Origin: an uncultured Sulfitobacter sp. | Lineage (GTDB): Bacteria > Pseudomonadota > Alphaproteobacteria > Rhodobacterales > Rhodobacteraceae | Assembly: GCF_947497275.1 (NCBI RefSeq) | Contig: NZ_CANMFS010000006.1 | Coordinates: 124,001 to 188,000, forward strand | DNA: 64,000 nucleotides | Reading direction: 5' to 3' | Shown: one piece after another, positions 1-64,000 of the stretch | Numbering within the stretch: position 1 is the stretch's first letter | How the letters are laid out: each line of letters begins with the position of its first letter | Position numbers and translations under genes: made by a program | The notes under the pieces: generated by a model | Seen by the model: only the letters and a program-made list of their open reading frames with translations | What the model was told of the DNA's origin: nothing | Databases searched by the model: none

Positions 1-179
1 TCGGGCAGTGCGCCAGCTTCTGCCATAATTCGGAACGCCACCGATGTAGCTATGTCGGTGTAAACCTCACCCGAACGGTCGGGCAACGGTTTCCCTTCGC
101 CTTCAATGCCACGCAGCTTACCCTGGGCGAGGGCCTTCTGGATTTGCCGCTCCACGAGGCGGTCAAGAGATTGGGTCAT
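1..179 (-). CDS. DUF1992 (DnaJ-homologue subfamily C member 28-like) protein, N-terminal part
   Basis: The reverse strand from an ATG at 179 encodes MTQSLDRLVERQIQKALAQG followed by KLRGIEGEGKPLPDRSG and runs off the window edge after about 59 residues. The pattern LVERQI..A...G....L.G.GKPL is the hallmark of the DUF1992 domain, a short helical domain found alone in many Proteobacteria and fused to J domains in eukaryotes. Its molecular role is not established. The C-terminal part lies outside the window, so completeness cannot be judged. Confidence 0.75.
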   Translation of the reverse strand, partial: MTQSLDRLVERQIQKALAQGKLRGIEGEGKPLPDRSGEVYTDIATSVAFRIMAEAGALP

Positions 180-314
180 ACTTTGTTTTGCCTTTCTCCG
201 GCGCTGCTCAAACAACTGCGTGACACTTTGTAATGCATAGCTTCTGAACGCAAAGCTGCCGCTCGACATATGGAACTGAAGGTCCGCTTTCGTCCGGAGT
301 TCCAGATGGGCATT

Positions 315-782
315 TCAAGGGATCAGCAGTAGTGCTTTGTCAGCAATCTCCTCCACTGTTTTGACGACGGACCTCGTGAAGAGAGTCCGCATTGCCCCAT
401 GGGAGCTGCGCCCGAGGACGATGCAGTCGGCTCCGTGCGTGTGCGAGACGCGGGCGATCGTCTGCGCCACATCCCCAGTCTGAACGAGGCGTTCCGTACC
501 TTTCAGGCCCAACTCACGCGCAGATATAACCGCCGCAGCGAGACAGAATTCGGCTTCCTTTCGCAGCAGTGGAAAACTTGACGCGTAGATTCCTTCCAGC
601 TTTGCGTAGTCCTCGATTTCCTTGGAGGCCCGAACCTCCCGTGCAACGGCAAGAAAGGTCAGCTTTGCATTGAGCGCCAGCGCGAGACGCGCAGCTGAAA
701 CCGCCGCCCGGCAGGCCGGAGCCGATCCATCGACGCCGACGAGGATGTGCCGGAACGATGCGGTGTGCGACACGGCACCCAT
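315..782 (-). CDS. Universal stress protein (UspA family)
   Basis: A 155-residue cytoplasmic single-domain USP. The N-terminal strand HILVGVDGS (residues 12-20) is the classic UspA start and IVLGRSSHG (121-129) followed by TRSV (136-139) is the nucleotide-binding loop. The usual Gly before Ser in the G-x9-G(S/T) part is Arg, so ATP binding may be altered. The ATG at 782 overlaps the stop of the upstream permease by one base (TGATG), and this start is preferred over longer in-frame alternatives that would run inside the permease gene. Translational coupling places it as the last gene of an arsR-permease-usp operon, so it is probably induced with metal(loid) export. Confidence 0.85.
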   Translation of the reverse strand: MGAVSHTASFRHILVGVDGSAPACRAAVSAARLALALNAKLTFLAVAREVRASKEIEDYAKLEGIYASSFPLLRKEAEFCLAAAVISARELGLKGTERLVQTGDVAQTIARVSHTHGADCIVLGRSSHGAMRTLFTRSVVKTVEEIADKALLLIP

Positions 783-1831
783 CACGCGAGCCAGAGCTGG
801 AACAGCAGCCCCGCCATCATGGACCCGGTGAGCGCGAAAGCGATGTAGAGAGCGAAGACTGCGCGACGCGTCAGCGCCCATACGGCGATGGCCGCCGGAA
901 GCGATGTCACCCCGCCCGCGACGAGGAACGCCAGTCCCGCACCGGGGGCCATTCCCTGATCAACCAGGCCTGAGACGAGCGGCAATGCAGCATAGCCGTT
1001 GAGATAGGCCGGCACGCCAACCAGCGTGGCGATTGGGATCGAGACGAAACTGTCCCCGCCAACGGCCTGCGCCACCCATTCGGCCGGAATGAAGGCAATC
1101 ATCAGACTCTCGAGGACGAAGGCGAGAGAGAGCCACTTGAACAAAAACAGCGAGGTCTTCAAAGCTTCTCGCCCGAACTTCGTGCGCCGTACCTCATCGC
1201 GCCAAAACGCCCAGACAGGCGGTTTGGGATTGCGGATACCCGATGCGCCGCAGCCGCCGTTACCCACACCCTCGCGCAGCGGATTGGCGAAAGTCCCCGA
1301 CCGGGTGAGAATAAGCGTCACGTAACCACCAAACAGGCCCAGCCCGATAGCCGCCAGTGTCTTGGCGATGGCGAACTCCAGACCGAGGACCCCTGCGGTC
1401 AACGCAAACATCGACGGGTCGATGACCGGCGAAGCCAGCCAGAACGCCATGACAGCGGAGAGTGGCACACCCATTGCGAGAAGCGCTGCGATCAGTGGGA
1501 TCACCCCGCAAGAACAGAAAGGCGAAAGACCGCCAAAAGCGGCGGCGATGAGGATCATGACAACTGGCGCACCGGTAAAGGCGCGGGCGATGAGATTGTC
1601 GGCACCCGTCGCCCCTGCGTAGGCGGCGAGGCCAATGGAAAGCAGCAGGTAGGGGGCCGTCTGGAGCAGGTTCGCGGCAACAAAGAACAGGCTTTTCTGG
1701 CCTTGGGAGGGGTCGAGACCCCAGACGAGAGCCAAGATCGCGGCGGTAGCGAGCCAGACCCACTGACCTGACCATAGACGACGGGCGATTAGGGTTCCTT
1801 GTTCGGTAAGTCGTATAGCTGCTTCTGTCAT
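782..1831 (-). CDS. arsP: ArsP-type permease (DUF318 family), metal(loid)/organoarsenical efflux
   Basis: A 349-residue inner-membrane protein with about eight hydrophobic segments. Residues 100-112 carry the conserved GLSPFCSCGVIPL motif with the paired cysteines C106 and C108 that characterise the ArsP/DUF318 permeases; a second Cys lies in the central hydrophilic loop (GGCGASG, near residue 193). Family members such as Campylobacter ArsP export trivalent organoarsenicals; other members are linked to different metals, so the substrate is inferred. It lies 52 bp downstream of an arsR-type gene in the same direction and is coupled to a downstream usp gene, which supports metal-responsive expression. 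Confidence 0.8.
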   Translation of the reverse strand: MTEAAIRLTEQGTLIARRLWSGQWVWLATAAILALVWGLDPSQGQKSLFFVAANLLQTAPYLLLSIGLAAYAGATGADNLIARAFTGAPVVMILIAAAFGGLSPFCSCGVIPLIAALLAMGVPLSAVMAFWLASPVIDPSMFALTAGVLGLEFAIAKTLAAIGLGLFGGYVTLILTRSGTFANPLREGVGNGGCGASGIRNPKPPVWAFWRDEVRRTKFGREALKTSLFLFKWLSLAFVLESLMIAFIPAEWVAQAVGGDSFVSIPIATLVGVPAYLNGYAALPLVSGLVDQGMAPGAGLAFLVAGGVTSLPAAIAVWALTRRAVFALYIAFALTGSMMAGLLFQLWLA

Positions 1832-1883
1832 ATTATATATCCGGTTATGTAGTTATTTATAAGCAAAGAAATTCGTTCGAATG

Positions 1884-2207
1884 TCAGGCGGCGTTTTCCT
1901 GCACAAGGGATACGCCTTGGCAACACTCGTCTGTCAGAAAGGCGAGTGCAGCATTCATGGCAGTAAAGTCAGCCCGGTTCACGACCTCGCGTCCGCGCCG
2001 CTCCTGCACAACGAGGCGTGCCCCGACGAGTGTGCGCAAGTGATGGGCGAGCGTCGAGAGCGGCAACTTCGTATGGCTCGCGATGTCCCCGACCACCAGA
2101 CCCTCCTCGCCCGCACGCACGAGTAGTCGATAGACGTCGAGCCGGGCTTCATGTCCAAGGGCGGCGAGGGCGCGGGCGGTGATGGCGGAACGGGATGAAA
2201 CAGTCAT
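1884..2207 (-). CDS. arsR: ArsR-family winged-helix repressor with C-terminal Cys pair
   Basis: A 107-residue ArsR/SmtB-type regulator. The winged-helix core covers residues 10-80, with the recognition helix in LPLSTLAHHLRTLVGARLV. The E. coli-type metal site (ELCVCDL) is absent; instead a vicinal Cys pair sits near the C-terminus (DECCQG, C95-C96), resembling ArsR variants that sense As(III) at the C-terminus. The ATG at 2207 is chosen; a TTG two codons upstream is possible. The promoter predicted at 2216-2243 would start transcription within about three bases of this ATG, so the mRNA may be leaderless. It heads the arsR-permease-usp operon and presumably autorepresses it. Confidence 0.85.
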   Translation of the reverse strand: MTVSSRSAITARALAALGHEARLDVYRLLVRAGEEGLVVGDIASHTKLPLSTLAHHLRTLVGARLVVQERRGREVVNRADFTAMNAALAFLTDECCQGVSLVQENAA

Positions 2208-2215
2208 AGACAATT

Positions 2216-2243
2216 TTTATAACTACAAAACTAGTTTTGTCAA
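2216..2243 (-). promoter_or_regulatory. arsR promoter with 16-bp palindromic operator
   Basis: On the minus strand TTGACA (2243-2238) and TATAAA (2221-2216) are separated by 16 bp, a near-consensus housekeeping promoter. A perfect 16-bp palindrome ACAAAACTAGTTTTGT (2225-2240) covers the spacer and part of the -35 box, where a bound ArsR dimer would block RNA polymerase. The assignment to ArsR is inferred from position. Confidence 0.75.
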
Positions 2244-2546
2244 CAGGGGATCAGCTACGGCGAGGAATTGGTAGAGTGCACCGTTAGACGGCAGGCCTCC
2301 GGAACGCCTTCTGCATCGCAGTGGGGTCAGCGGGATGGCTTCTGAGCATTTGAAACGGAGACTAAGGGCTATTGGGTGCGACCCCTTACTGACAAATGCT
2401 ACGGACGGCGCGAAAGTCTGCTTTTGCGAGGTTAGCAAAAACTGTCGCCAACTCGATAGGTTTGAAACGGGCCTCCTGGAAGCGCGAATGAAGATGAATG
2501 GTGCACGTTCCTACAACGATCATTTATTGCTGAGCGCCATCTTCAC
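2244..2546. other. Intergenic stretch without a convincing gene
   Basis: About 300 bp between the arsR promoter and the end of the glucosyltransferase gene. Open frames exist on both strands but none has a ribosome-binding site, family resemblance or coding-like composition. I see no clear terminator for the glycosyltransferase operon here. Confidence 0.4.
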
Positions 2547-4007
2547 TTATTCCAGCAGCGTATTAATGCGAACGTCGCCGTCGATGGTCGCAACCTCCAC
2601 CTTCATGGCAGGAGACAAGCCCGCGGTAGCGCGTGATATTTCGACCTCTGCGCAGGTCTCAGGCGCACTATCACAGAGTACGACCCTCCGCCCATTCAAC
2701 TGCTCCATGCGAAAGGTCAGCGCCAATTCGGATTGAATATAGCCCGCCCTGGCGCTGCCCAGCGTCATCACATCGCCGGTGACCAAGACAGGACGTGTGC
2801 CCTCTGGATCAGCGTCTTCCAATGCTGCACTCAACGCGCGGGTCTCTGCCTGCCATGGGCGATAGATGGTGTATTGGTAAAACGTCAAAAGCAGATAGCT
2901 GATGACCACCAGCAGCGAAAGATTGCGCATGATGCGGCCCCCCGGACCAGGGGTTTCGCTGAGAAGGGCCGCTGCGCGTACCACGATCACGGCATAGAAC
3001 ACCCAGGCAAAAATGAACGTGCGCGGTGGGACGAGAACGCCAAGCTTCAGCACTTGGAGCACGATCAGAGCCATACCGGCCCACAGCCCTGCATGCAGAT
3101 AAAGCGCCTCTTTCGGAGCAATGCGGATCATAACAATCGTGGCTACGAGCAGTATGCCGACGTGAAAATAAGCGGCGGGGATAAAGGAATAGGCCGTCAG
3201 AACCATCAGCGTCTTGAATGTTTCACCCAACATGGACAGGTTCGCGATCATACCCGCCATATCGGCGGCAGGCGTCGCATTTCGCCAGGCGTCCAGCGGT
3301 ACGCCAAATACACCGTGGATCTGCCAGTTAATGGTGTAGGTCAGCAGGACGGCGGCGGCAAAGCTGAGTACGAAAAGCGCCATCAAGAGGCACAGGTCAC
3401 GTAGTGATCGCTGTTGCGTGCGCATCAGGCACACGGCAAGCAGTATGAGCGGATAGGTTGTGTAGGCCAAGAAGCTGAGGATGACGAACAAGGGTAACAA
3501 AGCGCGATGGGTGCGCTGCGATAGCCGACATCCCAATACTGCATAGAGCGTGACGATGGCCAGACCCGGGATCAATGTGTTGAACCACGTCGAAATCAGT
3601 GTGGCGGGTGCTGACCCCAGGATGAACAAGGCCAGCACGCTTGCGAACCACGGACGCCCTTCAGGTCCCATTGCAGCAACGGCGAGGGCGGCGGCCAGCA
3701 CAGCCCAAAGCACCTGATATAGCGCGAAGTTCAGCCATGCAGGCGTTACGACCTCGCGGAGATGCCAAATGTAGTTGAGCCAGCGACCTTCATGCAGGGT
3801 TTTGCCCCAGTACAAATGCGCTTCCCCAAAAAGGGCAGGATAATCATCGTGGCGAACGAAGGGGTCGATGAGGTTCGGCAGAGACACCACACAGACTGCC
3901 AGCAGTGTGACTATTAGCACCCTCCCGAGGGGTAGTGCTGCGGCGCGGTCGGCCACGTGGTCAGACAGTGGCGAGGCGTATTCTGCAAAACCTACGGAGG
4001 ATGTCAT
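2547..4007 (-). CDS. Polytopic membrane glucosyltransferase-like protein (GtrII/Glucos_trans_II type)
   Basis: A 486-residue protein with about ten hydrophobic segments between residues 30 and 390 and a hydrophilic C-terminal domain of about 100 residues. After the first membrane segment comes NLIDPFVRHDDYPALFGEAH and then a GRWLNYIW stretch, the D-D plus GR(W) arrangement of GtrII-type transferases that move a glucosyl group from undecaprenyl phosphate to O-antigen in the periplasm. The ATG at 4007 overlaps the methyltransferase stop in ATGA, and this start is favoured over an upstream one lying inside that gene. It would be the substrate-specific third component of the gtrB-gtrA cassette. 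The family call rests on motif and context and is moderately secure. Confidence 0.7.
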   Translation of the reverse strand: MTSSVGFAEYASPLSDHVADRAAALPLGRVLIVTLLAVCVVSLPNLIDPFVRHDDYPALFGEAHLYWGKTLHEGRWLNYIWHLREVVTPAWLNFALYQVLWAVLAAALAVAAMGPEGRPWFASVLALFILGSAPATLISTWFNTLIPGLAIVTLYAVLGCRLSQRTHRALLPLFVILSFLAYTTYPLILLAVCLMRTQQRSLRDLCLLMALFVLSFAAAVLLTYTINWQIHGVFGVPLDAWRNATPAADMAGMIANLSMLGETFKTLMVLTAYSFIPAAYFHVGILLVATIVMIRIAPKEALYLHAGLWAGMALIVLQVLKLGVLVPPRTFIFAWVFYAVIVVRAAALLSETPGPGGRIMRNLSLLVVISYLLLTFYQYTIYRPWQAETRALSAALEDADPEGTRPVLVTGDVMTLGSARAGYIQSELALTFRMEQLNGRRVVLCDSAPETCAEVEISRATAGLSPAMKVEVATIDGDVRINTLLE

Positions 4008-4765
4008 GCGGTGCCCATCCTGTTGCCCGCGCGCGCTGCGATGATGCTGGCGCGGGTCTGTGCGATGCGCGTTACAGTGCCGCGCGGCAGGTGCGACACG
4101 ACAGAGCGGCGCAGCTTCCACAGCGCATCGCCGCCATTCTTGACGGGTGTGCCTTCGGGAACCTTATGTTTGGTGATGGCCTGAGGCAAACCCTTGAGGC
4201 CCGCCTCATTCACGTAAAGCACCGCATTGTAGCGGTACCAAGGCTCAATTTCGCGATTATTTGAAAGATGCGGGCGGATGCAGTCGTAGGCAGTGTATCC
4301 GCGCGCTGAAAACAGATCCTGCCAGAAGGACAGAGGCTGCTCGTTGACGTGAAATTCTCCGCCTTGGCCCGTCACTGCTGCTGAAAACAGCACCCGGTCA
4401 GAGGCACGTGTGAGGCTGTCCACCAGCGTTGCCGACGCGGATGTGGGCAGGTGCTCTCCTACTTCGAGGCTCTGCGCCAGATCAAAGCGGCGATCGGTGA
4501 TGACCGGTGCGGTCAAGTCAGCGGCCATGAATTGTTCACGTCCGATGGCCAACTGATCTCGATTCACATAATCGCCGTCAACAGCGACGACATCGCTTAC
4601 GCCTGCTTTGCGCCATTCATCCAGCCACACACCGCGCCCGGACCCCAGATCAATCACAGACGCAGGCGTCAATAGAGGCCCCAACACCCCCAGAAAGTGC
4701 TGGGCAGAACGACGCGCGCCCTGATCGATGTAATCGAAAAATGTGTCGGAATAGATATGTGTCAT
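4004..4765 (-). CDS. Class I SAM-dependent methyltransferase of the gtr cassette
   Basis: A 253-residue soluble enzyme. Motif I of the Rossmann fold is VIDLGSGRG (residues 37-45), followed by the acidic loop VVAVDGDY (59-66); LAQSLEVGEHLP is the motif IV/post-IV region typical of FkbM/UbiE-like folds. The end region contains a WYRYNAVLYV strand common in methyltransferases beside glycosyltransferases. The ATG at 4765 is used; a GTG at 4789 would overlap gtrA and has no ribosome-binding site. Its position between gtrA and the glucosyltransferase suggests O-methylation of a surface sugar or lipid-linked intermediate, an inference from context. Confidence 0.8.
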   Translation of the reverse strand: MTHIYSDTFFDYIDQGARRSAQHFLGVLGPLLTPASVIDLGSGRGVWLDEWRKAGVSDVVAVDGDYVNRDQLAIGREQFMAADLTAPVITDRRFDLAQSLEVGEHLPTSASATLVDSLTRASDRVLFSAAVTGQGGEFHVNEQPLSFWQDLFSARGYTAYDCIRPHLSNNREIEPWYRYNAVLYVNEAGLKGLPQAITKHKVPEGTPVKNGGDALWKLRRSVVSHLPRGTVTRIAQTRASIIAARAGNRMGTA

Positions 4766-4778
4766 GTGAGTTCTGCTT

Positions 4779-5159
4779 TCAGATTGCACGCTTGGAAAAT
4801 ACCCAGAGCGACATGAGAATGAAGTTCTGTACCGGTAGGATCACCGTGACCGCGAGGGCGGCGATCAAGGGAGGCAGCATGAAGTAGGGGGCAACAATCC
4901 CGGTGATCAACGCCGAGGTGGTAAAGCCGCAGGCGATCATGAAGCCAAAGCGCAGCATCTGGCGGAGATCATTCAATTGGCGTTGAAATGTGAACCGCGC
5001 CTGTCCGGCATATTGCACCATCACGGCAAGACCGAATGCCAGCGCATTGGCGGCGCTTTGCACGAGCCCCACGTGCAGGAATGCGAGGTAAAGCACCACG
5101 TAAAGCAGAGCGATTCCGACGCCTACCAAGGCAAAGGAAAATATGCGGTTGAGCTGCAT
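4779..5159 (-). CDS. gtrA: GtrA family membrane protein (putative lipid-linked glucose flippase)
   Basis: A 126-residue protein with four hydrophobic helices. The order FALVGVGIALLYVVLYLAFL, then NALAFGLAVMVQYAGQARFTF, then two more helices and a C-terminal WVFSK matches the GtrA/DPMS1-like family, thought to flip undecaprenyl-phosphate glucose across the inner membrane. It starts 7 bp after gtrB stops and ends 13 bp before the methyltransferase, so the genes are co-transcribed. The ATG at 5159 gives the normal family length; an upstream frame extension would overlap gtrB. Confidence 0.85.
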   Translation of the reverse strand: MQLNRIFSFALVGVGIALLYVVLYLAFLHVGLVQSAANALAFGLAVMVQYAGQARFTFQRQLNDLRQMLRFGFMIACGFTTSALITGIVAPYFMLPPLIAALAVTVILPVQNFILMSLWVFSKRAI

Positions 5160-5166
5160 TACGAGG

Positions 5167-6117
5167 TCAGACCACTTTGCGCAGCGGGAGCAAATCAGCA
5201 CTGCGCGTGTCTTCTGACACGAAGTAGAGAGGACGGTTCTTGGCCTCTACGTAGAGGCGTCCGATATATTCGCCCAGGATGCCCAGGGTCAGCAGCTGGA
5301 CGCCCGAAAAGAGGCTGATCACCAGCACAACCGAGGCCCAGCCCGGAGCCGTTTGGTAGACGATCAGAGAGTGGGCCACGTAGATCATCATCAAGGCGGA
5401 AAAGCCGAGGCTGGCAAATGACATACGCGTGGCGAATTTCAAAGGCTTCGTGGAAAACGCGGTCATTGCGTCAACGGCAAAGCGTATCATTTTCCTAAGG
5501 GGGTATTTCGTATCGCCCAATTCGCGTGGCGCACGGGCGTATTCGATTCCGATCTGACTAAACCCAGCCCAGGCAAACATGCCCCGTACAAAGCGCGCGC
5601 GCTCCGGCATCGACAGGATTGCGTCGAGCGCCTTGCGGCTGACCAACCGGAAGTCACCGGTGTCGCGTGGTATTTCAATGTCGGACATCGCGTTAAGCAC
5701 GCGGTAGAACACCCAAGCGGTCGCGCGCTTGAACAGCGTCTCGCCCTGCCGCTCGTTGCGCCGCCCATAGACCACATCATAGCCCCGGTCCATCATACCC
5801 ATCATATCGCCGAGCAACTCCGGAGGATCTTGCAGATCAGCGTCGAGCATAAAGATACGCTCACCCTGGGCGGCCTCAAGCCCGGCAGTTAATGCTATCT
5901 GATGGCCGCGATTGGCCGATAGTCTTATGCCACGAAGACAAGGAAAAGTTGCGCGTGCCCTCTCGATCGCTGACCATGTTGCATCCGTGGAGCCGTCATC
6001 GACGAGTAAAACCTCGGCGCGATCTCCGTATGGGGCTACCACTTTCGACAAACGCTCCACCAAGACCGGTATTGATGCTTCTTCGTTCATACAGGGCACA
6101 ACCACGGAGATCAGCAT
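5167..6117 (-). CDS. gtrB: GtrB-like polyprenyl-phosphate glycosyltransferase (GT2)
   Basis: A 316-residue GT2 enzyme. The N-terminal strand ISVVVPCMNEEASIP (3-17), VDDGST (39-44) and the catalytic DADLQDPPE (92-100) are the standard GtrB/DPM1-like motifs; two membrane helices lie near residues 220-280 and the C-terminus has GEYIGRLYVEAKNRP. It should charge undecaprenyl phosphate with a sugar on the cytoplasmic side. The ATG at 6117 is preceded by AAGG at a good distance; ATGs at 6138 and 6144 are alternatives. First gene of the gtrB-gtrA-methyltransferase-transferase operon. Confidence 0.88.
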   Translation of the reverse strand: MLISVVVPCMNEEASIPVLVERLSKVVAPYGDRAEVLLVDDGSTDATWSAIERARATFPCLRGIRLSANRGHQIALTAGLEAAQGERIFMLDADLQDPPELLGDMMGMMDRGYDVVYGRRNERQGETLFKRATAWVFYRVLNAMSDIEIPRDTGDFRLVSRKALDAILSMPERARFVRGMFAWAGFSQIGIEYARAPRELGDTKYPLRKMIRFAVDAMTAFSTKPLKFATRMSFASLGFSALMMIYVAHSLIVYQTAPGWASVVLVISLFSGVQLLTLGILGEYIGRLYVEAKNRPLYFVSEDTRSADLLPLRKVV

Positions 6118-6544
6118 ATTGCCTACCTTATTGTTCATTTTCATTTACGGTCATTTTGAGGTTTAGCGACAGAATGTGTCCGCACTATGAGGGAAATTGG
6201 ACCCGAAACTGTCGGTCGCTGCGCCGACAAAAACTTCCGAAAAACTGCGATTCCCTTTGCCGCTCCTCGGTTCCGCTGGAAGTCGCACCCGTCCGCACGC
6301 ATGAGCCCTTCCACCCGCTACTTTTTCCGCGCGTCCTGCGTCGTAGGTCCGGTTTGGGTCACAAATGCTTGGCAGTTGGGTCAGCTTTGCTTGACACGGT
6401 CTGCGGAGACAATTCAGAAAATTGAACGCATCGGGGCAAGACGCGCGACATTTGACATCCTTCATATTCGCGGTCGCAGGATAGTGGCTTGTACCAGGTC
6501 AGGTAATCATCCTAGGTTTTCGTGCGTGAACATGGGACGTCATC
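6118..6544. other. 427-bp intergenic region between divergent gtr operon and xylB
   Basis: This gap must hold the promoters of the minus-strand gtr operon and plus-strand xylB. Open frames cross it on both strands but lack ribosome-binding sites and family resemblance. A TTGACA at 6452-6457 has no matching -10 at the usual spacing. No repeat or RNA gene is visible. Confidence 0.4.
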
Positions 6545-8008
6545 ATGAGCTTTCTTGGCATTGATCTGGGAACGTCCGGGGTGCGTGTTCTTCTGATGGA
6601 TGAAGACGGTGCGCCGGTTGCTTCGGCAGAGGCGTCCTGCGGCGTGTCGCATCCCCATCCGGGATGGTCCGAACAGGATCCGGCGGACTGGATCGAGGCG
6701 CTGGAGAAGGCCGTCGCGGAGATACGTGATGCATATCCTGACTTTGCGCGGGTGTCCGGCATCGGCGTCGCGGGGCACATGCATGGTGCGACACTTCTGG
6801 ATTCGCAGGATGCAGTGCTGCGCCCGTGTATTCTGTGGAACGATACGCGAAGCCACGCCTGGGCCGCACGGATGAACAGCGACCCCGCATTCCGAGAGAT
6901 CACCGGCAATGTCGTATTTCCCGGCTTCACAGCGCCGAAACTTGCCTGGGTACGCCAGCATGAGCCTGAGATTTTCGCGCGCGTCGCCCGCGTTCTGTTG
7001 CCAGCGGCTTATCTCAATCACTATCTGACGGGTGAGCATGTGTCTGACCTGTCCGACTGCTCCGGGACGGCCTGGCTCGACGTTGCGGCACGCGACTGGT
7101 CCGATCCGTTGCTTGACCGCTGCGGCTTGCGCCGCGCGCAGATGCCACGGCTTGTCGAAGGGACTGCGCGCGCGGGCACGTTGCGGCCCGCTGTGGCGGA
7201 TCGCTGGGGGCTTGGTTCGCAGGTCTGCGTCGCGGGCGGTGCGGGGGACAATGCGGCGGCGGCCTGCGGGATGGGCGCGCTGCGCGAGGGCAGCGGGTTC
7301 GTGTCCCTGGGCACCTCTGGTGTGATCCTGATGGCACGCGATCGGCTGTGCTCCGCGCCGGACTCCGCGCTTCACAGCTTTTGCCACGCAGTGCCCGACA
7401 CCTGGTACCAGATGAGCGTGATGCTGTCCGCTGCCGACAGCCTGACATGGCTGGCCTCGGTCACGGGGCGCAGCCCTGCCGCCCTGACGGAGGCGCTTGG
7501 CGATGCGCTGCGGCCCCCTGGCGACGTCGGGTTTGCACCCTATTTGTCCGGCGAACGGACGCCGCACAATGATTCACGGATCAGGGCCGGGTTTGCGGGG
7601 ATCAGCACCGCGACCACGCAGGTGGATCTTACCCATGCGGTTCTGGAGGGCGTCTGTTTTGGACTGCGGGACGGATACGAGGCAATCCGCGCCACCGGCG
7701 GACGGTTTGAAACGCTTTATGTCATCGGTGGCGGGTCGGCATCGCGCTACTGGTTGCAGATGCTCGCGACAGTTCTGGATACACCGCTGCATGTGCCTCA
7801 GGGGCGCGCATTCGGTGCCGCGCTTGGCGCTGCACGGCTGGGGCAGGCGGCGGCGACAGGGCAGCCGGCCGACCGGATCATGCCCGCACCCGCCACGGGC
7901 GATGTGATCACGCCGGATGTTGCGTTGCGCGACGCGTACGATGCGGCCTATGCGCGGTTTCGCAGGCTTTATCCCGCTTTCTCTGCGCTTTCCCGCAACG
8001 GCGGATGA
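6545..8008 (+). CDS. xylB: Xylulokinase (FGGY family)
   Basis: A 487-residue cytoplasmic sugar kinase that should phosphorylate D-xylulose to xylulose 5-phosphate. The start FLGIDLGTSGVRVLLMDEDG is the phosphate-1 motif of FGGY kinases; GVAGHMHGATLLD and LRPCILWNDTRSHAWA (about residues 77-110) match XylB specifically; VSLGTSGVI and VIGGGSASRYWLQMLA are the adenosine and phosphate-2 motifs. Length agrees with the family. Its stop abuts the stop of the convergent cupin gene with no gap. No xylose isomerase or transporter is adjacent, so the physiological substrate (xylulose versus another ketose) is inferred. Confidence 0.92.
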   Translation: MSFLGIDLGTSGVRVLLMDEDGAPVASAEASCGVSHPHPGWSEQDPADWIEALEKAVAEIRDAYPDFARVSGIGVAGHMHGATLLDSQDAVLRPCILWNDTRSHAWAARMNSDPAFREITGNVVFPGFTAPKLAWVRQHEPEIFARVARVLLPAAYLNHYLTGEHVSDLSDCSGTAWLDVAARDWSDPLLDRCGLRRAQMPRLVEGTARAGTLRPAVADRWGLGSQVCVAGGAGDNAAAACGMGALREGSGFVSLGTSGVILMARDRLCSAPDSALHSFCHAVPDTWYQMSVMLSAADSLTWLASVTGRSPAALTEALGDALRPPGDVGFAPYLSGERTPHNDSRIRAGFAGISTATTQVDLTHAVLEGVCFGLRDGYEAIRATGGRFETLYVIGGGSASRYWLQMLATVLDTPLHVPQGRAFGAALGAARLGQAAATGQPADRIMPAPATGDVITPDVALRDAYDAAYARFRRLYPAFSALSRNGG

Positions 8009-9097
8009 TCAGACCAGCGTTGTCCTAAAATCGCCGCGCAGCGCCACTTCGAGCAGCTCCAGATCTTTGGAGGCGTCGCGGTATTGCGCGACCATGCCCG
8101 GCGGGATCACGAAGGCGTCCCCCGCTTGCAGGTCGCGGTCCGGCTGACCATCGGCATGCAGCGTCATGGTGCCGTCCATCACGAAGGTAAAATAGATATC
8201 GGCATCGTGGGTAAAGGCTGGTGCATCGCCCTCCGCCCGGCGCACCACTTGAATACCTGCCACGCCCTTCGTCCCCTGGGTGATGCCGGTGTCGCGGGCG
8301 ACGAAACCCGGCACGTGGAAGGGGTGCCATTCGGCACGGTCCTTGACATGGTGCACGAAGGTCTGGCCGTCCCATTCGCGCGCCGGATCGCCTTTGCCGT
8401 TGGGCAGGGTAAACTCATGGTCGATGGTGGTCACATGCTCGGCGGGAACGCCGATCTCGATCACTTCGATGTTGGGGGAGGCTTCGACCACGCGGTGCCG
8501 GATGCCAGGAGGCTGGGTGACGCAATCGCCCGCGTGCAGGCGGATCGTGTCGCCCTGGTCTTCGTAGAGCACGTCCACCCAGCCGCGATAGCAGAAGATC
8601 AGTTGAAACCCGACGGTGTGGTAATGCACCATGTCGGGCACCGGACCGCCGTCGGGAATGCGGATATGGCTGGCGATGATCGAACCGCCGAGCCGCGAGG
8701 GGATCAGATCGCGGTAATGCATGCCCGCGCGCCCGATCACCCAAGGCGCCTCGTCGCGCAGGCGGCGCACGGCGAATTCATGCTGTGTCGTGATCGCGTC
8801 GACCTGAGGCGTGCGCGGCACGACGGAGATCCGCGTGCCGTTGGGCGCGGTCATCTCGCGCAGGCCATCCGCAAAGCTGTCGGGATCATCCGTGAGGATG
8901 CGCAGATGTCCGGGCGGCACGTCCGCGCCCTTTTCGATGCGCAGGCGCAGGCCGTGGCCGGAAAAGCTGGCCACCGAAGGATCGTCGGCCGGAAATATGT
9001 TTTCCAGCCGCATGCCCAACGTCTTGGTAAAGAACGGCAGGTCGTCGCGCAGCTCGTCGGTGGGCAGCAGAAACTCTGCAAGGATGTCTTGGCTCAT
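8009..9097 (-). CDS. VOC-like plus double-cupin domain protein
   Basis: A 362-residue soluble protein of three parts: residues 1-60 look like a half glyoxalase/VOC domain (LPTDELRDDLPFFTKTLGMR), residues about 140-235 form one cupin (HYHTVGFQLIFCYRGW, later GDCVTQPPGIRH) and residues about 280-355 form a second (DADIYFTFVMDGTMTLHADG, GDAFVIPPGMVAQY). The cupin histidines suggest metal binding. The ATG at 9097 has GGAG about ten bases upstream. Such fusions occur in Rhodobacterales but I know of no assigned reaction; an oxygenase, isomerase or sensor role are all possible. Confidence 0.75.
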   Translation of the reverse strand: MSQDILAEFLLPTDELRDDLPFFTKTLGMRLENIFPADDPSVASFSGHGLRLRIEKGADVPPGHLRILTDDPDSFADGLREMTAPNGTRISVVPRTPQVDAITTQHEFAVRRLRDEAPWVIGRAGMHYRDLIPSRLGGSIIASHIRIPDGGPVPDMVHYHTVGFQLIFCYRGWVDVLYEDQGDTIRLHAGDCVTQPPGIRHRVVEASPNIEVIEIGVPAEHVTTIDHEFTLPNGKGDPAREWDGQTFVHHVKDRAEWHPFHVPGFVARDTGITQGTKGVAGIQVVRRAEGDAPAFTHDADIYFTFVMDGTMTLHADGQPDRDLQAGDAFVIPPGMVAQYRDASKDLELLEVALRGDFRTTLV

Positions 9098-9165
9098 CGG
9101 CAAGGTGCTCCGGATCTTCTGGCCCGATCCTGCACCTGATGAAGCCGGTGCTCAAGGGCCGGCAA

Positions 9166-9199
9166 TGTCGCCCGCCATCCCAAGCGGGGGCAGGCGACA
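9166..9199 (-). terminator. Hairpin downstream of leuB
   Basis: TGTCGCCTGCC and GGCGGGCGACA (read on the minus strand) form an 11-bp stem with one G-U pair around a 12-base loop, just after the leuB stop. No uridine run follows, so it is either a weak intrinsic terminator or a 3-prime stabilising hairpin. Confidence 0.45.
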
Positions 9200-9203
9200 G
9201 GTT

Positions 9204-10310
9204 TCAAAGGGACGCGTCCAGCGCGGCAAGGATGGCGTCGCCCATCTCGGCGGTGGTGATCGGCGTTCCGTCTTCGGGGCCCATCAGATCGGCGGTGCGC
9301 GCGCCGTCCGCCAACACCTGCTCCACGGCCTTTTCCAGCCGCGCCGCCTCGTCCCCCTGATCGAAGGAATAGCGCAACGCCATCGCAAAGCTCAGGATGC
9401 AGGCGATTGGATTGGCCTTGCCCTGACCCGCAATGTCAGGCGCAGAGCCGTGTACCGGCTCGTACAGCGCCTTGGGGCGGCCATCGGCATTGGGCGCGCC
9501 GAGGGACGCAGAAGGCAGCATGCCGAGCGATCCTGTCAGCATCGCCGCGCAATCGCTCAGGATGTCACCGAAGAGGTTGTCCGTGACGATCACGTCGAAC
9601 TGTTTGGGCGCGCGGACGAGCTGCATCGCGCCGTTGTCGGCGTACATGTGGCTCAGCTCGACGTCAGGGTAATCCTCGTCGTGTACCTTCTGCACCACTT
9701 CGCGCCACAGGATGCCGCTTTCCATCACGTTGGCTTTTTCCATGGAACACACTTTATTGCCACGGCGGCGGGCCAGCTCGAACGCCGAGCGCGCCACGCG
9801 GTCGATCTCGCTTTCGGTATAACGCTGGGTGTTGATGCCGACACGCTCGTTGCCTTCCTCGAAGATGCCGCGCGGCTCTCCGAAATAGACGCCAGAGGTC
9901 AGCTCGCGTACGATCATGATGTCCAGACCCGCCACGACGTCCTTTTTCAGCGATGAGAAATCCGCCAGCGCGTCGAAACATTGCGCCGGGCGCAGGTTGG
10001 AGAACAGATCCATCTCTTTGCGCAGACGCAGCAGGCCGCGCTCGGGCTTTACTGAAAAGTCCAGATTGTCGTATTTTGGTCCACCCACGGCCCCCAACAG
10101 GACCGCATCCGCCGCCAGCGCCCTGGCCATCGTATCATCGTGCAGGGGCGTGCCGTGTTTGTCATAAGCCGCCCCCCCGACCAGATCATGTTCGACGTCG
10201 AAGGCAAGATCGCGCTTGGCGCCGAACCAGTCGATGATGCGTGTGACCTGCCCCATGACTTCGGGGCCGATGCCGTCACCGGCGAGGATCAAAAGGGTGG
10301 GGTTTGCCAT
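9204..10310 (-). CDS. leuB: 3-isopropylmalate dehydrogenase
   Basis: A 368-residue cytoplasmic NAD-dependent enzyme converting 3-isopropylmalate to 2-oxoisocaproate in leucine synthesis. Diagnostic stretches are [14 protein letters not shown] at the start, [12 protein letters not shown], the substrate loop [20 protein letters not shown] and [15 protein letters not shown]. The ATG at 10310 has GGAG eight bases upstream. It follows, on the same strand and at a distance, leuC and leuD with unrelated genes between, an arrangement I recognise from other Rhodobacterales. Confidence 0.96.
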
Positions 10311-10363
10311 GTGTCGCTCCTGAAAATAGTTGGTTCAGGGCGTAGCGCGGCGCGCCAGAAGCG

Positions 10364-11359
10364 TCAAGGATCGCGGCGTTCGAGGTCTGCCCACAGCAGG
10401 TCATGGCGGCTGGCCGAAGGGGTGCGGATCGTGCCGAAATTCTCGACCTTCCAGTCGCTTGACGGCAGCAGATAATCAACCCGCAGATCGCCGGGATCGG
10501 GATCATCGAAATCCGCCGTCGGCGTGTCCGGGAACGGATCTTGCAACTGCGGATGGGTCAGTAGCGCGCGTATCGCTTCGGGTCGCCCCTGTCCGCGGTC
10601 GGGGTCCATGTTGGCCACGCCCAGCAAGACGAAAGGCAGGGCGCTGTCGGCGCGGGCGAGATAGTCGAGCCAGAACGCAGCCTCGTCATGGTTGCGCCGT
10701 CCGTTGCGGTCTTCAGCACCGTCGAAAACGGGGGGGGCCGCGTGAAAGGTCATCACCCGCACCGTGCCGTGATCGGGCGTAGCGACCGGTACGATCCAGT
10801 GGCCTTTGGATGACAAACGCTGCGCTGCGTGAACTTGCGCACCGCCGAAGGGCGCGCCGTCAACCTGTGGATAGATATTGTCAGGCAGATCGCGCCACAG
10901 GAGCGCGGTGTAATCTTCGACCTCGTTTCCCACGATCGGAAAACGCGACAAGATCGCCATCCCCCCTGCGCCGTAGAAGCGGCCATAACCCTGCGCGTCG
11001 TCGGCATCGCCCAATCGCCCGTCCGCGTTCAGGTCCAGACCGCTTTGCCTGCCGGCGTTCGTCGGCCGCGTGAAACGGTGCGGATAGGACAGCCCGCGCG
11101 CTGCCAGAGTGTCGGCGAAAGCGTTCAACGCAGTGGCGCGCAGGTCAAAATCGAAATCCTGAACCACGATAATATCGGCGTCCGCCTGGATGATCGTATC
11201 CTGCACAGCAGTAATCTGCGGGTCGTCGCCGCGCAGGATATCGCGCAGCAACAGGCCCGGACCCTTGCGCGAGGCGTCGGTGTGAAACGTGGCGATCCTC
11301 AGCGGCTCGGCCCAAAGCGGCGCACCGGCGAAAACCAATGCGACTGCAACCGCGATCAG
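10364..11359 (-). CDS. Secreted endonuclease/exonuclease/phosphatase family protein
   Basis: Begins with a signal peptide (RLIAVAVALVFAGAPLWAEP) and continues as an EEP fold: LRIATFHTD, DADIIVVQDFDFD, VMTFHAAPP, VLLGVANMDPD and a final DYLLPS...HD. The normal LGDFN is LGVANMD, so a key metal-site residue is changed and catalysis is uncertain. No ATG lies before the signal peptide; the coding start is probably a CTG at 11359 that overlaps the upstream stop, or another rare start. The protein would act in the periplasm on phosphoester or nucleic-acid substrates. It is coupled to the upstream membrane-protein gene. Confidence 0.7.
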   Translation of the reverse strand: MIAVAVALVFAGAPLWAEPLRIATFHTDASRKGPGLLLRDILRGDDPQITAVQDTIIQADADIIVVQDFDFDLRATALNAFADTLAARGLSYPHRFTRPTNAGRQSGLDLNADGRLGDADDAQGYGRFYGAGGMAILSRFPIVGNEVEDYTALLWRDLPDNIYPQVDGAPFGGAQVHAAQRLSSKGHWIVPVATPDHGTVRVMTFHAAPPVFDGAEDRNGRRNHDEAAFWLDYLARADSALPFVLLGVANMDPDRGQGRPEAIRALLTHPQLQDPFPDTPTADFDDPDPGDLRVDYLLPSSDWKVENFGTIRTPSASRHDLLWADLERRDP

Positions 11360-12183
11360 GCGGGTTGCATACCCTCTGCGTCGGCATCCGCATATGCGCG
11401 GCGACGCTTCTTGTGGATCATGTCTGCGATCTTGCCCATCGCGATGCCGCGCATGATGATGCTTGCCGGAAGAAAGGCCCATGCTGCGATTGTCCAGATC
11501 AGAGTTTGCGGATTCTGCAATGTAATCGGGTCTATCAGATCCGCCGCCATCTTGACCACAGCAGGTACGAGGAAAGGCAGCAGGAAGCCAAGCGCGATGT
11601 TGATCCGTGCATCGCGGTGCAGCCGGTCCAGCACATCTCCGCCTGCCGTTGGATCGAACAGCGGGAGATTGACCCAGACGTTGAATGCACGCCCCCGCGC
11701 GGGCCAGTTCAGTACCCGCACCAGAACGAGGAACGCCGTCATGGCAATTAGCGAAATGACATAGGAAAGCCCGGCGGCGGTACGCACGAAATCGATCGTC
11801 TGCTGCGACGCGTTATCGGGCAGCATCAGAACCATCAACCGCACCGGCGAGAACGGGAAATCGATGCTGTTGCCGACGATCGTACCGATCGAGGTGAAGG
11901 CTCCGGTCAGAACGGTTGGCTGGGTGAGACCTTTGAGGATCGCGCTGAGCAGGAATACGATGAAAAACAGGGCGAGAAAGCGCAGGCGGTTGAACGGTGC
12001 CGCGTCGCGGAATTCGACAATGCTGGGAAAGACGGAGTTGTATTCGACGAAGGTCAGAACAGCCGCAAGCAACGCCGCAAGAAGGACGATCTGAGTCGAA
12101 TCGCTGGCAAGACCCGGCAACATGAGGGCCGGTGTCATTATCAAAATCGCCACCAGCAGTCCGCGCGCAGCGGCACTGATCAT
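11356..12183 (-). CDS. Multi-pass membrane protein of unknown function
   Basis: About 275 residues with roughly six hydrophobic segments, including GLLVAILIMTPALMLPGLA, QIVLLAALLAAVLTF, FLALFFIVFLLSAILKGL and IWTIAAWAFLPASIIMRGIA, and a basic C-terminal tail (HKKRRRAY). I do not recognise a family. The ATG at 12183 is preferred; a TTG four codons upstream is possible. It overlaps the following secreted EEP-family gene, suggesting the two are made together, and lies between leuD and leuB. Confidence 0.7.
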   Translation of the reverse strand: MISAAARGLLVAILIMTPALMLPGLASDSTQIVLLAALLAAVLTFVEYNSVFPSIVEFRDAAPFNRLRFLALFFIVFLLSAILKGLTQPTVLTGAFTSIGTIVGNSIDFPFSPVRLMVLMLPDNASQQTIDFVRTAAGLSYVISLIAMTAFLVLVRVLNWPARGRAFNVWVNLPLFDPTAGGDVLDRLHRDARINIALGFLLPFLVPAVVKMAADLIDPITLQNPQTLIWTIAAWAFLPASIIMRGIAMGKIADMIHKKRRRAYADADAEGMQPA

Positions 12184-12423
12184 ACGTGCTATCAAAACTC
12201 TATCCCTTCAAACTGGCCAGCCGCGATTCGATGCCGCGTACTTGTTCCAACTTGATGCCTTCAGGGTACGGAAGGCCTGCCTCATTGTTGTCACAATCGT
12301 GCCTTCTTTCGCCTTAATGCTCAAGACCATTGCTGTATCTGGCTGTATTGTCGGGGCGTTTTCAGGGAAGGGGTGGTGCGTTCTTGCATCATTTCCGAGG
12401 CAAGATTTAGGCAAGCGCAACAT

Positions 12424-12452
12424 CTTGTGGGCGCTGCATGCGCGCCCACAAG
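12424..12452 (-). terminator. Strong hairpin downstream of leuD
   Basis: CTTGTGGGCGC (12424-12434) and GCGCCCACAAG (12442-12452) form a perfect 11-bp stem with a 7-base loop, 38 bp beyond the leuD stop. There is no clear T run on the minus strand, so it may be an atypical terminator or mRNA-end stabiliser. The rest of the roughly 300-bp gap 12184-12489 shows no gene. Confidence 0.5.
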
Positions 12453-12489
12453 GAAATCCGGTTCAATTTGAACGAAGTTTACGGAAAGG

Positions 12490-13095
12490 TTAAACCCAAG
12501 GGCGACTTTGCGCAGCCGTCGCCTCGAACGCGTCAATGGATGTCTCCTTTTCCATCGTCAGGCCGATGTCGTCCAAACCGTTCATCAGGCAGTGTTTCTT
12601 GAACGGGTCGATGTCGAAAGTGAAAACGTCACCGTCCGACGAGGTGATTTTCTGGCTTTCCAGATCCACCTCGATGCGCGCGTTTGCGCCTTTTTCAGCG
12701 TCCTTCATCAACAAATCCACCTGCTCCTGTGGCAGCACGATGGGCAGGATGCCGTTCTTGAAACAGTTGTTGTAGAAGATGTCCGCGTAGCTGGGTGCGA
12801 TTACGCAGGTGATGCCGAAATCCGCGATGGCCCAGGGCGCGTGTTCGCGCGACGAACCGCAGCCGAAATTGTCGCCGGCGACGAGGATCTGTGCCTCGCG
12901 GTACTGTGGCTTGTTGAGGACGAAATCGGGAATTTCGTTGCGGTCGTCGTCATAGCGCATCTCGTCGAACAGATTCACGCCAAGACCGGACCGCTTGATC
13001 GTCTTGAGGAACTGCTTGGGGATGATCATGTCGGTGTCGATGTTGATCAGTGGCATGGGTGCGGCAATGCCGCTGAGTGTGGTGAACTTGTTCAT
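12490..13095 (-). CDS. leuD: 3-isopropylmalate dehydratase small subunit
   Basis: 201 residues, normal for LeuD. It forms the heterodimeric isopropylmalate isomerase with LeuC. Family signatures: [16 protein letters not shown] near the N-terminus, [17 protein letters not shown] in the middle and [15 protein letters not shown]. The ATG at 13095 is preceded by AGGAG nine bases upstream, so longer frame extensions are rejected. It is separated from leuC by an HdeD-like gene on the same strand, whose stress promoter could also feed leuD. Confidence 0.96.
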
Positions 13096-13237
13096 GTCAA
13101 AGAACTCCTGTTGTCCGACCGGCACAGGTCCCGGTCGTATATGAATGAGAAAGGCGCGCAGGATACCGCGCGCAAAAATGGGCCAGGCACCCGTTTGGGT
13201 GTCCGGCCATCAGGTCGGGGCAGGCTGTTCGGGTGGC

Positions 13238-13771
13238 TCAGACGGTGGTATCGTCCGGCAGATTGCGGGCGTTCGGCGCGCGCGGACGCAGGGTAAGCAG
13301 GGCAAATCCTGTCGTGATCAACTCGATCCCCAATACAATTCCGGGCAGCGTGACAGACGCCGTAAACAGGTTGAAAGCAATCATCAGTGCCAGTGCGACG
13401 GAGACGACGCCTGACAGTACCAGAAACAGCGTCCGGTCCGCCATCCGCCGTTTCCACGCAAGATACAGCTGCATCAGGCCGGAACCCATGAACAATACAC
13501 CGAACAGGCTGGTAAGCGAGAGCATCCCGCCGAACGGATTGAAGAGGAACGAGACGCCCAAGAGCACCCCGAGAATACCGAAGCCGATGTTCCAGAACCG
13601 GTCCTCTGCGTCCCGCAGCCCCTGTACGATGTGCAGGATCCCCGCCGCGATGAAGGCGATGCCGACATAGATCGTTGCGGCCAACGACGCGGCAAAGGGC
13701 GCGAACAGCGCCCAGATGCCACCGATCAGCAGAATGATTCCGGACAGGATAAAGAAAATGCGATTGCTCAT
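13238..13771 (-). CDS. HdeD-like (DUF308) membrane protein
   Basis: 177 residues with six hydrophobic helices in three pairs, the DUF308 pattern of E. coli acid-resistance protein HdeD: FFILSGIILLIGGIWALFAP, then IYVGIAFIAAGILHIVQGLR, FGILGVLLGVSFLFNPFGG and LFLVLSGVVSVALALMIAF. Function in the inner membrane under acid or general stress is inferred from the family. The ATG at 13771 has GGAG in a good position. It sits between leuC and leuD and has its own EcfG-type promoter at 13806-13831, marking it as a stress-regulon member. Confidence 0.85.
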   Translation of the reverse strand: MSNRIFFILSGIILLIGGIWALFAPFAASLAATIYVGIAFIAAGILHIVQGLRDAEDRFWNIGFGILGVLLGVSFLFNPFGGMLSLTSLFGVLFMGSGLMQLYLAWKRRMADRTLFLVLSGVVSVALALMIAFNLFTASVTLPGIVLGIELITTGFALLTLRPRAPNARNLPDDTTV

Positions 13772-13805
13772 GGGGTGTCTCCAGCGAAGTTGCTTTCGCT
13801 GGATC

Positions 13806-13831
13806 AACGTGCATCCACACGCGGCGGTTCC
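13806..13831 (-). promoter_or_regulatory. EcfG-type promoter for the HdeD-like gene
   Basis: On the minus strand GGAAC (13831-13827) is followed after exactly 17 bp by CGTT (13809-13806), an exact match to the alphaproteobacterial EcfG consensus GGAAC-N16/17-CGTT. The predicted transcript would begin about 25 bp before the ATG at 13771. Confidence 0.75.
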
Positions 13832-13866
13832 CGTTCCGAAGCCGTGGATCGGGGCGCGCCGTCATG

Positions 13867-15273
13867 CTACATCATCTCCCGCACGTCGGTCAGGTGGCCC
13901 GTCACTGCCGCCGCCGCCGCCATCGCGGGGCTCATCAGGTGCGTGCGTCCGCCGCGGCCCTGACGGCCTTCGAAGTTGCGGTTGGACGTGGCCGCACACC
14001 GCTCGCCGGGGGCGAGTTGATCGGGGTTCATCGCCAGACACATCGAACAACCCGCAAGCCGCCATTCAAAACCGGCATCCCTGAAGATATCGGCAAGGCC
14101 TTCTTCTTCGGCCTGCGCACGCACAAGGCCGGATCCGGGGACGACCATCGCGCGCATCCCGTCCTTGATCTTCTTGCCTTTCAGAATTTCGGCGGCGGCG
14201 CGCAGATCCTCGATCCGACCGTTGGTGCAGGACCCGATAAACACGGTGTCGATCGTCACCTCGTTCAGCGGTATGCCCGCCTTCAGTCCCATGTAGTCAA
14301 GGCTGCGCTGTGCGGCTTCGACCTTGCCGCCCTTGAAATCGGCGGGCGACGGTACCTTCGCCGTAATGGGCAGCACGTCTTCGGGCGATGTACCCCACGT
14401 GACCACGGGCGCGATGTCTTCGCCTTTCAGGGTCACAACCTTGTCCCAATGGGCGTCGTCGTCGGAATAAAGCGTCTTCCACCATGCAAGGGCGGCTTCC
14501 CACTGGGCGCCCTTGGGCGCGTGGGGGCGGCCCATGCAGTATTCAAACGTCTTCTCGTCAGGGGCGATCAGGCCCGCCCGTGCGCCCCCCTCGATGGCCA
14601 TGTTGCACACGGTCATGCGGCCTTCCATCGAGAGGTCGCGGATCGCCTCGCCGCAGTATTCGATGACATAGCCGGTGCCACCCGCCGTGCCGGTTTCACC
14701 GATCACGGACAGGGTGATGTCCTTGGCGGTCACGCCGGGGCGCAGCTTGCCAGTGATTTCCACCTTCATGTTCTTGCCTTTGCGCTGAATAAGCGTCTGG
14801 GTAGCCAGAACATGCTCGACCTCGGATGTGCCGATGCCGTGGGCCAGCGCGCCGAACGCACCATGCGTGGCGGTGTGGCTGTCGCCGCACACCACGGTCA
14901 TGCCGGGCAGGGTCCAACCCTGCTCGGGGCCGACGATATGCACGATGCCCTGACGGACATCGGACACGGGGTAATAGTGGATGCCGAAATCCTTGGCGTT
15001 CTTGTCCAGTGCCTCGACCTGAATGCGGCTGTCCGCCGTCATCGTCTCGGCGTTCGCGCGGTCGAGCGTCGTGGGCACGTTGTGATCGGGCACGGCAATC
15101 GTCTTATCGGGTGCGCGCACGGTACGATTCGTCATGCGCAGTCCTTCAAAGGCCTGCGGCGACGTCACCTCGTGTACGAGATGCCGGTCGATATACAGAA
15201 GGCAGGTGCCATCGTCCGCTTCATGCGCGACATGGGCATCCCAGATTTTATCATAGAGCGTTTTGGGGGACAT
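13867..15273 (-). CDS. leuC: 3-isopropylmalate dehydratase large subunit
   Basis: 468 residues, aconitase superfamily, carrying the 4Fe-4S cluster of isopropylmalate isomerase. [18 protein letters not shown] opens the protein; [29 protein letters not shown] and the final CSMCLAMN supply the signature and cluster cysteines. The ATG at 15273 has GAGAGGA upstream. It is divergent from the mscS gene and followed by the HdeD-like gene. Confidence 0.97.
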
Positions 15274-15519
15274 GCGGTCCTCTCCCTTGGGTCAGGTTGT
15301 TTGAAAACAGTCGGGGCCGCGCGGCGATGCACGGTGCGGCACGCTTATAGTCGTGCAAGCACGGTATGCGTCGCGCCGAAAAAGCGTTCGCGCAGGCGGG
15401 TGCGGTCGGTCTGGTTGAAAACAGGTCTCATGGCGCTATCAGTTACAGGCATCGGTGCAATGCTGCAAGGCTTGCGGGGGGTACTGCATCGTGCGACGAT
15501 TCGCACAAAAGGAGATTCG

Positions 15520-16860
15520 ATGGACGAAGCTGTAGACCCGTTTGCCGAATTCCTGTTCACGCTTCAGGGAATTTGGGTCAATGTGCTTGGCTTCGTCGAA
15601 GGTGTGGCGCAACCGGGGTGGCGGCAGAACCAGCTGTTGATCGTTTTCGGTCTGGCGATCCTTTCTTGGCTGCTGCACCGCAAATCCGGAACGTGGCTGG
15701 AAAACCGTGTCCGTGCCCGCGAGGGCTGGGCGAAATGGCAGTTGCGCGCGGTCGTGCAACTCAAACGTCGGCTTGGCCTGATCTGGTTCTCGGCGATGGC
15801 GTGGGGCGTGTATCTGGTCATGCAGAACATCACCTGGCCGTCGCGCTCGTATCTGATCGGACTGGCGGCGACGCTTGCCGCCGTTTGGGTCGGCATCGCC
15901 TTCGCATCGCGGTTGGTGCGTAATCGCCCGCTGCGGCGGACCGTGACCTGGGCCCTGTGGATCTACGCGACGCTCTATTTCCTCAATGTGTCCGACGACG
16001 TGGCCGTCTTTCTTGACAGAATCGCATTGCAGGTCGGTGATTTCCGGCTGTCGGTGCTGACGCTGATCACCGCGCTGGTGGTGATCGGCATGATGCTCAC
16101 ACTGGCCCGCGTGGCGTCGCACGCCAGCGCCACCACGATCCGCAAGAACGAAGACATCAGCCCGTCGATGCAGGTGCTCGCCGTCAAGGGGGTGCAACTG
16201 GCGCTTTACGGCGTTGCCTTTTATCTGGGGGTCAAGGCGGTCGGAATCGACCTCACCGGCCTTGCCGTCCTGTCCGGTGCGATCGGCGTGGGCCTCGGTT
16301 TCGGTTTGCAAAAAGTCGTATCGAACCTTGTTTCCGGTGTGATCATCCTGCTGGATAAATCGATCAAACCGGGTGATGTCATTTCGCTGGGCGAGACGTT
16401 CGGCTGGATTCAGACGCTGGGCGCGCGCTATGCGTCCGTCGTCACGCGCGACGGCAAGGAGTACCTGATCCCGAACGAAGACCTGATCACCGGACAGGTG
16501 GTGAACTGGTCCCATTCCAATGACTTCGTGCGCCTCGATATCTATTTCGGCACCGCTTACGCGGATGATCCACACGCGGTCCGCAAGCTGGCGATCGAAG
16601 CGGCATCGGGTGTCGACCGGGTGCTGAAAAGCCGCGCGCCGGTTTGTCATATCGTCGGATTCGGGGACAGCAGCGTCGACTACATCCTGCGGTTCTGGAT
16701 TCGCGATCCGACGGGCGGGCTGACTAACATTCGGGGCAACGTGTATCTGGCGCTTTGGGATGCCTTCAAAGAGAACGATATTTCCATCCCATTCCCGCAG
16801 CGCGAGGTACGTATGCTGAACCGGCAGGACACAGAGGCGCAACCGGGCCTTGCCGACTGA
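15520..16860 (+). CDS. MscS-family mechanosensitive ion channel
   Basis: 446 residues. Several N-terminal hydrophobic helices precede the conserved pore helix and beta domain: the stretch starting near residue 246 contains GLAVLSGAIGVGLGFGLQKV and LDKSIKPGDVISLGETFGWI, then RYASVVTRDGKEYLIPNEDL and VVNWSHSN, all standard MscS elements. The start ATG at 15520 has AAAAGGAG five bases upstream; a much longer upstream frame is only the complement of leuC. It protects against hypo-osmotic shock in the inner membrane. The following gene begins 56 bp later with its own stress promoter. Confidence 0.92.
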   Translation: MDEAVDPFAEFLFTLQGIWVNVLGFVEGVAQPGWRQNQLLIVFGLAILSWLLHRKSGTWLENRVRAREGWAKWQLRAVVQLKRRLGLIWFSAMAWGVYLVMQNITWPSRSYLIGLAATLAAVWVGIAFASRLVRNRPLRRTVTWALWIYATLYFLNVSDDVAVFLDRIALQVGDFRLSVLTLITALVVIGMMLTLARVASHASATTIRKNEDISPSMQVLAVKGVQLALYGVAFYLGVKAVGIDLTGLAVLSGAIGVGLGFGLQKVVSNLVSGVIILLDKSIKPGDVISLGETFGWIQTLGARYASVVTRDGKEYLIPNEDLITGQVVNWSHSNDFVRLDIYFGTAYADDPHAVRKLAIEAASGVDRVLKSRAPVCHIVGFGDSSVDYILRFWIRDPTGGLTNIRGNVYLALWDAFKENDISIPFPQREVRMLNRQDTEAQPGLAD

Positions 16861-16870
16861 GCTTGCGGCG

Positions 16871-16896
16871 GGAACTTGCGATGCCACCGGTACGTT
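16871..16896 (+). promoter_or_regulatory. EcfG-type promoter upstream of the flavodoxin-reductase-like gene
   Basis: GGAAC (16871-16875) and CGTT (16893-16896) are spaced by exactly 17 bp, matching the EcfG consensus. The ribosome-binding site GAAGGAG and ATG at 16917 follow closely, leaving a leader of only about a dozen bases. Confidence 0.7.
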
Positions 16897-16916
16897 GGTT
16901 TTCGAAGGAGTTCACC

Positions 16917-17585
16917 ATGACCCAGACGATCACGTTGATATCGAAAACGCGACTAACACCCGACACCAACCGGTACCTCTTCGAGCGCCCGGACGGGCTG
17001 GAATTCGAGCCGGGACAGGCGACCGAACTGACCTTGAAAAAGGAAGGCTGGACTGACGAGGGCCGCCCATTCACATTCACGTCCCTGCCGGATGAAAATG
17101 CGCTTGAATTCGTCATCAAGAGTTACCCCGATCACGACGGCGTCACCGAACAGCTTTCCAGGCTGGAACCGGGCGACCGGGTCGAGATCGCGGAACCCTT
17201 CGGTGCGATCAGGGACCACGGTCCGGGCGTCTTCATCGCCGCCGGTGCAGGCATCACACCGTTCATCCCGATCCTCGAAAAACATGCTGAAACCGGCAAG
17301 ATGGATTGCACTTTGATCTTCACCAACAGCACGGAGAAAGACATCATCCTGCGCAAAAAGTGGGAACGCATGGACGGATTGACGACGGTTTTCACCGTTA
17401 CCGATCAGGAGGGCGCGCAAGTCGAAGAAGAAAAAGTCGACAAGGCGTTCCTGCAAAAGCACCTTTCACGGTTCGACCGGACGTTTTATCTGTGCGGTCC
17501 GCAGGAATTCGTCAACGATGTGCGCGACGCGTTGAAAGAGCTTGGCGCCGACGGCGACAAGATTATCACCGAAGAAGGGTGGTAA
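16917..17585 (+). CDS. FAD-binding flavodoxin/ferredoxin reductase-like oxidoreductase
   Basis: 222 residues with FAD and NAD(P)H domains of the ferredoxin-NADP reductase superfamily. RPFTFTSLPDENALEFVIKS is the flavin-binding RxYS/T-like region, GVFIAAGAGITPFIPIL is the nucleotide-binding glycine loop, and FYLCGPQEFVNDV is the C-terminal CGP motif. No ferredoxin domain is attached, so an external electron partner is needed. The ATG at 16917 has GAAGGAG before it. An exact EcfG promoter directly upstream implies induction in the general stress response, perhaps for redox repair. Confidence 0.88.
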   Translation: MTQTITLISKTRLTPDTNRYLFERPDGLEFEPGQATELTLKKEGWTDEGRPFTFTSLPDENALEFVIKSYPDHDGVTEQLSRLEPGDRVEIAEPFGAIRDHGPGVFIAAGAGITPFIPILEKHAETGKMDCTLIFTNSTEKDIILRKKWERMDGLTTVFTVTDQEGAQVEEEKVDKAFLQKHLSRFDRTFYLCGPQEFVNDVRDALKELGADGDKIITEEGW

Positions 17586-17686
17586 CGCAGCGTGCCGGCC
17601 CCTTGTCATTGAAAACGGGCGCTGCGATTGCTATTTTCCCATTAGCCCCAGCGTCGGGGGCCCGGCGACGCGATTTAAGGAGGACA

Positions 17687-17743
17687 ATGTCCTGTCTATA
17701 CACACCAGCGCAGCCACGTCTGCGGACAACGGTGCGGCGGTAA
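17687..17743 (+). CDS. Putative 18-residue leader ORF coupled to rsfS
   Basis: A very strong ribosome-binding site AAGGAGG (17677-17683) is followed by an ATG at 17687 and an 18-codon frame (MSCLYTPAQPRLRTTVRR) ending in TAA at 17741-17743, which overlaps the rsfS ATG as TAATG. It may be a real leader peptide giving translational coupling. The alternative is that rsfS starts upstream at CTG 17692 and this frame is incidental, because the spacing to ATG 17687 is short (3 bases) and to CTG 17692 is normal (8 bases). Confidence 0.35.
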   Translation: MSCLYTPAQPRLRTTVRR

Positions 17744-18108
17744 TGGCCGGTGCCCGGAAAAACGCCACCAGCGATCTGCTTTTGGCGACCGTTCTTTCCT
17801 CACTTGATGACGACAAGGCCGAAGATATCGTGCAGATCGATCTGCGCGGCAAGACCGAGATCGGTGATCACATGGTCATCTGTTCGGGCCGGTCCACCCG
17901 TCAGGTAACTGCAATCGCTGAAAAACTTGCCCAGCGGGTCAAGGATGAATTCGGCCACGCGGTTCGGACCGAAGGCAAGGATTCGGGAGATTGGGTTTTG
18001 ATCGACACCGGCGATGTGATCGTCCACGTCTTTCGTCCCGAAGTGCGTGAATTCTATCAGCTAGAGAAGATGTGGTCGCCTCAGGGTGACACGACACCGG
18101 CGTCCTGA
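17743..18108 (+). CDS. rsfS: Ribosomal silencing factor RsfS
   Basis: 121 residues from the ATG at 17743. The core DDDKAEDIVQIDLRGKTEIG, DHMVICSGRSTRQV and DWVLIDTGDVIVHVFRPEVR is the RsfS/Iojap signature. The protein binds L14 of the large ribosomal subunit and blocks subunit joining in starvation. It precedes rlmH by six bases, the usual gene pair. The start is ambiguous: the best Shine-Dalgarno lies before position 17687, so an N-terminal extension from CTG 17692 (LSIHTSAATSADNG...) or coupling through a leader peptide are both possible. Confidence 0.93.
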   Translation: MAGARKNATSDLLLATVLSSLDDDKAEDIVQIDLRGKTEIGDHMVICSGRSTRQVTAIAEKLAQRVKDEFGHAVRTEGKDSGDWVLIDTGDVIVHVFRPEVREFYQLEKMWSPQGDTTPAS

Positions 18109-18114
18109 CCGTTT

Positions 18115-18585
18115 ATGAGGGTCCATATCTGTGCCGTCGGACGACTGCGTCCGGGGCCGGAGAAATTGCTGATTGACGACTATGCGAATCGTTTTGACAA
18201 AACCGGTCGGGGGCTTTCCCTTGGGCCGGTTTCTGTCGTTGAGGTGGACGAGCGCAAGGGCGGCGGTATGGCGGGGGAGGCTGCATTGCTCAGGCGTGCA
18301 ATCCCTGAGGGAGCGGTCGTCTGCGCTCTGGACGAACGGGGCACAATCGAGGGGTCGCCCGACTTTGCGCATCGTGTGACCGGCTGGCGGGATGATGGCG
18401 CACGCGATCTCGCCTTTGTCATTGGCGGTGCGGATGGCATCGACCCGACGTTGCGTGCCGAGGCGGATCACCTTCTGTCGTTTGGAAAAATGGTCTGGCC
18501 GCACATGCTGGTGCGGGTCATGCTGGCGGAGCAGCTTTACCGCGCCGCCACTATTCTGGCCGGTGGTCCGTACCACCGGACCTGA
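18115..18585 (+). CDS. rlmH: 23S rRNA pseudouridine(1915)-N3-methyltransferase
   Basis: 156 residues, a SPOUT-class methyltransferase acting on helix 69 of 23S r[23 protein letters not shown] at the start, ALDERGT in the middle and the knot region [13 protein letters not shown] plus [20 protein letters not shown] at the end are diagnostic, as is the closing PYHR. Six bases downstream of rsfS and probably co-transcribed. Confidence 0.96.
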
Positions 18586-18590
18586 CTGCA

Positions 18591-18944
18591 TCAGGGCAGA
18601 TTGACCTGCCTCACATCCGGCCCCCAACCGCTGACCGTGTCGTGCGCGATGATTTCGACCGTTCCCACGCCTGCGGGCACCTGCACGTTCGACAACGACC
18701 GTGTAAGAGGTTGTTCTTCTACATGGGGATGGGAAAGGCTTCGCTCTCCCAAAGTGGTGCCGTTCAGATCGCGCACCTGCCACTTGTCGACGTAATGTTC
18801 CCATCCGGTATCCGGATGCGAAATCGTCACATTGAAGGTGTAGCCGCCTCCCAGCTTTTCGACAGTGACGTTGTTGATCTTCGCGGGTTCTGCCGAGACC
18901 GGCGCCGCCAGAAGAGCAAACGCGATCAGTGTTTTTTTGATCAT
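18591..18944 (-). CDS. Small secreted protein of unknown function
   Basis: 117 residues from ATG 18944 with a clean signal peptide MIKKTLIAFALLAAPVSAEP cleaved before AEP. The mature part is a probable beta-sandwich: GGGYTFNVTISHPDTGWEHY and IIAHDTVSGWGPDVRQVNLP. It resembles small periplasmic proteins common in Rhodobacterales, with no function known to me. Its upstream region contains ATTACCAATC and a 14-bp palindrome, an element shared in inverted form with the glcD promoter, so co-regulation is possible. Confidence 0.75.
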   Translation of the reverse strand: MIKKTLIAFALLAAPVSAEPAKINNVTVEKLGGGYTFNVTISHPDTGWEHYVDKWQVRDLNGTTLGERSLSHPHVEEQPLTRSLSNVQVPAGVGTVEIIAHDTVSGWGPDVRQVNLP

Positions 18945-18960
18945 GATATCAGGTCCAATG

Positions 18961-18981
18961 ATTACCAATCTATATATAGAT
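18961..18981. promoter_or_regulatory. Operator-like element: ATTACCAATC plus 14-bp palindrome
   Basis: ATTACCAATC (18961-18970) is the exact reverse complement of GATTGGTAAT at 19210-19219 in the glcD promoter. It overlaps the perfect palindrome ATCTATATATAGAT (18968-18981). It lies 17-37 bp upstream of the secreted-protein start at 18944. The rest of 18982-19195 is GC-rich and I see no gene in it. Confidence 0.5.
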
Positions 18982-19195
18982 GCTTGCAGCGTCCGATCCA
19001 AGAGGACCCTGCGCAACCGCTGAACATCTTATTCGGGCGTCATCCAATAGTGCGCCGGGGAACCCATCATCGTTTCTGCGCGGTTGGCGCGTGCAGCCAC
19101 AACGAGCCACGTTTACCCAATCTAGAGCGATCCCCGTTACACCCGGGCGGGCTGAACGGGACGCCGGTGCCGACGCGGGCGGGATGCCGCAAGGG

Positions 19196-19231
19196 TTGTG
19201 AATTTTGAAGATTGGTAATATAATTTTACCA
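19196..19231 (+). promoter_or_regulatory. glcD promoter with palindromic operator over the -10 box
   Basis: TTGTGA (19196-19201), 17-bp spacer and TATAAT (19219-19224) form a strong housekeeping promoter. TGGTAA (19213-19218) and TTACCA (19226-19231) are a perfect inverted repeat flanking the -10 box. TGGT...ACCA half-sites are typical of FadR-type GntR regulators such as GlcC or LldR; the identity of the regulator is inferred. Confidence 0.7.
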
Positions 19232-19260
19232 GATTGCGGGCAGCCTGCCCGGAGCGAAGG

Positions 19261-20718
19261 ATGCCTGTCATGGAAATGCCTGTCCCAGATGCCGCCGTGC
19301 TCGCCCGAAAGGGGCGCGTCGTTCAGCGCCTCCTGACAGTGCTGCCATCTGACGCGGTCATTCACGAAGAGGCGGAAACCCGCGCGTATGAGTGCGACGC
19401 TCTGACCGCCTATCGTTGCGCGCCGATGGTGGCGGTGCTGCCATCGACGACCGAAGAGGTCGCGCAGGTCCTGCGCATCTGCCATCAGGAAGGCGTGCCG
19501 GTGGTGCCGCGCGGATCGGGAACCTCGCTTGCCGGCGGCGCGCTGCCGACGGCGGACAGCGTGATCCTTGGCGTGGCGCGGATGAACGACGTTCTGGAAA
19601 CCGACTACGACAATCGCTTTATCCGGGTGCAGACCGGACGTACCAACCTGAGCGTAACAGGCGCGGTGGAGGAGGGCGGATTCTTCTACGCGCCCGATCC
19701 GTCAAGCCAGCTTGCCTGCGCGATTGCCGGCAACATCGCGATGAATTCTGGCGGCGCGCATTGCCTGAAATACGGGGTGACGACGAACAACCTGATGGGC
19801 GTGACGATGGTCACGATGGAAGGCGAGATCGTTAAGATCGGCGGTGCGCATCTGGACGCGGCTGGGCTGGATCTGTTGGGCCTCGTCTGCGGCTCCGAAG
19901 GGCAGCTGGGCGTGGTCACCGAAGCGACGCTGCGCATTCTGCACAAGCCCGAAGGCGCGCGGCCGGTGTTGATGGGGTTCGACGACAACGAAGTGGCGGG
20001 CGCCTGTGTGAGCGACATCATCAAGGCGGGCGTGCTGCCGGTTGCGATCGAATTCATGGACCGGCCCTGTATCGAAGCGACAGAGGCATTTGCGCATGCG
20101 GGCTATCCGATGTGCGAGGCGCTGCTGATCGTCGAGGTGGAAGGATCGGATGCGGAGATTGACCACCAGCTGGAATTGATCATGGAAATCGCGCGGCGGC
20201 ACAACCCGGTCGAACTGCGCCAGAGCCGTTCGACGGAGGAAAGCGCCGCGATCTGGCTGGGCCGCAAAAGCGCCTTTGGTGCCATGGGGCAGATCAACGA
20301 CTACATGTGTCTGGACGGCACGATCCCCGTATCGAGCCTGCCGCATGTGCTGCGCCGGATCGGAGAAATGTCGAAGGAATACGGCCTGAAGGTTGGCAAC
20401 GTCTTTCACGCGGGCGACGGCAACATGCACCCCCTGATCCTGTTCGACGCGAACAAGCCCGGAGATCTGGAGCTGTGCGAGGCATTCGGGGCCGACATCC
20501 TGAAGCTTTGTGTCGAAGTCGGTGGATGCCTGACGGGCGAGCACGGAGTGGGCATCGAGAAGCGCGACCTGATGCGAGAGCAATACGCACCAGCGGATCT
20601 GGAGGCGCAGATGGCGGTGAAGGATGTATTTGACCCGGCGTGGCTTCTCAATCCGGCAAAGGTGTTTCCGCTGGATGCTTCGCGGTCGCGTCGCCAGCCT
20701 GCGGTTGCCGCGGAATAG
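19261..20718 (+). CDS. glcD: Glycolate oxidase FAD subunit GlcD
   Basis: 485 residues, FAD-linked oxidase of the VAO/PCMH family. The FAD-binding loop is PRGSGTSLAGGALP, followed by APDPSSQ, AGNIAMNSGGAHCLKYG and GSEGQLGVVTEATL; the C-terminal part ends with HAGDGNMHPLIL and TGEHGVGIEKRD, all GlcD hallmarks. With GlcE and GlcF it oxidises glycolate to glyoxylate at the inner membrane. The ATG at 19261 has GGAG and AAGG immediately before it. First gene of glcD-glcE-orf-glcF. Confidence 0.96.
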   Translation: MPVMEMPVPDAAVLARKGRVVQRLLTVLPSDAVIHEEAETRAYECDALTAYRCAPMVAVLPSTTEEVAQVLRICHQEGVPVVPRGSGTSLAGGALPTADSVILGVARMNDVLETDYDNRFIRVQTGRTNLSVTGAVEEGGFFYAPDPSSQLACAIAGNIAMNSGGAHCLKYGVTTNNLMGVTMVTMEGEIVKIGGAHLDAAGLDLLGLVCGSEGQLGVVTEATLRILHKPEGARPVLMGFDDNEVAGACVSDIIKAGVLPVAIEFMDRPCIEATEAFAHAGYPMCEALLIVEVEGSDAEIDHQLELIMEIARRHNPVELRQSRSTEESAAIWLGRKSAFGAMGQINDYMCLDGTIPVSSLPHVLRRIGEMSKEYGLKVGNVFHAGDGNMHPLILFDANKPGDLELCEAFGADILKLCVEVGGCLTGEHGVGIEKRDLMREQYAPADLEAQMAVKDVFDPAWLLNPAKVFPLDASRSRRQPAVAAE

Positions 20719-20726
20719 AGAGATCA

Positions 20727-20777
20727 TTGGGAGGCCAGCCTCCCAAACCCACCGGGATATTTGGGGCCAAAAGAAAT
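20727..20777 (+). repeat. Composite intergenic repeat, copy 1
   Basis: Hairpin TTGGGAGGC-CA-GCCTCCCAA (20727-20746) followed by the core CCGGGATATTTGGGGCCAAA plus AGAAAT (20752-20777). The core ends directly at the glcE ATG. The same hairpin-then-core arrangement occurs at 36438-36506 (minus strand) and 49049-49112. Confidence 0.8.
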
Positions 20778-21869
20778 ATGTACAGACCGACTACGGAGGC
20801 CGAATTGGCCGCGATCATATCAGCTGCGCGGGAGCCTTTGCACATTGTGGGCGGTGGCACGCGTGGTGTGCATACAGCCGGCGCGCCACTGGAAACCTCT
20901 GCGCTGTCGGGCATAACATTGTATGAGCCGGGTGCCATGACGATGGTGGTGAAGGCCGGAACGCCGGTGGCCGAGATCGAGGACGCTTTGGCGCGCGAGA
21001 ACCAGCGTCTGGCATTCGAGCCCATGGATCACCGTCGGCTGTTGGGGCGGACGGGCACACCGACCATCGGCGGTGTGATGGCGGCGAACGTAAGCGGACC
21101 ACGCCGGATATCGGTAGGAAGTGCGCGCGATTTTCTATTGGGCGTTCGGTATGTCGATGGCATGGGCCGGACAATAAAGAACGGCGGCCGGGTGATGAAA
21201 AACGTGACGGGCTATGATCTGGTCAAATTGATGGCGGGCTCGTTCGGCACTCTGGGGGTGTTGAGTGAGATTTCGATGAAGGTGCTGCCCTGCCCCGAGA
21301 CGGAGGCGACGTTGGTTCTGCACGGTCTTGAGGATGGGGCGGCTATTTCCACGCTTGCCCGTGCGCTGGGCAGTCCGTTCGAAGTCACAGGTGCGGCGCA
21401 TGACCCGTCGCAGAAGCAGACCTCGCTGCGGGTTGAAGGGTTCCGCGCGTCGGTTCACTATCGCACCGGGGCGTTACAGAACCTACTGTCCGTTGCGGAT
21501 ATGACGGTTCTGGACGCCGATGCGAGTGCTGCGCATTGGTGCGCCATTCGGGATGTCGATTGGTTCAAGGACGTGGCAGGCGATCTCTGGCGGGTTTCGT
21601 GCAAGCCGTCGGACGGGCCGGTGCTGGCTGCGCGAGCGGGTGCGCAGGGCGTCCTGTACGATTGGGCTGGCGGGCTGATATGGTTAAGGTGTGCTGTGGG
21701 CCATGACGTTCGCGCGGCGCTGGGCGATTATGACGGGCATGCGACGCTGGTGCGGGGCGACGGGTTCGCGCGGTTCGAACCCGAAAGCGCGGCGCTGGCG
21801 CGGTTGACGTCCGGTTTGCGCACGCGTTTCGATCCACGCGGTATCCTGAATGCGGGGCTAATGGGATGA
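20778..21869 (+). CDS. glcE: Glycolate oxidase FAD-binding subunit GlcE
   Basis: 363 residues from ATG 20778. It has one FAD_binding_4 domain: PLHIVGGGTRGVH, then FEPMDHRRLLG, GTPTIGGVMAANVSGPRRIS and VKNVTGYDL-type VMKNVTGYDLVKLMAGSFGT, which is GlcE-specific. It lacks the large C-terminal domain of GlcD. It starts right after a copy of the composite repeat that supplies no classic Shine-Dalgarno sequence (AAAAGAAAT), and its stop overlaps the next gene in ATGA. Confidence 0.94.
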   Translation: MYRPTTEAELAAIISAAREPLHIVGGGTRGVHTAGAPLETSALSGITLYEPGAMTMVVKAGTPVAEIEDALARENQRLAFEPMDHRRLLGRTGTPTIGGVMAANVSGPRRISVGSARDFLLGVRYVDGMGRTIKNGGRVMKNVTGYDLVKLMAGSFGTLGVLSEISMKVLPCPETEATLVLHGLEDGAAISTLARALGSPFEVTGAAHDPSQKQTSLRVEGFRASVHYRTGALQNLLSVADMTVLDADASAAHWCAIRDVDWFKDVAGDLWRVSCKPSDGPVLAARAGAQGVLYDWAGGLIWLRCAVGHDVRAALGDYDGHATLVRGDGFARFEPESAALARLTSGLRTRFDPRGILNAGLMG

Positions 21870-22231
21870 CTTATATTGCCTTGTTCGTGCTCGCTTTCGT
21901 CGGTGGGCCGGTGGCGTTTCGTTCATTGACCCGGGCGGGTCCATCGCGGACGGCGTTCCGGCGGCTGGCTCTCTTCACTGCCCTGTGTGCCGCTACGGGG
22001 CTGACGTTGCGCTATGGGTTCGCGGACCTTTGGGGGCTTGATTACCTGCTTACGGGGACCGGAATGCTGTTTATCTGGGGGGGATGGATCGGCGTGCTTG
22101 CCTACGGGGCGCAGGCGCTCAGACGGTTGGACCGCGGGCGTGCGATGCGACAGTGGACAGCCGTGATGGGTGCAGTGGGGACGACGGTGCCCTGGTTCGG
22201 TCTGGCGTCCGCCAGTCTGATTGCGGGCTAG
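21866..22231 (+). CDS. Small membrane protein embedded in the glc operon
   Basis: 121 residues with three or four hydrophobic segments (MTYIALFVLAFVGGPVAFR, LALFTALCAATGLTLRYG, LLTGTGMLFIWGGWIGVLAY and a C-terminal WFGLASASLIAG). No recognised family. Its ATG overlaps the glcE stop and glcF begins 10 bp after it, so it is translationally tied to the glycolate oxidase. It may anchor or assemble the complex in the membrane; that role is inferred only from position. Confidence 0.8.
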   Translation: MTYIALFVLAFVGGPVAFRSLTRAGPSRTAFRRLALFTALCAATGLTLRYGFADLWGLDYLLTGTGMLFIWGGWIGVLAYGAQALRRLDRGRAMRQWTAVMGAVGTTVPWFGLASASLIAG

Positions 22232-22241
22232 GGGATCAGGT

Positions 22242-23633
22242 ATGCAGACGACGTTTACAGACGCACAGCTGGAAGACCCGGCAGTCCGGCGCAGTAATGA
22301 AATCCTCCGATCCTGTGTTCATTGCGGGTTTTGCACGGCGACCTGCCCGACCTATCAGGTGCTGGGCGACGAATTGGACAGCCCCCGGGGCAGGATCTAC
22401 CTGATCAAGGATATGCTGGAGAACGAGCGTGTTCCGGACGCCAAGACGGTCAAGCACATCGACCGTTGTCTGAGCTGTCTGGCCTGTATGACGACGTGCC
22501 CCTCGGGCGTGCATTACATGCATCTGGTGGACCATGCACGGGACTACATCGAAAAGACGTACAAACGTCCTTTCAGCGATCGCGCCCTGCGGTGGGTGCT
22601 GGCGCGGATACTACCCTATCCGATGCGGTTTCGGGTGGCGCTGATCGGTGCCAGGATCGGTCGCCCATTTGCAAGACTGATGCCCGATGCACGGCTGCGC
22701 GCGATGCTTGAGATGGCGCCGAAGTCCATTCCTCCGGTAAGCCGGAACGACGATCCGCAAAGCTTTGCGGCGCAAGGGGAGCGAAAGATGCGCGTGGCGC
22801 TGATGACCGGCTGTGCGCAGAAGGCGCTGAACACCGATATCAACGATGCGACGATCCGTCTGCTGACGCGGCTGGGGGCAGAGGTGGTCGTGGCCGAGGG
22901 GGCGGGATGCTGCGGTGCGCTGACCCATCACATGGGCAAAACGACGGAAAGCCACCAGACCGCAGCGAAGAACATCCGTGCCTGGGTGCGCGAAATGGAT
23001 GCCGGGGGCCTTGACGCCATCGTAATCAACACGTCCGGCTGTGGCACGACGGTCAAGGACTACGGTCACATGTTCCGCAACGATCCGCTCGCTGCTGATG
23101 CCGCACGGGTGTCCGCCATCGCCAAAGACGTATCGGAGGTGCTTGTGGATCTGACCGGCGCGGATGGACAGGATGCGGTGTGGCGACCCGCGCAAGAAGA
23201 GATTGCAGGCATCGACGCGCGCGCTGCCCCCGCGGGGCCTGACGCAGGCATGGTGGTTGCGTATCATGCGGCCTGCTCGCTGCAACACGGCCAGCAGATC
23301 AAGGCGCATCCGAAAACGCTGCTCAAGCGGGCGGGGTTTACGGTGGTGGAGCCGTCGGATCCGCACCTGTGCTGTGGGTCCGCCGGCACCTATAACCTGA
23401 TGCAGCCGGAGATTTCCGGGCAACTCAAGGACCGCAAGGTCAGAACGCTTGACGCAAAGAACGCCGATGTGATCGCGGCAGGCAACATCGGGTGCATGAT
23501 GCAGATCGGATCGGCGGCCAAGACACCGATTGTCCATACCGTTGAATTGCTCGATTGGGCGTGGGGCGGTCCCAAGCCGCCGGCGCTTTGCGGTGCGGAA
23601 CTGCGGAAAGACGCCGTTCCCCGCTTGCGCTGA
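22242..23633 (+). CDS. glcF: Glycolate oxidase iron-sulfur subunit GlcF
   Basis: 463 residues. Two 4Fe-4S motifs, CVHCGFCTATCP (C25, C28, C31, C35) and CLSCLACMTTCP (C76, C79, C82, C86), are followed by two CCG domains with GAGCCGALTHHMG and HLCCGSAGTYNLMQP. It passes electrons from the flavin subunits to the respiratory chain. The ATG at 22242 is chosen because the longer frame overlaps the upstream gene. Last gene of the glc operon. Confidence 0.96.
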   Translation: MQTTFTDAQLEDPAVRRSNEILRSCVHCGFCTATCPTYQVLGDELDSPRGRIYLIKDMLENERVPDAKTVKHIDRCLSCLACMTTCPSGVHYMHLVDHARDYIEKTYKRPFSDRALRWVLARILPYPMRFRVALIGARIGRPFARLMPDARLRAMLEMAPKSIPPVSRNDDPQSFAAQGERKMRVALMTGCAQKALNTDINDATIRLLTRLGAEVVVAEGAGCCGALTHHMGKTTESHQTAAKNIRAWVREMDAGGLDAIVINTSGCGTTVKDYGHMFRNDPLAADAARVSAIAKDVSEVLVDLTGADGQDAVWRPAQEEIAGIDARAAPAGPDAGMVVAYHAACSLQHGQQIKAHPKTLLKRAGFTVVEPSDPHLCCGSAGTYNLMQPEISGQLKDRKVRTLDAKNADVIAAGNIGCMMQIGSAAKTPIVHTVELLDWAWGGPKPPALCGAELRKDAVPRLR

Positions 23634-23704
23634 GAAAACTGCCCTATTCTTGCCTTATCCGGCCCGTATAGGAACGGTCTGTCAAATGGTTCGGGGGAAT
23701 TGGC

Positions 23705-24520
23705 GTGCGGCGATGGATGGCTTTGTCTCTGATCGGATTGATTTTTTCAACCGGTGCGACGGCACAGAACGCGGTTCTGCGGCGTCTGGACAATGGCGAT
23801 GATGCGAAAGCGTGGGAAGCCGTCGGTCGCATAGACATCAACGGTACCGGCTTTTGCACGGGTGCCTTGATCGCGCCGAAACTGGTGCTGACAGCGGCGC
23901 ATTGTCTGTTCGATCGCGAAACCCGCGCACGCATCACCGAAGGCCGGGTGCAGTTTTTGGCCGGCTGGCGAAACGGGCGGGCGGGTGCCTACCGCGACGT
24001 GTCCCGCGTGGTGGTGCATCCTAGCTATATTTTCGACGAGGCGCTTTCATCCAAGCGGGTGCGTTACGACCTCGCGCTTCTCGAACTGTCGAGACCGATC
24101 CGCAATGGCTCCATCACGCCATTCAAAACCGCGGCCCGACCGCGCGAGGGCGACAGCGTCGGAGTCGTCAGTTACGCGCTCGACCGGTCGGAGGCACCGT
24201 CGCTGCAGGAGGTCTGTGAGGTTCTGGCCCGGCAGGAGGGCGTGTTGGTCACGTCGTGCACGGTGGATTTCGGGGCCAGTGGCGCGCCGATCTTTGTTGT
24301 TCAGGACGGCGAGGCCAAAATCGTGTCCGTGGTCTCGGCCAAGGCCGAAGTGCGCGGCGCGCAGGTCTCGCTGGGCACCGCGCTGGGGCAGCCGCTCGCC
24401 GAACTGCAGGCGGAACTCATCGCGGGCAAAGCTGTGTCTCTGGACGGCAAGCCCGGTGAGCGGCGAATCCGTGTCGGTGAGGCAAAACAGGGGAGCGGCG
24501 CGAAATTTGTCAAACCTTAA
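23705..24520 (+). CDS. Secreted trypsin-like serine protease (tandem copy 1)
   Basis: 271 residues with a signal peptide ending ...FSTGATAQN. The S1 triad is visible: H66 in TAAHC, D122 in YDLALLEL and S192 in DFGASGAP. The body is short, as in periplasmic S1B-like proteases, and ends in a basic tail GSGAKFVKP. The GTG at 23705 has GGGGGAA upstream; an ATG four codons in is an alternative. It overlaps a second protease by 14 bases, making a tandem pair with the same C-terminal tail. Substrate unknown. Confidence 0.88.
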   Translation: MRRWMALSLIGLIFSTGATAQNAVLRRLDNGDDAKAWEAVGRIDINGTGFCTGALIAPKLVLTAAHCLFDRETRARITEGRVQFLAGWRNGRAGAYRDVSRVVVHPSYIFDEALSSKRVRYDLALLELSRPIRNGSITPFKTAARPREGDSVGVVSYALDRSEAPSLQEVCEVLARQEGVLVTSCTVDFGASGAPIFVVQDGEAKIVSVVSAKAEVRGAQVSLGTALGQPLAELQAELIAGKAVSLDGKPGERRIRVGEAKQGSGAKFVKP

Positions 24521-25310
24521 AGCCCTTCTCACCGCGATCCTGCTGAGCGGTCCCGCCGTCGCCGAAACCCCGCTTGTCGGGCTTGACCGGATTGAGAAGG
24601 CCAGCCCATGGACGGCCGTCGGCCGGTTGGAGATCGGGCAAAGCGGATTTTGTACCGCGTCGCTGATCGCGCCGGATCTGGTGCTGACGGCCGCGCATTG
24701 TACCTATGACACCGACGGCACGGCTCTGCGCCCGCAGGCGCTGCTGTTTCGTGCGGGTTTCCGCGAGGGGCGCGTGGCGGCAGAGCGCAAGGTGGTGCAG
24801 ATCGCACGCCCCGACGCGTACAGCTACACTGACGACTCGTCCGCCGTTCGCATCGCCAATGACGTTGCATTGTTGCGCCTGCACCAGCCCATAGCCACCC
24901 ATGTGATCGCGCCTTTCGTGGTCGAGCCGCACGCCGTCACCGACGGGCCGGTCAGCGTGGTGTCCTACGGTCGGGGCCGCGAGACGCTGCCGTCACTGCA
25001 ACAGACATGCCACGTCAAGGCCAGCTTTCGCGGCGTCGTGGCGATGGATTGCAACACCACATTCGGCTCCTCGGGGGCACCGGTGTTCCGGCGCGACGGG
25101 GAGCGCGTGCGCATTGCGTCCATCGTGTCGGGTGCGGCGCAGGTGAACGGCGAGCATCTGACAGTCGGCATGGCGCTACCGGTGCTCGTTGCATCGCTCA
25201 GGGCAAAACTGATCGCAGAAGGGGCCCCGCCCGTCGCCAACGTGCGCCGCATCGGCGTGGGTGGGCGCACGTCGGGTGGTGCGAAATTCATCCGTCCCGG
25301 CGGGTCTTGA
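24507..25310 (+). CDS. Secreted trypsin-like serine protease (tandem copy 2)
   Basis: Probably 267 residues from a TTG at 24507 (MSNLKALLTAILLSGPAVAE is then a good signal peptide, and GGGAG lies upstream). The triad is H64 (TAAHC), D119 (IANDVALLRL) and S189 (TFGSSGAP). It parallels the preceding protease over its whole length and ends with a related tail SGGAKFIRP. The sigma-32-type promoter of hsp20 overlaps its last codons. The two genes look like an ancient tandem duplication. Confidence 0.85.
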   Translation: MSNLKALLTAILLSGPAVAETPLVGLDRIEKASPWTAVGRLEIGQSGFCTASLIAPDLVLTAAHCTYDTDGTALRPQALLFRAGFREGRVAAERKVVQIARPDAYSYTDDSSAVRIANDVALLRLHQPIATHVIAPFVVEPHAVTDGPVSVVSYGRGRETLPSLQQTCHVKASFRGVVAMDCNTTFGSSGAPVFRRDGERVRIASIVSGAAQVNGEHLTVGMALPVLVASLRAKLIAEGAPPVANVRRIGVGGRTSGGAKFIRPGGS

Positions 25311-25336
25311 AAGCGGCAAAACAATCCCCACATTTA
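25306..25336 (+). promoter_or_regulatory. Sigma-32 (RpoH)-type promoter of hsp20
   Basis: CTTGAA (25306-25311), 14-bp spacer, then CCCCACATTTA (25326-25336). This fits the RpoH consensus CTTGAA-N11..16-CCCCAT. It overlaps the stop codon of the upstream protease and leaves a leader of about 95 bases before the hsp20 ATG. Confidence 0.8.
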
Positions 25337-25340
25337 CAGG

Positions 25341-25432
25341 ACCAGGATGCCTATAGAGGGTTCTGGTATTTGAAAGCAGGGTCTGTCCGGTTGCGGAAGA
25401 CCCGATCAACAATCGCTCTACGATATGAGGAT
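25341..25432 (+). promoter_or_regulatory. ROSE-like RNA thermometer in the hsp20 leader
   Basis: Three hairpins are visible. ACCAGGA (25341-25347) pairs with TTCTGGT (25361-25367). GGGTCTgTCCG (25379-25389) pairs with CGGAAGACCC (25394-25403). Last, ATCgCTC (25412-25418) pairs with GAGGAT (25427-25432) with one unpaired G. The last stem hides the Shine-Dalgarno GAGGA and has the UYGCU-opposite-AGGA signature of ROSE elements. Heat would melt it and allow translation. Confidence 0.7.
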
Positions 25433-25438
25433 GACACA

Positions 25439-25912
25439 ATGCGTAACTTTGATCTTGCACCCCTTTACCGGTCTACTGTCGGTTTTGACCAGATCGCCAA
25501 CATGATGGACCGCGTGCTGACCGCGGAAAATGCACAGCCGACCTATCCGCCCTACAACATCGAAAAACTGGATGACGATGCGTACCGCATTTCAATCGCG
25601 GTCGCTGGTTTTGCCGATGGAGATCTCAGCGTCGAAGTCCGCGAGAAGGCGTTGATCGTTTCGGCCCGCAAGGCCGAGGATGATGCCGACGACAAGACGT
25701 ACCTGCACCGTGGTATCGCCACCCGCGCGTTCGAGCGTCGCTTTCATCTGGCCGATCATGTGATCGTCACGGGCGCCACCCACGCCGACGGCATGCTGCA
25801 CATCGAGCTGGAGCGTCAGGTGCCCGACGCCCTGAAGCCGCGCCAGATCGAGATCGCGTCGAAAACCCGCGCCATCGGCAAAGACGTCGTGGATGCGAAA
25901 TCCGTCAACTGA
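25439..25912 (+). CDS. hsp20: Small heat shock protein, Hsp20/IbpA family
   Basis: 157 residues. The start MRNFDLAPLYRSTVGFDQI and YPPYNIEKLDDDAYRISIAV are typical of alphaproteobacterial class A Hsp20 (IbpA-like) proteins; the alpha-crystallin domain runs to about residue 130 and includes YLHRGIATRAFERRFHLADH. ATP-independent holdase for denatured proteins. The ATG at 25439 is seven bases after GAGGA. Expression appears doubly heat-controlled, by a sigma-32 promoter and a ROSE-like leader, and a strong terminator follows. Confidence 0.95.
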   Translation: MRNFDLAPLYRSTVGFDQIANMMDRVLTAENAQPTYPPYNIEKLDDDAYRISIAVAGFADGDLSVEVREKALIVSARKAEDDADDKTYLHRGIATRAFERRFHLADHVIVTGATHADGMLHIELERQVPDALKPRQIEIASKTRAIGKDVVDAKSVN

Positions 25913-25935
25913 TCGACCTGAGCTTTGACTAGGGG

Positions 25936-25966
25936 TGCCCGGCGCGCGATTGCGCCGGGCATTTTT
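25936..25966 (+). terminator. Intrinsic terminator after hsp20
   Basis: TGCCCGGCGC pairs with GCGCCGGGCA (10 bp including the closing T-A pair) around a short loop and is followed by TTTTT at 25962-25966. Confidence 0.9.
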
Positions 25967-26036
25967 CGTTCTGCCCCCTAAGTTTTCCGACCGTTACTGA
26001 ATCTCAACCCATTGCTGGCACCTTGCGCATGTCGGA

Positions 26037-26789
26037 ATGATGCAGGCAGGTGTGATGCGGGAATGGTTGGGAGGGATCTGTACGATTTGCGCATTGCTCG
26101 CGGGTACTGGCCTACAGGCGGAAGCAGTATCGCTTTTCAGCGCCGGTGTCGCCGTGCGCAGCCCGCTGTACGAAGTGGCCCCGCAGGCGGCGCGCACGGC
26201 AGCCCTGGGCGCGAACAGCCTTTTCATCGGGCGCGAAGGCAGCAGCCTGTTTGCGGACCGGCCCGAGACCGCCCCCGCCTTCGCGGACGCAACGGCATCC
26301 GGCATGACAGGCGACGCCGTTACGCTGGTCCGCCAGATCATCGGACAGGCGGAATCGCACCGTGCGGGCTATGATGCGGTTCAGCATGGCGCCCGGATCA
26401 AGCCGCGCGATCTGCCCACGCAAATGACGGTTGCCGAAATTTACGATTGGATCAAGGCGACGCCGGGCCAGCCGCACGCCATAGGCCGCTACCAATTCAT
26501 CCCGCAAACCCTGCGCCGTGTGATGAAAAAAATAGACGCCGCGCCGCAGCAACGCTTTTCACCGCAGTTGCAGGACCGGCTTGCGGATGTATTGCTGGCG
26601 GAAGCGGGATATCACGAGGCGCAAAGCGGAAGGTTGAGCCGTCGCGGCTTCATGAACAACCTTGCAAAGATCTGGGCCGGACTGCCGAACGATACCGGAA
26701 AATCCCATTACGAAGGTTATGCGGGCAACAAGGCGAGCATGACGTGGGCGCGATTCGACGCGCAGATGGCACAAGTTTTCCCGCAATAG
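26037..26789 (+). CDS. Secreted muramidase-like protein
   Basis: 250 residues with an N-terminal hydrophobic signal segment (ICTICALLAGTGLQAEA). The catalytic-type domain starts near residue 95: LVRQIIGQAESHRAGYDAV with E106 in the position of the lysozyme/transglycosylase glutamate, then MTVAEIYDWIK and AIGRYQFIPQTLRRV, resembling phage muramidases of the lysozyme superfamily. It may cut peptidoglycan in the periplasm. An ATG at 26055 gives a more compact signal peptide and is an alternative start. No phage genes surround it. Confidence 0.75.
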   Translation: MMQAGVMREWLGGICTICALLAGTGLQAEAVSLFSAGVAVRSPLYEVAPQAARTAALGANSLFIGREGSSLFADRPETAPAFADATASGMTGDAVTLVRQIIGQAESHRAGYDAVQHGARIKPRDLPTQMTVAEIYDWIKATPGQPHAIGRYQFIPQTLRRVMKKIDAAPQQRFSPQLQDRLADVLLAEAGYHEAQSGRLSRRGFMNNLAKIWAGLPNDTGKSHYEGYAGNKASMTWARFDAQMAQVFPQ

Positions 26790-26792
26790 ATC

Positions 26793-26822
26793 CGCCGCCG
26801 GAACCAGACAGCCCCGGCGGCG
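26793..26822. terminator. GC-rich hairpin between convergent genes
   Basis: CGCCGCCGG (26793-26801) pairs with CCGGCGGCG (26814-26822), a 9-bp perfect stem between the convergent muramidase and gabD genes. No T run on either side, so termination strength is uncertain. Confidence 0.4.
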
Positions 26823-26832
26823 ACAGCGCCGG

Positions 26833-28308
26833 TCAGACGCTCATGCAGATGTATTTCATCTCGAGGTAATCCTCGATCCCGTGGTGCGATCCCTCGCGGC
26901 CAAGGCCCGATTGCTTGACGCCGCCGAACGGCGCGACCTCGGTCGAGATGATGCCGGTGTTGACGCCGACAATGCCATATTCCAGCGCCTCGGCCACCTT
27001 GTAGACGCGGCTGAGATCCTTGGCGTAGAAATACGACGCCAGACCGAAAATCGTATCGTTCGCCATCGCGATCACGTCATCGACATCGTCGAACTTGAAC
27101 AGCGGCGCGAGCGGGCCGAAAGTCTCTTCCTTGGACACCTTCATGTCCTGCGTAACGCCCGTGATGATCGTCGGCGCAAGAAAGTTGCCCTCCATCTTTT
27201 CCTCGGCGGAGCCCAGCAGGATTTCCGCACCTTTCGACAGCGCATCTTCGACGTGTTCCTTAACCTTTTCGCTGGCGTCGCCGTTGATCAGCGGCCCCAG
27301 CTCGACGCCCTGCTCGAACCCGTCGCCTACCTTCATCTGGCTGACGCGGTCCTTCAGCTTTTCGGCGAACGCATCGTAGACGCCCGCCTGCACATAGATC
27401 CGGTTGGCGCAGACGCAGGTCTGGCCGTTGTTGCGAAACTTGCACAGGATCGCCCCCTCGACGGCGGCATCCAGATCGGCGTCGTCGAACACGATGAACG
27501 GCGCGTTGCCGCCCAGCTCCATCGAGCATTTCATCACCTGATCGGCGGCTTGCTTGAGCAGGATGCGCCCCACCTCGGTCGATCCGGTGAAGGTCAGCTT
27601 GCGCACGGCAGGGTTTTCGCAGAATTCCTTGCCGACCTCGGACGAGGACGACGATGTGACGACGTTGAACACGCCCGCCGGGATGCCCGCGCGTTCGGCC
27701 AGAACCCCCATCACGATCGCGCTCAGCGGTGTTTCCTTGGCAGGCCGCGCGACGAAGGCACAGCCGGCGGCCAGCGCAGGCGCGGCCTTGCGGGTGATCA
27801 TCGCGTTGGGGAAGTTCCAGGGCGTGATCGACGCGGCAACACCGATGGGTTGCTTGATCACCATGATGCGCTTGTCGCGTTGGTGGCCGGGAATGGTTTC
27901 GCCATAGACGCGCTTGGCTTCTTCGCCGAAGAACTCGATGAACGACGCGCCATAGGCGATCTCGCCCTTCGCCTCGGCCAGCGGTTTGCCCTGTTCGGCG
28001 GTCAGGATAGCGCCCAGATCATCCTGGTTTTCCATCATCAGGTCGAACCATTTGCGCAGCACCGCCGCGCGCTCCTTGCCGGTCCAGCGCGCCCATTCCT
28101 TCTGGGCGTCCTCGGCTTGCGCGATCGCATCGGCGACTTGTGCACGGCTCAGGTTGGCAACGTTTGCCACCACGTCGCCGCGCGCCGGGTTCGTCACGTC
28201 AAATGTGCCGTCGTCGCCGTCCACCCACTCGCCTCCGATATAGGCGCGGGTTTCCAGAAGGGAGGGGTCGTTGAGCATTGATTTCAGGTCTGTCGTCGAT
28301 GCAGTCAT
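26833..28308 (-). CDS. gabD: Succinate-semialdehyde dehydrogenase
   Basis: 491 residues, NAD(P)-dependent aldehyde dehydrogenase. Closest in pattern to GabD: RAYIGGEWVDGDDGTFDVTN at the start, ITPWNFPNAMITRKAAPALA, ELGGNAPFIVFDDADLD, the catalytic Cys in NNGQTCVCANR, and GGVKQSGLGREGSHHGIEDY at the end. It oxidises succinate semialdehyde to succinate, the second step of GABA catabolism. A gabT is present at 58927, not adjacent. The ATG at 28308 has GGAG eight bases before it. Confidence 0.93.
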   Translation of the reverse strand: MTASTTDLKSMLNDPSLLETRAYIGGEWVDGDDGTFDVTNPARGDVVANVANLSRAQVADAIAQAEDAQKEWARWTGKERAAVLRKWFDLMMENQDDLGAILTAEQGKPLAEAKGEIAYGASFIEFFGEEAKRVYGETIPGHQRDKRIMVIKQPIGVAASITPWNFPNAMITRKAAPALAAGCAFVARPAKETPLSAIVMGVLAERAGIPAGVFNVVTSSSSSEVGKEFCENPAVRKLTFTGSTEVGRILLKQAADQVMKCSMELGGNAPFIVFDDADLDAAVEGAILCKFRNNGQTCVCANRIYVQAGVYDAFAEKLKDRVSQMKVGDGFEQGVELGPLINGDASEKVKEHVEDALSKGAEILLGSAEEKMEGNFLAPTIITGVTQDMKVSKEETFGPLAPLFKFDDVDDVIAMANDTIFGLASYFYAKDLSRVYKVAEALEYGIVGVNTGIISTEVAPFGGVKQSGLGREGSHHGIEDYLEMKYICMSV

Positions 28309-28389
28309 GGTCTATCTCCACAAATCGTTATGGTCTCCAAAGCAAGTCTGGGTATGATTGTCCAGTTCGCTTTTGAAAGGACCCCTGTG

Positions 28390-29181
28390 ATGAAGCTTGA
28401 TGACGCCTATGCCAACGCGGCCCATATTCCAGATGCGGATGCCTATCCGCCGCGGTGGAGCGAAGATGCGGCCGCGTTTCGCAAGAAGCTGGGAGCGCGC
28501 GCGCAGACCGGCGTGTCGTATGGCCCGTCCCAGCGTCAGACGTTCGATTTCTTCCAGCCCGAAGGCGTGGCGCGCGGCACGGTAATTTTTGTGCATGGCG
28601 GATATTGGAAAGCCTTCGATCAAAGCGATTGGTCGCACCTCGCCGCAGGTCCGCTGGCGCGCGGCTGGGCGGTGGCGATGCCGGGCTATGACCTGTGCCC
28701 GGATGTGCGGATTGGCACCATCACGACCCAGATCGCCGCCGCCATCACAAAGATCGCCGAGAGGACGTTCGGGCCGCTCGCACTGGTCGGGCATTCGGCG
28801 GGCGGTCAGCTTGTGTGCCGGATGACCGATCCGCTGATCCTGCCATCGGAGATCCGCGACCGGATCAAACAGATTGTGCCGATTTCGCCGGTGGCGGATC
28901 TGGTGCCGCTGATGGACACGACCATGAACGAGATCTTGCGCATCGACGCTGCAGAGGCGCAGGTGGAAAGCCCGGTCAACATGCAGCCCCCGCACGGTCT
29001 GGACGTCACGATATGGGTCGGCGCGAACGAGCGTCCGGCGTTTCTCGAACAGGCCGAGGGGCTGTCACGCGCGTGGGGCGCGCGGCGGGTGGTGCCCGAA
29101 GGCAAACACCATTTCGATGTGATCGACGCGCTTGAGGACCCCGAAAGCGATCTGGTCAAGGCGGCCCTTGGCCTTAAATGA
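28390..29181 (+). CDS. Alpha/beta hydrolase, arylformamidase (KynB-like)
   Basis: 263 residues from ATG 28390. HGGYW (69-73) is the oxyanion-hole motif of kynurenine formamidases and related esterases, GHSAGG holds nucleophile S136, and KHHFDVID near the end supplies the catalytic His. The overall pattern fits N-formylkynurenine hydrolysis in tryptophan degradation, but other esterase activities are possible because no kynurenine pathway genes are adjacent. Divergent from gabD. Confidence 0.8.
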   Translation: MKLDDAYANAAHIPDADAYPPRWSEDAAAFRKKLGARAQTGVSYGPSQRQTFDFFQPEGVARGTVIFVHGGYWKAFDQSDWSHLAAGPLARGWAVAMPGYDLCPDVRIGTITTQIAAAITKIAERTFGPLALVGHSAGGQLVCRMTDPLILPSEIRDRIKQIVPISPVADLVPLMDTTMNEILRIDAAEAQVESPVNMQPPHGLDVTIWVGANERPAFLEQAEGLSRAWGARRVVPEGKHHFDVIDALEDPESDLVKAALGLK

Positions 29182-29238
29182 TGCGCGGCAACGCTCCGAA
29201 AGACGTTGTTTCGGGGCGCGCACAGCATGCATCGTGCC

Positions 29239-29418
29239 ATGGAAGGGATGTATCAGTCGGGTGGATGTAGATTAGGCTTACGTCGTTTACACTTGGAGAA
29301 GTATCTCGAAATGGAAGCGGCCAAGCGCGAGGTGCTGGACCAAAAAGCCAAGGCCGACAAGCGTTTCGCCCCGATCATCGAAAACACGACAGCAATGCGT
29401 ATGGGGAATGATGCGTAA
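29239..29418 (+). CDS. Small charged ORF of unknown function
   Basis: A frame of up to 59 residues whose second half is helical and charged (LEKYLEMEAAKREVLDQKAK then ADKRFAPIIENTT). An ATG at 29311 with GGAG upstream would give only 35 residues. It overlaps the next small frame by eight bases. Coding-like composition but no family; it may be the remnant of a longer gene. Confidence 0.35.
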   Translation: MEGMYQSGGCRLGLRRLHLEKYLEMEAAKREVLDQKAKADKRFAPIIENTTAMRMGNDA

Positions 29419-29566
29419 ATCCGGGGCGGATATTCCCAAAGCGTGGCTTTCTTCCCAGGGGATAAAGGATCTAGTCGTTGGAATTTTCCTGATCGTCCTG
29501 CCGCCGCAAGTGCTCGAATTCTTCGGGCTAGGTATTGGGAGGTCAGTATATCTGGTGCAATCCTGA
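29411..29566 (+). CDS. Small hydrophobic ORF, possibly a broken membrane protein gene
   Basis: 51 residues (MRKSGADIPKAWLSSQGIKD, then a hydrophobic helix LVVGIFLIVLPPQVLEFFGL). After this frame stops, another frame continues with a second hydrophobic stretch (YWEVSISGAILIIRTW) and basic tail up to about 29650, so the original gene may have encoded a two-helix protein now frameshifted near 29530. No homologue recognised. Confidence 0.35.
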   Translation: MRKSGADIPKAWLSSQGIKDLVVGIFLIVLPPQVLEFFGLGIGRSVYLVQS

Positions 29567-29669
29567 TCATCCGGACCTGGAGCCGAGAATTAAACTGGAT
29601 CATCGTTAAACGACGGCTTTATCGGTCGCGCGATCAAGAACATCACCGGCGCGGTTCCCCGATGAATGG

Positions 29670-29900
29670 ATGGAACAGCCCAACCTGTTCCTGTTCAAAG
29701 CCCATGACCAGAAGAAAGCGATGATCGAAGACATGCGCCAGCCGATCGCAGTTGAGATGGTGATACAAGAGATCAATCGCTATGCTGACAAGTCGGACAA
29801 GGTGGCGATTGAAGGAGCGGTGCGGGTGATGCTGCGGATGGAAGAGGCGAAGAAGCGGTACTTGGGGGGGGACGAGGGTGAACTGGATAGAAATTTCTGA
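29670..29900 (+). CDS. Small hypothetical protein
   Basis: 76 residues, soluble and helical: MEQPNLFLFKAHDQKKAMIE, DMRQPIAVEMVIQEINRYAD, and a basic/acidic end. No known family. It overlaps the next gene by 23 bases. Upstream the frame is open for about 60 bases without a start, so this could also be the 3-prime part of a longer broken gene. Confidence 0.4.
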   Translation: MEQPNLFLFKAHDQKKAMIEDMRQPIAVEMVIQEINRYADKSDKVAIEGAVRVMLRMEEAKKRYLGGDEGELDRNF

Positions 29901-30501
29901 ACTCGCGAGAAATGTATCACTTATTTTTCTTGGGATGATTGGCGCATACGTCGCGCTGCAGGGATTGGGCTCTTGGAAGAGGCAAGAAGAATGGAAGATA
30001 AACAGAGAGGTGGCATCGGATGTCTTTGAAAGCCTCCTAGAGTATCGCGAAGCTATTTCTCGTTTCCGGACACGCAAGGTTACTAGTGAAGAGGTTAGGC
30101 AGTATTTGAGTGGTGAAGAAGTATTCGAATGTACAATGTTAGAGTACTTTGAACGACTTAAACCAATATTAGAGCACCGCTTTGGAATACTAGAGGGTAA
30201 GGTCCGAGCCTTGCAGTTATCTATAGAGCGTGCACGATTTCTTTGGGGAAATGAACTTGGCGTTGAGTACAATCAAGTGTTCTTTTCGGTCGGCATGATT
30301 TCGAATTTCTTAAAGACCATATATACGTCTGTTCCCTTCATGCAGCCTACTCTTCGCAGTGCAATCCTTGGCCAACTAGAAGCCGAATGGGGTACTGTAT
30401 TGGAGGGCAAAAGTGGTTCTGATCAATTTGAAGAAGACTTACTCAAAGCAGTAAAGGCCATCGAAGTCGATTTAAGATCTAGGGTGGGGGTGCTGACATG
30501 A
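29878..30501 (+). CDS. AT-rich, membrane-anchored protein of unknown function
   Basis: 207 residues from a GTG at 29878 (an ATG 19 codons in is possible). One N-terminal membrane helix (VSLIFLGMIGAYVALQGLG) is followed by a long helical cytoplasmic-type domain with SWKRQEEWKINREVASDVFE and LEGKVRALQLSIERARFLWG. The topology resembles small DUF4760-like anchored proteins but I cannot assign a family. The base and codon use (many A/T third positions) differ sharply from neighbours, which suggests recent transfer. Its stop overlaps the start of a degraded gene in ATGA. Confidence 0.7.
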   Translation: MNWIEISELARNVSLIFLGMIGAYVALQGLGSWKRQEEWKINREVASDVFESLLEYREAISRFRTRKVTSEEVRQYLSGEEVFECTMLEYFERLKPILEHRFGILEGKVRALQLSIERARFLWGNELGVEYNQVFFSVGMISNFLKTIYTSVPFMQPTLRSAILGQLEAEWGTVLEGKSGSDQFEEDLLKAVKAIEVDLRSRVGVLT

Positions 30502-31545
30502 ACCGCCTCATCCGCGCCGGTCTGATGTTCGGCAATCTCTTGCATGTCTCCTCCCGGCGCTGGTCGAGCGGTGCAACAGCGCGCTACACCACCTCACGGG
30601 GCATAAAACCACCCTCACTGATTTCTACTTCGATAATTCCAGCTACTCCCCCGAGATCGGGGAGGAACTGGATGACCTGCTCTACCTCAACCACAAAGGC
30701 GTGAAGCGGCAGTGCATCCTGCTCAGCATGAAGCAGCGCACCGACCCCTTGCTCAACACGAGATTCTCCACCTCCAAGAGCACCCTGCGCAACGCGGACA
30801 AACTGGCAGAGATGGTCGACACATTCCGCGAGACGGGTGGTACGATGACGGGCTCATCTTCGACATGATCGCGCAGGCGCACAAGACCGGCGATGTGTTG
30901 CGCAATCCTGTGCGGCTCAAGGAAATGTCGTTCGATCAGCGCAACGAGATCGCGCAATTCCTGCGGCTCAACGGGCTGGTCGGGACGGTGCTGGAGGCGC
31001 GCGGAATTCGCCCGGCGGCGATCCTGCGCCAAAAGATAGATTTCATCACGATGGACGCGGTGGCGAAGGAGGGGACCAAGCTGGACGGTTTGACCCACGC
31101 CGACCTGCGCCGACCCGCCGACATCCTGCCGCCCGAGTTTCACAAGCTGGGCGCGCTGGTCAACTGGGCCGAGATCGGCGGTACCTTTCCGGCGATAGAC
31201 AGCAGCGATCCGGTCTATTTCCACATCCTGCGCGCGGCGGACACGCCTGACGCCGAACTGGTCAACATGCTGCTGGCCAAGCTTGCGCCCAAGGACATCC
31301 GTCAGGTTTTCAACTGGCATAAGGATCTTTCTACGCGACCTACGCGCGCTGGGTTGAGGCAAAGAAGGCTTATCTGGTGGATTTTCTCTCAGCGGAGTAT
31401 CTTGTGGGAAAAAACCGGTGTGCGCGATGGTTTCCTCGGCCATGAGCCACCTTTGGAGGTGCCGCCGCTGCCCCGGCGCGAGACCCCCCCGTGCCCGTTC
31501 GGGTGGCAATGTCAGGCCCCTGGGGGCGCTGTGAAAAGGAGATAG
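30498..31545 (+). pseudogene. Frameshifted remnant of a conserved Rhodobacterales protein (DUF6638-like)
   Basis: The reading frame begins MNRLIRAGLMFGNLLHVSS and then must be followed through at least four frame changes. The second piece contains LTDFYFDNSSYSPEIGEELD, DLLYLNHKGVKRQ and LLNTRFSTSKSTLRN. The third, after about 30835, contains GDVLRNPVRLKEMSFDQRN, VGTVLEARGIRPAAILRQK and VNMLLAKLAPKDIRQVFNWH. Then come YARWVEAKKAYLVDFLSAEY in another frame near 31330 and VRDGFLGHEP near 31420. From memory these pieces match a single roughly 400-residue family with two internal segments missing. It is non-functional in this form; the family name is recalled, not checked. Confidence 0.75.
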
Positions 31546-31546
31546 A

Positions 31547-31813
31547 ATGTTTGCCCTTGCCCGCCTTATGGTCGTCGGTTTCCTTGCGCTTTCGGTCATT
31601 TACCTGTGCCTGTCGCTCTATTCGCGTGCGGTGCGCAAAGACAAGTTGCGCGAGGCATGGTACAAGGGGCCGCAGGATGTCCCGCTGGAGCATTTCCTCG
31701 AAGAGGGGTTAGAAGACTACGACAAGTCACTGCGCCGCAAATTGATCCTCGCGGTCTATGTCATTCCGGTCATCCTTGTGTCAGTGATCATCTACCTGAC
31801 GAATTTTAGTTAA
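31547..31813 (+). CDS. Small conserved membrane protein
   Basis: 88 residues: N-terminal helix LARLMVVGFLALSVIYLCLS, a hydrophilic middle RAVRKDKLREAWYKGPQDVP...FLEEGLEDYDKSLRRK, and C-terminal helix LILAVYVIPVILVSVIIYL. I recognise it as a small protein common beside DUF1523 genes in Rhodobacterales; function unknown. It begins immediately after the pseudogene and 11 bp before the DUF1523 gene, suggesting an original three-gene unit whose first member is now broken. Confidence 0.8.
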   Translation: MFALARLMVVGFLALSVIYLCLSLYSRAVRKDKLREAWYKGPQDVPLEHFLEEGLEDYDKSLRRKLILAVYVIPVILVSVIIYLTNFS

Positions 31814-31824
31814 AGAGGCCCTAG

Positions 31825-32472
31825 ATGCTTAATCTTCTGCGTTGGACATTCTGGTTGACCGTTTGGGCGCTGGTGGTGGCGTTCTTTCACTATACACTGC
31901 CGCAGACGGATATCGTGCGGATCATCAACACCTATGAAGAGAGACAGGATTTCGGCGAAAACTCGATTTTCTGGACCGGGGCGAATACCGGCAATGATCC
32001 GACCGTTACGAACCGCGACGTTTTCTTTATCCAGACCCGCCGCGCCAAGGGCGATGTGATGGTCTACCGCAACGAAGACACCGGCTGGGGCTGGCCGCCG
32101 TATTTCAAGTTCGACACAGCCAATCTTCAGGCCGAAGCGGCGGATGCCGCGTCGACGGGCGAAACCGCACGGTGGTTTGCAATGAAACACTATGGCTGGC
32201 GCAATGAATTCCTGACGGTCTATCCCAACGCCATCTCACTCCGGCCCGTTTCGGGGCCGGGTGCGTCCAAAGGCATTCCGTGGCTCAATATCATCATCAT
32301 CACGCTGTTCGTGGCGGTCGTCTATGGCATCTGGGTACGCTGGCGCAGGTTCCGAAAGGCGCGCATCGATCCAACGATGGAAGCGATCGAGGACGATCTG
32401 GCGGTACGCACCGGGGCTGTGCGGGGATGGTTTGGCAGCAAGAAAAAGAAACGCGGAAGCGACACCCTGTAA
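31825..32472 (+). CDS. DUF1523 family membrane protein
   Basis: 215 residues. The N-terminal helix ends in HYTLPQTDIVRIINTYEERQ, and VMVYRNEDTGWGWPPYFKFD plus WFAMKHYGWRNEFLTVYPNA are the DUF1523 core; a second helix (WLNIIIITLFVAVVYGIWVR) precedes a basic tail. Periplasmic domain between two membrane helices. Function unknown. Downstream of the 88-residue membrane protein. Confidence 0.88.
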   Translation: MLNLLRWTFWLTVWALVVAFFHYTLPQTDIVRIINTYEERQDFGENSIFWTGANTGNDPTVTNRDVFFIQTRRAKGDVMVYRNEDTGWGWPPYFKFDTANLQAEAADAASTGETARWFAMKHYGWRNEFLTVYPNAISLRPVSGPGASKGIPWLNIIIITLFVAVVYGIWVRWRRFRKARIDPTMEAIEDDLAVRTGAVRGWFGSKKKKRGSDTL

Positions 32473-32637
32473 CCAAAGCTGGTCCCGCCGCTCGCTGCGC
32501 ACCTTCGCGGTACTTCGCTGTGCACAGACCTGTGCGGTCCCGCCTTTCGGCTTGTTCGATTCCGCCGCGCCACTGCCCGATGTGGTGTCCGCGCATACTG
32601 TTGCGCTGCGCGCCTGATACCGCAAGACGGCAACACC

Positions 32638-32677
32638 CGCCTGCCTACCCCGCCCAAAACGATCGGGCGGGCAGGCG
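32638..32677. terminator. Long hairpin between DUF1523 and HIT genes
   Basis: CGCCTG (32638-32643) pairs with CAGGCG (32672-32677) and CCCGCCC (32649-32655) with GGGCGGG (32665-32671), with a 5-base bulge and a 9-base loop. It lies between convergent genes and may end both transcripts; no T run is present. Confidence 0.4.
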
Positions 32678-32694
32678 ATTGGCGCCCCGCCGCA

Positions 32695-33075
32695 TTACTT
32701 GGCGGGCTGTACCATTCGGCCCATGCGCCGCCCGCCCAGAATATGCAGGTGCAAATGCGGCACTTCCTGCACGCCGTGCGCACCTGCGTTACTGATGATA
32801 CGGTAGCCTTCGTTGGCATCGATGCTGACGCCTTCCTGCGCGCAGATCTTGGCAATGGCGCGGGTGTAATCGACGATCTCCGCATCCGACGCCTCAGCTG
32901 CAAAATGGTCATAGCTGACATATGCCCCCTTCGGGATCACCAGCACATGGACCGGTGCCTGCGGTTCGATATCGCGGAAGGCAAGCGTGTGATCGGTCTC
33001 CAGCACGGTATCGTTGGGGATCTCCCCGCGCAGGATTTTGGCAAAGATATTCTGGTCGTCATAGTGATAAGCCAT
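32695..33075 (-). CDS. HIT family protein (HinT-like)
   Basis: 126 residues. NIFAKILRGEIPNDTVLETD, FRDIEPQAPVHVLVIPK and the triad HLHLHILGGRRMG (H107, H109, H111) are standard for HinT/PKCI-type purine nucleoside phosphoramidases, with length as expected. Cytoplasmic. It starts 11 bp after the stop of the upstream glycosyltransferase gene and may be co-transcribed with it. Confidence 0.95.
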   Translation of the reverse strand: MAYHYDDQNIFAKILRGEIPNDTVLETDHTLAFRDIEPQAPVHVLVIPKGAYVSYDHFAAEASDAEIVDYTRAIAKICAQEGVSIDANEGYRIISNAGAHGVQEVPHLHLHILGGRRMGRMVQPAK

Positions 33076-33086
33076 GGTGTTATTCC

Positions 33087-34664
33087 TTAATCGGCAAACA
33101 GGTAGTCGGTACTGGTGATTTCTTGCGCTTTCTCGGCGCTCACCCCCAGAAATTTGGCCAGCTCTTCCGCGTTTTCGGCAGAAGAGGCGCTCTCGCGCAT
33201 CCGGCTATGGTTCTCGAACTGCGCATCGCGGATCGCGTCGCTTTCAAACGTCATGTCATTGCGGATCGTCGGCAAAAGCCTGTCGAGCGTCTCTTGCGAT
33301 GTCTGCTCCCCGGCAAGGCCCACGCGCATCGAATGGCCGATCAGGTACTCGTCGGTAAAGGTACATTCAATCTCAAGGATCCGCGTAACCGACCGGTCTG
33401 CGGCAAAATCTTCGAGCAATTCGAGATTGGTCGGGTCCATGCAGACGATCAGGCGGTCGGTCTCGAAATAATCGAACAGCATCCGCATCAGGGCGCGGCG
33501 ATGGCGCGTGCGCTTGCCCAGTGTTTTCTCGATCCCGCCAAGAGCCGGCAGCGGCGCGTCCTCTTCGTTGAACACATACTCGATGGCGGGCACGTTCGTC
33601 GTCTGGCGGATCCGCTCCAGCACCCGCTTGGCCACATGCCACTTCTTGCAGACCACGACCAATAGCTCGCGCTCGCGGCCAAGGGTCGATTCCGTCTCCC
33701 AGAAGCGGGTGGAGAACCGCCGCCCGATCCGGCCCCGCCCGGTCAGAAATCTGAACAGGCTGCGGCCCTCGTTGCTGATCTGGAACTGCGTGCCCTTGGC
33801 TGAATAGAGCAGTCCCAGCCGCCGCTTGAGATCCTGCGCATCGGCGCTGATCTTGCGCGCGAACAGATAATCCTGCCCCAGCAACAGATCGTAATGATCG
33901 TTGTAGAACGTCACCGGCATCCCGTAGTCGGTGAACATCAGAAACGTCAGCGTGCGCGGGCGTATCTCCCTTTCGGGCACCAGGTGGCGCACCACCGTCT
34001 GGAAAAACGTCTCGTCCGGGATCCAGGTGGTCCGGAAAAACCGGATCACGTCGCGCCGTTCCTTGCAGAACTCCAGCAGCCATTCGATCGTGCGTCTGCG
34101 CAGGCACCACCACTGGCTGCCGATCTGCACCTGAATGTCACTGGGGATGTCGCGCGTCAGCCCAAGGCGCTTTTGCAACTCGAACATCGCGTAGAACCGC
34201 TTTTTCTGGGTCCGCTCGTTGAACCAGTGGCGATAGATCAACCGCTCCTCGGTCCAGCCCGTCTTGATCCAGTCGCTCTCGAAGTAATCAAAGCTCTCGA
34301 TGTAATCGACATCGTCGTTGTCGAGAAAACCGTGGGTGTACTCCGCCGATTTGATCGCCATGCAATCGCCAGACAGCATGTAGAAATGCGTCGCGCGCGG
34401 AAACGCCTCGACCGCCGCCTCCACCGCGTGCAGCGTCGCCTGCACCAGCGACCATTCGCCCCAGCCGCATTTGATCCGTTTGGCCGCGAAGGTCACGTTT
34501 GGATTGTCGCGCAGGGCATCGCGGATCTTGCTGAAATGCGCGGCATCGGCAGAGGCGTCGAAATGGATCGACATGTAGTCGCCCACAGCCGTCAAACGCT
34601 CCGCCTGCCTGATGATGGAGTCGGGATCTTTATGGCAAAGAAGGATGTAGGCGATTTTTGCCAT
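33087..34664 (-). CDS. GT14-type beta-1,6-N-acetylglucosaminyltransferase with DUF5928 domain
   Basis: 525 residues. The N-terminal part (MAKIAYILLCHKDPDSIIRQ, YMSIHFDASAD, HFYMLSGDCMAIKS, WIPDETFFQTVV) is a core-2/I-branching GT14 domain; the C-terminal half is a second Rossmann-like domain (RELLVVVCKKWHVAKRVLER, LIVCMDPTNLELLEDF) corresponding to the DUF5928 region seen in Rhodobacterales. No membrane helix. Divergent from a sulfotransferase gene, an arrangement I associate with surface polysaccharide modification. Acceptor unknown. Confidence 0.8.
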   Translation of the reverse strand: MAKIAYILLCHKDPDSIIRQAERLTAVGDYMSIHFDASADAAHFSKIRDALRDNPNVTFAAKRIKCGWGEWSLVQATLHAVEAAVEAFPRATHFYMLSGDCMAIKSAEYTHGFLDNDDVDYIESFDYFESDWIKTGWTEERLIYRHWFNERTQKKRFYAMFELQKRLGLTRDIPSDIQVQIGSQWWCLRRRTIEWLLEFCKERRDVIRFFRTTWIPDETFFQTVVRHLVPEREIRPRTLTFLMFTDYGMPVTFYNDHYDLLLGQDYLFARKISADAQDLKRRLGLLYSAKGTQFQISNEGRSLFRFLTGRGRIGRRFSTRFWETESTLGRERELLVVVCKKWHVAKRVLERIRQTTNVPAIEYVFNEEDAPLPALGGIEKTLGKRTRHRRALMRMLFDYFETDRLIVCMDPTNLELLEDFAADRSVTRILEIECTFTDEYLIGHSMRVGLAGEQTSQETLDRLLPTIRNDMTFESDAIRDAQFENHSRMRESASSAENAEELAKFLGVSAEKAQEITSTDYLFAD

Positions 34665-34805
34665 TCAGGAACCAGTCACCTGTTTTTTGCTCGATTGTTA
34701 CATAGATAATCGTGAACACTGATTGAATAAACCGCAATAATTTGGTTTTGTCATGGAAAAGGCGCCGCAGACGGCGAAGCAAGCCTTGAGCAGGAGCGCG
34801 CACGT

Positions 34806-35624
34806 ATGGGTTTTCCCGGAACCTGGATGACCGAGAGCGAGAGCATGGTGTACCGCGTTGTGCCCAAGTGCGCGTGCTCTACCATCGGCCAGATCATGTA
34901 TTATTCCGACCACGGCGCGTTTTTCGACGGCGACATTCATGACGCGAAATCCGGTCTCCACAAATGGGCGCTGGAGCCGAGCCAGCAGCCGATCAGCACG
35001 AATGTGCAGAACCATACCTCCTACTCCTTCACCTGCGTACGCAACCCGTACACCCGCATCCTCAGCTCGTTCTTCGACAAGATTTGCGGGATCCAGCGCA
35101 ACGGCAAACGCTATCGCGGCAATCTGGTGCCCCTGCTGATCCAGAAATACGGCATCGAAGTAGGCGGCGAGGACGGCAAGCAGGAGTTCGACCAGATCGC
35201 GAGCTTCCGCCGGTTCCTGCTGTTCGCGCGCGACACGATCCGCTGGCGCCGGCCGATGGATCCCGACATCCACTGGTCTGCCATGTCCGGCCACGTCAGC
35301 ACGTTCATCGTGAACGGCGGCAAATACGACAACATCATCTGGACCGAAGCGTTCAACGACGGCATGCGCGATGTTCTGGACGCCATTGAAACGCCGAAAT
35401 CGCTGAACCTCGAAGAAATTCCCCGGTTCAACGAAAGCGAGGGCCACGGCCCCAAACGCGCCCATCCGGTCGAAGATTACTTCGACGACCTGTCGATGCA
35501 TCTGGTCTACGAGATCTACAAACGCGATTTCAACCTGTTCAAGTACGACTTCGAGAACCCGGCAAACAAGATGCCCACCGGCGAGATAGACCTTGACGAG
35601 GTGCACGCCAAACTCGGCGATTAA
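34806..35624 (+). CDS. Sulfotransferase family 2 (carbohydrate sulfotransferase-like)
   Basis: 272 residues. VPKCACSTIGQIMYY (near residue 18) is the 5-prime phosphosulfate loop and TCVRNPYTRILSSFFDK (near residue 78) the 3-prime phosphate motif for PAPS binding. It should move sulfate from PAPS to a glycan. The ATG at 34806 has AGGAG nine bases upstream. Faces the GT14/DUF5928 gene across 141 bp, suggesting that the two work on the same exported polysaccharide. Confidence 0.85.
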   Translation: MGFPGTWMTESESMVYRVVPKCACSTIGQIMYYSDHGAFFDGDIHDAKSGLHKWALEPSQQPISTNVQNHTSYSFTCVRNPYTRILSSFFDKICGIQRNGKRYRGNLVPLLIQKYGIEVGGEDGKQEFDQIASFRRFLLFARDTIRWRRPMDPDIHWSAMSGHVSTFIVNGGKYDNIIWTEAFNDGMRDVLDAIETPKSLNLEEIPRFNESEGHGPKRAHPVEDYFDDLSMHLVYEIYKRDFNLFKYDFENPANKMPTGEIDLDEVHAKLGD

Positions 35625-35732
35625 CCGATTGTTAATAATCAGAAAACCTTTCGCGTGCGAAAGAAGCGGTGGACATCGCACACGCCCTGCGCTTTATCTG
35701 AAATCCATATCATTCCATCCAAAGGCCCTCTG

Positions 35733-36428
35733 ATGTCATATGTGTTTGCAGCGCCGCCACAGGCCAGCCTCGCCGTTCAGGATACCGATGCTCGTTTTCC
35801 CGTGCGCCGCATCTTCTGTGTCGGCCGCAATTACGAGGCGCACGCCCGCGAGATGGGCAATGATCCCGACCGCGAGCCGCCGTTCTTCTTCACCAAACCC
35901 GCAGACGCGGTCATGGACACGCCCTGCACCTTCCCCTATCCGCCCCTTACGCAGGATCTGCACTACGAGATCGAACTGGTCCTTGCGATCGGCAAAGGCG
36001 GCAAGGACTTACGCGAAGACGCGGTCATGGATCACATCTGGGGTGCCTCCGTCGGCATTGATTTCACCCGCAGGGATCTGCAGGCGGAGGCCAAGAAGAC
36101 AGGCCGCCCCTGGGACTGGGCCAAGGCCTTCGACCATTCCGCGCCAATCGCGCCGATCAAACCCATCGCACAGGTCCCAAGCCTCACCAAGGCACGCATC
36201 TGGCTGGCCGTGAACGGCAAGATCCGGCAGGATGCGGACATCGCCGATCTGATCTGGTCTGTACGCGAACACGTCTCGACACTTAGCCGTGCGATGATCC
36301 TCGCACCGGGTGATCTGGTCATGACAGGCACCCCGGCCGGCGTCGGCGCGGTTGTTCCTGGCGATGTCATAACCGGAGGGGTCGACGGCATCGCCGATCT
36401 CGAAGTGACGGTCGGCCTCCAAAGCTGA
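35733..36428 (+). CDS. Fumarylacetoacetate hydrolase family protein
   Basis: 231 residues. IFCVGRNYEAHAREM, FFTKPADAV, YEIELVLAIGKGG, VGIDFTRRDLQ and GTPAGVGAVVPGD are FAH-fold signatures, with the E/D metal ligands in the YEIELV and GID strands. Such proteins hydrolyse acylpyruvates (fumarylpyruvate, acylpyruvate) or decarboxylate oxaloacetate; which applies here is not visible. Followed by copy 2 of the composite repeat. Confidence 0.9.
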   Translation: MSYVFAAPPQASLAVQDTDARFPVRRIFCVGRNYEAHAREMGNDPDREPPFFFTKPADAVMDTPCTFPYPPLTQDLHYEIELVLAIGKGGKDLREDAVMDHIWGASVGIDFTRRDLQAEAKKTGRPWDWAKAFDHSAPIAPIKPIAQVPSLTKARIWLAVNGKIRQDADIADLIWSVREHVSTLSRAMILAPGDLVMTGTPAGVGAVVPGDVITGGVDGIADLEVTVGLQS

Positions 36429-36437
36429 CCAGCGCCC

Positions 36438-36506
36438 ATTTCTTTTGGCCCCAAATATCCCGGGGGGCCGTTCCCCTCGTTGGGGAACGGCTGGGGGCTG
36501 GCCCCC
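36438..36506 (-). repeat. Composite intergenic repeat, copy 2
   Basis: Read on the minus strand: hairpin GGGGGC-CA-GCCCCC (36506-36493), a second hairpin GCCGTTCCCC/GGGGAACGGC (36491-36467), then the core CCGGGATATTTGGGGCCAAA plus AGAAAT (36463-36438), identical to the core of copy 1 over 26 bases. It lies between convergent genes. Confidence 0.8.
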
Positions 36507-36539
36507 TCATGTTTCGAAGTGCGACTTCCTGACCGCAAA

Positions 36540-37130
36540 TCAACGGCGCGGCGGCGGACCCCACTGGTTCACTTCCTCCTTGGTCGCGGTGCAGAAGAAA
36601 ACGATCAGCACGATCCATCCGACCAGCGGGACCAGAATGATCAGATACCACCATCCGGTGCGCCCTATGTCGTGCAGCCGGCGGACGGATATAGCAATCG
36701 AAGGCAGGAACAAGACGAGCGAGACAAGCCCGTTCACCGCGCCGACCTCGCTCAACCCCAGCAGCGAATCCACGATCGATGCGGCAAAGCCGAGCACGAC
36801 CGACCATACCACCCACCACCAGAACTGGGCGCGCGTCGAACGGGTCCTGAAATCGACATAGCGGGCAAAGCCGTCCTTCAGCGCGCCCATGAAACTGTTG
36901 GCGTCTTCGCGCGCGGGGTCTTCGGCGTCGACACGGGGCGCACCCGGCGGCATCGGGTCTTGGCCGGTCCGGGTCGCGGTCGTGCCGAGCGGAAGCCAGT
37001 CTTCCATGCCCTCCTGCCAAACCAGCGTATCGCGGCGGATCGTGCCGTTCTCGACCAGGGCGTCAAATTCGGCTTGGTTCAACGGCCCTTTCGACGTGCC
37101 GTCCTCGGCGTAATACCATTCTTTGTCCAT
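36540..37130 (-). CDS. GYF_2 plus DUF805 membrane protein
   Basis: 196 residues. Residues 1-50 form a GYF_2-type domain (EWYYAEDGTSKGPLNQAEFD, WQEGMEDWLPL); residues about 80-190 are DUF805 (FARYVDFRTRSTRAQFWWWV, SVRRLHDIGRTGWW, ending in QWGPPP) with four membrane helices. The GYF-like part may bind proline-rich ligands in the cytoplasm. Function unknown. Confidence 0.88.
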   Translation of the reverse strand: MDKEWYYAEDGTSKGPLNQAEFDALVENGTIRRDTLVWQEGMEDWLPLGTTATRTGQDPMPPGAPRVDAEDPAREDANSFMGALKDGFARYVDFRTRSTRAQFWWWVVWSVVLGFAASIVDSLLGLSEVGAVNGLVSLVLFLPSIAISVRRLHDIGRTGWWYLIILVPLVGWIVLIVFFCTATKEEVNQWGPPPRR

Positions 37131-37206
37131 GGCGCAGGACTCCTTTAATTAGCCATCATACCAATTCCGCGAAGGTAGCGGTCCTTCGGGCGCGCGGCAA
37201 TTGCCC

Positions 37207-38583
37207 TCAGGACCGCTGCGCGGACAGCGTGCGCTCAGCGCGGGCGCGGGCCTCTTGTGCCAGCGCGGGAAGGCCGGTGCTGGCATAGACATCACCCAGC
37301 ATGAGGTTGAGCGGAACTCCGTCGGGATCGTAGGTCCGGCGCATTTCCAATATCTGCTGCGCGGATGACGCACGTCCGTCACGCACCAGCGCATCGAGGT
37401 GAATCTGCTCGAACAGATCGCGCTGTGCATGACTGCCGCCGCATTCCGCCATGCGTGGCAACGCCCGCGCAAGCTGCGTGATTGCTGTATTCCAGTCGCC
37501 TTTCGCATGGGCAAGAATACCTCTCGCGGCGGGCAACGCCACGTCACGCCATGCAATATGGTCGTGCCACTGCACGTCCGCGGCGCGCGCCTCGATCGCC
37601 TGCATCAGCGCGGTAGCCTCCGGCCTGCCGGTCCGCCCAAGCGCGTAGAGATATTGAAGCGAGAGAAACGGATTGACCGTGTCGGCGCCGCGTTGCGCCA
37701 CATGATCGGCCACGTCCCCCCACCTGTCGCCGACATCGACACCGGCGAACTCCATCCGCGCCAACAAGGACGTCGCACCGACCTGATCCTGGGAATAGCC
37801 TTTTTCAAGGCCCCAGACATGAGTGTCATAAGCGCGGCGCACGTCGTCATGCCGCCCCTGGCTGAGATAGAACAGTGCCAGATGCCACCAGTTGTGGCTG
37901 TGCATGAAACTGTTCAACCCGCTCCAGGTGTCTGCCACACCTTCAAGGAACGCCGCACCTTCGGCTACCCGGCCTTGCGTCAGCATGACGTGCGCGATGG
38001 CGTGGTGCGCCCATGGCTCATCATGCCGCAATTCCATCGCCCGGCGCGCTGCGGCTTCGGCGCGGTCCAGCAGGTGACATTGCTCATAGCCGAAGGCGAT
38101 CATGCCGTGGGCATAGGCGTTGTCCTCGGCCTGCGGCAGCGCCCTGAGCGCAATGCGCAACATGCCGGGCGCATCGCCAAGGTTGAACAGATGGTACTGC
38201 GCCAGTTTCTGCATAACCATATCGCGGGGATGATCCGTGGTGATACGGTCACAGATCTTCAGCAGCGCCGGAACGTCACCCGCCACCCATGCGGCGGCAG
38301 CGTCGATCACCAGAGCCTCGCGCGCCGTGATGTCATCTGCCGCCGCGCGGGCGCGCGCAACATAGGGGGCGGCATTTTCCGGGGCGGTGGGGGCTTCGAG
38401 AAACATCCACAAGAGCGCCGCATAGGCATTCGCAACCGCACAGTCTGGATCGGCGTCCGCCGCCGCCATCACGCTCGCCGCCTTGGGCTGATAGCTGAGG
38501 AAGCCGTGAATGAAATCGTTGATCGCCGACAGGGTTTCGGGGCGGTCGCAGGTGACGGGCAGTCCATAGAGATCATCGGGCAT
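37207..38583 (-). CDS. TTC38-like tetratricopeptide protein
   Basis: 458 residues, helical throughout, cytoplasmic. The pattern FGYEQCHLLDRAEAAARRAM, PWAHHAIAHVMLTQGRVAEG and NWWHLALFYLSQGRHDDVRR matches the TTC38 (TPR_38) family. It starts 14 bp after the preceding alpha/beta hydrolase and is the last gene of the seven-gene peptide transport operon. Its role there is not known; a scaffold or sensor is possible. Confidence 0.85.
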   Translation of the reverse strand: MPDDLYGLPVTCDRPETLSAINDFIHGFLSYQPKAASVMAAADADPDCAVANAYAALLWMFLEAPTAPENAAPYVARARAAADDITAREALVIDAAAAWVAGDVPALLKICDRITTDHPRDMVMQKLAQYHLFNLGDAPGMLRIALRALPQAEDNAYAHGMIAFGYEQCHLLDRAEAAARRAMELRHDEPWAHHAIAHVMLTQGRVAEGAAFLEGVADTWSGLNSFMHSHNWWHLALFYLSQGRHDDVRRAYDTHVWGLEKGYSQDQVGATSLLARMEFAGVDVGDRWGDVADHVAQRGADTVNPFLSLQYLYALGRTGRPEATALMQAIEARAADVQWHDHIAWRDVALPAARGILAHAKGDWNTAITQLARALPRMAECGGSHAQRDLFEQIHLDALVRDGRASSAQQILEMRRTYDPDGVPLNLMLGDVYASTGLPALAQEARARAERTLSAQRS

Positions 38584-38597
38584 GGCAGTCTCCTATG

Positions 38598-39383
38598 TCA
38601 GTGGGCGTTTGCGAATTCATGCAGGCGGTCGACGACGGCCTGCGGTTGGTCCCAATGGATCGAATGGCCGGCACCTTCGATCATGTGTACCGGCATACCC
38701 TCCAGCGCGGGCCGCGCAAGGGCGGCGGGGATCAGCAGATCATCCTGCGCCAGCAGCGCCTGCGCCGGGCAGCGCAGATCGCAGATCGCGTCCACAACGT
38801 AGCCGTCAAGCGCGGCCAGTTGATGCGCCATCGCCGGAGCCGTTTGCGCGAAGGGATAGGCAAGCGAGGCTGCGAGCGCCTGCTCGATCATTCCGTCGGC
38901 CTCGTAGGCGGCGGGTGAAAAGAGCCAGGGGAACAGCGCGTTCAGCCAGGTTGCGGGGGCCGCATTGCTTTGCCGCACCGCCAGCAAGGTGCGAAAAAAC
39001 GCGATGTTCCGCTCAAGCCTGAGCGGTGCGGAGGCGGCCAGCGTGAGCGAGCGGACCGTCTCGGGAAACCGCCGTGCTAGCCGCATCCCGACCAGCCCCC
39101 CCATCGAATGACCAAGGACATGCGCCCGCCCCAGATTGACGCTGTCGATCAGGCCTGCGCAATCGGCGGCCATCAGGTCGACACTGGCGGGCGCGTTCCA
39201 CGGCACGGTCTGCCCGGTGGTGCGGTTGTCGAGACGTATCACCGTGAAGTGCGGCTCCAGCAGCGGGACCAGCGGTGCCCAGCTTGCATGATCGCTCATC
39301 ATGCCGGCGATCAGCAGCAGCGGCGGGCCATCGCCTGATCGTTCGAAGTGTATCTTGACGGTGTCGCGTTCAAATGTCGGCAT
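38598..39383 (-). CDS. Alpha/beta hydrolase
   Basis: 261 residues from ATG 39383. PPLLLIAGMMSDHASW is the oxyanion region, GHSMGGLVGMRLA carries the nucleophile Ser, and AGHSIHWDQP the catalytic His. The ATG overlaps the P1 peptidase stop by 14 bases and has GGAG nine bases upstream. Member of the dpp-like operon; it may hydrolyse an ester or amide released from imported compounds, an inference from context. Confidence 0.85.
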   Translation of the reverse strand: MPTFERDTVKIHFERSGDGPPLLLIAGMMSDHASWAPLVPLLEPHFTVIRLDNRTTGQTVPWNAPASVDLMAADCAGLIDSVNLGRAHVLGHSMGGLVGMRLARRFPETVRSLTLAASAPLRLERNIAFFRTLLAVRQSNAAPATWLNALFPWLFSPAAYEADGMIEQALAASLAYPFAQTAPAMAHQLAALDGYVVDAICDLRCPAQALLAQDDLLIPAALARPALEGMPVHMIEGAGHSIHWDQPQAVVDRLHEFANAH

Positions 39384-40371
39384 TGGCGCTGCTCCAGCAA
39401 GGCATGACATCGCCGTCCGCCGGGGTGGCGGCATAAACCGCGCGCGCGATCGCACGGGCAAGGCAAAGGGATGCCGCATGCCCGGTCAGCATAACATCGG
39501 CGGCGGGCCGCGCAGCGGTGGTGAGGGCAAAGACCAGATCCCCGTCGTGCGGGGTATGGGCGGGCACACAGGCGCGCGCGATGCCGTCGTGCGCGGCGGT
39601 GGCTACACGGTGGCACTGCGCCTTGGTCAGTTCGGCGTCGGTGGCGACGATGGCGATCGTGGTGTTGGCGCGCGCGCCCATCGCACGCGTCTTGCGGCTG
39701 TCGAGCGACAGGCCCAGACCGCCGCGCGGATCGGGGCCGACGCCGCCGAATTCGGCACCCATCTCGAAAGGGGCGGCATAGAAGTGCCGGTCGCCCGGTG
39801 TCGTGACGGCCCCGACCGCGTTGGCCGCGACGAGTGCGGCGACAGTGCTGCCATCGGGCAGCACCAGCGACGCAGTACCAAGCCCGCCCTTGAGCATCGC
39901 CGTCAGCGCGCCGGAACCCGCACCGACACTGCCAATGTCGAACGATGCTGCGGCATTGGCGTAGGCCGCGCGTCCCAGCGCGCGGTACGGGTTCTCGGTC
40001 CAGCCCTTGTTACCGCCGTTGAGCAGGTCGAACAGGATCGCACCCGGCACCAGCGGGATCTGGGCCGGTCCGATGGCGTAGCCACGCCCGTCGGCGCGCA
40101 GACTGTCCATGACGCCCGAACAGGCATCGAGCCCGAAAGCGGACCCCCCTGACAGCACCAGCGCATCCACGGCTGCTACGGATTTGTCGGGGGCAAGCAG
40201 ATCCGTCTCACGCGTGCCCGGAGCGCCGCCCATCACCGCGACAGAGGCGGTAAAGGGCGCGTCGCCCACCACGACTGTCGTGCCGGATTTTAGATTTGCG
40301 TCCTGCGCATTGCCGACCCGCAGACCGGCGATGTCGGACAGGCTGTTGGTGGGGCCGGGCGTCATGGTCAT
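39370..40371 (-). CDS. P1 family peptidase (DmpA/BapA-like aminopeptidase)
   Basis: 333 residues from ATG 40371. SDIAGLRVGNAQD, VLSGGSAFGLDACSG and the autoprocessing region DIGSVGAGSGALTAMLKGGL are family hallmarks of N-terminal-nucleophile P1 peptidases, which remove N-terminal D-, beta- or ordinary amino acids from small peptides. No signal peptide. ATGA overlap with the upstream cupin gene. Its place in a peptide ABC transporter operon suggests cleavage of imported peptides. Confidence 0.88.
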   Translation of the reverse strand: MTMTPGPTNSLSDIAGLRVGNAQDANLKSGTTVVVGDAPFTASVAVMGGAPGTRETDLLAPDKSVAAVDALVLSGGSAFGLDACSGVMDSLRADGRGYAIGPAQIPLVPGAILFDLLNGGNKGWTENPYRALGRAAYANAAASFDIGSVGAGSGALTAMLKGGLGTASLVLPDGSTVAALVAANAVGAVTTPGDRHFYAAPFEMGAEFGGVGPDPRGGLGLSLDSRKTRAMGARANTTIAIVATDAELTKAQCHRVATAAHDGIARACVPAHTPHDGDLVFALTTAARPAADVMLTGHAASLCLARAIARAVYAATPADGDVMPCWSSANADI

Positions 40372-40718
40372 ATCCGTGGCTTGCTGCTGGCGGTGGCTGC
40401 GTCGCCGGTGTTGGGCGTGCCCGCGGGTTCGATCAGCAGCACCTTGCATTCCGTGTCCGCACGGGGCCGGTGGGTCACGCCGCGCGGCACGATGAACACC
40501 TCACCCGCACGCACGGTGTGGCTGCTGTCTTCGATGTCCATGGTCATCGCCCCCTCAAGCACGAGAAAGAAATCATCGGTGTCCTCGTGCAGGTGGAACG
40601 GAAATTCGCCTCTGAATTTGACGACCATCACATCGTTGTCGTTGTACTGCGCGATTACGTGCGGATCCCAGTGCGTCGTCACAAGATCGAGCTTGTCTGC
40701 GAGGTTTATCGGCTTCAT
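40368..40718 (-). CDS. Small cupin domain protein
   Basis: 116 residues, one cupin: FPFHLHEDTDDFFLVLEGAM with the HxH...E metal ligands and GEVFIVPRGVTHRP with the second motif His. Overlaps its neighbours on both sides in ATGA. Resembles small cupins of the mannose-6-phosphate-isomerase-like group. Exact role unknown. Confidence 0.88.
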   Translation of the reverse strand: MKPINLADKLDLVTTHWDPHVIAQYNDNDVMVVKFRGEFPFHLHEDTDDFFLVLEGAMTMDIEDSSHTVRAGEVFIVPRGVTHRPRADTECKVLLIEPAGTPNTGDAATASSKPRI

Positions 40719-42313
40719 GCGGTCAGTCCTTGAATGTCGGGCAGTGTCGGGGCGGCGTCGATCAGAGTTTGGGTGTAGGGGTGCTGCGGCGCGGTGAATA
40801 CATCCTCCGTCGGACCCTGTTCAACGATTTCACCGGACTTCATCACCAGAACCCGGTCCGTGATGGTGCGCACCACGCTGAGATCGTGGGAGATGAACAG
40901 ATAGCTCAGGTTGTAGGCGGTGCAAAGATCGGCCAACAGATCAAGGATCTGCGCGCGCACTGAAACGTCGAGCGCGCTCACCGCCTCGTCGAACAGGATC
41001 AGGTCCGGGCGGATGATCAGCGCACGCGCGATGGCGATCCGTTGCCTTTGTCCGCCGGAAAACTCGTGGATGTACTTGGTGGCGTCCGACGGGTGCAGGC
41101 CGACGGCAACCAGCGCCTCGTCGATGGCCTTTTGCCGTGCCGCACCGGTGGGCGGATCGTCGAGCAGGTGAAATGGCTCGCAGATCTGGCGGGCGACGCG
41201 GTGCCGGGGATTGAAGCTGCCGAAGGGGTCCTGAAACACGACCTGCATGTGGCGGCGCACCGCAAGGTTGGGCTTGGTCGCGGTAAAGACGGGCGCACCG
41301 GCAAGCGTGATCTGCCCTTCCTGCGCCTGTTCTAGGCCCAGAAGTGCCCGCGTCAGGGTCGATTTCCCACAGCCACTCTCGCCCACCAGCCCCAGCCGCT
41401 CGCCCCGATCGAGGGTGAAACTCACGTTGTTGACGGCGCGAAAGCGGCCCGGTTTTCCAAATAATGTCTTGCGGGGGGTGGCATAGTCGCGCGAGACGCC
41501 GGTCACTTCGAGAAGCGGGCCGCTGGCTTTGGCCGGTGGCAGGGTGACGCGGTGGGCCGAGGCCGCGAACAGCATCCGCGTGTAGGGGTGGTGCATCTCG
41601 CGCAGAAGCGCACGGGTCTCGCCCTGCTCGACCATTTCGCCTTGCCGCATGACGATGATGCGGTCTGCCATGTCGGCAACGACGGCCAGATCGTGGGTGA
41701 TCATCAAAAGACCCATACCGTCCTCGCGCGCCAGCCGGGTGAGCAGGTCGAGGATCTGCGCCTGTGTGGTGACATCCAGCGCCGTCGTCGGCTCGTCCGC
41801 GATCAGCAGGCGCGGGTGGCGTGCGATCGCCATCGCGATGACGACACGCTGGCGCTGGCCGCCCGACAATTCATGCGGAAAGCGCGACAGGGGGAACTGT
41901 TCCGGTGGCAGACCAACACGCAAGAGCGTCTCGGCGGCGCGTTTGCTGGCGTCCGCCTTGCTGGTGCGTTCATGCAACAGGACCGTTTCGGCGACCTGAT
42001 CGCCGATGGTCTTGACCGGGTTGAGCGCGGTCATCGGTTCCTGAAACACCATGCCGATCTCATTGCCCCGGATTGCGCAGAGCTGTGTTTCGCTGAGCGT
42101 CGTCAGATCCCGGTCGCCCAGGATGATCTGGCCACTGGTTTGCGCCCCTTGCGGCAACAGCTGCATGGCGGCGAGCGCGGTCATGGATTTGCCGGACCCG
42201 CTTTCGCCGGTGACGGCCACGATTTCCCCCGCCGCGATGTCGAAGGTGATGCCGCGCAGGATCGCGTAGCTGTGGATCGACAGGCTGACGTTATCGAAGG
42301 ACAGAAGGCTCAT
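40715..42313 (-). CDS. Peptide ABC transporter, fused double ATPase (DppD-DppF type)
   Basis: 532 residues with two complete ATPase modules. Module 1: Walker A GESGSGKS, signature LSGGQRQR, Walker B LLIADEP. Module 2: [16 protein letters not shown] and LILFDEA. Each has the oligopeptide C-terminal HPYT motif. It powers the two permeases encoded directly upstream (ATGA overlap). Fused dppDF genes are common in Alphaproteobacteria. Confidence 0.95.
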
Positions 42314-43125
42314 ACCCGCGCCACCCGCAGGCGTGGATCGAGGTAGTCGCGCAGCCCGTCGCCCATCAGGTTGAGACCCAGCACCGCCAGGATGATGGCG
42401 AAACCGGGCATCAACGCTATGTGCGGCGCGATCGAGACCATCGTCTGCGCGTCGGCCAGCATCCTGCCCCAGCTTGGCGTCGGAGGTTGCGCGCCGAGGC
42501 CCACATAGCTTAGCCCCGCCTCGGCGAGGATGCCCAGCGAGAACTGGATCGTGCCCTGAACGATCAGCAGATTGGTGACGTTGGGCAGGATGTGTTCGAA
42601 CGAGATGCGCAGGCTGGATTTGCCCGCGACCCGCGCGGCAAGGATGAATTCACGTTCCCACAGCGACAGCGCGGCGCCGCGTGTAATGCGGGCGAAAACG
42701 GGGATGTTGAAGATGCCGATGGCGATGATCGCGTTGATGGCACCGGCGCCGAAGACGGCGGTGATCAGGATGGCAATGACCAGGCTGGGAAAGGCGAAGA
42801 CCAGATCGTTGCCGCGCATGATGATCTCGTCCACCAGCGATCCGCGCCGGGCCGCCGCCCACAGACCCAAGGGCACGCCGAGCAGCATTCCGATGCCGAC
42901 CGCCACCACCGCCACGGCGAGGGACGTGCGCGCGCCGACCATGATCAGGCTGAGGATGTCGCGCCCGAAGTGATCGGTGCCCAGCGGATGCGCGCCACCA
43001 GGCGGCAGCAGGCGCGCGGGAATATCGAGGCCGGTATAGGAATGAGGGGTCCAGACGAACGACATCAGCGCGGCGATCACGAAAACCGCGGTCAGGAGCC
43101 CGCCGAGGATCAGGTTGCGATTCAT
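42310..43125 (-). CDS. Peptide ABC transporter permease (DppC type)
   Basis: 271 residues, six membrane helices. N-terminal region HPLGTDHFGRDILSLIMVGA is the DppC/OppC signature and the EAA loop is EFILAARVAGKSSLRISFEH. ATG 43125 overlaps the upstream permease stop in ATGA. Forms the inner-membrane channel with the DppB-like partner. Confidence 0.95.
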   Translation of the reverse strand: MNRNLILGGLLTAVFVIAALMSFVWTPHSYTGLDIPARLLPPGGAHPLGTDHFGRDILSLIMVGARTSLAVAVVAVGIGMLLGVPLGLWAAARRGSLVDEIIMRGNDLVFAFPSLVIAILITAVFGAGAINAIIAIGIFNIPVFARITRGAALSLWEREFILAARVAGKSSLRISFEHILPNVTNLLIVQGTIQFSLGILAEAGLSYVGLGAQPPTPSWGRMLADAQTMVSIAPHIALMPGFAIILAVLGLNLMGDGLRDYLDPRLRVARV

Positions 43126-44069
43126 GCGCGCGCTCTCAGTCGTGGATCGACGGAGGCATAGGCCAGATCGACGGCGAAGTTCACGAAGATGACGGCGAAG
43201 ACCAGGAGCATCGTCACGCTTTCCACCACGATCAGATCGCGCGCCGAGATGGACTGGAAGATGAGCCGCCCCAGGCCGGGAAGATAGAAAACCTGCTCGA
43301 TGATGATGCCCCCCGCCAATAGAAACGAAAATTGCAGGCCGATGATGGTCAGCACCGGGATCATGGCGTTGCGCAGACCGTGACGCCACAGCGCCTGCCG
43401 CGCGCTGAGCCCCTTGGCGCGCGCGGTACGCATGAAATCCTCGCCCAGAACATCCAGCAGCGCCGAGCGCATGACCCGCGCGAGGATCGCGGCCTGCGGC
43501 AGGGCAAGTGCGATCGCGGGAAGCGTGAGAGAGCGCAGGGCGGGCAGGGGGCCATCCTGCCACCCGGCAAAACCGCCTGCGGCGAACCAGCGCAGTTTGA
43601 TCGCGAACAGGAGCACCAGCATCATTGCGAACCAGAAATTCGGGATCGCCACGCCCAGTTGCGTCGCCGCCATGACGCCCATGTCGCCCGCGCGCCCGCG
43701 ACGGGCCGCTGCGTAGATTCCGGCGGGAAAGGCGATGAGCGTGGACAGCGCCAGAGCATAAAGCGCCAGCGGCAGCGACACCCACAACCGCTGCGCCACC
43801 ATATCGGCGACCGGCGTGCGGTAGGTGTAGGAGGTGCCGAAATCACCGGTCAGCATACCGCCGACCCATGCCAGATACCGCTGCGGTTTGGAGGCGTCGA
43901 GGCCCAGTTCGCTGCGCAGCGCGGCAAGGGTCTCCGGCTGGGCGTTCATGCCCAGCATGAATGCCGCGGGATCGCCCGGCGCGACCTCGATCACGGCAAA
44001 AATCACCAGCGACGCAACGGCGAGACTGATGATCAGTGAAAGCAGTCTTTTGAGAAAATACCGCAGCAT
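43122..44069 (-). CDS. Peptide ABC transporter permease (DppB type)
   Basis: 315 residues from ATG 44069 (a start nine codons earlier is possible). MLRYFLKRLLSLIISLAVAS opens it; VAPGDPAAFMLG and DFGTSYTYRTPVADM are typical for DppB/OppB, and the EAA loop is DFMRTARAKGLSARQALWRH. First gene of the operon dppB-dppC-dppDF-cupin-P1 peptidase-hydrolase-TTC38, read on the minus strand with five consecutive stop/start overlaps. The binding protein lies separately at 46181. Confidence 0.95.
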   Translation of the reverse strand: MLRYFLKRLLSLIISLAVASLVIFAVIEVAPGDPAAFMLGMNAQPETLAALRSELGLDASKPQRYLAWVGGMLTGDFGTSYTYRTPVADMVAQRLWVSLPLALYALALSTLIAFPAGIYAAARRGRAGDMGVMAATQLGVAIPNFWFAMMLVLLFAIKLRWFAAGGFAGWQDGPLPALRSLTLPAIALALPQAAILARVMRSALLDVLGEDFMRTARAKGLSARQALWRHGLRNAMIPVLTIIGLQFSFLLAGGIIIEQVFYLPGLGRLIFQSISARDLIVVESVTMLLVFAVIFVNFAVDLAYASVDPRLRARA

Positions 44070-44181
44070 AAGGCGGAGGTTATGCCCAAGTTCCACCCGC
44101 CGTCCAGCCAGTAGCGCGCCGTCGAAAGATTAAAGGGCAGGGGTGGTCAATAAATCGTTATATCTCAAGCCTCTTTTCGCG

Positions 44182-44207
44182 GGAACGAAGTGCTGAGAGG
44201 TGACGTT
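44182..44207 (+). promoter_or_regulatory. EcfG-type promoter of the HdeA-like gene
   Basis: GGAAC (44182-44186), exactly 17 bp, CGTT (44204-44207). It lies 51 bp upstream of the ATG at 44258, in the divergent gap with the dpp operon. Confidence 0.75.
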
Positions 44208-44257
44208 CTCCTTTCGCAATGACAAGCAAACAACATAAAATTTACTGGAGTTTAACA

Positions 44258-44533
44258 ATGAACACGTTTCTGAAAACAGCCGCCGCCGCATCCTTGATGG
44301 CAACACTTGCAGCACCCGCATTCGCAGCCGCACACATTGATGCAAGCACCATGAACTGCGCCGAGTTCAACGAACTGGAAGCCGCAGATCAGGCGAAAGT
44401 GGCCGAGATGGCCCTGTCCGAAATCGGCGAAGGCGGCGATGAAGGTCGTGCCGAACTGCTGATGCGCACATGCGAACGCAGCCTCGACGCGACAGTGATC
44501 GAGGCGGCTTCCGGTCAGGCCGGCACCGACTAA
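44258..44533 (+). CDS. Small periplasmic HdeA/HdeB-like protein
   Basis: 91 residues from ATG 44258. Signal peptide LKTAAAASLMATLAAPAFAA, then a mature part of about 65 residues with only two Cys (in TMNCAEFNEL and LMRTCERS), which would form the single disulfide seen in HdeA-type acid-stress chaperones. The mature part is acidic and helical. An EcfG promoter upstream and a strong terminator downstream make it a stand-alone stress gene. Homology to HdeA is by pattern only. Confidence 0.75.
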   Translation: MNTFLKTAAAASLMATLAAPAFAAAHIDASTMNCAEFNELEAADQAKVAEMALSEIGEGGDEGRAELLMRTCERSLDATVIEAASGQAGTD

Positions 44534-44581
44534 GACAGTCCGACTTGCGCCGAAGGGCGATTGACGACTGAGTGACGGGAG

Positions 44582-44611
44582 GCGGGTGCAGCGATGCGCC
44601 CGCTTTTCTTT
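44582..44611 (+). terminator. Intrinsic terminator after the HdeA-like gene
   Basis: GCGGGTGC (44582-44589) pairs with GCGCCCGC (44596-44603), one G-U pair, 6-base loop, followed by TTTTCTTT(T). Confidence 0.85.
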
Positions 44612-44637
44612 TGGCGCACGCGGTTTAGGTTTCGCGC

Positions 44638-45774
44638 GTGGACACCCCGATTTTCATAGGGCACGAGATCTTTCGCGGCTCCAGCTATGGGCGATGGCAC
44701 CCGTTGCGGGTGCCGCGCGTGTCGACGGTGATGGATCTGTCGCGCGCGATGGGGTGGCTGCCCGATACGCAATACATCACATCGCCGCGCGCCAAGCCCA
44801 AGGCGTTGACCGGCTGGCACGATCCCGACTATATCGCGGCGCTTCAGCGGATCGAGGCGGAGCAGCATGCAACGCCCGATGATCTGGCGCGCTACGACAT
44901 CGGCAGTGTGACCAATCCGGTGTTCGGCGAGATTTTTCGCCGTCCCGCAACGGCGGCGGGTGGGTCGATCCTTGCCGGTGAACTGCTGGCCGGGGGTGGT
45001 GTCATCTACAACCCGGCTGGCGGTACGCATCATGGCATGCGCGCGCGGGCGAACGGATTTTGCTATCTCAACGATCCGGTTCTGGCGATGCTGTCCCTGC
45101 GCCACCATGGCGTGCGGCGCATCGCCTATATCGACATCGACGCGCATCATTGCGACGGAGTGGCCGAGGCGTTTTCGGGGGATGCCGATTGCCTGATGGT
45201 TTCGGTGCACGAAGAAGGCTTGTGGCCCCGGACTGGTGTGCTTGAGGACGATGCGGGCGGCAATGCCGTGAACCTGCCGGTGCCGCGCGGGTTCAACGAT
45301 GCCGAAATGGCCTTTGTGCGCGAAGAGCTGATCCTGCCCAAGGTAGCTGCGTTCCGTCCCGAGGCGATCGTTTTCCTGTGCGGTGCCGATGCGGTGGAGG
45401 AAGATCCGCTTGCGCATCTGTCGCTGAGCAACAATGCGCATTGGGAGATATTGCGCGGCTTGATGGATCTGGGCGCGCCGCGTCTGCTGGTGCTGGGCGG
45501 CGGTGGCTACAACCCCTGGACCGTCGGGCGGTTGTGGACGGGGATTTGGGGCGTGTTGAACGGGTATGATCCCGCCGGAACGGTGCCGCAGGCGGCGCAG
45601 ACGGTCCTGCGCGCGCTGACGTTTGAGGGAAACCGGCGCGGGCGCAACCCGCCGGAGCACTGGTTCAAAACTCTGCGGGACGCCCCGCAGGAGGACGCAG
45701 AGATATCGCAAGCTGTCCTTCAGCGGGTGGCAGTCCTTGCACGGCAGCCGTTGCCTGCGCGGTCCCTGCGATAA
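44638..45774 (+). CDS. Histone deacetylase superfamily protein (AcuC-like)
   Basis: 378 residues from a GTG at 44638. NPAGGTHHGMRARANGFCYL, IAYIDIDAHHCDGVAEAFSG and LCGADAVEEDPLAHLSLSN supply the tandem His pair and the Asp-His-Asp zinc ligands. The closing glycine-rich LVLGGGGYNPW is also typical. Likely a lysine or small-molecule deacetylase such as AcuC acting on acetyl-CoA synthetase. Its last 110 bp overlap the convergent DUF1294 gene. Confidence 0.88.
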   Translation: MDTPIFIGHEIFRGSSYGRWHPLRVPRVSTVMDLSRAMGWLPDTQYITSPRAKPKALTGWHDPDYIAALQRIEAEQHATPDDLARYDIGSVTNPVFGEIFRRPATAAGGSILAGELLAGGGVIYNPAGGTHHGMRARANGFCYLNDPVLAMLSLRHHGVRRIAYIDIDAHHCDGVAEAFSGDADCLMVSVHEEGLWPRTGVLEDDAGGNAVNLPVPRGFNDAEMAFVREELILPKVAAFRPEAIVFLCGADAVEEDPLAHLSLSNNAHWEILRGLMDLGAPRLLVLGGGGYNPWTVGRLWTGIWGVLNGYDPAGTVPQAAQTVLRALTFEGNRRGRNPPEHWFKTLRDAPQEDAEISQAVLQRVAVLARQPLPARSLR

Positions 45775-46084
45775 CCGCGCCCGGCGCTGGCACAAGCGCG
45801 AGTAGGCCGATCACACCCAGAAAGGTCATTACCAAGGCGACATGCAACACGCCGATGACGTTGAGCCGATGGGCGAAAGGCTGTTTCCGGGTCTTGTGCC
45901 GCAATCTGTGCTGGGCGAATTTCGCACCGCTCCATCCGCCGATATGGGCCAGATACAACAGGTCGGCTTCGGGGATACGTTGTTCATCCGCGATTGCGCT
46001 GCGCTTGTCCGCGGCGAAAGCGCGATAGGTCACCGTATTGATGAAGCCAATGTAGAGAAGTGCAAAGAGTACCGAAAGTGCCAT
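45665..46084 (-). CDS. DUF1294 membrane protein
   Basis: 139 residues from ATG 46084. The core INTVTYRAFAADKRSAIADE, RIPEADLLYLAHIGGWSGAK and RHKTRKQPF is DUF1294, flanked by an N-terminal helix and a second helix (VLHVALVMTFLGVIGLLALV). The extra C-terminal tail of about 35 residues is encoded opposite the end of the acuC-like gene. Function unknown. Confidence 0.8.
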   Translation of the reverse strand: MALSVLFALLYIGFINTVTYRAFAADKRSAIADEQRIPEADLLYLAHIGGWSGAKFAQHRLRHKTRKQPFAHRLNVIGVLHVALVMTFLGVIGLLALVPAPGAVIAGTAQATAAVQGLPPAEGQLAISLRPPAGRPAEF

Positions 46085-46124
46085 CAATTAAAGCCGTGTT
46101 GCTGCCATTGGGCATCAGCTTATG

Positions 46125-46155
46125 AAAAAAGACCCCGCGTTGCGGGGCCTTTTTG
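46125..46155. terminator. Bidirectional intrinsic terminator
   Basis: CCCCGC (46133-46138), GTT loop, GCGGGG (46142-46147), preceded by AAAAAA (46125-46130) and followed by TTTTT (46150-46154). On the minus strand it ends nothing downstream of the binding-protein gene except that gene's own transcript; it can also serve the plus strand. Confidence 0.85.
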
Positions 46156-46180
46156 GGGTTATTTCTGGGCGAATTGCGCC

Positions 46181-47659
46181 TTATTCCGCCCAACTGACCG
46201 CCGTCAGATCATTGGCCTGGGTCGGCGCGTTCGACCACAGCCCTTGCAGGCCGGCCTTGGCGACCGAAAGGGCTGCAAGCTGGAACAGATACGCGTTGAC
46301 GTAGTCTTCGGCGATGATGTTCTGCGCCTGCGTAAGCAACTCGGTCCGTTTGGCGGGATCGGTCGTGGCGTTGAGCGTTTTCATCAGCTCCTGAAGCGCC
46401 GCATTGTCATACTGGAAATAGTAATCGGGGTTGGCGTAGATGCCGATGTCCATCGGTTCGGTATGGCTGACGATGGTCAGGCCGAAGTTCTTGCCGTTGA
46501 ACACGGACTCCAGCCACTGCGCCCATTCGACATTGGTGATCTCGGCCTTGATGCCGACTTCGGCGAGTTGGGCTGCGATGATCTCGCCCCCGCGACGGGC
46601 GTAGGAGGGGGGCGGCAGGAACAGTGTGGTCTCGAACCCTTCCTCCAATCCCGCCTCGGCCAGCAGGGCCACGGATTTTTCCGGATCATAGGCGCTCATC
46701 CCCGTCAGATCGACGTAATCGGGATTGTGCGGCGCGAAATGGGTGCCGATGGGGGTGCCATAGCCGAACATCGCGCCGTCGATGATCGCTTGCCGGTCGA
46801 TGGCGTGGGTCACGGCCTCGCGCACCTTGGGATCGTCGAAGGGCGGTTGCTTGTTGTTCATCGCCATGATCGTCTCGCCCTCGGTCGAGCCGACGAGCAC
46901 CTGAAAGCGCGGATCGGCTTCGAACTGGGGCAGGTTTTCGGGCGCGGGGAAGCCGGAGAAGACGTCGATGTCTTCGGCCATCATTGCGGAGAAAGCGGCG
47001 GTGGGGTCAGAGATGAACTTGAACGTCGCCTTCGACAGCTTTGCGGGTGTGCCCCAGTAGTCGTCGAAGCGGCTGATCTCGATCTTGTCGCCCTGTGTCC
47101 AGCTGTCGAACTTGAAAGCACCGGTGCCGACGGGCGTCTGTTTGATGCCCTCGACGGATTCGGGTGCGACGATTACGGCGTCGCCCCACGCGAGGTTGAA
47201 CAACATGTTGCCGTTGGGTTCCGACAGCGTCACCTTGACGGTCAACGGATCGACGACGGTGACATCGGAGATTGCGGAATAGAGTGCCTTTTGCGCGTTG
47301 GCGCTGTCATCCGCATTGATCCGGTCGAGGGTGAATTTTACGTCCTCGGCATCCATCGTGGTGCCGTCGTGGAATGTCACGCCGTCGTTCAGGGTGAAGG
47401 TATAGGTCAGCCCATCCTCGGAGATCTCCCAGCTTTTGGCGAGGCCGGGGATGACCGCGCCGTCGCTGTCGAACCGGGTGAGCCCTTCGAATACGTTGGA
47501 ATACAGAACGGAATCGATGGCACCGGCGGCGGCGCTGGTAGGATCGAGGTGCGGAGGTTCGAGCTGCATCGCGAGAATGACATCGTCCTTGGCGGCGGCG
47601 GCACCGGCCAGCAACGCGGACGCGGCGACGCCGAGCAGGAGGGGGCGAAGATGGAACAT
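46181..47659 (-). CDS. Peptide ABC transporter substrate-binding protein (DppA/OppA type)
   Basis: 492 residues with signal peptide RPLLLGVAASALLAGAAAAK. SBP family 5 features: LEPPHLDPTSAAAGAI, VFEGLTRFDSDGAVIPGLAK, FHDGTTMDAEDVKFTLDRI and YDPEKSVALLAEAGLEEGFE. Periplasmic receptor probably serving the dppBCDF operon at 40715-44069, from which it is separated by three genes. GGAG ten bases before the ATG; own terminator downstream. Confidence 0.94.
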   Translation of the reverse strand: MFHLRPLLLGVAASALLAGAAAAKDDVILAMQLEPPHLDPTSAAAGAIDSVLYSNVFEGLTRFDSDGAVIPGLAKSWEISEDGLTYTFTLNDGVTFHDGTTMDAEDVKFTLDRINADDSANAQKALYSAISDVTVVDPLTVKVTLSEPNGNMLFNLAWGDAVIVAPESVEGIKQTPVGTGAFKFDSWTQGDKIEISRFDDYWGTPAKLSKATFKFISDPTAAFSAMMAEDIDVFSGFPAPENLPQFEADPRFQVLVGSTEGETIMAMNNKQPPFDDPKVREAVTHAIDRQAIIDGAMFGYGTPIGTHFAPHNPDYVDLTGMSAYDPEKSVALLAEAGLEEGFETTLFLPPPSYARRGGEIIAAQLAEVGIKAEITNVEWAQWLESVFNGKNFGLTIVSHTEPMDIGIYANPDYYFQYDNAALQELMKTLNATTDPAKRTELLTQAQNIIAEDYVNAYLFQLAALSVAKAGLQGLWSNAPTQANDLTAVSWAE

Positions 47660-47790
47660 GAGAGACTCCCTGAATTCTGTTCTGGAAAAAGGGTAGTGGC
47701 TGATCCCTGCCGTGGCTAGATCAAACCTTGCACGCGCAGGGGCAGCGCGATATCTCCGCGGCCTTTGCAGGCAAGCGGGGAGTGCATTGC

Positions 47791-49074
47791 ATGACGGATA
47801 CAGGGGCGGTCCTGGGCGTGGACTTCGGGACGTCCAATTCGGCGGCGGGAACCGTGCGGGATGGTGCTGCGCGTCTTATTCCGCTCGAAGCGGGCGGGGA
47901 GACATTGCCGACGGCTGTTTTCTTCGACGTGGAGACGCAAAAGATGTTGATCGGTACGGCGGCGGGAGAGGCGCTTTTGGCGGGCGACGAGGGGCGGTAT
48001 ATGCGTGCGCTCAAAAGTCTTTTGGGTGCGCCGCTGATGCGGGAGAAGCGGATGCTGTTGGGGGAGCGACTGGATTTCATCGACATCGTCGCGCGGTTCC
48101 TGGCGCAGTTGAAAGAGGCGGCCGAGGCAGCGACCGGTTTGCGCTTTGACCGGGCGCTGTCGGGTCGACCGGTGCGGTTCCACGGCGATGACGCGCGTAA
48201 CGCGCAAGCGGAGATCGACCTGCGCGATGCCTATCTGCGGGCGGGGTTCAAGGAGGTCCGGTTCATGTTCGAGCCGGAGGCGGCGGCATTGGCCAACCGG
48301 GATATGCTGGCGGCGGGGGATCTCGGGCTGGTCGTGGATATCGGCGGCGGCACGTCGGATTTCACGGTTTTTCGCAGCGACGACAACGGTATCGATATTC
48401 TTGCGAGCCACGGGGTGCGGGTTGGCGGGACGGATTTCGACCGCAAGGTAAGTCTGGATTTCGTGATGCCGCTTTTGGGGAGGGGCAGCGACATTCGTCA
48501 TGCATTCGGCGGCGATACTCATGCAGCGCCCGCGACCATCTTCAACGATCTGGCGACCTGGCAGAAGATCCCGTTTCTTTATGCTCCGGACAGTCGGCGG
48601 CTGGCACGGGATCTGGCGCAATATGCAGTGGAACCGGCGCGTCTGGCGCGGCTTGTGGCCGTGTTGGAGGATGAGTTGGGACATGACATCGCCTTTGCCG
48701 TCGAACGCGGAAAAATCGCGGCGAACACGGGGCGCGTCGGGCTGATCGACCTTGGTGTGGTCGAGCGGGGGATGGATGTGACGGTTGCGGCGGCGCAGAT
48801 CGGTGCGGCGCTTGACGATCTGGCGCAGGAGATCGCGCGGGCGGCATTGCGTACGGTGACGGATGCGGGCATCGCCCCGAACGGGATCACGCATCTGGTG
48901 TTCGTGGGAGGATCGAGCCTGATGGGAGTGGTGGAAGAGACGCTGTGCCCGCAGTTTCCGGGGGCGGCGGTGCACCGGGGATCGGCGTTGACGGCGATTG
49001 CGGACGGTCTTGCACTGGGAGCGGAGGCGGCATTTGTGTTGTCCGAGGATGGGGGCCAGCCCCCATCGCCCTGA
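47791..49074 (+). CDS. Hsp70 family protein (YegD-like)
   Basis: 427 residues from ATG 47791. VLGVDFGTSNSAAGTVRDGA is the phosphate-1 motif, FMFEPEAAALANRD the linker region, LVVDIGGGTSDFTVFRS phosphate-2 and THLVFVGGSSLMGVVEETL the adenosine motif. The DnaK substrate-binding domain is absent, as in YegD. ATP-binding actin-fold protein of unclear target. The 3-prime end is part of copy 3 of the composite repeat, which encodes the last residues. Confidence 0.88.
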   Translation: MTDTGAVLGVDFGTSNSAAGTVRDGAARLIPLEAGGETLPTAVFFDVETQKMLIGTAAGEALLAGDEGRYMRALKSLLGAPLMREKRMLLGERLDFIDIVARFLAQLKEAAEAATGLRFDRALSGRPVRFHGDDARNAQAEIDLRDAYLRAGFKEVRFMFEPEAAALANRDMLAAGDLGLVVDIGGGTSDFTVFRSDDNGIDILASHGVRVGGTDFDRKVSLDFVMPLLGRGSDIRHAFGGDTHAAPATIFNDLATWQKIPFLYAPDSRRLARDLAQYAVEPARLARLVAVLEDELGHDIAFAVERGKIAANTGRVGLIDLGVVERGMDVTVAAAQIGAALDDLAQEIARAALRTVTDAGIAPNGITHLVFVGGSSLMGVVEETLCPQFPGAAVHRGSALTAIADGLALGAEAAFVLSEDGGQPPSP

Positions 49075-49112
49075 CGGACGATTCCCCCGGGATATTTCTG
49101 GCCAAAAGAAAT
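49049..49112 (+). repeat. Composite intergenic repeat, copy 3
   Basis: Hairpin ATGGGGGC-CA-GCCCCCAT (49049-49066), inside the last codons of the Hsp70-like gene, then the core CCGGGATATTTCTGGCCAAA plus AGAAAT (49087-49112), which differs from copies 1 and 2 at two adjacent positions (CT for GG). Confidence 0.8.
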
Positions 49113-49119
49113 GGCCGGG

Positions 49120-50397
49120 TCAGGTCTTGAGCAGCAGTGTTTCGAGTGTGGCGCCCATCACTCTGGCGCCGTCGATCATATCGTCGACGCCGATCCATTC
49201 GTCGGGTTTATGTGCGAGTTCCAGCACGCCGGGGCCGTAGGCAATGCAGTTTTTGAGTTTGCCGATGCGGTCGATGTGTTTCTGGTCGTAGGTGCCGGGG
49301 GAGGCAACATATTCCGGCGCGCGGCCCATCACCTTTTCGATCGCGGCGGCGACGGTGCGGACGACCGGTGCTTCGCGGTCTGTCATCGAGGGGAGTACCG
49401 CGTTCAGCTCGGTGAGTTCATAGTCGAAATCGGGGCGGGTGGCGCGCAGACCATCAAGCAGGCCTGTGACTTCGCCGCGCACCTCGTCCAGCGGTTCTTC
49501 GACCAGGAAGCGACGGTCGATGGTGATGCGGCAGCTGTCGGGGACGCAATGGGCGGGCAGGCCGTCGAAGTCCGGATCGTTTTCCTTTTGCCCGCCGTGG
49601 ATGGAGTTGATGTTCATCGTCGAGCTGCGGGCGCCTTCGGGGACGACGGGCATATCTGTCGTTCGGGCGGCCATGGCGGGGAAGAGATTTTGCTCGAACG
49701 AGTGGAGCACCGCCCCCATGTGGCGCACTGCGCAATCGCCGAGAAAGGGCATCGAGCCGTGTGCGATCTCTCCCTTGGTTTCAATCTCGGCCCACCATCC
49801 GCCGCGGTGTCCGAGACAGATCCGGTCCTTGTTCAGCGGTTCGGGGATAATGACGTGCTGCACCCGCGCGGGATCGAAGTATCCTTGTTCGGCGAGATAG
49901 GCGACGCCGCCGTAGCCGCCGGATTCTTCGTCGGCGGTGCCGGAGATTTCGATGGCGCCCGCGAAGTCGTCGTATGTTTCGAGAAAGGCTTCTGCGGCGA
50001 TGATTGAAGCGGCGAGGCCACCTTTCATGTCGCAGGCACCGCGACCGTAGATTTTACCATCGATCAGTGCAGCGCCGAAAGGATCGGTCGTCCAGCCGCG
50101 TCCGACTTCAACGACATCCGTATGGCTGTTGAAATGTACGCAGTCGCCTGCACGGGTACCCTCGCGGCGGGCAATGATGTTCCAGCGGGGGTATTTTTGG
50201 CTGTCGCCCGGGGTGCCTCGGGCGCGGATAAGCTCTATGTCGAAGCCATGCGATTTCAGGCGCTTTTCGAGGTATTCGCAGATCAGGCGATAATCCTGAC
50301 CGGGAGGATTGAGTGTCGGAATGCGGATGAGATCCTGGGTCAGCGCAATAAGATCGTCACGTTTTGCCGCAATTGCGTCGGAAAGGGAGGTCGCCAT
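49120..50397 (-). CDS. M20 family metallopeptidase (ArgE/DapE type)
   Basis: 425 residues from ATG 50397 (ATG 50403 possible). CVHFNSHTDVVEVGRGW, GRGACDMKGGLAASI and GTADEESGGYGG supply the zinc ligands and catalytic acids of M20; the dimerisation domain contains MNINSIHGGQKENDPDFDGL and the end AYGPGVLELAHKPDEW the last His. Cytoplasmic deacylase/peptidase such as acetylornithine deacetylase or succinyl-diaminopimelate desuccinylase-like; specificity not visible. May process peptides taken up by the nearby transporter. Confidence 0.88.
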   Translation of the reverse strand: MATSLSDAIAAKRDDLIALTQDLIRIPTLNPPGQDYRLICEYLEKRLKSHGFDIELIRARGTPGDSQKYPRWNIIARREGTRAGDCVHFNSHTDVVEVGRGWTTDPFGAALIDGKIYGRGACDMKGGLAASIIAAEAFLETYDDFAGAIEISGTADEESGGYGGVAYLAEQGYFDPARVQHVIIPEPLNKDRICLGHRGGWWAEIETKGEIAHGSMPFLGDCAVRHMGAVLHSFEQNLFPAMAARTTDMPVVPEGARSSTMNINSIHGGQKENDPDFDGLPAHCVPDSCRITIDRRFLVEEPLDEVRGEVTGLLDGLRATRPDFDYELTELNAVLPSMTDREAPVVRTVAAAIEKVMGRAPEYVASPGTYDQKHIDRIGKLKNCIAYGPGVLELAHKPDEWIGVDDMIDGARVMGATLETLLLKT

Positions 50398-50602
50398 CTT
50401 CATCGCCTTGTATCTGAACCTAGCATATGAACCAATCGGTCGCCGAGGTGTTAGAAGGAGTGGACTGTGCCGTAAAGCTGTCTACATCATTGCGCAAATG
50501 CACCGATGCGCAACACCGAAAACGCCTCAGATGGGTCTTGTACCTGGGTTCGCCTTGTCGATCGGGACAGTCATTGCAGGCCATATTTGAGAGACGACCC
50601 GA

Positions 50603-51451
50603 ATGAGCCCGCTTATATCTCCTCAGCGACAGCAACAACAAATGGCGGAGGAACAATCCGTCGAAGAGGCTGCATCGCTGTCGCCCCGGATGATCTACGA
50701 AGTGATCCGGCGCGAGGGTGAGGAAGAACTGAACCGGACGAAGCGGTCGCTCTTCTGGTCGGGTATCGCGGCGGGCATCCTGATCAGCCTGTCGGTTCTG
50801 GGGGAGGCGACATTTCGGGCGTATCTGCCCGATTCAACTAGTCGGTTTCTGCTTGAAAATCTGGGGTACTCGCTGGGTTTTCTGGCCGTGATCATGGGCC
50901 GGATGCAGCTTTTTACCGAGAATACGATTACGACGGTACTGCCGATCATGCGCAAACGCACGTTTGATTCCGTGTGGTGCATGTTGCGGCTTTGGGCGAT
51001 TGTGCTGGGTGCCAATGTGATTGGCGCTTTTGCGGCCGCGGCACTGTTCGTGTTCACGCCCGCAATCACCCCCGAGACATTCCTGGCGGTACTGTCGCTG
51101 TCGGAGCACGCGACGGGAATGCCCGCAGCGCAGGGTTTCTGGCGGGCCATTCCCGCCGGGGTGATCGTGGCGCTGATCGTGTGGATGCTGCCACAGGCGG
51201 CGGAGGCTGCGTTTTTCTTGATCCTGACGTTCACTTGGGTGATCGCTGCCGGGGATTTCACCCATATCGTTGCAGGCTCGGTCGAGATGGCCGTTTTGCT
51301 GCTGGAAGGGTCGCTGGGGCTGTCCGATGCGATTTTCCGGTTTTTCCTGCCGGTGCTGGCGGGTAACATTATCGGCGGGACCATCATATTTACTCTGGTG
51401 GCCTGGGGTCAGGTGCGCGATGACGTCGAAGGAGCGGAGGAGAAGGTGTAG
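50603..51451 (+). CDS. Formate/nitrite transporter family protein (YfdC-like)
   Basis: 282 residues, six membrane helices: SLFWSGIAAGILISLSVLGE, LGYSLGFLAVIMGRMQLFTE with NTITTVLPIM, then VLGANVIGAFAAAALFVF, and VLAGNIIGGTIIFTLVAWGQ. This is the FNT/YfdC pattern with an extended hydrophilic N-terminus. Substrate uncertain (small anions). Followed 17 bp later by the BrkB gene. Confidence 0.85.
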   Translation: MSPLISPQRQQQQMAEEQSVEEAASLSPRMIYEVIRREGEEELNRTKRSLFWSGIAAGILISLSVLGEATFRAYLPDSTSRFLLENLGYSLGFLAVIMGRMQLFTENTITTVLPIMRKRTFDSVWCMLRLWAIVLGANVIGAFAAAALFVFTPAITPETFLAVLSLSEHATGMPAAQGFWRAIPAGVIVALIVWMLPQAAEAAFFLILTFTWVIAAGDFTHIVAGSVEMAVLLLEGSLGLSDAIFRFFLPVLAGNIIGGTIIFTLVAWGQVRDDVEGAEEKV

Positions 51452-51468
51452 CGCCGTCTGGAGGACGT

Positions 51469-52422
51469 ATGAGCATGACGCGAGAGGAAGTTTTACAGGC
51501 GAGTGCTGTAAAGCGAACATGGTGGGCCTTTCGGGACGGGTTCGTACAGATCGGGGAAACAAATCTGGCGCTTGTTTCGGCAGGCGTGGGTTTCTTTGCC
51601 ATGCTGGCGTTGTTTCCAGCAATGGCGGCGATCATCGCATTGTTGAGCCTTGTCTCCGACCCGGTGGTGGTGATTGCACAGCTTGAGGAATTGCGGGGCT
51701 TGTTTCCAGACGATGTCTACCGAATATTCAACGCGCAGATCGTGAGCCTCGTCACGACGAGTCCCGATACTTTGGGTTGGGCCAGCTTGATTTCCTTGTT
51801 TGCGGCGCTGTGGTCGGCACGTGCGGGTGTCGCGGCGATGATGACGGGGCTGAATGCGGTACACGGTGAAAAGAACCGGACCACCATGTCGCATTATATC
51901 CGGGCGCTGTTGCTGACAGCTGGTCTGGTTGGTGTCGGGATCGTGTCGATCCTGACGCTAGTGGTGACACCGGTGGTGCTTTCATTCTTTCCGTTGGGCT
52001 GGTTTGGGACGATATTGATCGAGGGGTTGCGCTGGATCGTGGCCGTCGTCGTCCTGTTGGCTGGCGTAAGTGTTCTGTACCGTTACGGGCCGAATCGCGT
52101 GATGCCGAGCGGGCGGGCGATACGGCCCGGCGCTGTCGTCGCCGTGATCAGCTGGGCGGCTCTTTCGGTCGTATTTTCGTATTACGTCGCGAATTTCGGT
52201 AATTACAATCAGGTCTACGGGTCGATCGGCGCTGTTATCGCCATGTTGGTCTGGATGTGGTTGAGCAGTTTTCTGGTCTTGCTGGGTGCGGTCGTGAACG
52301 CACAGATAGAAAAATACGTCTACGGTCTCGAAGTTGCCGAAGGAACGTCGCCTTTCGAGGATGATCTGGTGCCGGCGCCGGAAGAGATCGTGGACGAAAC
52401 ACCGGCGACATCGCTGCCATAA
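51469..52422 (+). CDS. YihY/BrkB family membrane protein
   Basis: 317 residues. ETNLALVSAGVGFFAMLALF, then LISLFAALWSARAGVAAMMT with GLNAVHGEKN, and VSVLYRYGPNR plus NYNQVYGSIGAVIAMLVWMW are the BrkB/YihY signature. Six membrane helices and an acidic C-terminal tail. Formerly annotated ribonuclease BN by mistake; function unknown. Probably co-transcribed with the upstream FNT gene. Confidence 0.92.
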   Translation: MSMTREEVLQASAVKRTWWAFRDGFVQIGETNLALVSAGVGFFAMLALFPAMAAIIALLSLVSDPVVVIAQLEELRGLFPDDVYRIFNAQIVSLVTTSPDTLGWASLISLFAALWSARAGVAAMMTGLNAVHGEKNRTTMSHYIRALLLTAGLVGVGIVSILTLVVTPVVLSFFPLGWFGTILIEGLRWIVAVVVLLAGVSVLYRYGPNRVMPSGRAIRPGAVVAVISWAALSVVFSYYVANFGNYNQVYGSIGAVIAMLVWMWLSSFLVLLGAVVNAQIEKYVYGLEVAEGTSPFEDDLVPAPEEIVDETPATSLP

Positions 52423-52424
52423 CC

Positions 52425-53153
52425 TTAGATCAGCGGGCGTTTAACCGGTGGGCGAATTTCCGTCAGCGCGATTTCGGCCAGTGTTTCGAGATTGTTTATC
52501 TGCAGAACGCGGTCGGACCATGACGCCAGTTGCCGGTCCTTGAGCTTTCCCAACGTCTTGTTGGTGTGCACCAGCGACAGGCCAAGCGCGTCTGCGACAT
52601 CACGCTGGGTATAGGGGAGTTCGATGGTGTTGTTATGGACCATCCCCAACGAGTCGCCCCGCTGGAAAATCTTGATCATAGTCCATGATACTGCCTGTAT
52701 CGCGCTGCGTTGACCGAGCGTTGCGAGGCTTTCGCCGAGGAAATTTTCTTCCATCGCGGCGAGCCATGTAATGTCATAGGCGCGTTCGGGATGCGATTTG
52801 AAGAAGTTCCAGAACTCGGAGCGGTTGAAGACGCACAACCGCATCTGTGTACGGGCTTCGACAGCGTGACCCATTTCACCCAGCAAACCAGCCTGAAGGC
52901 CGATGAAGTCGCCGGGGAACACAAAGTTAATGACCTGCTTGCTGCCGTCTTTCAGGTGCCGCTCCCTGATTCCCATACCGGAAAGGGCGGTAAAGAGTTG
53001 CGGCGCATTGGATCCCTGCATGAGGATTGGCGTGCCGGGTTCGACAGCCAGTTCGCCGACCTTGAACTTTTGCATGAATTCCACTTCATCGGGCGAGAGC
53101 CTTACAAACGCATCCTTGCGGTTCAGGGGGCAGTATTTGCATTGCGTGGTCAT
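52425..53153 (-). CDS. Crp/Fnr family transcriptional regulator with N-terminal CxxC
   Basis: 242 residues from ATG 53153. Cyclic-nucleotide-binding fold residues 20-140 (GVGELAVEPG-type GELAVEPGTPILMQG, FPGDFIGLQAGLLGE), helix-turn-helix LPYTQRDVADALGLSLVHTN near residue 190. The N-terminus MTTQCKYCPL holds two Cys only, unlike the four-Cys cluster of FNR/FnrL, so it is not a classical oxygen sensor. Common in Rhodobacterales and Rhizobiales; ligand unknown. Divergent from the degenerate receiver gene, which it might control. Confidence 0.9.
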   Translation of the reverse strand: MTTQCKYCPLNRKDAFVRLSPDEVEFMQKFKVGELAVEPGTPILMQGSNAPQLFTALSGMGIRERHLKDGSKQVINFVFPGDFIGLQAGLLGEMGHAVEARTQMRLCVFNRSEFWNFFKSHPERAYDITWLAAMEENFLGESLATLGQRSAIQAVSWTMIKIFQRGDSLGMVHNNTIELPYTQRDVADALGLSLVHTNKTLGKLKDRQLASWSDRVLQINNLETLAEIALTEIRPPVKRPLI

Positions 53154-53222
53154 CGGAAAAAGTGTCACTCCGTTATGTCATAATTTATAGAGAGTTGTCT
53201 GTCCTTACCGTAGCAAACTGGA

Positions 53223-53609
53223 ATGACAGAAAACAAAGCACCTGCGACATTCGTAGTTTATGAGGAAGACCCGCTTGTCCATATGGACATTGTGGACCTG
53301 CTTGCTCGTGGTTTTTGTAATTGGCCTCTTATCGTTGTTGACGTATTGGAGAACCTGCCGGAAAAACTGGCCGCGATCAGCGGTCACAAGATCATCGTGA
53401 CGTCCGCAAATCTGAAAGACATCGTTTCAATCGCGGTCAAGAACGCCGAGCACACGAAAAACACCGCCGCTGTCCTGATTTCGGAAGGGATGGGCGCGGT
53501 TGGCTGTCATCCCGTGCCGCTGACCCTGGTTCCGCTGCCGTTTAAAAGCGAGCACCTGCTCGACGCCGTGACCCGCGCACTCGAGAGCCTGCTTGAACGC
53601 CCTTCATGA
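53223..53609 (+). CDS. Degenerate receiver-like protein
   Basis: 128 residues. The layout FVVYEEDPLVHMDIVDLL (beta1-alpha1), KIIVTSANL (beta3), AAVLISEG (beta4) and LTLVPLPFKSEHLLDAVTRA (beta5-alpha5) follows a CheY-like receiver. The phosphoacceptor Asp at the end of beta3 is replaced (VTSAN) and the beta5 Lys of the KPF motif is Leu (LPF). It is therefore probably not phosphorylated and may act as a protein-interaction module near the stress genes. Overlaps the convergent holin-like gene by 68 bp. Confidence 0.75.
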   Translation: MTENKAPATFVVYEEDPLVHMDIVDLLARGFCNWPLIVVDVLENLPEKLAAISGHKIIVTSANLKDIVSIAVKNAEHTKNTAAVLISEGMGAVGCHPVPLTLVPLPFKSEHLLDAVTRALESLLERPS

Positions 53610-53916
53610 ACGAATCCACCAACCCGTCTAGTCCGACGGCAGGAGGCGGGGCTGGTGGTGCCACAGCAGCCGGCGGCACTCTGCGTCTGCGCAGGGAAAG
53701 AACGCCAAGGCCGATCAATCCGGCGCCTGTGTAGGCGCATGCCAGTACGACTGCGGCCGCTCCCGCCGAGGTGACGGAGAGCAGGAATATCCACGCGGCG
53801 ACTGTCCAGAAGAACAATCCGATGCATAAACACACGCCCGCCCCGAACCCGATGGCCGCAGAGCGGGCAGTGCGGGCGGCCTTCGCCTCGGCACGTAGAA
53901 CGAGCTGTGTCAGCAT
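53542..53916 (-). CDS. Holin-X/YqjE-like small membrane protein
   Basis: 124 residues: an N-terminal amphipathic helix (MLTQLVLRAEAKAARTARSA), two membrane helices (CIGLFFWTVAAWIFLLSV and AVVLACAYTGAGLIGLGVL) and a basic Pro/Ala-rich tail. Family pattern of putative holin-X/YqjE proteins, often paired with DUF883. It begins one base after the DUF883 stop, so they form a two-gene unit driven by an EcfG promoter. Not phage-associated here. Confidence 0.8.
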   Translation of the reverse strand: MLTQLVLRAEAKAARTARSAAIGFGAGVCLCIGLFFWTVAAWIFLLSVTSAGAAAVVLACAYTGAGLIGLGVLSLRRRRVPPAAVAPPAPPPAVGLDGLVDSFMKGVQAGSRVRGSRRRAGARF

Positions 53917-53917
53917 A

Positions 53918-54235
53918 TCAGCGGCGCGAGGTCGAGAATATGCCCATCAAGAAGCCGAGACCGGCAGCGATGCCCAACGCAGTAGCGGGCTGTGTCCGAA
54001 CGAAATCTTCGGCTTGCTCATAGCTTGCGGCGGCACGGTCGCGACCGGCTGTTCTGAGCTCGGTCGCTTTAGCGCGGGCGGCATCAGTTGCCTGGTGAGT
54101 CTTCGCTGATCCATACTCGGAAATCGAGTTTGTAAGAGATGCCAGATCGTCCTTCAGGATTTCGATCTGCACTGAAAGATCCTCGACCGTGACGTCTTTT
54201 TTGTCGGAAAGGGAGGAAGTGCCTGCTTTAGCCAT
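53918..54235 (-). CDS. DUF883 (YqjD/ElaB-like) membrane-anchored protein
   Basis: 105 residues: a long soluble helix (VEDLSVQIEILKDDLASLTN, then DAARAKATELRTAGRDRAAA) and one C-terminal membrane helix with the GxxxG-type ALGIAAGLGFLMGIFSTSRR. In E. coli such proteins bind ribosomes and anchor them to the membrane in stationary phase. AGGAG precedes the ATG. Its promoter carries an exact EcfG motif. Confidence 0.9.
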   Translation of the reverse strand: MAKAGTSSLSDKKDVTVEDLSVQIEILKDDLASLTNSISEYGSAKTHQATDAARAKATELRTAGRDRAAASYEQAEDFVRTQPATALGIAAGLGFLMGIFSTSRR

Positions 54236-54271
54236 TTGAGAACTCCTGTTCGTGTATTCTGTTGTGGGCTA

Positions 54272-54296
54272 AACGTGCCGTGATCGTCATCGTTCC
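54272..54296 (-). promoter_or_regulatory. EcfG-type promoter of DUF883-holin
   Basis: On the minus strand GGAAC (54296-54292) then 16 bp then CGTT (54275-54272). Predicted start about 30 bp before the DUF883 ATG. Confidence 0.75.
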
Positions 54297-54329
54297 GAAC
54301 GTCGCAAATTTGTTTGGGGCGCGCAAACG

Positions 54330-54355
54330 AAAAAACCCGGCCGGTGTGGCCGGGT
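54330..54355 (-). terminator. Intrinsic terminator of phyR
   Basis: ACCCGGCC (54335-54342) and GGCCGGGT (54348-54355) form an 8-bp stem; on the minus strand it is followed by TTTTTT (54335-54330). Confidence 0.88.
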
Positions 54356-54378
54356 CTGTCAGCACAGATTTTAAGGCG

Positions 54379-55188
54379 TCAGGCGTGCAATGTCTCTGTC
54401 GAGGAGAAGAACATCGCCTGGCTTACCGCGGAAATAACCTGATCCTCGGTGTAGGGCTTCGAGATGAGGAAGGCAGGCTCGGGTTTGTCCCCGGTCAACA
54501 GCCGCTCCGGGAACGCCGTGATGAAGATGACCGGACGCTGCCCGAGTTCCGTCAGCAGATCGTTAACCGCGTCGATGCCGGACGAATTGTCGGCAAGCTG
54601 GATGTCGGCCAGAATGAGGTCGGGCACGTCGGCTTTGCCCAGCTTGACCGCCTCGTCGCGTGTGCGGGCGATCCCCGTGACGCGGTGGCCCATTTCTGCA
54701 ACGATGCTTTCGATGTCCATCGCAATGATTGCCTCATCCTCGATGATCATCACCGATCCGGTCACGCTGTCTGCCATCTCGCGGCGGGCAATCGCGACAA
54801 GCTCTTCCGCCTCGGATTCGTCGATGCCGATGATCGTAGCGATATCGGCGTAGGAAAAGCCTTCGATGGTGTACAGCAGGAGTGCTTCGCGGCTGTTGTT
54901 GGTCAGCTTGGCAAGATGGATCTGCGCCCGGGCGCGCGCACCGGATTCGCCATCTTCGACCGGCGCGCCTGCGCTGGACCAGATGCCATAGAGGGTGCGG
55001 AATGTCCCTGTCTTGACATCGGTGCCATCCAGTACCGAGCGATCTGTCAGGATCGCCTCGAGCGTTGCTGCGGCGAAATTGTCACCGCTGGTCTGGCTGC
55101 CGGTGAGGGCACGCGCGTAGCGACGCAGGTACGGAATGAATGTACTCAGCTGATCGCTGATCCCCGATGTCGTCGTATTGTCACTCAT
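54379..55188 (-). CDS. phyR: Anti-anti-sigma response regulator PhyR
   Basis: 269 residues. Residues 1-140 are an EcfG-like sigma domain (QLSTFIPYLRRYARALTGSQ, LLLYTIEGFSYADIATIIGI), residues 145-265 a receiver with acidic pocket IIEDEA, phosphoacceptor D195 in LILADIQLAD and the FxTxFPERLL loop (222-230) and K244 in SKPY typical of FAT-GUY receivers. When phosphorylated it sequesters NepR and frees EcfG. Divergent from nepR-ecfG across a shared bidirectional promoter; own terminator. Confidence 0.97.
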   Translation of the reverse strand: MSDNTTTSGISDQLSTFIPYLRRYARALTGSQTSGDNFAAATLEAILTDRSVLDGTDVKTGTFRTLYGIWSSAGAPVEDGESGARARAQIHLAKLTNNSREALLLYTIEGFSYADIATIIGIDESEAEELVAIARREMADSVTGSVMIIEDEAIIAMDIESIVAEMGHRVTGIARTRDEAVKLGKADVPDLILADIQLADNSSGIDAVNDLLTELGQRPVIFITAFPERLLTGDKPEPAFLISKPYTEDQVISAVSQAMFFSSTETLHA

Positions 55189-55212
55189 TCTGAAGTTCCT
55201 TGTATATTTCTG

Positions 55213-55245
55213 GGAACCAAACGATGTATCTGTGCGTTCGGTTCC
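55213..55245. promoter_or_regulatory. Bidirectional EcfG promoter between phyR and nepR
   Basis: Plus strand: GGAAC 55213-55217, 17-bp spacer, CGTT 55235-55238. Minus strand: GGAAC 55245-55241, 17-bp spacer, CGTT 55223-55220. The two promoters interleave in a near-palindromic 33-bp element, so EcfG can drive nepR-ecfG rightwards and phyR leftwards but probably not both at once from one molecule. Confidence 0.88.
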
Positions 55246-55291
55246 GAAGTTGGTAACATATTTCTAACAAAGCGGCGTAATCAGAGGATTT

Positions 55292-55450
55292 ATGACAGGT
55301 CAGAGACAAGATAAAGCGCGCGAGGGCGTAATCGACGAAAATCTCAAGCGGGTTTATCATGAGGCGATGGAAGAAGGTATTCCGGACCGGTTCAAGGACC
55401 TGCTTGAACAACTCAAACGTCAGGATGCGGATCAGGAAGCCAAGCGATGA
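55292..55450 (+). CDS. nepR: Anti-sigma factor NepR
   Basis: 52 residues: MTGQRQDKAREGVIDENLKR, VYHEAMEEGIPDRFKDLLEQ, LKRQDADQEAKR. The core IDENLKRVYxExxxEGIPDRFKDLLxQL is the universal NepR helix pair that binds EcfG. AGAGGA lies upstream of the ATG, and the stop overlaps the ecfG ATG in ATGA. It holds EcfG inactive until phosphorylated PhyR displaces it. Confidence 0.95.
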   Translation: MTGQRQDKAREGVIDENLKRVYHEAMEEGIPDRFKDLLEQLKRQDADQEAKR

Positions 55451-56004
55451 GCAATGCCGACCCGCGCGACGAATTGGTGGAGCATTTGCCCGCCATGCGC
55501 GCTTTCGCTATCTCATTGACCCGGAATGGTTCGCTCGCGGATGACATGGTGCAGGACACCGTGGTGAAGGCGTGGACGAACATCGAGAAGTTCCAGCCCG
55601 GCACGAACATGCGTGCGTGGCTTTTCACGATTCTGCGTAACACCTATTATTCATCGCGTCGCAAATCCAACCGCGAGGTGTCCGATGTAGACGGTGTGTT
55701 CACCGAAGGGCTTGCCGAAAAGCCCGCCCATGACGGCCATTTGCAGATGATGGATTTTCGCGAAGCCCTGGCCAAGCTCAAGGTGGAGCAACGCGAGGCG
55801 CTGCTGCTGATTGGTGCGTCGGGGTTTTCGTATGAAGAAGCAGCGGAAATGTGTGGGGTAGCGGTCGGTACGATAAAGAGCCGGACAAATCGGGCTCGGG
55901 CGCAGCTTGCCGAATTGATGGGGCTGAAAGAAGATGAAGCGATGGAGATGACTGACGATGCGACCATGTCTGTGCTGTCAGCGTCGCGCGTTTCAAACTT
56001 TTAA
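55447..56004 (+). CDS. ecfG: General stress sigma factor EcfG
   Basis: 185 residues, ECF sigma factor. Region 2: LVEHLPAMRAFAISLTRNGS, LADDMVQDTVVKAWTNIEKF and NMRAWLFTILRNTYYSSRRK; region 4: EALLLIGASGFSYEEAAEMC followed by GVAVGTIKSRTNRAR. It directs RNA polymerase to GGAAC-N16/17-CGTT promoters, several of which lie in this window. Coupled to nepR and followed two bases later by the sensor kinase gene. Confidence 0.97.
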   Translation: MSNADPRDELVEHLPAMRAFAISLTRNGSLADDMVQDTVVKAWTNIEKFQPGTNMRAWLFTILRNTYYSSRRKSNREVSDVDGVFTEGLAEKPAHDGHLQMMDFREALAKLKVEQREALLLIGASGFSYEEAAEMCGVAVGTIKSRTNRARAQLAELMGLKEDEAMEMTDDATMSVLSASRVSNF

Positions 56005-56006
56005 CG

Positions 56007-57728
56007 ATGACCTCGGGCTTTTTAAGCACAAACATTCTTGGAGGACTCGCGTTCCGGGTCCTCCTTTTTCTGTCGTTGGCGCTGTTGCCGCTGGGGCTGA
56101 TCGCCGTTTCGCAGACGCGTGAAATCGCGCGCCAGAGCCGCGAATCGGCAGAACTGTCTCTTATTGCCGTGACCGAGCAGGCGACGGCGACCGAGCGCAC
56201 CTCCATTCAGGAGGCTTTGGGTGCGGCGGATGCGCTGGCGTCGATCGTTGTTCTCGTCAGGGACGATCCACAACGCTGCTCCGACTTTCTGCGCAGCTAT
56301 GCCGCCCGGGCGGATCGGTATCGCAACGTGGGCTTTGTCGATATGGACCGGAGGATGAATTGCTCGTCTGCCCCCCGTGCGGCGGATCTGACGCGCTTTG
56401 CAGCCGTTCAGGACGCATTCGAGACACAGAAGCGCACCGTGACGGCGGCCGCCGAAGGACCGATTTCTGAACAGGAGATCGTGATCGCTACTGTTCCGGT
56501 GTTCGACAACGATCAGATGGTCGGTATTGTCAGCGTCTCCATGGCACAATCCGATCTGATCGATCCGGAACCGGCAAAACCCGCGCACAAGCCCAACTCT
56601 CTCGTGACCTTCAACCACAAGGGCGAAATCCTAATTTCAGAGCGAGCCAAAGAGACCACGCGTCTGGAATTGCCCAAAGAATACACGCTTCAACAGTTGA
56701 CACAGAACACACGTCAGGTTTTCGAAGCCGAAAGCGTCAGCGGAAAGCGGCGTGCCTACGCCGTGATCCCGCTGGTGCCGGGATCGGTTTTCGCAATGAG
56801 CATCTGGCCCTCCAATACGCCCATCCTGCAAACCAACTCATCGGGGTGGATGTCCTCACTCCTGCCGTTCATGATGTGGGCGGCAAGCCTCGTCGTGGCA
56901 TTTTGGGCGCTGAACAGGCTCGCGATCACGCACATCCGCAAGCTGGGGCGCCAAATGCGCCAATTCGCGTTGAACCGGACCCTGCCGCGCAATTCACTGG
57001 GCGGGCGCGTGCCCTACGAGATCGTCGAGATGGAGCGGTCGTTCATCGGTATGGCGGATTCCATTCTTCAGGACGAGGCGCGGCTGGAGGATAGTCTGCG
57101 TGAAAAGAATATTCTGCTCAAGGAAGTGCATCACAGGGTCAAAAACAATCTCCAATTGATCTCCTCGATCATGAACATGCAGATCCGTCAGGCCCCGACC
57201 CGGGCGAACCGATTGGTCCTGCAACGTTTGCAGGACAGGATCCTCGGCCTCGCGACCGTGCACAAAAGCCTGTATCATGGAGACGAGATGACGCGCGTGA
57301 ATGCGCGTGATCTGCTTAAGGAAATCGTTGCACGGAATCTGTCTGTCGGTCTGGCCTCACCCGATCTGGTCGACGTGAAAGAGCATTATGATGAAATTCT
57401 GGTAAGCCCGGATGATGCCGCCCCTCTGACATTGCTTGTCTCCGAAGCAGTGACGAACGCATTGAAATACACCCCGCAAAAGAAGAACCAAAAAGGCAGC
57501 ATCGATATTTCCTTGAAATACGTACAGGACGATATGGCTTGCCTGCGGATCGTGAACACCAGCGGCGGGGTACCTGCGGACGAAGGCACCGGTCTTGGGT
57601 CCAGGTTGATACAGGCGTTCGCGCGCCAATTGAACGGCGACCTCAAAATCGTCGAGGAAAGCGATACCTACGCAATCGAACTGACGTTTCCCGTGCCTCG
57701 CACGGACAAAGCGGTGTATGATTATTAG
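56007..57728 (+). CDS. HisKA_2 sensor histidine kinase (PhyK-like)
   Basis: 573 residues. Two membrane helices (residues about 15-35 and 285-305) bracket a periplasmic sensor domain of about 250 residues; then a linker and the HisKA_2 box LKEVHHRVKNNLQLISSIMN with the phosphorylated His at 376 (or 375), and an ATPase domain (SEAVTNALKYTPQ, GTGLGSRLIQAF). It probably phosphorylates PhyR. It begins two bases after ecfG in the same operon. Signal unknown. Confidence 0.93.
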   Translation: MTSGFLSTNILGGLAFRVLLFLSLALLPLGLIAVSQTREIARQSRESAELSLIAVTEQATATERTSIQEALGAADALASIVVLVRDDPQRCSDFLRSYAARADRYRNVGFVDMDRRMNCSSAPRAADLTRFAAVQDAFETQKRTVTAAAEGPISEQEIVIATVPVFDNDQMVGIVSVSMAQSDLIDPEPAKPAHKPNSLVTFNHKGEILISERAKETTRLELPKEYTLQQLTQNTRQVFEAESVSGKRRAYAVIPLVPGSVFAMSIWPSNTPILQTNSSGWMSSLLPFMMWAASLVVAFWALNRLAITHIRKLGRQMRQFALNRTLPRNSLGGRVPYEIVEMERSFIGMADSILQDEARLEDSLREKNILLKEVHHRVKNNLQLISSIMNMQIRQAPTRANRLVLQRLQDRILGLATVHKSLYHGDEMTRVNARDLLKEIVARNLSVGLASPDLVDVKEHYDEILVSPDDAAPLTLLVSEAVTNALKYTPQKKNQKGSIDISLKYVQDDMACLRIVNTSGGVPADEGTGLGSRLIQAFARQLNGDLKIVEESDTYAIELTFPVPRTDKAVYDY

Positions 57729-57862
57729 AAAATGTGCGCATTTTGTCGCAGCTTCTGAAAGGTAATCCCCGCTAACTCCCTGTTTCTGAAACAATTCGAA
57801 AAATGGCACCTTGGCCATAGCGGTTCAAAGTCGTGTCCGTTCAAAGTTTCCGCACCTGCACG

Positions 57863-57887
57863 GGAACGCTGCGGGTGCACAGCGGTT
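57863..57887 (+). promoter_or_regulatory. Weak EcfG-like promoter of a small membrane protein
   Basis: GGAAC (57863-57867), 16 bp, GGTT (57884-57887): one mismatch in the -10 element compared with CGTT. It lies 32 bp upstream of the ATG at 57920. Confidence 0.4.
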
Positions 57888-57919
57888 GACATACTGAACG
57901 ACGCAGAAAGGAGCCCCTA

Positions 57920-58099
57920 ATGACGAGCGATCCGTTTTTTGGTGGCCTCATGGTTCTGACGATGGTGGTCGCGCTTGTGGCTCTGATGACGTCTACGCGC
58001 AGAAATACAGACTCCAACGACCGCAGGGACGCCAAATCCCTGATGGAGCGCCACAATGACACCGCGCAACATCGCGGGCGACACACGAACCGGGAGTAG
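57920..58099 (+). CDS. Small membrane protein next to the stress operon
   Basis: 59 residues: MTSDPFFGGLMVLTMVVALV and ALMTSTRRNTDSNDRRDAKS then a basic, His-rich tail. One membrane helix near residues 8-24. AAAGGAG precedes the ATG. No family recognised. Its position behind the EcfG kinase and a near-consensus EcfG motif suggest a stress role. Confidence 0.65.
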   Translation: MTSDPFFGGLMVLTMVVALVALMTSTRRNTDSNDRRDAKSLMERHNDTAQHRGRHTNRE

Positions 58100-58115
58100 C
58101 CACCCGTTACCTTTG

Positions 58116-58143
58116 AACACCCTCCGCCTTTGCGGGGGGTGTT
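58116..58143. terminator. Hairpin after the small membrane protein
   Basis: AACACCCTCCGC (58116-58127) pairs with GCGGGGGGTGTT (58132-58143), 12 bp with one G-U pair and a 4-base loop, between convergent genes. Only a short T stretch follows. Confidence 0.55.
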
Positions 58144-58179
58144 TGCAATTCCGGTCCGTTTCTCAGCCTGATCGACCCA

Positions 58180-58731
58180 TCAGAACACGGGCGGGGTAAG
58201 GGCGCTGACGATTTCACAGGTATCCTTGCCGATGTTGCGAAACCTGTGCGGTTGACGGCTGTCGAAAAGATAGCCATCCCCCGGACCGAGAACGGCAATC
58301 GCATCGCCCACCGTGATTTCGATTTCGCCCAGAGTGATGATTCCCGCTTCTTCACCGTCGTGGGCCAATAGTTCCGCACCGGTGTCCGCACCGGGTGGAT
58401 AAACCTCGTGGAACACCTGCAACGTATGCTCTCGGGCGTTGCCCAACTGCCGCAATGAAACCTGGCCGGGACCTTCGGGCGACACTTCGGTAAACTCGGC
58501 GGCTTTGTAGAAGACTTTGGGTGTATCGCTGTCCTCGATCCGGGCAAAGAATTCCGCCATCGAGATGGGAATCGCGTCGAGCAGGCTTTTAAGTGATGCG
58601 ACCGAGGGGCTGGTTTTGTCGGTTTCGATCAAGGAGATCGTTCCGTTCGTCAAACCGGCGCGGTTGGCCAGTTCACGTTGCGACAACCCGCGCTCGATGC
58701 GGATCTCTCTGAGGCGCTGTCCTATGTCCAA
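58180..58731 (-). CDS. XRE-cupin transcriptional regulator (PuuR-like)
   Basis: 183 residues. Helix-turn-helix residues 1-60 (IGQRLREIRIERGLSQRELA, LTNGTISLIETDKTSPSVAS), cupin_2 effector domain residues 110-180 (GAELLAHDGEEAGIITLGEI, GDGYLFDSRQPHRFRN). The family controls polyamine/GABA and amino-acid catabolism genes (PuuR). Divergent from gabT across 195 bp, so it probably regulates gabT and itself. Confidence 0.9.
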   Translation of the reverse strand: MDIGQRLREIRIERGLSQRELANRAGLTNGTISLIETDKTSPSVASLKSLLDAIPISMAEFFARIEDSDTPKVFYKAAEFTEVSPEGPGQVSLRQLGNAREHTLQVFHEVYPPGADTGAELLAHDGEEAGIITLGEIEITVGDAIAVLGPGDGYLFDSRQPHRFRNIGKDTCEIVSALTPPVF

Positions 58732-58926
58732 TGGGATGGTCCTTGCATGGCCGCGTCATACCCGTGCCGGGCATGACAGCAGTGCGTTCTTTCGCGCGAC
58801 ATCATCACTCTTTGAGCGGAAATTCAAGCACGCCGGAGAATCTCAATTGACAATTAAATTAAACACCATAAAGGCTATTTTAAACGCGGGCGTCCGCGTC
58901 GGTTTCTTTATTCAAAGGATACGCTC

Positions 58927-60312
58927 ATGGCTAGTACTGCGAAACGTACGCCCCGCAAAGGCGCAAAGAACAAGACCCAGATCTCTATCGTCGAGGATGT
59001 GGTACCAGTGACCCATACAAATTCCGATCTTGCCGCGCGCCGTGATGCCGCCGTCCCGCGCGGTGTCGCTTCCGCAGCGCCTGGGGTCTATGCGAAGTAT
59101 GCCGAGAATGCCGAAGTCTGGGATGTCGAAGGCAACCGGTACATCGATTTCGTCGGCGGTATCGGCGTCTTGAACACCGGCCACCGTCATCCGTCCGTGA
59201 TCGCCGCTGCGAAATCGCAGGAAGACCACTATACGCACACGTCCTTTCAGGTGTTGCCTTACGCACCGTACATCGAACTTGCCGAGCGTCTGAATGCGCT
59301 GGCGCCCGGTGACGCCGATAAAAAGACGCTGTTGGTGACAACGGGCGCCGAAGCTGTCGAGAACGCGGTTAAGATCGCGCGCGCCGCGACGGGCCGCCCG
59401 GGTGTCATCGCTTTCACCGGTGGCTATCACGGCCGGACGCTTTTGACGCTGGGCATGACCGGCAAGGTGTCGCCTTACAAAAAGAACGTTGGCCCGTTTC
59501 CTGCGGATGTCTTCCGCGCCCCGTTCCCGAACGTCCGTGACGGGATCACCGTGCAGGACGCGCTGACCGGGCTGAAGAACCTGTTCTTGACGGATGCACA
59601 GCCCGATCGCGTCGCCGCGATCATCATCGAACCTGTGCTCGGCGAAGGCGGTTATACGCCGGTTCCGTTCGACATGATGCAGGCGCTGCGCGAGATCTGT
59701 GACCAGCATGGCATCCTGCTGATCGCCGACGAAGTGCAGGCCGGTTTCGGCCGCACCGGCAAATGGTTCGCAATCGAACATTCCGGCGTGGTGCCGGACC
59801 TGATCACCGTGGCGAAATCGATGGCCGGTGGCTATCCGCTGGCGGGGGTGATCGGTCGTTCGGACATCATGGACGCGATGGATCCCGGCGGTTTAGGCGG
59901 CACCTATGGCGGCAATCCCGTTGCCTGCGCCGCAGCTCTGGCCGCGATCGACGCGATCGAGCAGGAGGACCTGCTTGCCCGGTCCATCGCGCTGGGTGAC
60001 AAGCTGAAGGCGCGGTTCGCCGAGATCGGTGCGCGGGCCGCACCCTACCGGATGTGGGACGTGCGCGGCCTGGGTGCGATGGTCGCGGTCGAGTTCGTGA
60101 CTGACTTCGATACGGCAGATGCGGATGCTGCACTGACCAAGCGTCTGATCGCTCATGCGCTCGAGCGCGGGCTGCTGCTTCTCAGCTGTGGCATGCACGG
60201 CAACGCGGTACGCGTGATGGTGCCCCTGACCGCCTCGGACGAGATCATCGACGAAGGTCTGGCGATCTTCGAAGACTCGCTGAAAGCGGCTGTGGCGGAC
60301 GGGGTTCTGTAA
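58927..60312 (+). CDS. gabT: 4-aminobutyrate aminotransferase
   Basis: 461 residues, class III PLP aminotransferase. FVGGIGVLNTGHRHPSVIAA, TTGAEAVENAVKIARAATGR, FTGGYHGRT, IIEPVLGEGGY and the PLP lysine K297 in TVAKSMAGGYPLAG define it. It makes succinate semialdehyde from GABA; gabD lies at 26833. Compared with usual GabT it has about 28 extra basic N-terminal residues (MASTAKRTPRKGAKNKTQIS). AAAGGA precedes the ATG at 58927; a GTG at 59008 would give the standard length. Confidence 0.93.
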   Translation: MASTAKRTPRKGAKNKTQISIVEDVVPVTHTNSDLAARRDAAVPRGVASAAPGVYAKYAENAEVWDVEGNRYIDFVGGIGVLNTGHRHPSVIAAAKSQEDHYTHTSFQVLPYAPYIELAERLNALAPGDADKKTLLVTTGAEAVENAVKIARAATGRPGVIAFTGGYHGRTLLTLGMTGKVSPYKKNVGPFPADVFRAPFPNVRDGITVQDALTGLKNLFLTDAQPDRVAAIIIEPVLGEGGYTPVPFDMMQALREICDQHGILLIADEVQAGFGRTGKWFAIEHSGVVPDLITVAKSMAGGYPLAGVIGRSDIMDAMDPGGLGGTYGGNPVACAAALAAIDAIEQEDLLARSIALGDKLKARFAEIGARAAPYRMWDVRGLGAMVAVEFVTDFDTADADAALTKRLIAHALERGLLLLSCGMHGNAVRVMVPLTASDEIIDEGLAIFEDSLKAAVADGVL

Positions 60313-60341
60313 CCATTCTGTCGTCGATACCGATGAAAGAG

Positions 60342-60381
60342 CGGCGCGCGGGATGCAGATCCTTGCGCGCCGTTTCCTTTT
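60342..60381 (+). terminator. Intrinsic terminator of gabT
   Basis: CGGCGCGC (60342-60349) pairs with GCGCGCCG (60365-60372), the loop holds a further GGAT/ATCC pairing, and TTTCCTTTT follows. Confidence 0.85.
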
Positions 60382-60422
60382 GCCGGATGGATTGGCGCAA
60401 AGTGTAGGCGCGGCGGAGGACA

Positions 60423-61277
60423 ATGATGACGTCTTGGCTGACGGGAGCCGTCTTGGCGATTTGCGTGGCCGCGCCGGTGGCTGCGCAGGGCACGCTCGAC
60501 ATCGGAATTTTCGGAACAGTCGAGAGCGTCGAGCCGCTTGTGGTGGCGGGGCAACGGATCGTTGTGCCCGCCGGGGTGCCGGTGCTGAGTGCGTTAGGCC
60601 CGGGCAGGCAAATCCTGATCGGTGACACGCTTGCCATTACGGCGAACTTCGATGGTGCCGGTTTGCTGGCGCGTCGGATGCTCGAAATTTTTGCAATCGC
60701 CGGTCCGGTTCAGAATGTCGAGGGGGAAAGGGCCACCATTCTGGGCAGCGAGGTTTACCTGCCGCAGGGGAGCGCCGTGGCGTCCGGTGACTGGATCGTC
60801 GTCAGCGGGTTCTGGAGCGGGGCGCCCGTTATTGCGCGGCGTTTGCGCAAGGTGGAAGGTACCGGTCTCGCGCAGCTGACCGGGGTAGTGGAACCGGCAG
60901 GTGCGCGCGTCCGCATCGGCGGCAGCGTGGTGCAGAATGCGCCGACGCCGGTGGATGCGTTCGGCGGGGGTGTCTGGATACTGAATGGTGACGCATCGGC
61001 AGATGGCCTGCGGATGCGCTTGATGACCAAGGGTGTTTTCGCGGGTCAGATGGATGTGGAGCTGTGGCAGGGGCATGCCTCCGCTCCAGTCGCGTCGCAG
61101 ACCTATATGATCCATGGCACAGCGATTCACGGCGCTTTCGCGCGTGAGGCCGATATGCCCGCACCCGGCGCGTTCGTAAGTGTCTGCGCCGTCGACGGAC
61201 GGGTGCGGCGCACTGCGCCTCGGGGGGCGGATCCGGCTATCGACCGCGCGATGACGTTGCTAGGATGTGCGGGATAG
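60423..61277 (+). CDS. DUF5666 secreted protein
   Basis: 284 residues with signal peptide LTGAVLAICVAAPVAAQG. Repeated small beta modules of about 70 residues (IFGTVESVEPLVVAGQRIVV, ...ILIGDTLAITANFDGAGLLA; GPVQNVEGERATILGSEVYL; GVVEPAGARVRIGGSVVQN) are the DUF5666 pattern. Function unknown; periplasmic. Its last 18 bp overlap the convergent glutamate-synthase-like gene. Confidence 0.8.
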   Translation: MMTSWLTGAVLAICVAAPVAAQGTLDIGIFGTVESVEPLVVAGQRIVVPAGVPVLSALGPGRQILIGDTLAITANFDGAGLLARRMLEIFAIAGPVQNVEGERATILGSEVYLPQGSAVASGDWIVVSGFWSGAPVIARRLRKVEGTGLAQLTGVVEPAGARVRIGGSVVQNAPTPVDAFGGGVWILNGDASADGLRMRLMTKGVFAGQMDVELWQGHASAPVASQTYMIHGTAIHGAFAREADMPAPGAFVSVCAVDGRVRRTAPRGADPAIDRAMTLLGCAG

Positions 61278-62900
61278 GACATCGTTCTCCGGGGGGGTGA
61301 ATGTCTGTGCGCTCGCCCGCGACCAACGTTCCTTGTATCCCAGATGATCGGCGCCATCGGGATCGACCAGAAAGCCGATTGGCAGATAGGGGTATACCCG
61401 ATGGCCCTGTACCATCGAGCGGTCCGATTGCCGCTGCATCAGGTGATGGGGCAGGAAATCGCAGGGATTTGTAAGCCCCGCCGCGCCCGTCATCTCACCC
61501 AGCGCGTCGAGCGTGTTCCGGTGGAACCGCGCCACGCGTTCAGACTTGTGGACCGGATCGAGCGCGCGGGCGCGCAACGGATCCTGCGTGGCGACGCCCA
61601 CGGGGCAGTGATTGGTGTGGCACGCCTGCGCTTGGATACAGCCGATGGCAAACATGAAACCGCGCGCGGAATTGCACCAGTCCGCGCCAAGCGCCAGCGC
61701 ACGGGCGATGTCGAAGGCTGAAACGATCTTGCCCGCCGCCCCAAGCTTGATCTGGTCGCGGATTCCCGCCCCGCGCAGCGTGTTATGGACAAACGTCAGC
61801 CCCTCGACCATCGGCATGCCAACGTGATTGGCAAATTCGAGCGGCGCCGCGCCGGTGCCGCCTTCGGTCCCATCGACAACAATGAAATCAGGGATGACAT
61901 TGGTCTCCAACATCGCTTTGACCATGCACATGAATTCACGCTGGTGCCCGATGCACAGCTTGAAGCCTACAGGTTTGCCGCCGGACAATTCGCGCAGGCG
62001 ACCCAGAAACTGCATCATCTCGATTGGTGTCGAAAAGGCGGAGTGCGTGGCGGGGGAAATACAGTCTATCCCCATCGATACATCGCGGGCTTCGGCGATT
62101 TCCTCGGTAATCTTGGCCGCGGGCAGCATCCCGCCGTGACCCGGTTTGGCACCCTGCGACAGCTTCAACTCGATCATCTTGACCTGATCGCGACCCGCCT
62201 GTTCTGCGAAGGTATCGGGATTGAACCGACCGTCCTTGGTGCGGCAGCCGAAATAGCCTGATCCAATCTCGTAAATCAGGTCGCCGCCGCCGTCGCGGTG
62301 ATAGCGGCTGATGCCGCCCTCGCCCGTGTCGTGGGCGAATTGGCCCTTGGCGGCGCCCCTGTTCAGCGCCGAAATCGCATTGGCCGACAGGGAGCCAAAG
62401 CTCATCGCGGAGATGTTGTAGATCGACGCGTTGTAGGGTTTCTTGCAATCCCTACCGCCGATGGTGATGCGGAAATCGGTGTCCCCGATCTGCACCGGTT
62501 GTACCGAATGGGTTACCCAGCTGTATCCGCCGTCATAGACTCGCATCCGGGTGCCGAAGGGTCGTGCATCTTCCTGCCCCTTGGCACGTTGATAAACAAG
62601 GCTGCGGGCATCGCGGCTGAACGGTTCCTCGTCCTGATCGCTCTCGATCAGGTATTGCCGGATTTCCGGCCTTACCCCCTCGAACAGGAAACGCATGTGT
62701 CCCAGCACGGGATAGTTGCGCAGGATGGAGTGTTGCGGTTGGCGCACATCGTGCCATCCCAGTGCAGACAGCGCGCCGAAAAACACAAACGACAGCGCGA
62801 ACCACCAAGACCAGATCAGCATCGCGAAAAAGCTGAGCACGGCGAGAACGACCACCCCGGCGAACGTGCTGTAGCGCGTGAAATTCGAGGGATCTGGCAT
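61260..62900 (-). CDS. FMN-binding glutamate synthase family protein
   Basis: 546 residues. Two N-terminal membrane helices (FAGVVVLAVLSFFAMLIW and WWFALSFVFFGALSALGW) precede a GltB_2 barrel: MSFGSLSANAISALNRGAAK, GEGGISRYHRDGGGDLIYEI, SQGAKPGHGGMLPAAKITEE, VDGTEGGTGAAPLEF and the cluster CIQAQACHTNHCPVG. FMN and 3Fe-4S binding as in the GltB synthase domain but membrane-anchored and lacking amidotransferase and reductase domains. Physiological reaction uncertain. Confidence 0.9.
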   Translation of the reverse strand: MPDPSNFTRYSTFAGVVVLAVLSFFAMLIWSWWFALSFVFFGALSALGWHDVRQPQHSILRNYPVLGHMRFLFEGVRPEIRQYLIESDQDEEPFSRDARSLVYQRAKGQEDARPFGTRMRVYDGGYSWVTHSVQPVQIGDTDFRITIGGRDCKKPYNASIYNISAMSFGSLSANAISALNRGAAKGQFAHDTGEGGISRYHRDGGGDLIYEIGSGYFGCRTKDGRFNPDTFAEQAGRDQVKMIELKLSQGAKPGHGGMLPAAKITEEIAEARDVSMGIDCISPATHSAFSTPIEMMQFLGRLRELSGGKPVGFKLCIGHQREFMCMVKAMLETNVIPDFIVVDGTEGGTGAAPLEFANHVGMPMVEGLTFVHNTLRGAGIRDQIKLGAAGKIVSAFDIARALALGADWCNSARGFMFAIGCIQAQACHTNHCPVGVATQDPLRARALDPVHKSERVARFHRNTLDALGEMTGAAGLTNPCDFLPHHLMQRQSDRSMVQGHRVYPYLPIGFLVDPDGADHLGYKERWSRASAQTFTPPENDVLSRTS

Positions 62901-63296
62901 GGGCGGCTCCGGTTCTGGGGTGCTTTCTAAAGTGCTCCGGTATAGAGCAAGTTAACGGCCCTTTTGGCAAGTTGCTTGCTGGCGACGGCGAGACAGAGGG
63001 AAACCCCGGAAAACGGCTCGCAAAGCATGTGACCGAGTTGCTGCTGCCGCTTAATAAATACGCAATTTCAATTGTTTGTCGGGATCAATCGCTGATGTGT
63101 AGAGATTGCTTGCTCAACACCTTAAAGCTGCATAGGCTGGTTTTACATTTCGGAACTTAATTGATTTCGAAACCGGAAGCAGTGCAGACAGGACGGTGCC
63201 CGGAATTATCGCGGCACCCTCTCTTTCGCCGCTTCCCGAGCCAGAGGAGGCAGCGATCAACGCTGATCCTGTAAGTAATAAAGGGAGAGTACCCAT
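62901..63296. other. 396-bp intergenic region before the TAXI gene
   Basis: It lies between divergent genes and is moderately AT-rich in its centre. I see no coding frame, no clear promoter boxes and no repeat. The ribosome-binding site AAAGGGAGA of the following gene is at 63281-63289. Confidence 0.45.
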
Positions 63297-64000
63297 ATGA
63301 AAATGTTCAAGACATTGGCTTTTGCCGGTGCGATGATTGCCGGTACGGCAGCTGTTGCGCAGGAAAAATTCATCACCATCGGCACCGGTGGCCAGACCGG
63401 CGTTTACTTTGTGGTCGGTCAATCCATCTGCCGTCTCGTCAACCGCGGTTCGGAAGAACACGGGCTGAAGTGTACCGCGCCATCCACGGGCGGTTCCATC
63501 GCGAACATCAACGCGATCAAGGCCGGTGACATGGACATGGGCGTGGCCCAGTCCGATTGGCAATATCATGCGTATAACGGCAGCTCTACGTTCGAGGGTG
63601 ACAAGTTCGACAACCTGCGCGCGGTGTTCTCCGTGCACGGCGAGCCGTTCAACGTGATTGCGCGCAAGGACAGCGGTATCAAGACGTTCGACGATCTCAA
63701 GGGCAAGCGCGTCAACATCGGCAACCCCGGCTCCGGCCAGCGTGCAACGATGGAAGTCGTGATGAACGCAAAGGGCTGGACGCTGGACGATTTCGCGCTG
63801 GCATCCGAGCTGAAGCCGGCGGAGCAGGCGGCGGCGTTGGGCGACAACAAAGTCGATGCGATCATCTATACCGTCGGGCACCCGAACGGGTCCATCCAGG
63901 AAGCGGTATCGACGATCGACGCGGAACTGGTTTCGGTCGAGGGACCTGAAATTCAGGGTCTGATCGACGAGAACCCGTTCTATGCGGCAGCGACCGTTCC
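63297..64000 (+). CDS. TAXI family TRAP transporter solute-binding protein (N-terminal part)
   Basis: At least 234 residues, truncated by the window edge. Signal peptide FKTLAFAGAMIAGTAAVAQE, then ITIGTGGQTGVYFVVGQSIC, KCTAPSTGGSIANINAIKAG and GKRVNIGNPGSGQRATME, typical of TAXI proteins that deliver small organic acids such as glutamate or 2-oxoglutarate to a fused TRAP permease. The permease is presumably just downstream, outside the window. Confidence 0.95.
   Translation, partial: MKMFKTLAFAGAMIAGTAAVAQEKFITIGTGGQTGVYFVVGQSICRLVNRGSEEHGLKCTAPSTGGSIANINAIKAGDMDMGVAQSDWQYHAYNGSSTFEGDKFDNLRAVFSVHGEPFNVIARKDSGIKTFDDLKGKRVNIGNPGSGQRATMEVVMNAKGWTLDDFALASELKPAEQAAALGDNKVDAIIYTVGHPNGSIQEAVSTIDAELVSVEGPEIQGLIDENPFYAAATV

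Follow-up and report, generated by a model that had tools for sequence, protein, structure and literature searches.

The window, by which we mean the whole 64,000-nucleotide stretch of uncultured Sulfitobacter DNA that was analyzed, contains a PhyR-NepR-EcfG general stress response locus, with a PhyR that combines sigma-like and receiver domains encoded divergently from a nepR gene that lies directly upstream of ecfG. The first-pass annotation had named the neighbors as phyR (activator) and nepR-ecfG (inhibitor plus sigma factor), and domain matches agree with this. The genes of the locus are as follows.

54379-55188, minus strand: phyR, response regulator/anti-anti-sigma factor (PF22029, PF22233 and PF00072 over cut-off; NF006623 at 343.9 bits, cut-off 240)
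55292-55450, plus strand: nepR, anti-sigma factor of 52 aa (PF18557 at 59 bits, cut-off 25.7; no NCBIfam match)
55447-56004, plus strand: ecfG, EcfG-type ECF sigma factor (PF04542 and PF08281; NF009198 at 330.6 bits, cut-off 270)
56007-57728, plus strand: HisKA_2/HWE sensor kinase (PF07568 and PF07536)

The ecfG and nepR genes overlap by 4 bases, and the kinase gene, which starts 2 bases after ecfG, is probably in the same operon as ecfG. The kinase resembles PhyK, with an NF051872 score of 224.6 bits that is far under the cut-off of 750. Adjoining phyR is a small gene (53918-54235, minus strand) with a DUF883-type match below cut-off; a GGAAC-N16-CGTT motif on the same strand (54272-54296) lies about 36 bases upstream of it, and on this basis the small gene is perhaps another EcfG target. 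An EcfG-like site in the same sense was seen within about 400-440 bases beyond phyR in 10 of 30 loci, the window's included.

The gap between phyR and nepR-ecfG contains GGAACCAAACGATGTATCTGTGCGTTCGGTTCC (window positions 55213-55245), in which both strands carry the layout of an EcfG-type promoter, namely GGAAC, a spacer of 16-17 bases and CGTT, in the correct orientation upstream of a gene. Both copies are exact GGAAC-N17-CGTT matches, and they are interleaved, with the plus-strand site at 55213-55238 and the minus-strand site at 55220-55245. The features of this site are listed below; the loci of the first batch are described further on.

55213-55245, no strand assigned: putative interleaved bidirectional EcfG-type promoter, a 33 bp near-palindrome (based on sequence, geometry and conservation)
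55213-55217, plus strand: -35 GGAAC for nepR-ecfG, exact (mismatch-free in 76/76 interleaved first-batch loci)
55235-55238, plus strand: -10 CGTT for nepR-ecfG, exact here, differing between species
55241-55245, minus strand: -35 GGAAC for phyR, exact (likewise mismatch-free in 76/76 interleaved first-batch loci)
55220-55223, minus strand: -10 CGTT for phyR, exact here, differing between species

The minus-strand -10 sits in the plus-strand spacer (55218-55234) and the plus-strand -10 in the minus-strand spacer (55224-55240), so the window bears out the initial description of exact elements on both strands within 33 bp, each -10 lying inside the opposite spacer. The site is a near-palindrome with 11 bp arms, one mismatch between them and an 11-base middle. 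The two -10s are separate, with 11 bases between them, and there are two complete -35/-10 sets, from which the expected transcription starts would lie about 30 bp apart, at the outer ends of the site. The exact elements and the flanking genes support the form of a bidirectional EcfG-type promoter that had been proposed for this junction. In Sphingopyxis, in vitro transcription fell when a -10 was changed away from CGTT and rose when it was changed towards CGTT (PMC7083833, in excerpt). We also considered a housekeeping promoter in the phyR-nepR gap and rejected it, as the stretch 55100-55400 has a single sigma70-like site, whose start at 55332 falls within nepR.

Single GGAAC-N16/17-CGTT matches are not enriched in this genome, with 82 matches compared to 127 for the reversed control, and the interleaved pair is found at one site only. 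We searched for the exact palindrome pattern GGAAC-NN-AACG-N9-12-CGTT-NN-GTTCC in 292 genomes drawn for the order, all of which are listed in the window's own family, so that claims about the order rest on that family. The pattern was present in 52/292 genomes and 33/112 genera, at one site per matching genome, compared to 1/292 for the reversed pattern, and all 52 of these palindromes lie at the phyR/nepR-ecfG junction (L061-L090, 30 loci; L300-L311, 12 loci; and the ten zero-mismatch loci L031, L032, L033, L047, L049, L051, L093, L125, L139 and L143). When a class-wide sample of 385 genomes was searched, two carried the exact palindrome, the window's genome and G494. The G494 palindrome (L312) has a receiver-domain match to PhyR at a distance of 91 bases, and no nepR or ecfG match was found in 8,884 bases around it.

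A taxon-blind scan of named species genomes returned at least 117 palindrome stretches, compared to about 7 matches expected by chance in the whole collection by our own arithmetic with uniform bases. Among the matches listed, 104 lie at the phyR/nepR-ecfG junction, 4 have one side detected and 9 have neither, the last group including three Methylobacterium and one Marinobacter. Titles were available for 80 of the at least 117 stretches, and the genera among the matches listed include Marivita, Thioclava, Sulfitobacter, Roseobacter, Rubellimicrobium and Paracoccus, besides others; we take these titles to point to Rhodobacterales. Interleaving with up to two mismatches was likewise found in 76 of 88 first-batch gaps but in only 1 of 8,800 dinucleotide shuffles. 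The interleaved pair is not a product of chance.

To describe its conservation, we collected 147 loci from 141 of the 292 genomes, 143 of them with a divergent gap and 4 without a usable one. The survey covers genomes with the stronger, listed ecfG matches. A first batch of 90 loci (the best 30 matches, followed by roughly one per genus and some extras) gave 88 divergent gaps, a second batch comprised 20 loci chosen deliberately from exceptional genera, and a third took 37 from the rest of the list. Interleaving was found in 76/88, 0/20 and 32/35 usable gaps, respectively, or 108/143 in all at up to two mismatches, a total that includes the 20 loci from exceptional genera. One or two mismatches are present in 74 of the 108 interleaved loci. 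Both -35s are nevertheless free of mismatches in every interleaved first-batch locus, though one mismatch was permitted. The geometry varies little among the 108: the offset from the plus-strand -35 to the opposing -10 is 7 in 98 loci, 6 in nine and 8 in one, and the total length is 32 bp in 63, 33 bp in 40 and 31 bp in five. Spacer pairs are 16/16 in 43 loci, 17/17 in 34 and mixed in 31, where the main gap scans admitted spacers of 16 and 17 only; an earlier scan also admitted 15 and 18, which gave the best reading in few loci. Some of the 88 first-batch gaps also admit alternative pairings when as many as two mismatches are allowed: 16 that overlap in another way, 6 back-to-back and 5 facing.

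Within the window's genus, 15/15 loci, from 14 of 15 genomes including the window's (G036 was left out), are interleaved at up to two mismatches. The symmetry, whose loss in close relatives had been named in advance as evidence against the proposal, is thus kept. In an alignment of 14 sequences (11 from the same genus and 3 from near relatives), GGAACCAAAC is the longest stretch without variation, and the GTTCC opposite does not vary either. Altogether, the interleaved EcfG-type pair is conserved in most of the family loci examined.

A palindrome with near-perfect 11 bp arms could also serve a dimeric regulator as its operator, or form a hairpin, instead of being two promoters. The single-stranded DNA fold beats shuffles (z -2.39), of which 3 in 200 do equally well, and at arm position 7 the arms match in 37/56 cases compared to 32.1 expected (p = 0.025, not tree-corrected). 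However, the invariant bases are those of the promoter elements, arm positions 13-16 carry no excess symmetry, and 14 of 17 one-sided promoters, though they lack a palindrome, retain the C at the sixth base, so this C fits the -35. Since the expected starts are at the outer ends, neither RNA would hold the whole hairpin. A search of 54300-56100 against Rfam and one of 55100-55400 for terminator-like sites returned nothing, and the hairpin, RNA family and terminator readings are not supported. We consider the operator or hairpin explanation very improbable.

We instead favor, with a probability of roughly 0.75, a self-symmetric promoter that sigma-EcfG polymerase would enter in either orientation to autoregulate the partner switch, the two orientations being exclusive and the layout persisting mainly through lock-in. 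In this mechanism, the EcfG holoenzyme would bind in one of two opposite orientations, with region 4 on GGAAC at one end and region 2 opening CGTT 17 bp further in, and transcription would exit across the other promoter's -35 to give either the nepR-ecfG(-kinase) mRNA or the phyR mRNA. A polymerase bound one way would cover the entire 33 bp and block the other orientation meanwhile, so that the two orientations should be mutually exclusive; the geometry makes simultaneous binding of opposing polymerases sterically implausible. The occlusion proposed in the first-pass annotation is therefore sound on steric grounds, and it has been described for sigma70 bidirectional promoters (PMC12825309, in excerpt). 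Stress would free EcfG from NepR, and the activator PhyR and the inhibitor NepR together with EcfG would both be boosted from one site.

Such a pair could be kept, slightly shortened or lost on one side, but it would be hard to pull apart. Since adding or removing bases in the middle, which is 10-11 bases long, changes the two spacers together, and almost only spacers of 16 and 17 are seen, the layout should be hard to leave by small steps, and loss of one side would be the easy exit. The 35 exceptions among the 143 gaps comprise 12 collapsed loci, 18 one-sided loci and 5 with weak -10s, and on the phyR tree the promoter-form classes need six changes. In the collapsed form (L111, L113, L147, L319-L326 and L346; sequences viewed for 11 of the 12, all but L346), the -35 starts are 22-23 bp apart, and GTTCC at one end can, by its sequence, serve as the -35 for one strand while also providing an xGTT -10 for the other. 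In the one-sided form (L059, L060, L118, L148, L150, L327-L338 and L368), only the nepR-ecfG promoter was found at up to one mismatch, and 16 of the 18 come from one genus. The sequences inspected from that genus share a motif resembling GTGCGCAC immediately after the -10. The last five exceptions still have both -35s 27-28 bp apart, with weak -10s. Lock-in plus loss of one side could account for these data without a special role for exclusion.

The one-sided loci also bear on whether both directions are used. The nepR-ecfG side is kept in all 18, the minus-strand promoter being the one not found at up to one mismatch, and a phyR-side promoter alone occurs in 0/143 gaps, as might be expected if only the nepR-ecfG direction were strong in vivo and phyR were transcribed mainly from another promoter, its EcfG element being minor. 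Expression data from Rhodobacter sphaeroides, whose RSP_1274 (phyR) and RSP_1273-1272 represent the same locus, point in the same direction: phyR mRNA rises 2-3 fold with singlet oxygen, superoxide and diamide and not with membrane stress, while ecfG mRNA rises with membrane stress only, in a PhyR-dependent manner, so phyR mRNA did not follow ecfG mRNA up (PMC5830050, in excerpt). The phyR direction may therefore be weak or independent of EcfG, or another promoter may mask it. On the other hand, the phyR side does not look weaker in interleaved loci, where its -35 is perfect in 76/76 and its -10 carries 29 mismatches compared to 38 on the nepR-ecfG side, and EcfG control of both units is given as the usual case (PMC4814048, in excerpt). 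We regard a mainly one-directional promoter as unlikely.

The genome G094, which is probably R. sphaeroides, carries the palindrome with both elements perfect and 16-base spacers, outside the phyR match; if the element described for R. sphaeroides lies inside phyR, it may be distinct from this palindrome, which we count as a point against our preferred explanation. Its nepR-like ORF has 68 aa, as in PMC5830050, and its ecfG stop is TGA compared to TAG in that paper; the excerpted account of the R. sphaeroides locus there contains no mention that we found of an interleaved promoter.

The first-pass annotation had further suggested that occlusion leads to alternate production of the two transcripts in a fixed ratio, as a built-in control of ratio or noise. 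Exclusion would predict a random choice of direction at each loading event, not alternation. If exclusion at one site fixed the phyR to nepR-ecfG ratio at every EcfG level and anticorrelated bursts, selection for this could keep the interleaving, and the geometry is indeed strongly conserved. With arbitrary constants, a simple binding model gives exclusive sites a ratio of 1.50 whatever the sigma level, while the ratio for independent sites drifts from 1.49 to 0.51. At one of the E. coli bidirectional promoters, noise was reduced by polymerase interference (PMC12825309, in excerpt). Several results argue against this explanation, however. On the phyR tree, the two -10s changed jointly 9 times compared to 6.9 expected (p = 0.21, 108 loci), and their consensus states are unassociated (Fisher p = 0.33); since the changes are not significantly coincident and the states not associated, the ratio seems able to vary from species to species. 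We had considered -10 covariation as selection for balanced strengths, with first bases matched in 37/56 equal-arm loci compared to 24.3 expected and 0/2,000 shuffles reaching this value, and dropped it because of the tree result.

The phyR side is also absent from 18/143 loci, and the R. sphaeroides phyR and ecfG mRNAs answer different stresses (PMC5830050, in excerpt), although the probable R. sphaeroides genome has a perfect palindrome. An alternating output at a fixed ratio is not supported. Basal activity was too low for competition at five E. coli bidirectional promoters, where competition appears once one direction is strengthened (PMC12825309, in excerpt). At 10% total occupancy, the binding model would have removal of one side lift the other only 1.05-fold, compared to 1.82-fold at 90% occupancy. 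Single simulation runs gave output correlations never below -0.10 and a Fano factor that was slightly higher, not lower, with exclusion, which speaks against the idea that the layout exists to control noise. Control of ratio or noise is possible but currently disfavored: we think it unlikely that exclusion fixes the ratio and is what selection maintains, and doubt still more the broader proposal that an exclusive two-way promoter, kept by selection across the family, fixes the activator to inhibitor gene ratio in the DNA itself. If the latter were true, the partner switch would keep its set-point at any free sigma level.

The self-symmetric autoregulatory promoter thus remains our preferred explanation, and the points that we count against it are the R. 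sphaeroides mRNA data, the 74/108 loci with mismatches, the lack of enrichment of the single motif and the alternative pairings. It would represent a natural, widely conserved merger of two opposing promoters for one alternative sigma factor into 31-33 bp, at the point from which a stress response is controlled. Its natural variants (intact, with unequal -10s, collapsed and one-sided) would allow direct tests of how polymerase exclusion affects ratio and noise.

In alphaproteobacteria, nepR and ecfG mostly form one operon divergent from phyR, with both units under EcfG-dependent promoters of the consensus GAAC-N16,17-C/GGTT (PMC4814048, in excerpt), and the window shares these genes, their divergent order and the consensus. 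To compare geometries, we started from the 30 best NepR loci (L153-L182) of 66 matching genomes among the 385 and removed 4 that belong to the window's family and 6 that lack a usable gap. Of the remaining 20 gaps from other families, 15 have a back-to-back pair at up to two mismatches, with the -35s separated by 6-9 bp in 10 of these, and one has an interleaved pair, while shuffles of these gaps gave interleaving in 3/2,000. The lone interleaved case (G487; L178/L313) has one mismatch, comes from a genome of about 1.5 Mb and is possibly convergent or due to chance. The divergent promoters of other families are thus mostly back-to-back, whereas this site is interleaved, and the same genes appear with two recurrent promoter geometries. 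We found no description of an interleaved EcfG promoter in the literature searched, which is weak evidence of absence given that most subscription journals lay outside the search.

The closest known systems are the bidirectional promoters of E. coli and other prokaryotes described by Warman, Grainger and colleagues (PMC12825309, in excerpt), which have in common with this site pseudo-symmetric DNA and, as predicted here, opposite and mutually exclusive polymerase loading and divergent RNAs. Those promoters are described for the housekeeping sigma factor, and their starts flank a shared -10 or fall within it; the commonest distance between starts is 18 bp, and 10 and 23 bp are frequent too. In contrast, the site described here is of ECF type, has by its sequence separate -10s (55220-55223 and 55235-55238), is conserved in many genera and would control the sigma factor's own regulators. 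By this comparison with the excerpted account, it would work like that class but is not a member in the strict sense. Bidirectional promoters are already known, and two interleaved complete ECF-type sets are a new variant of them.
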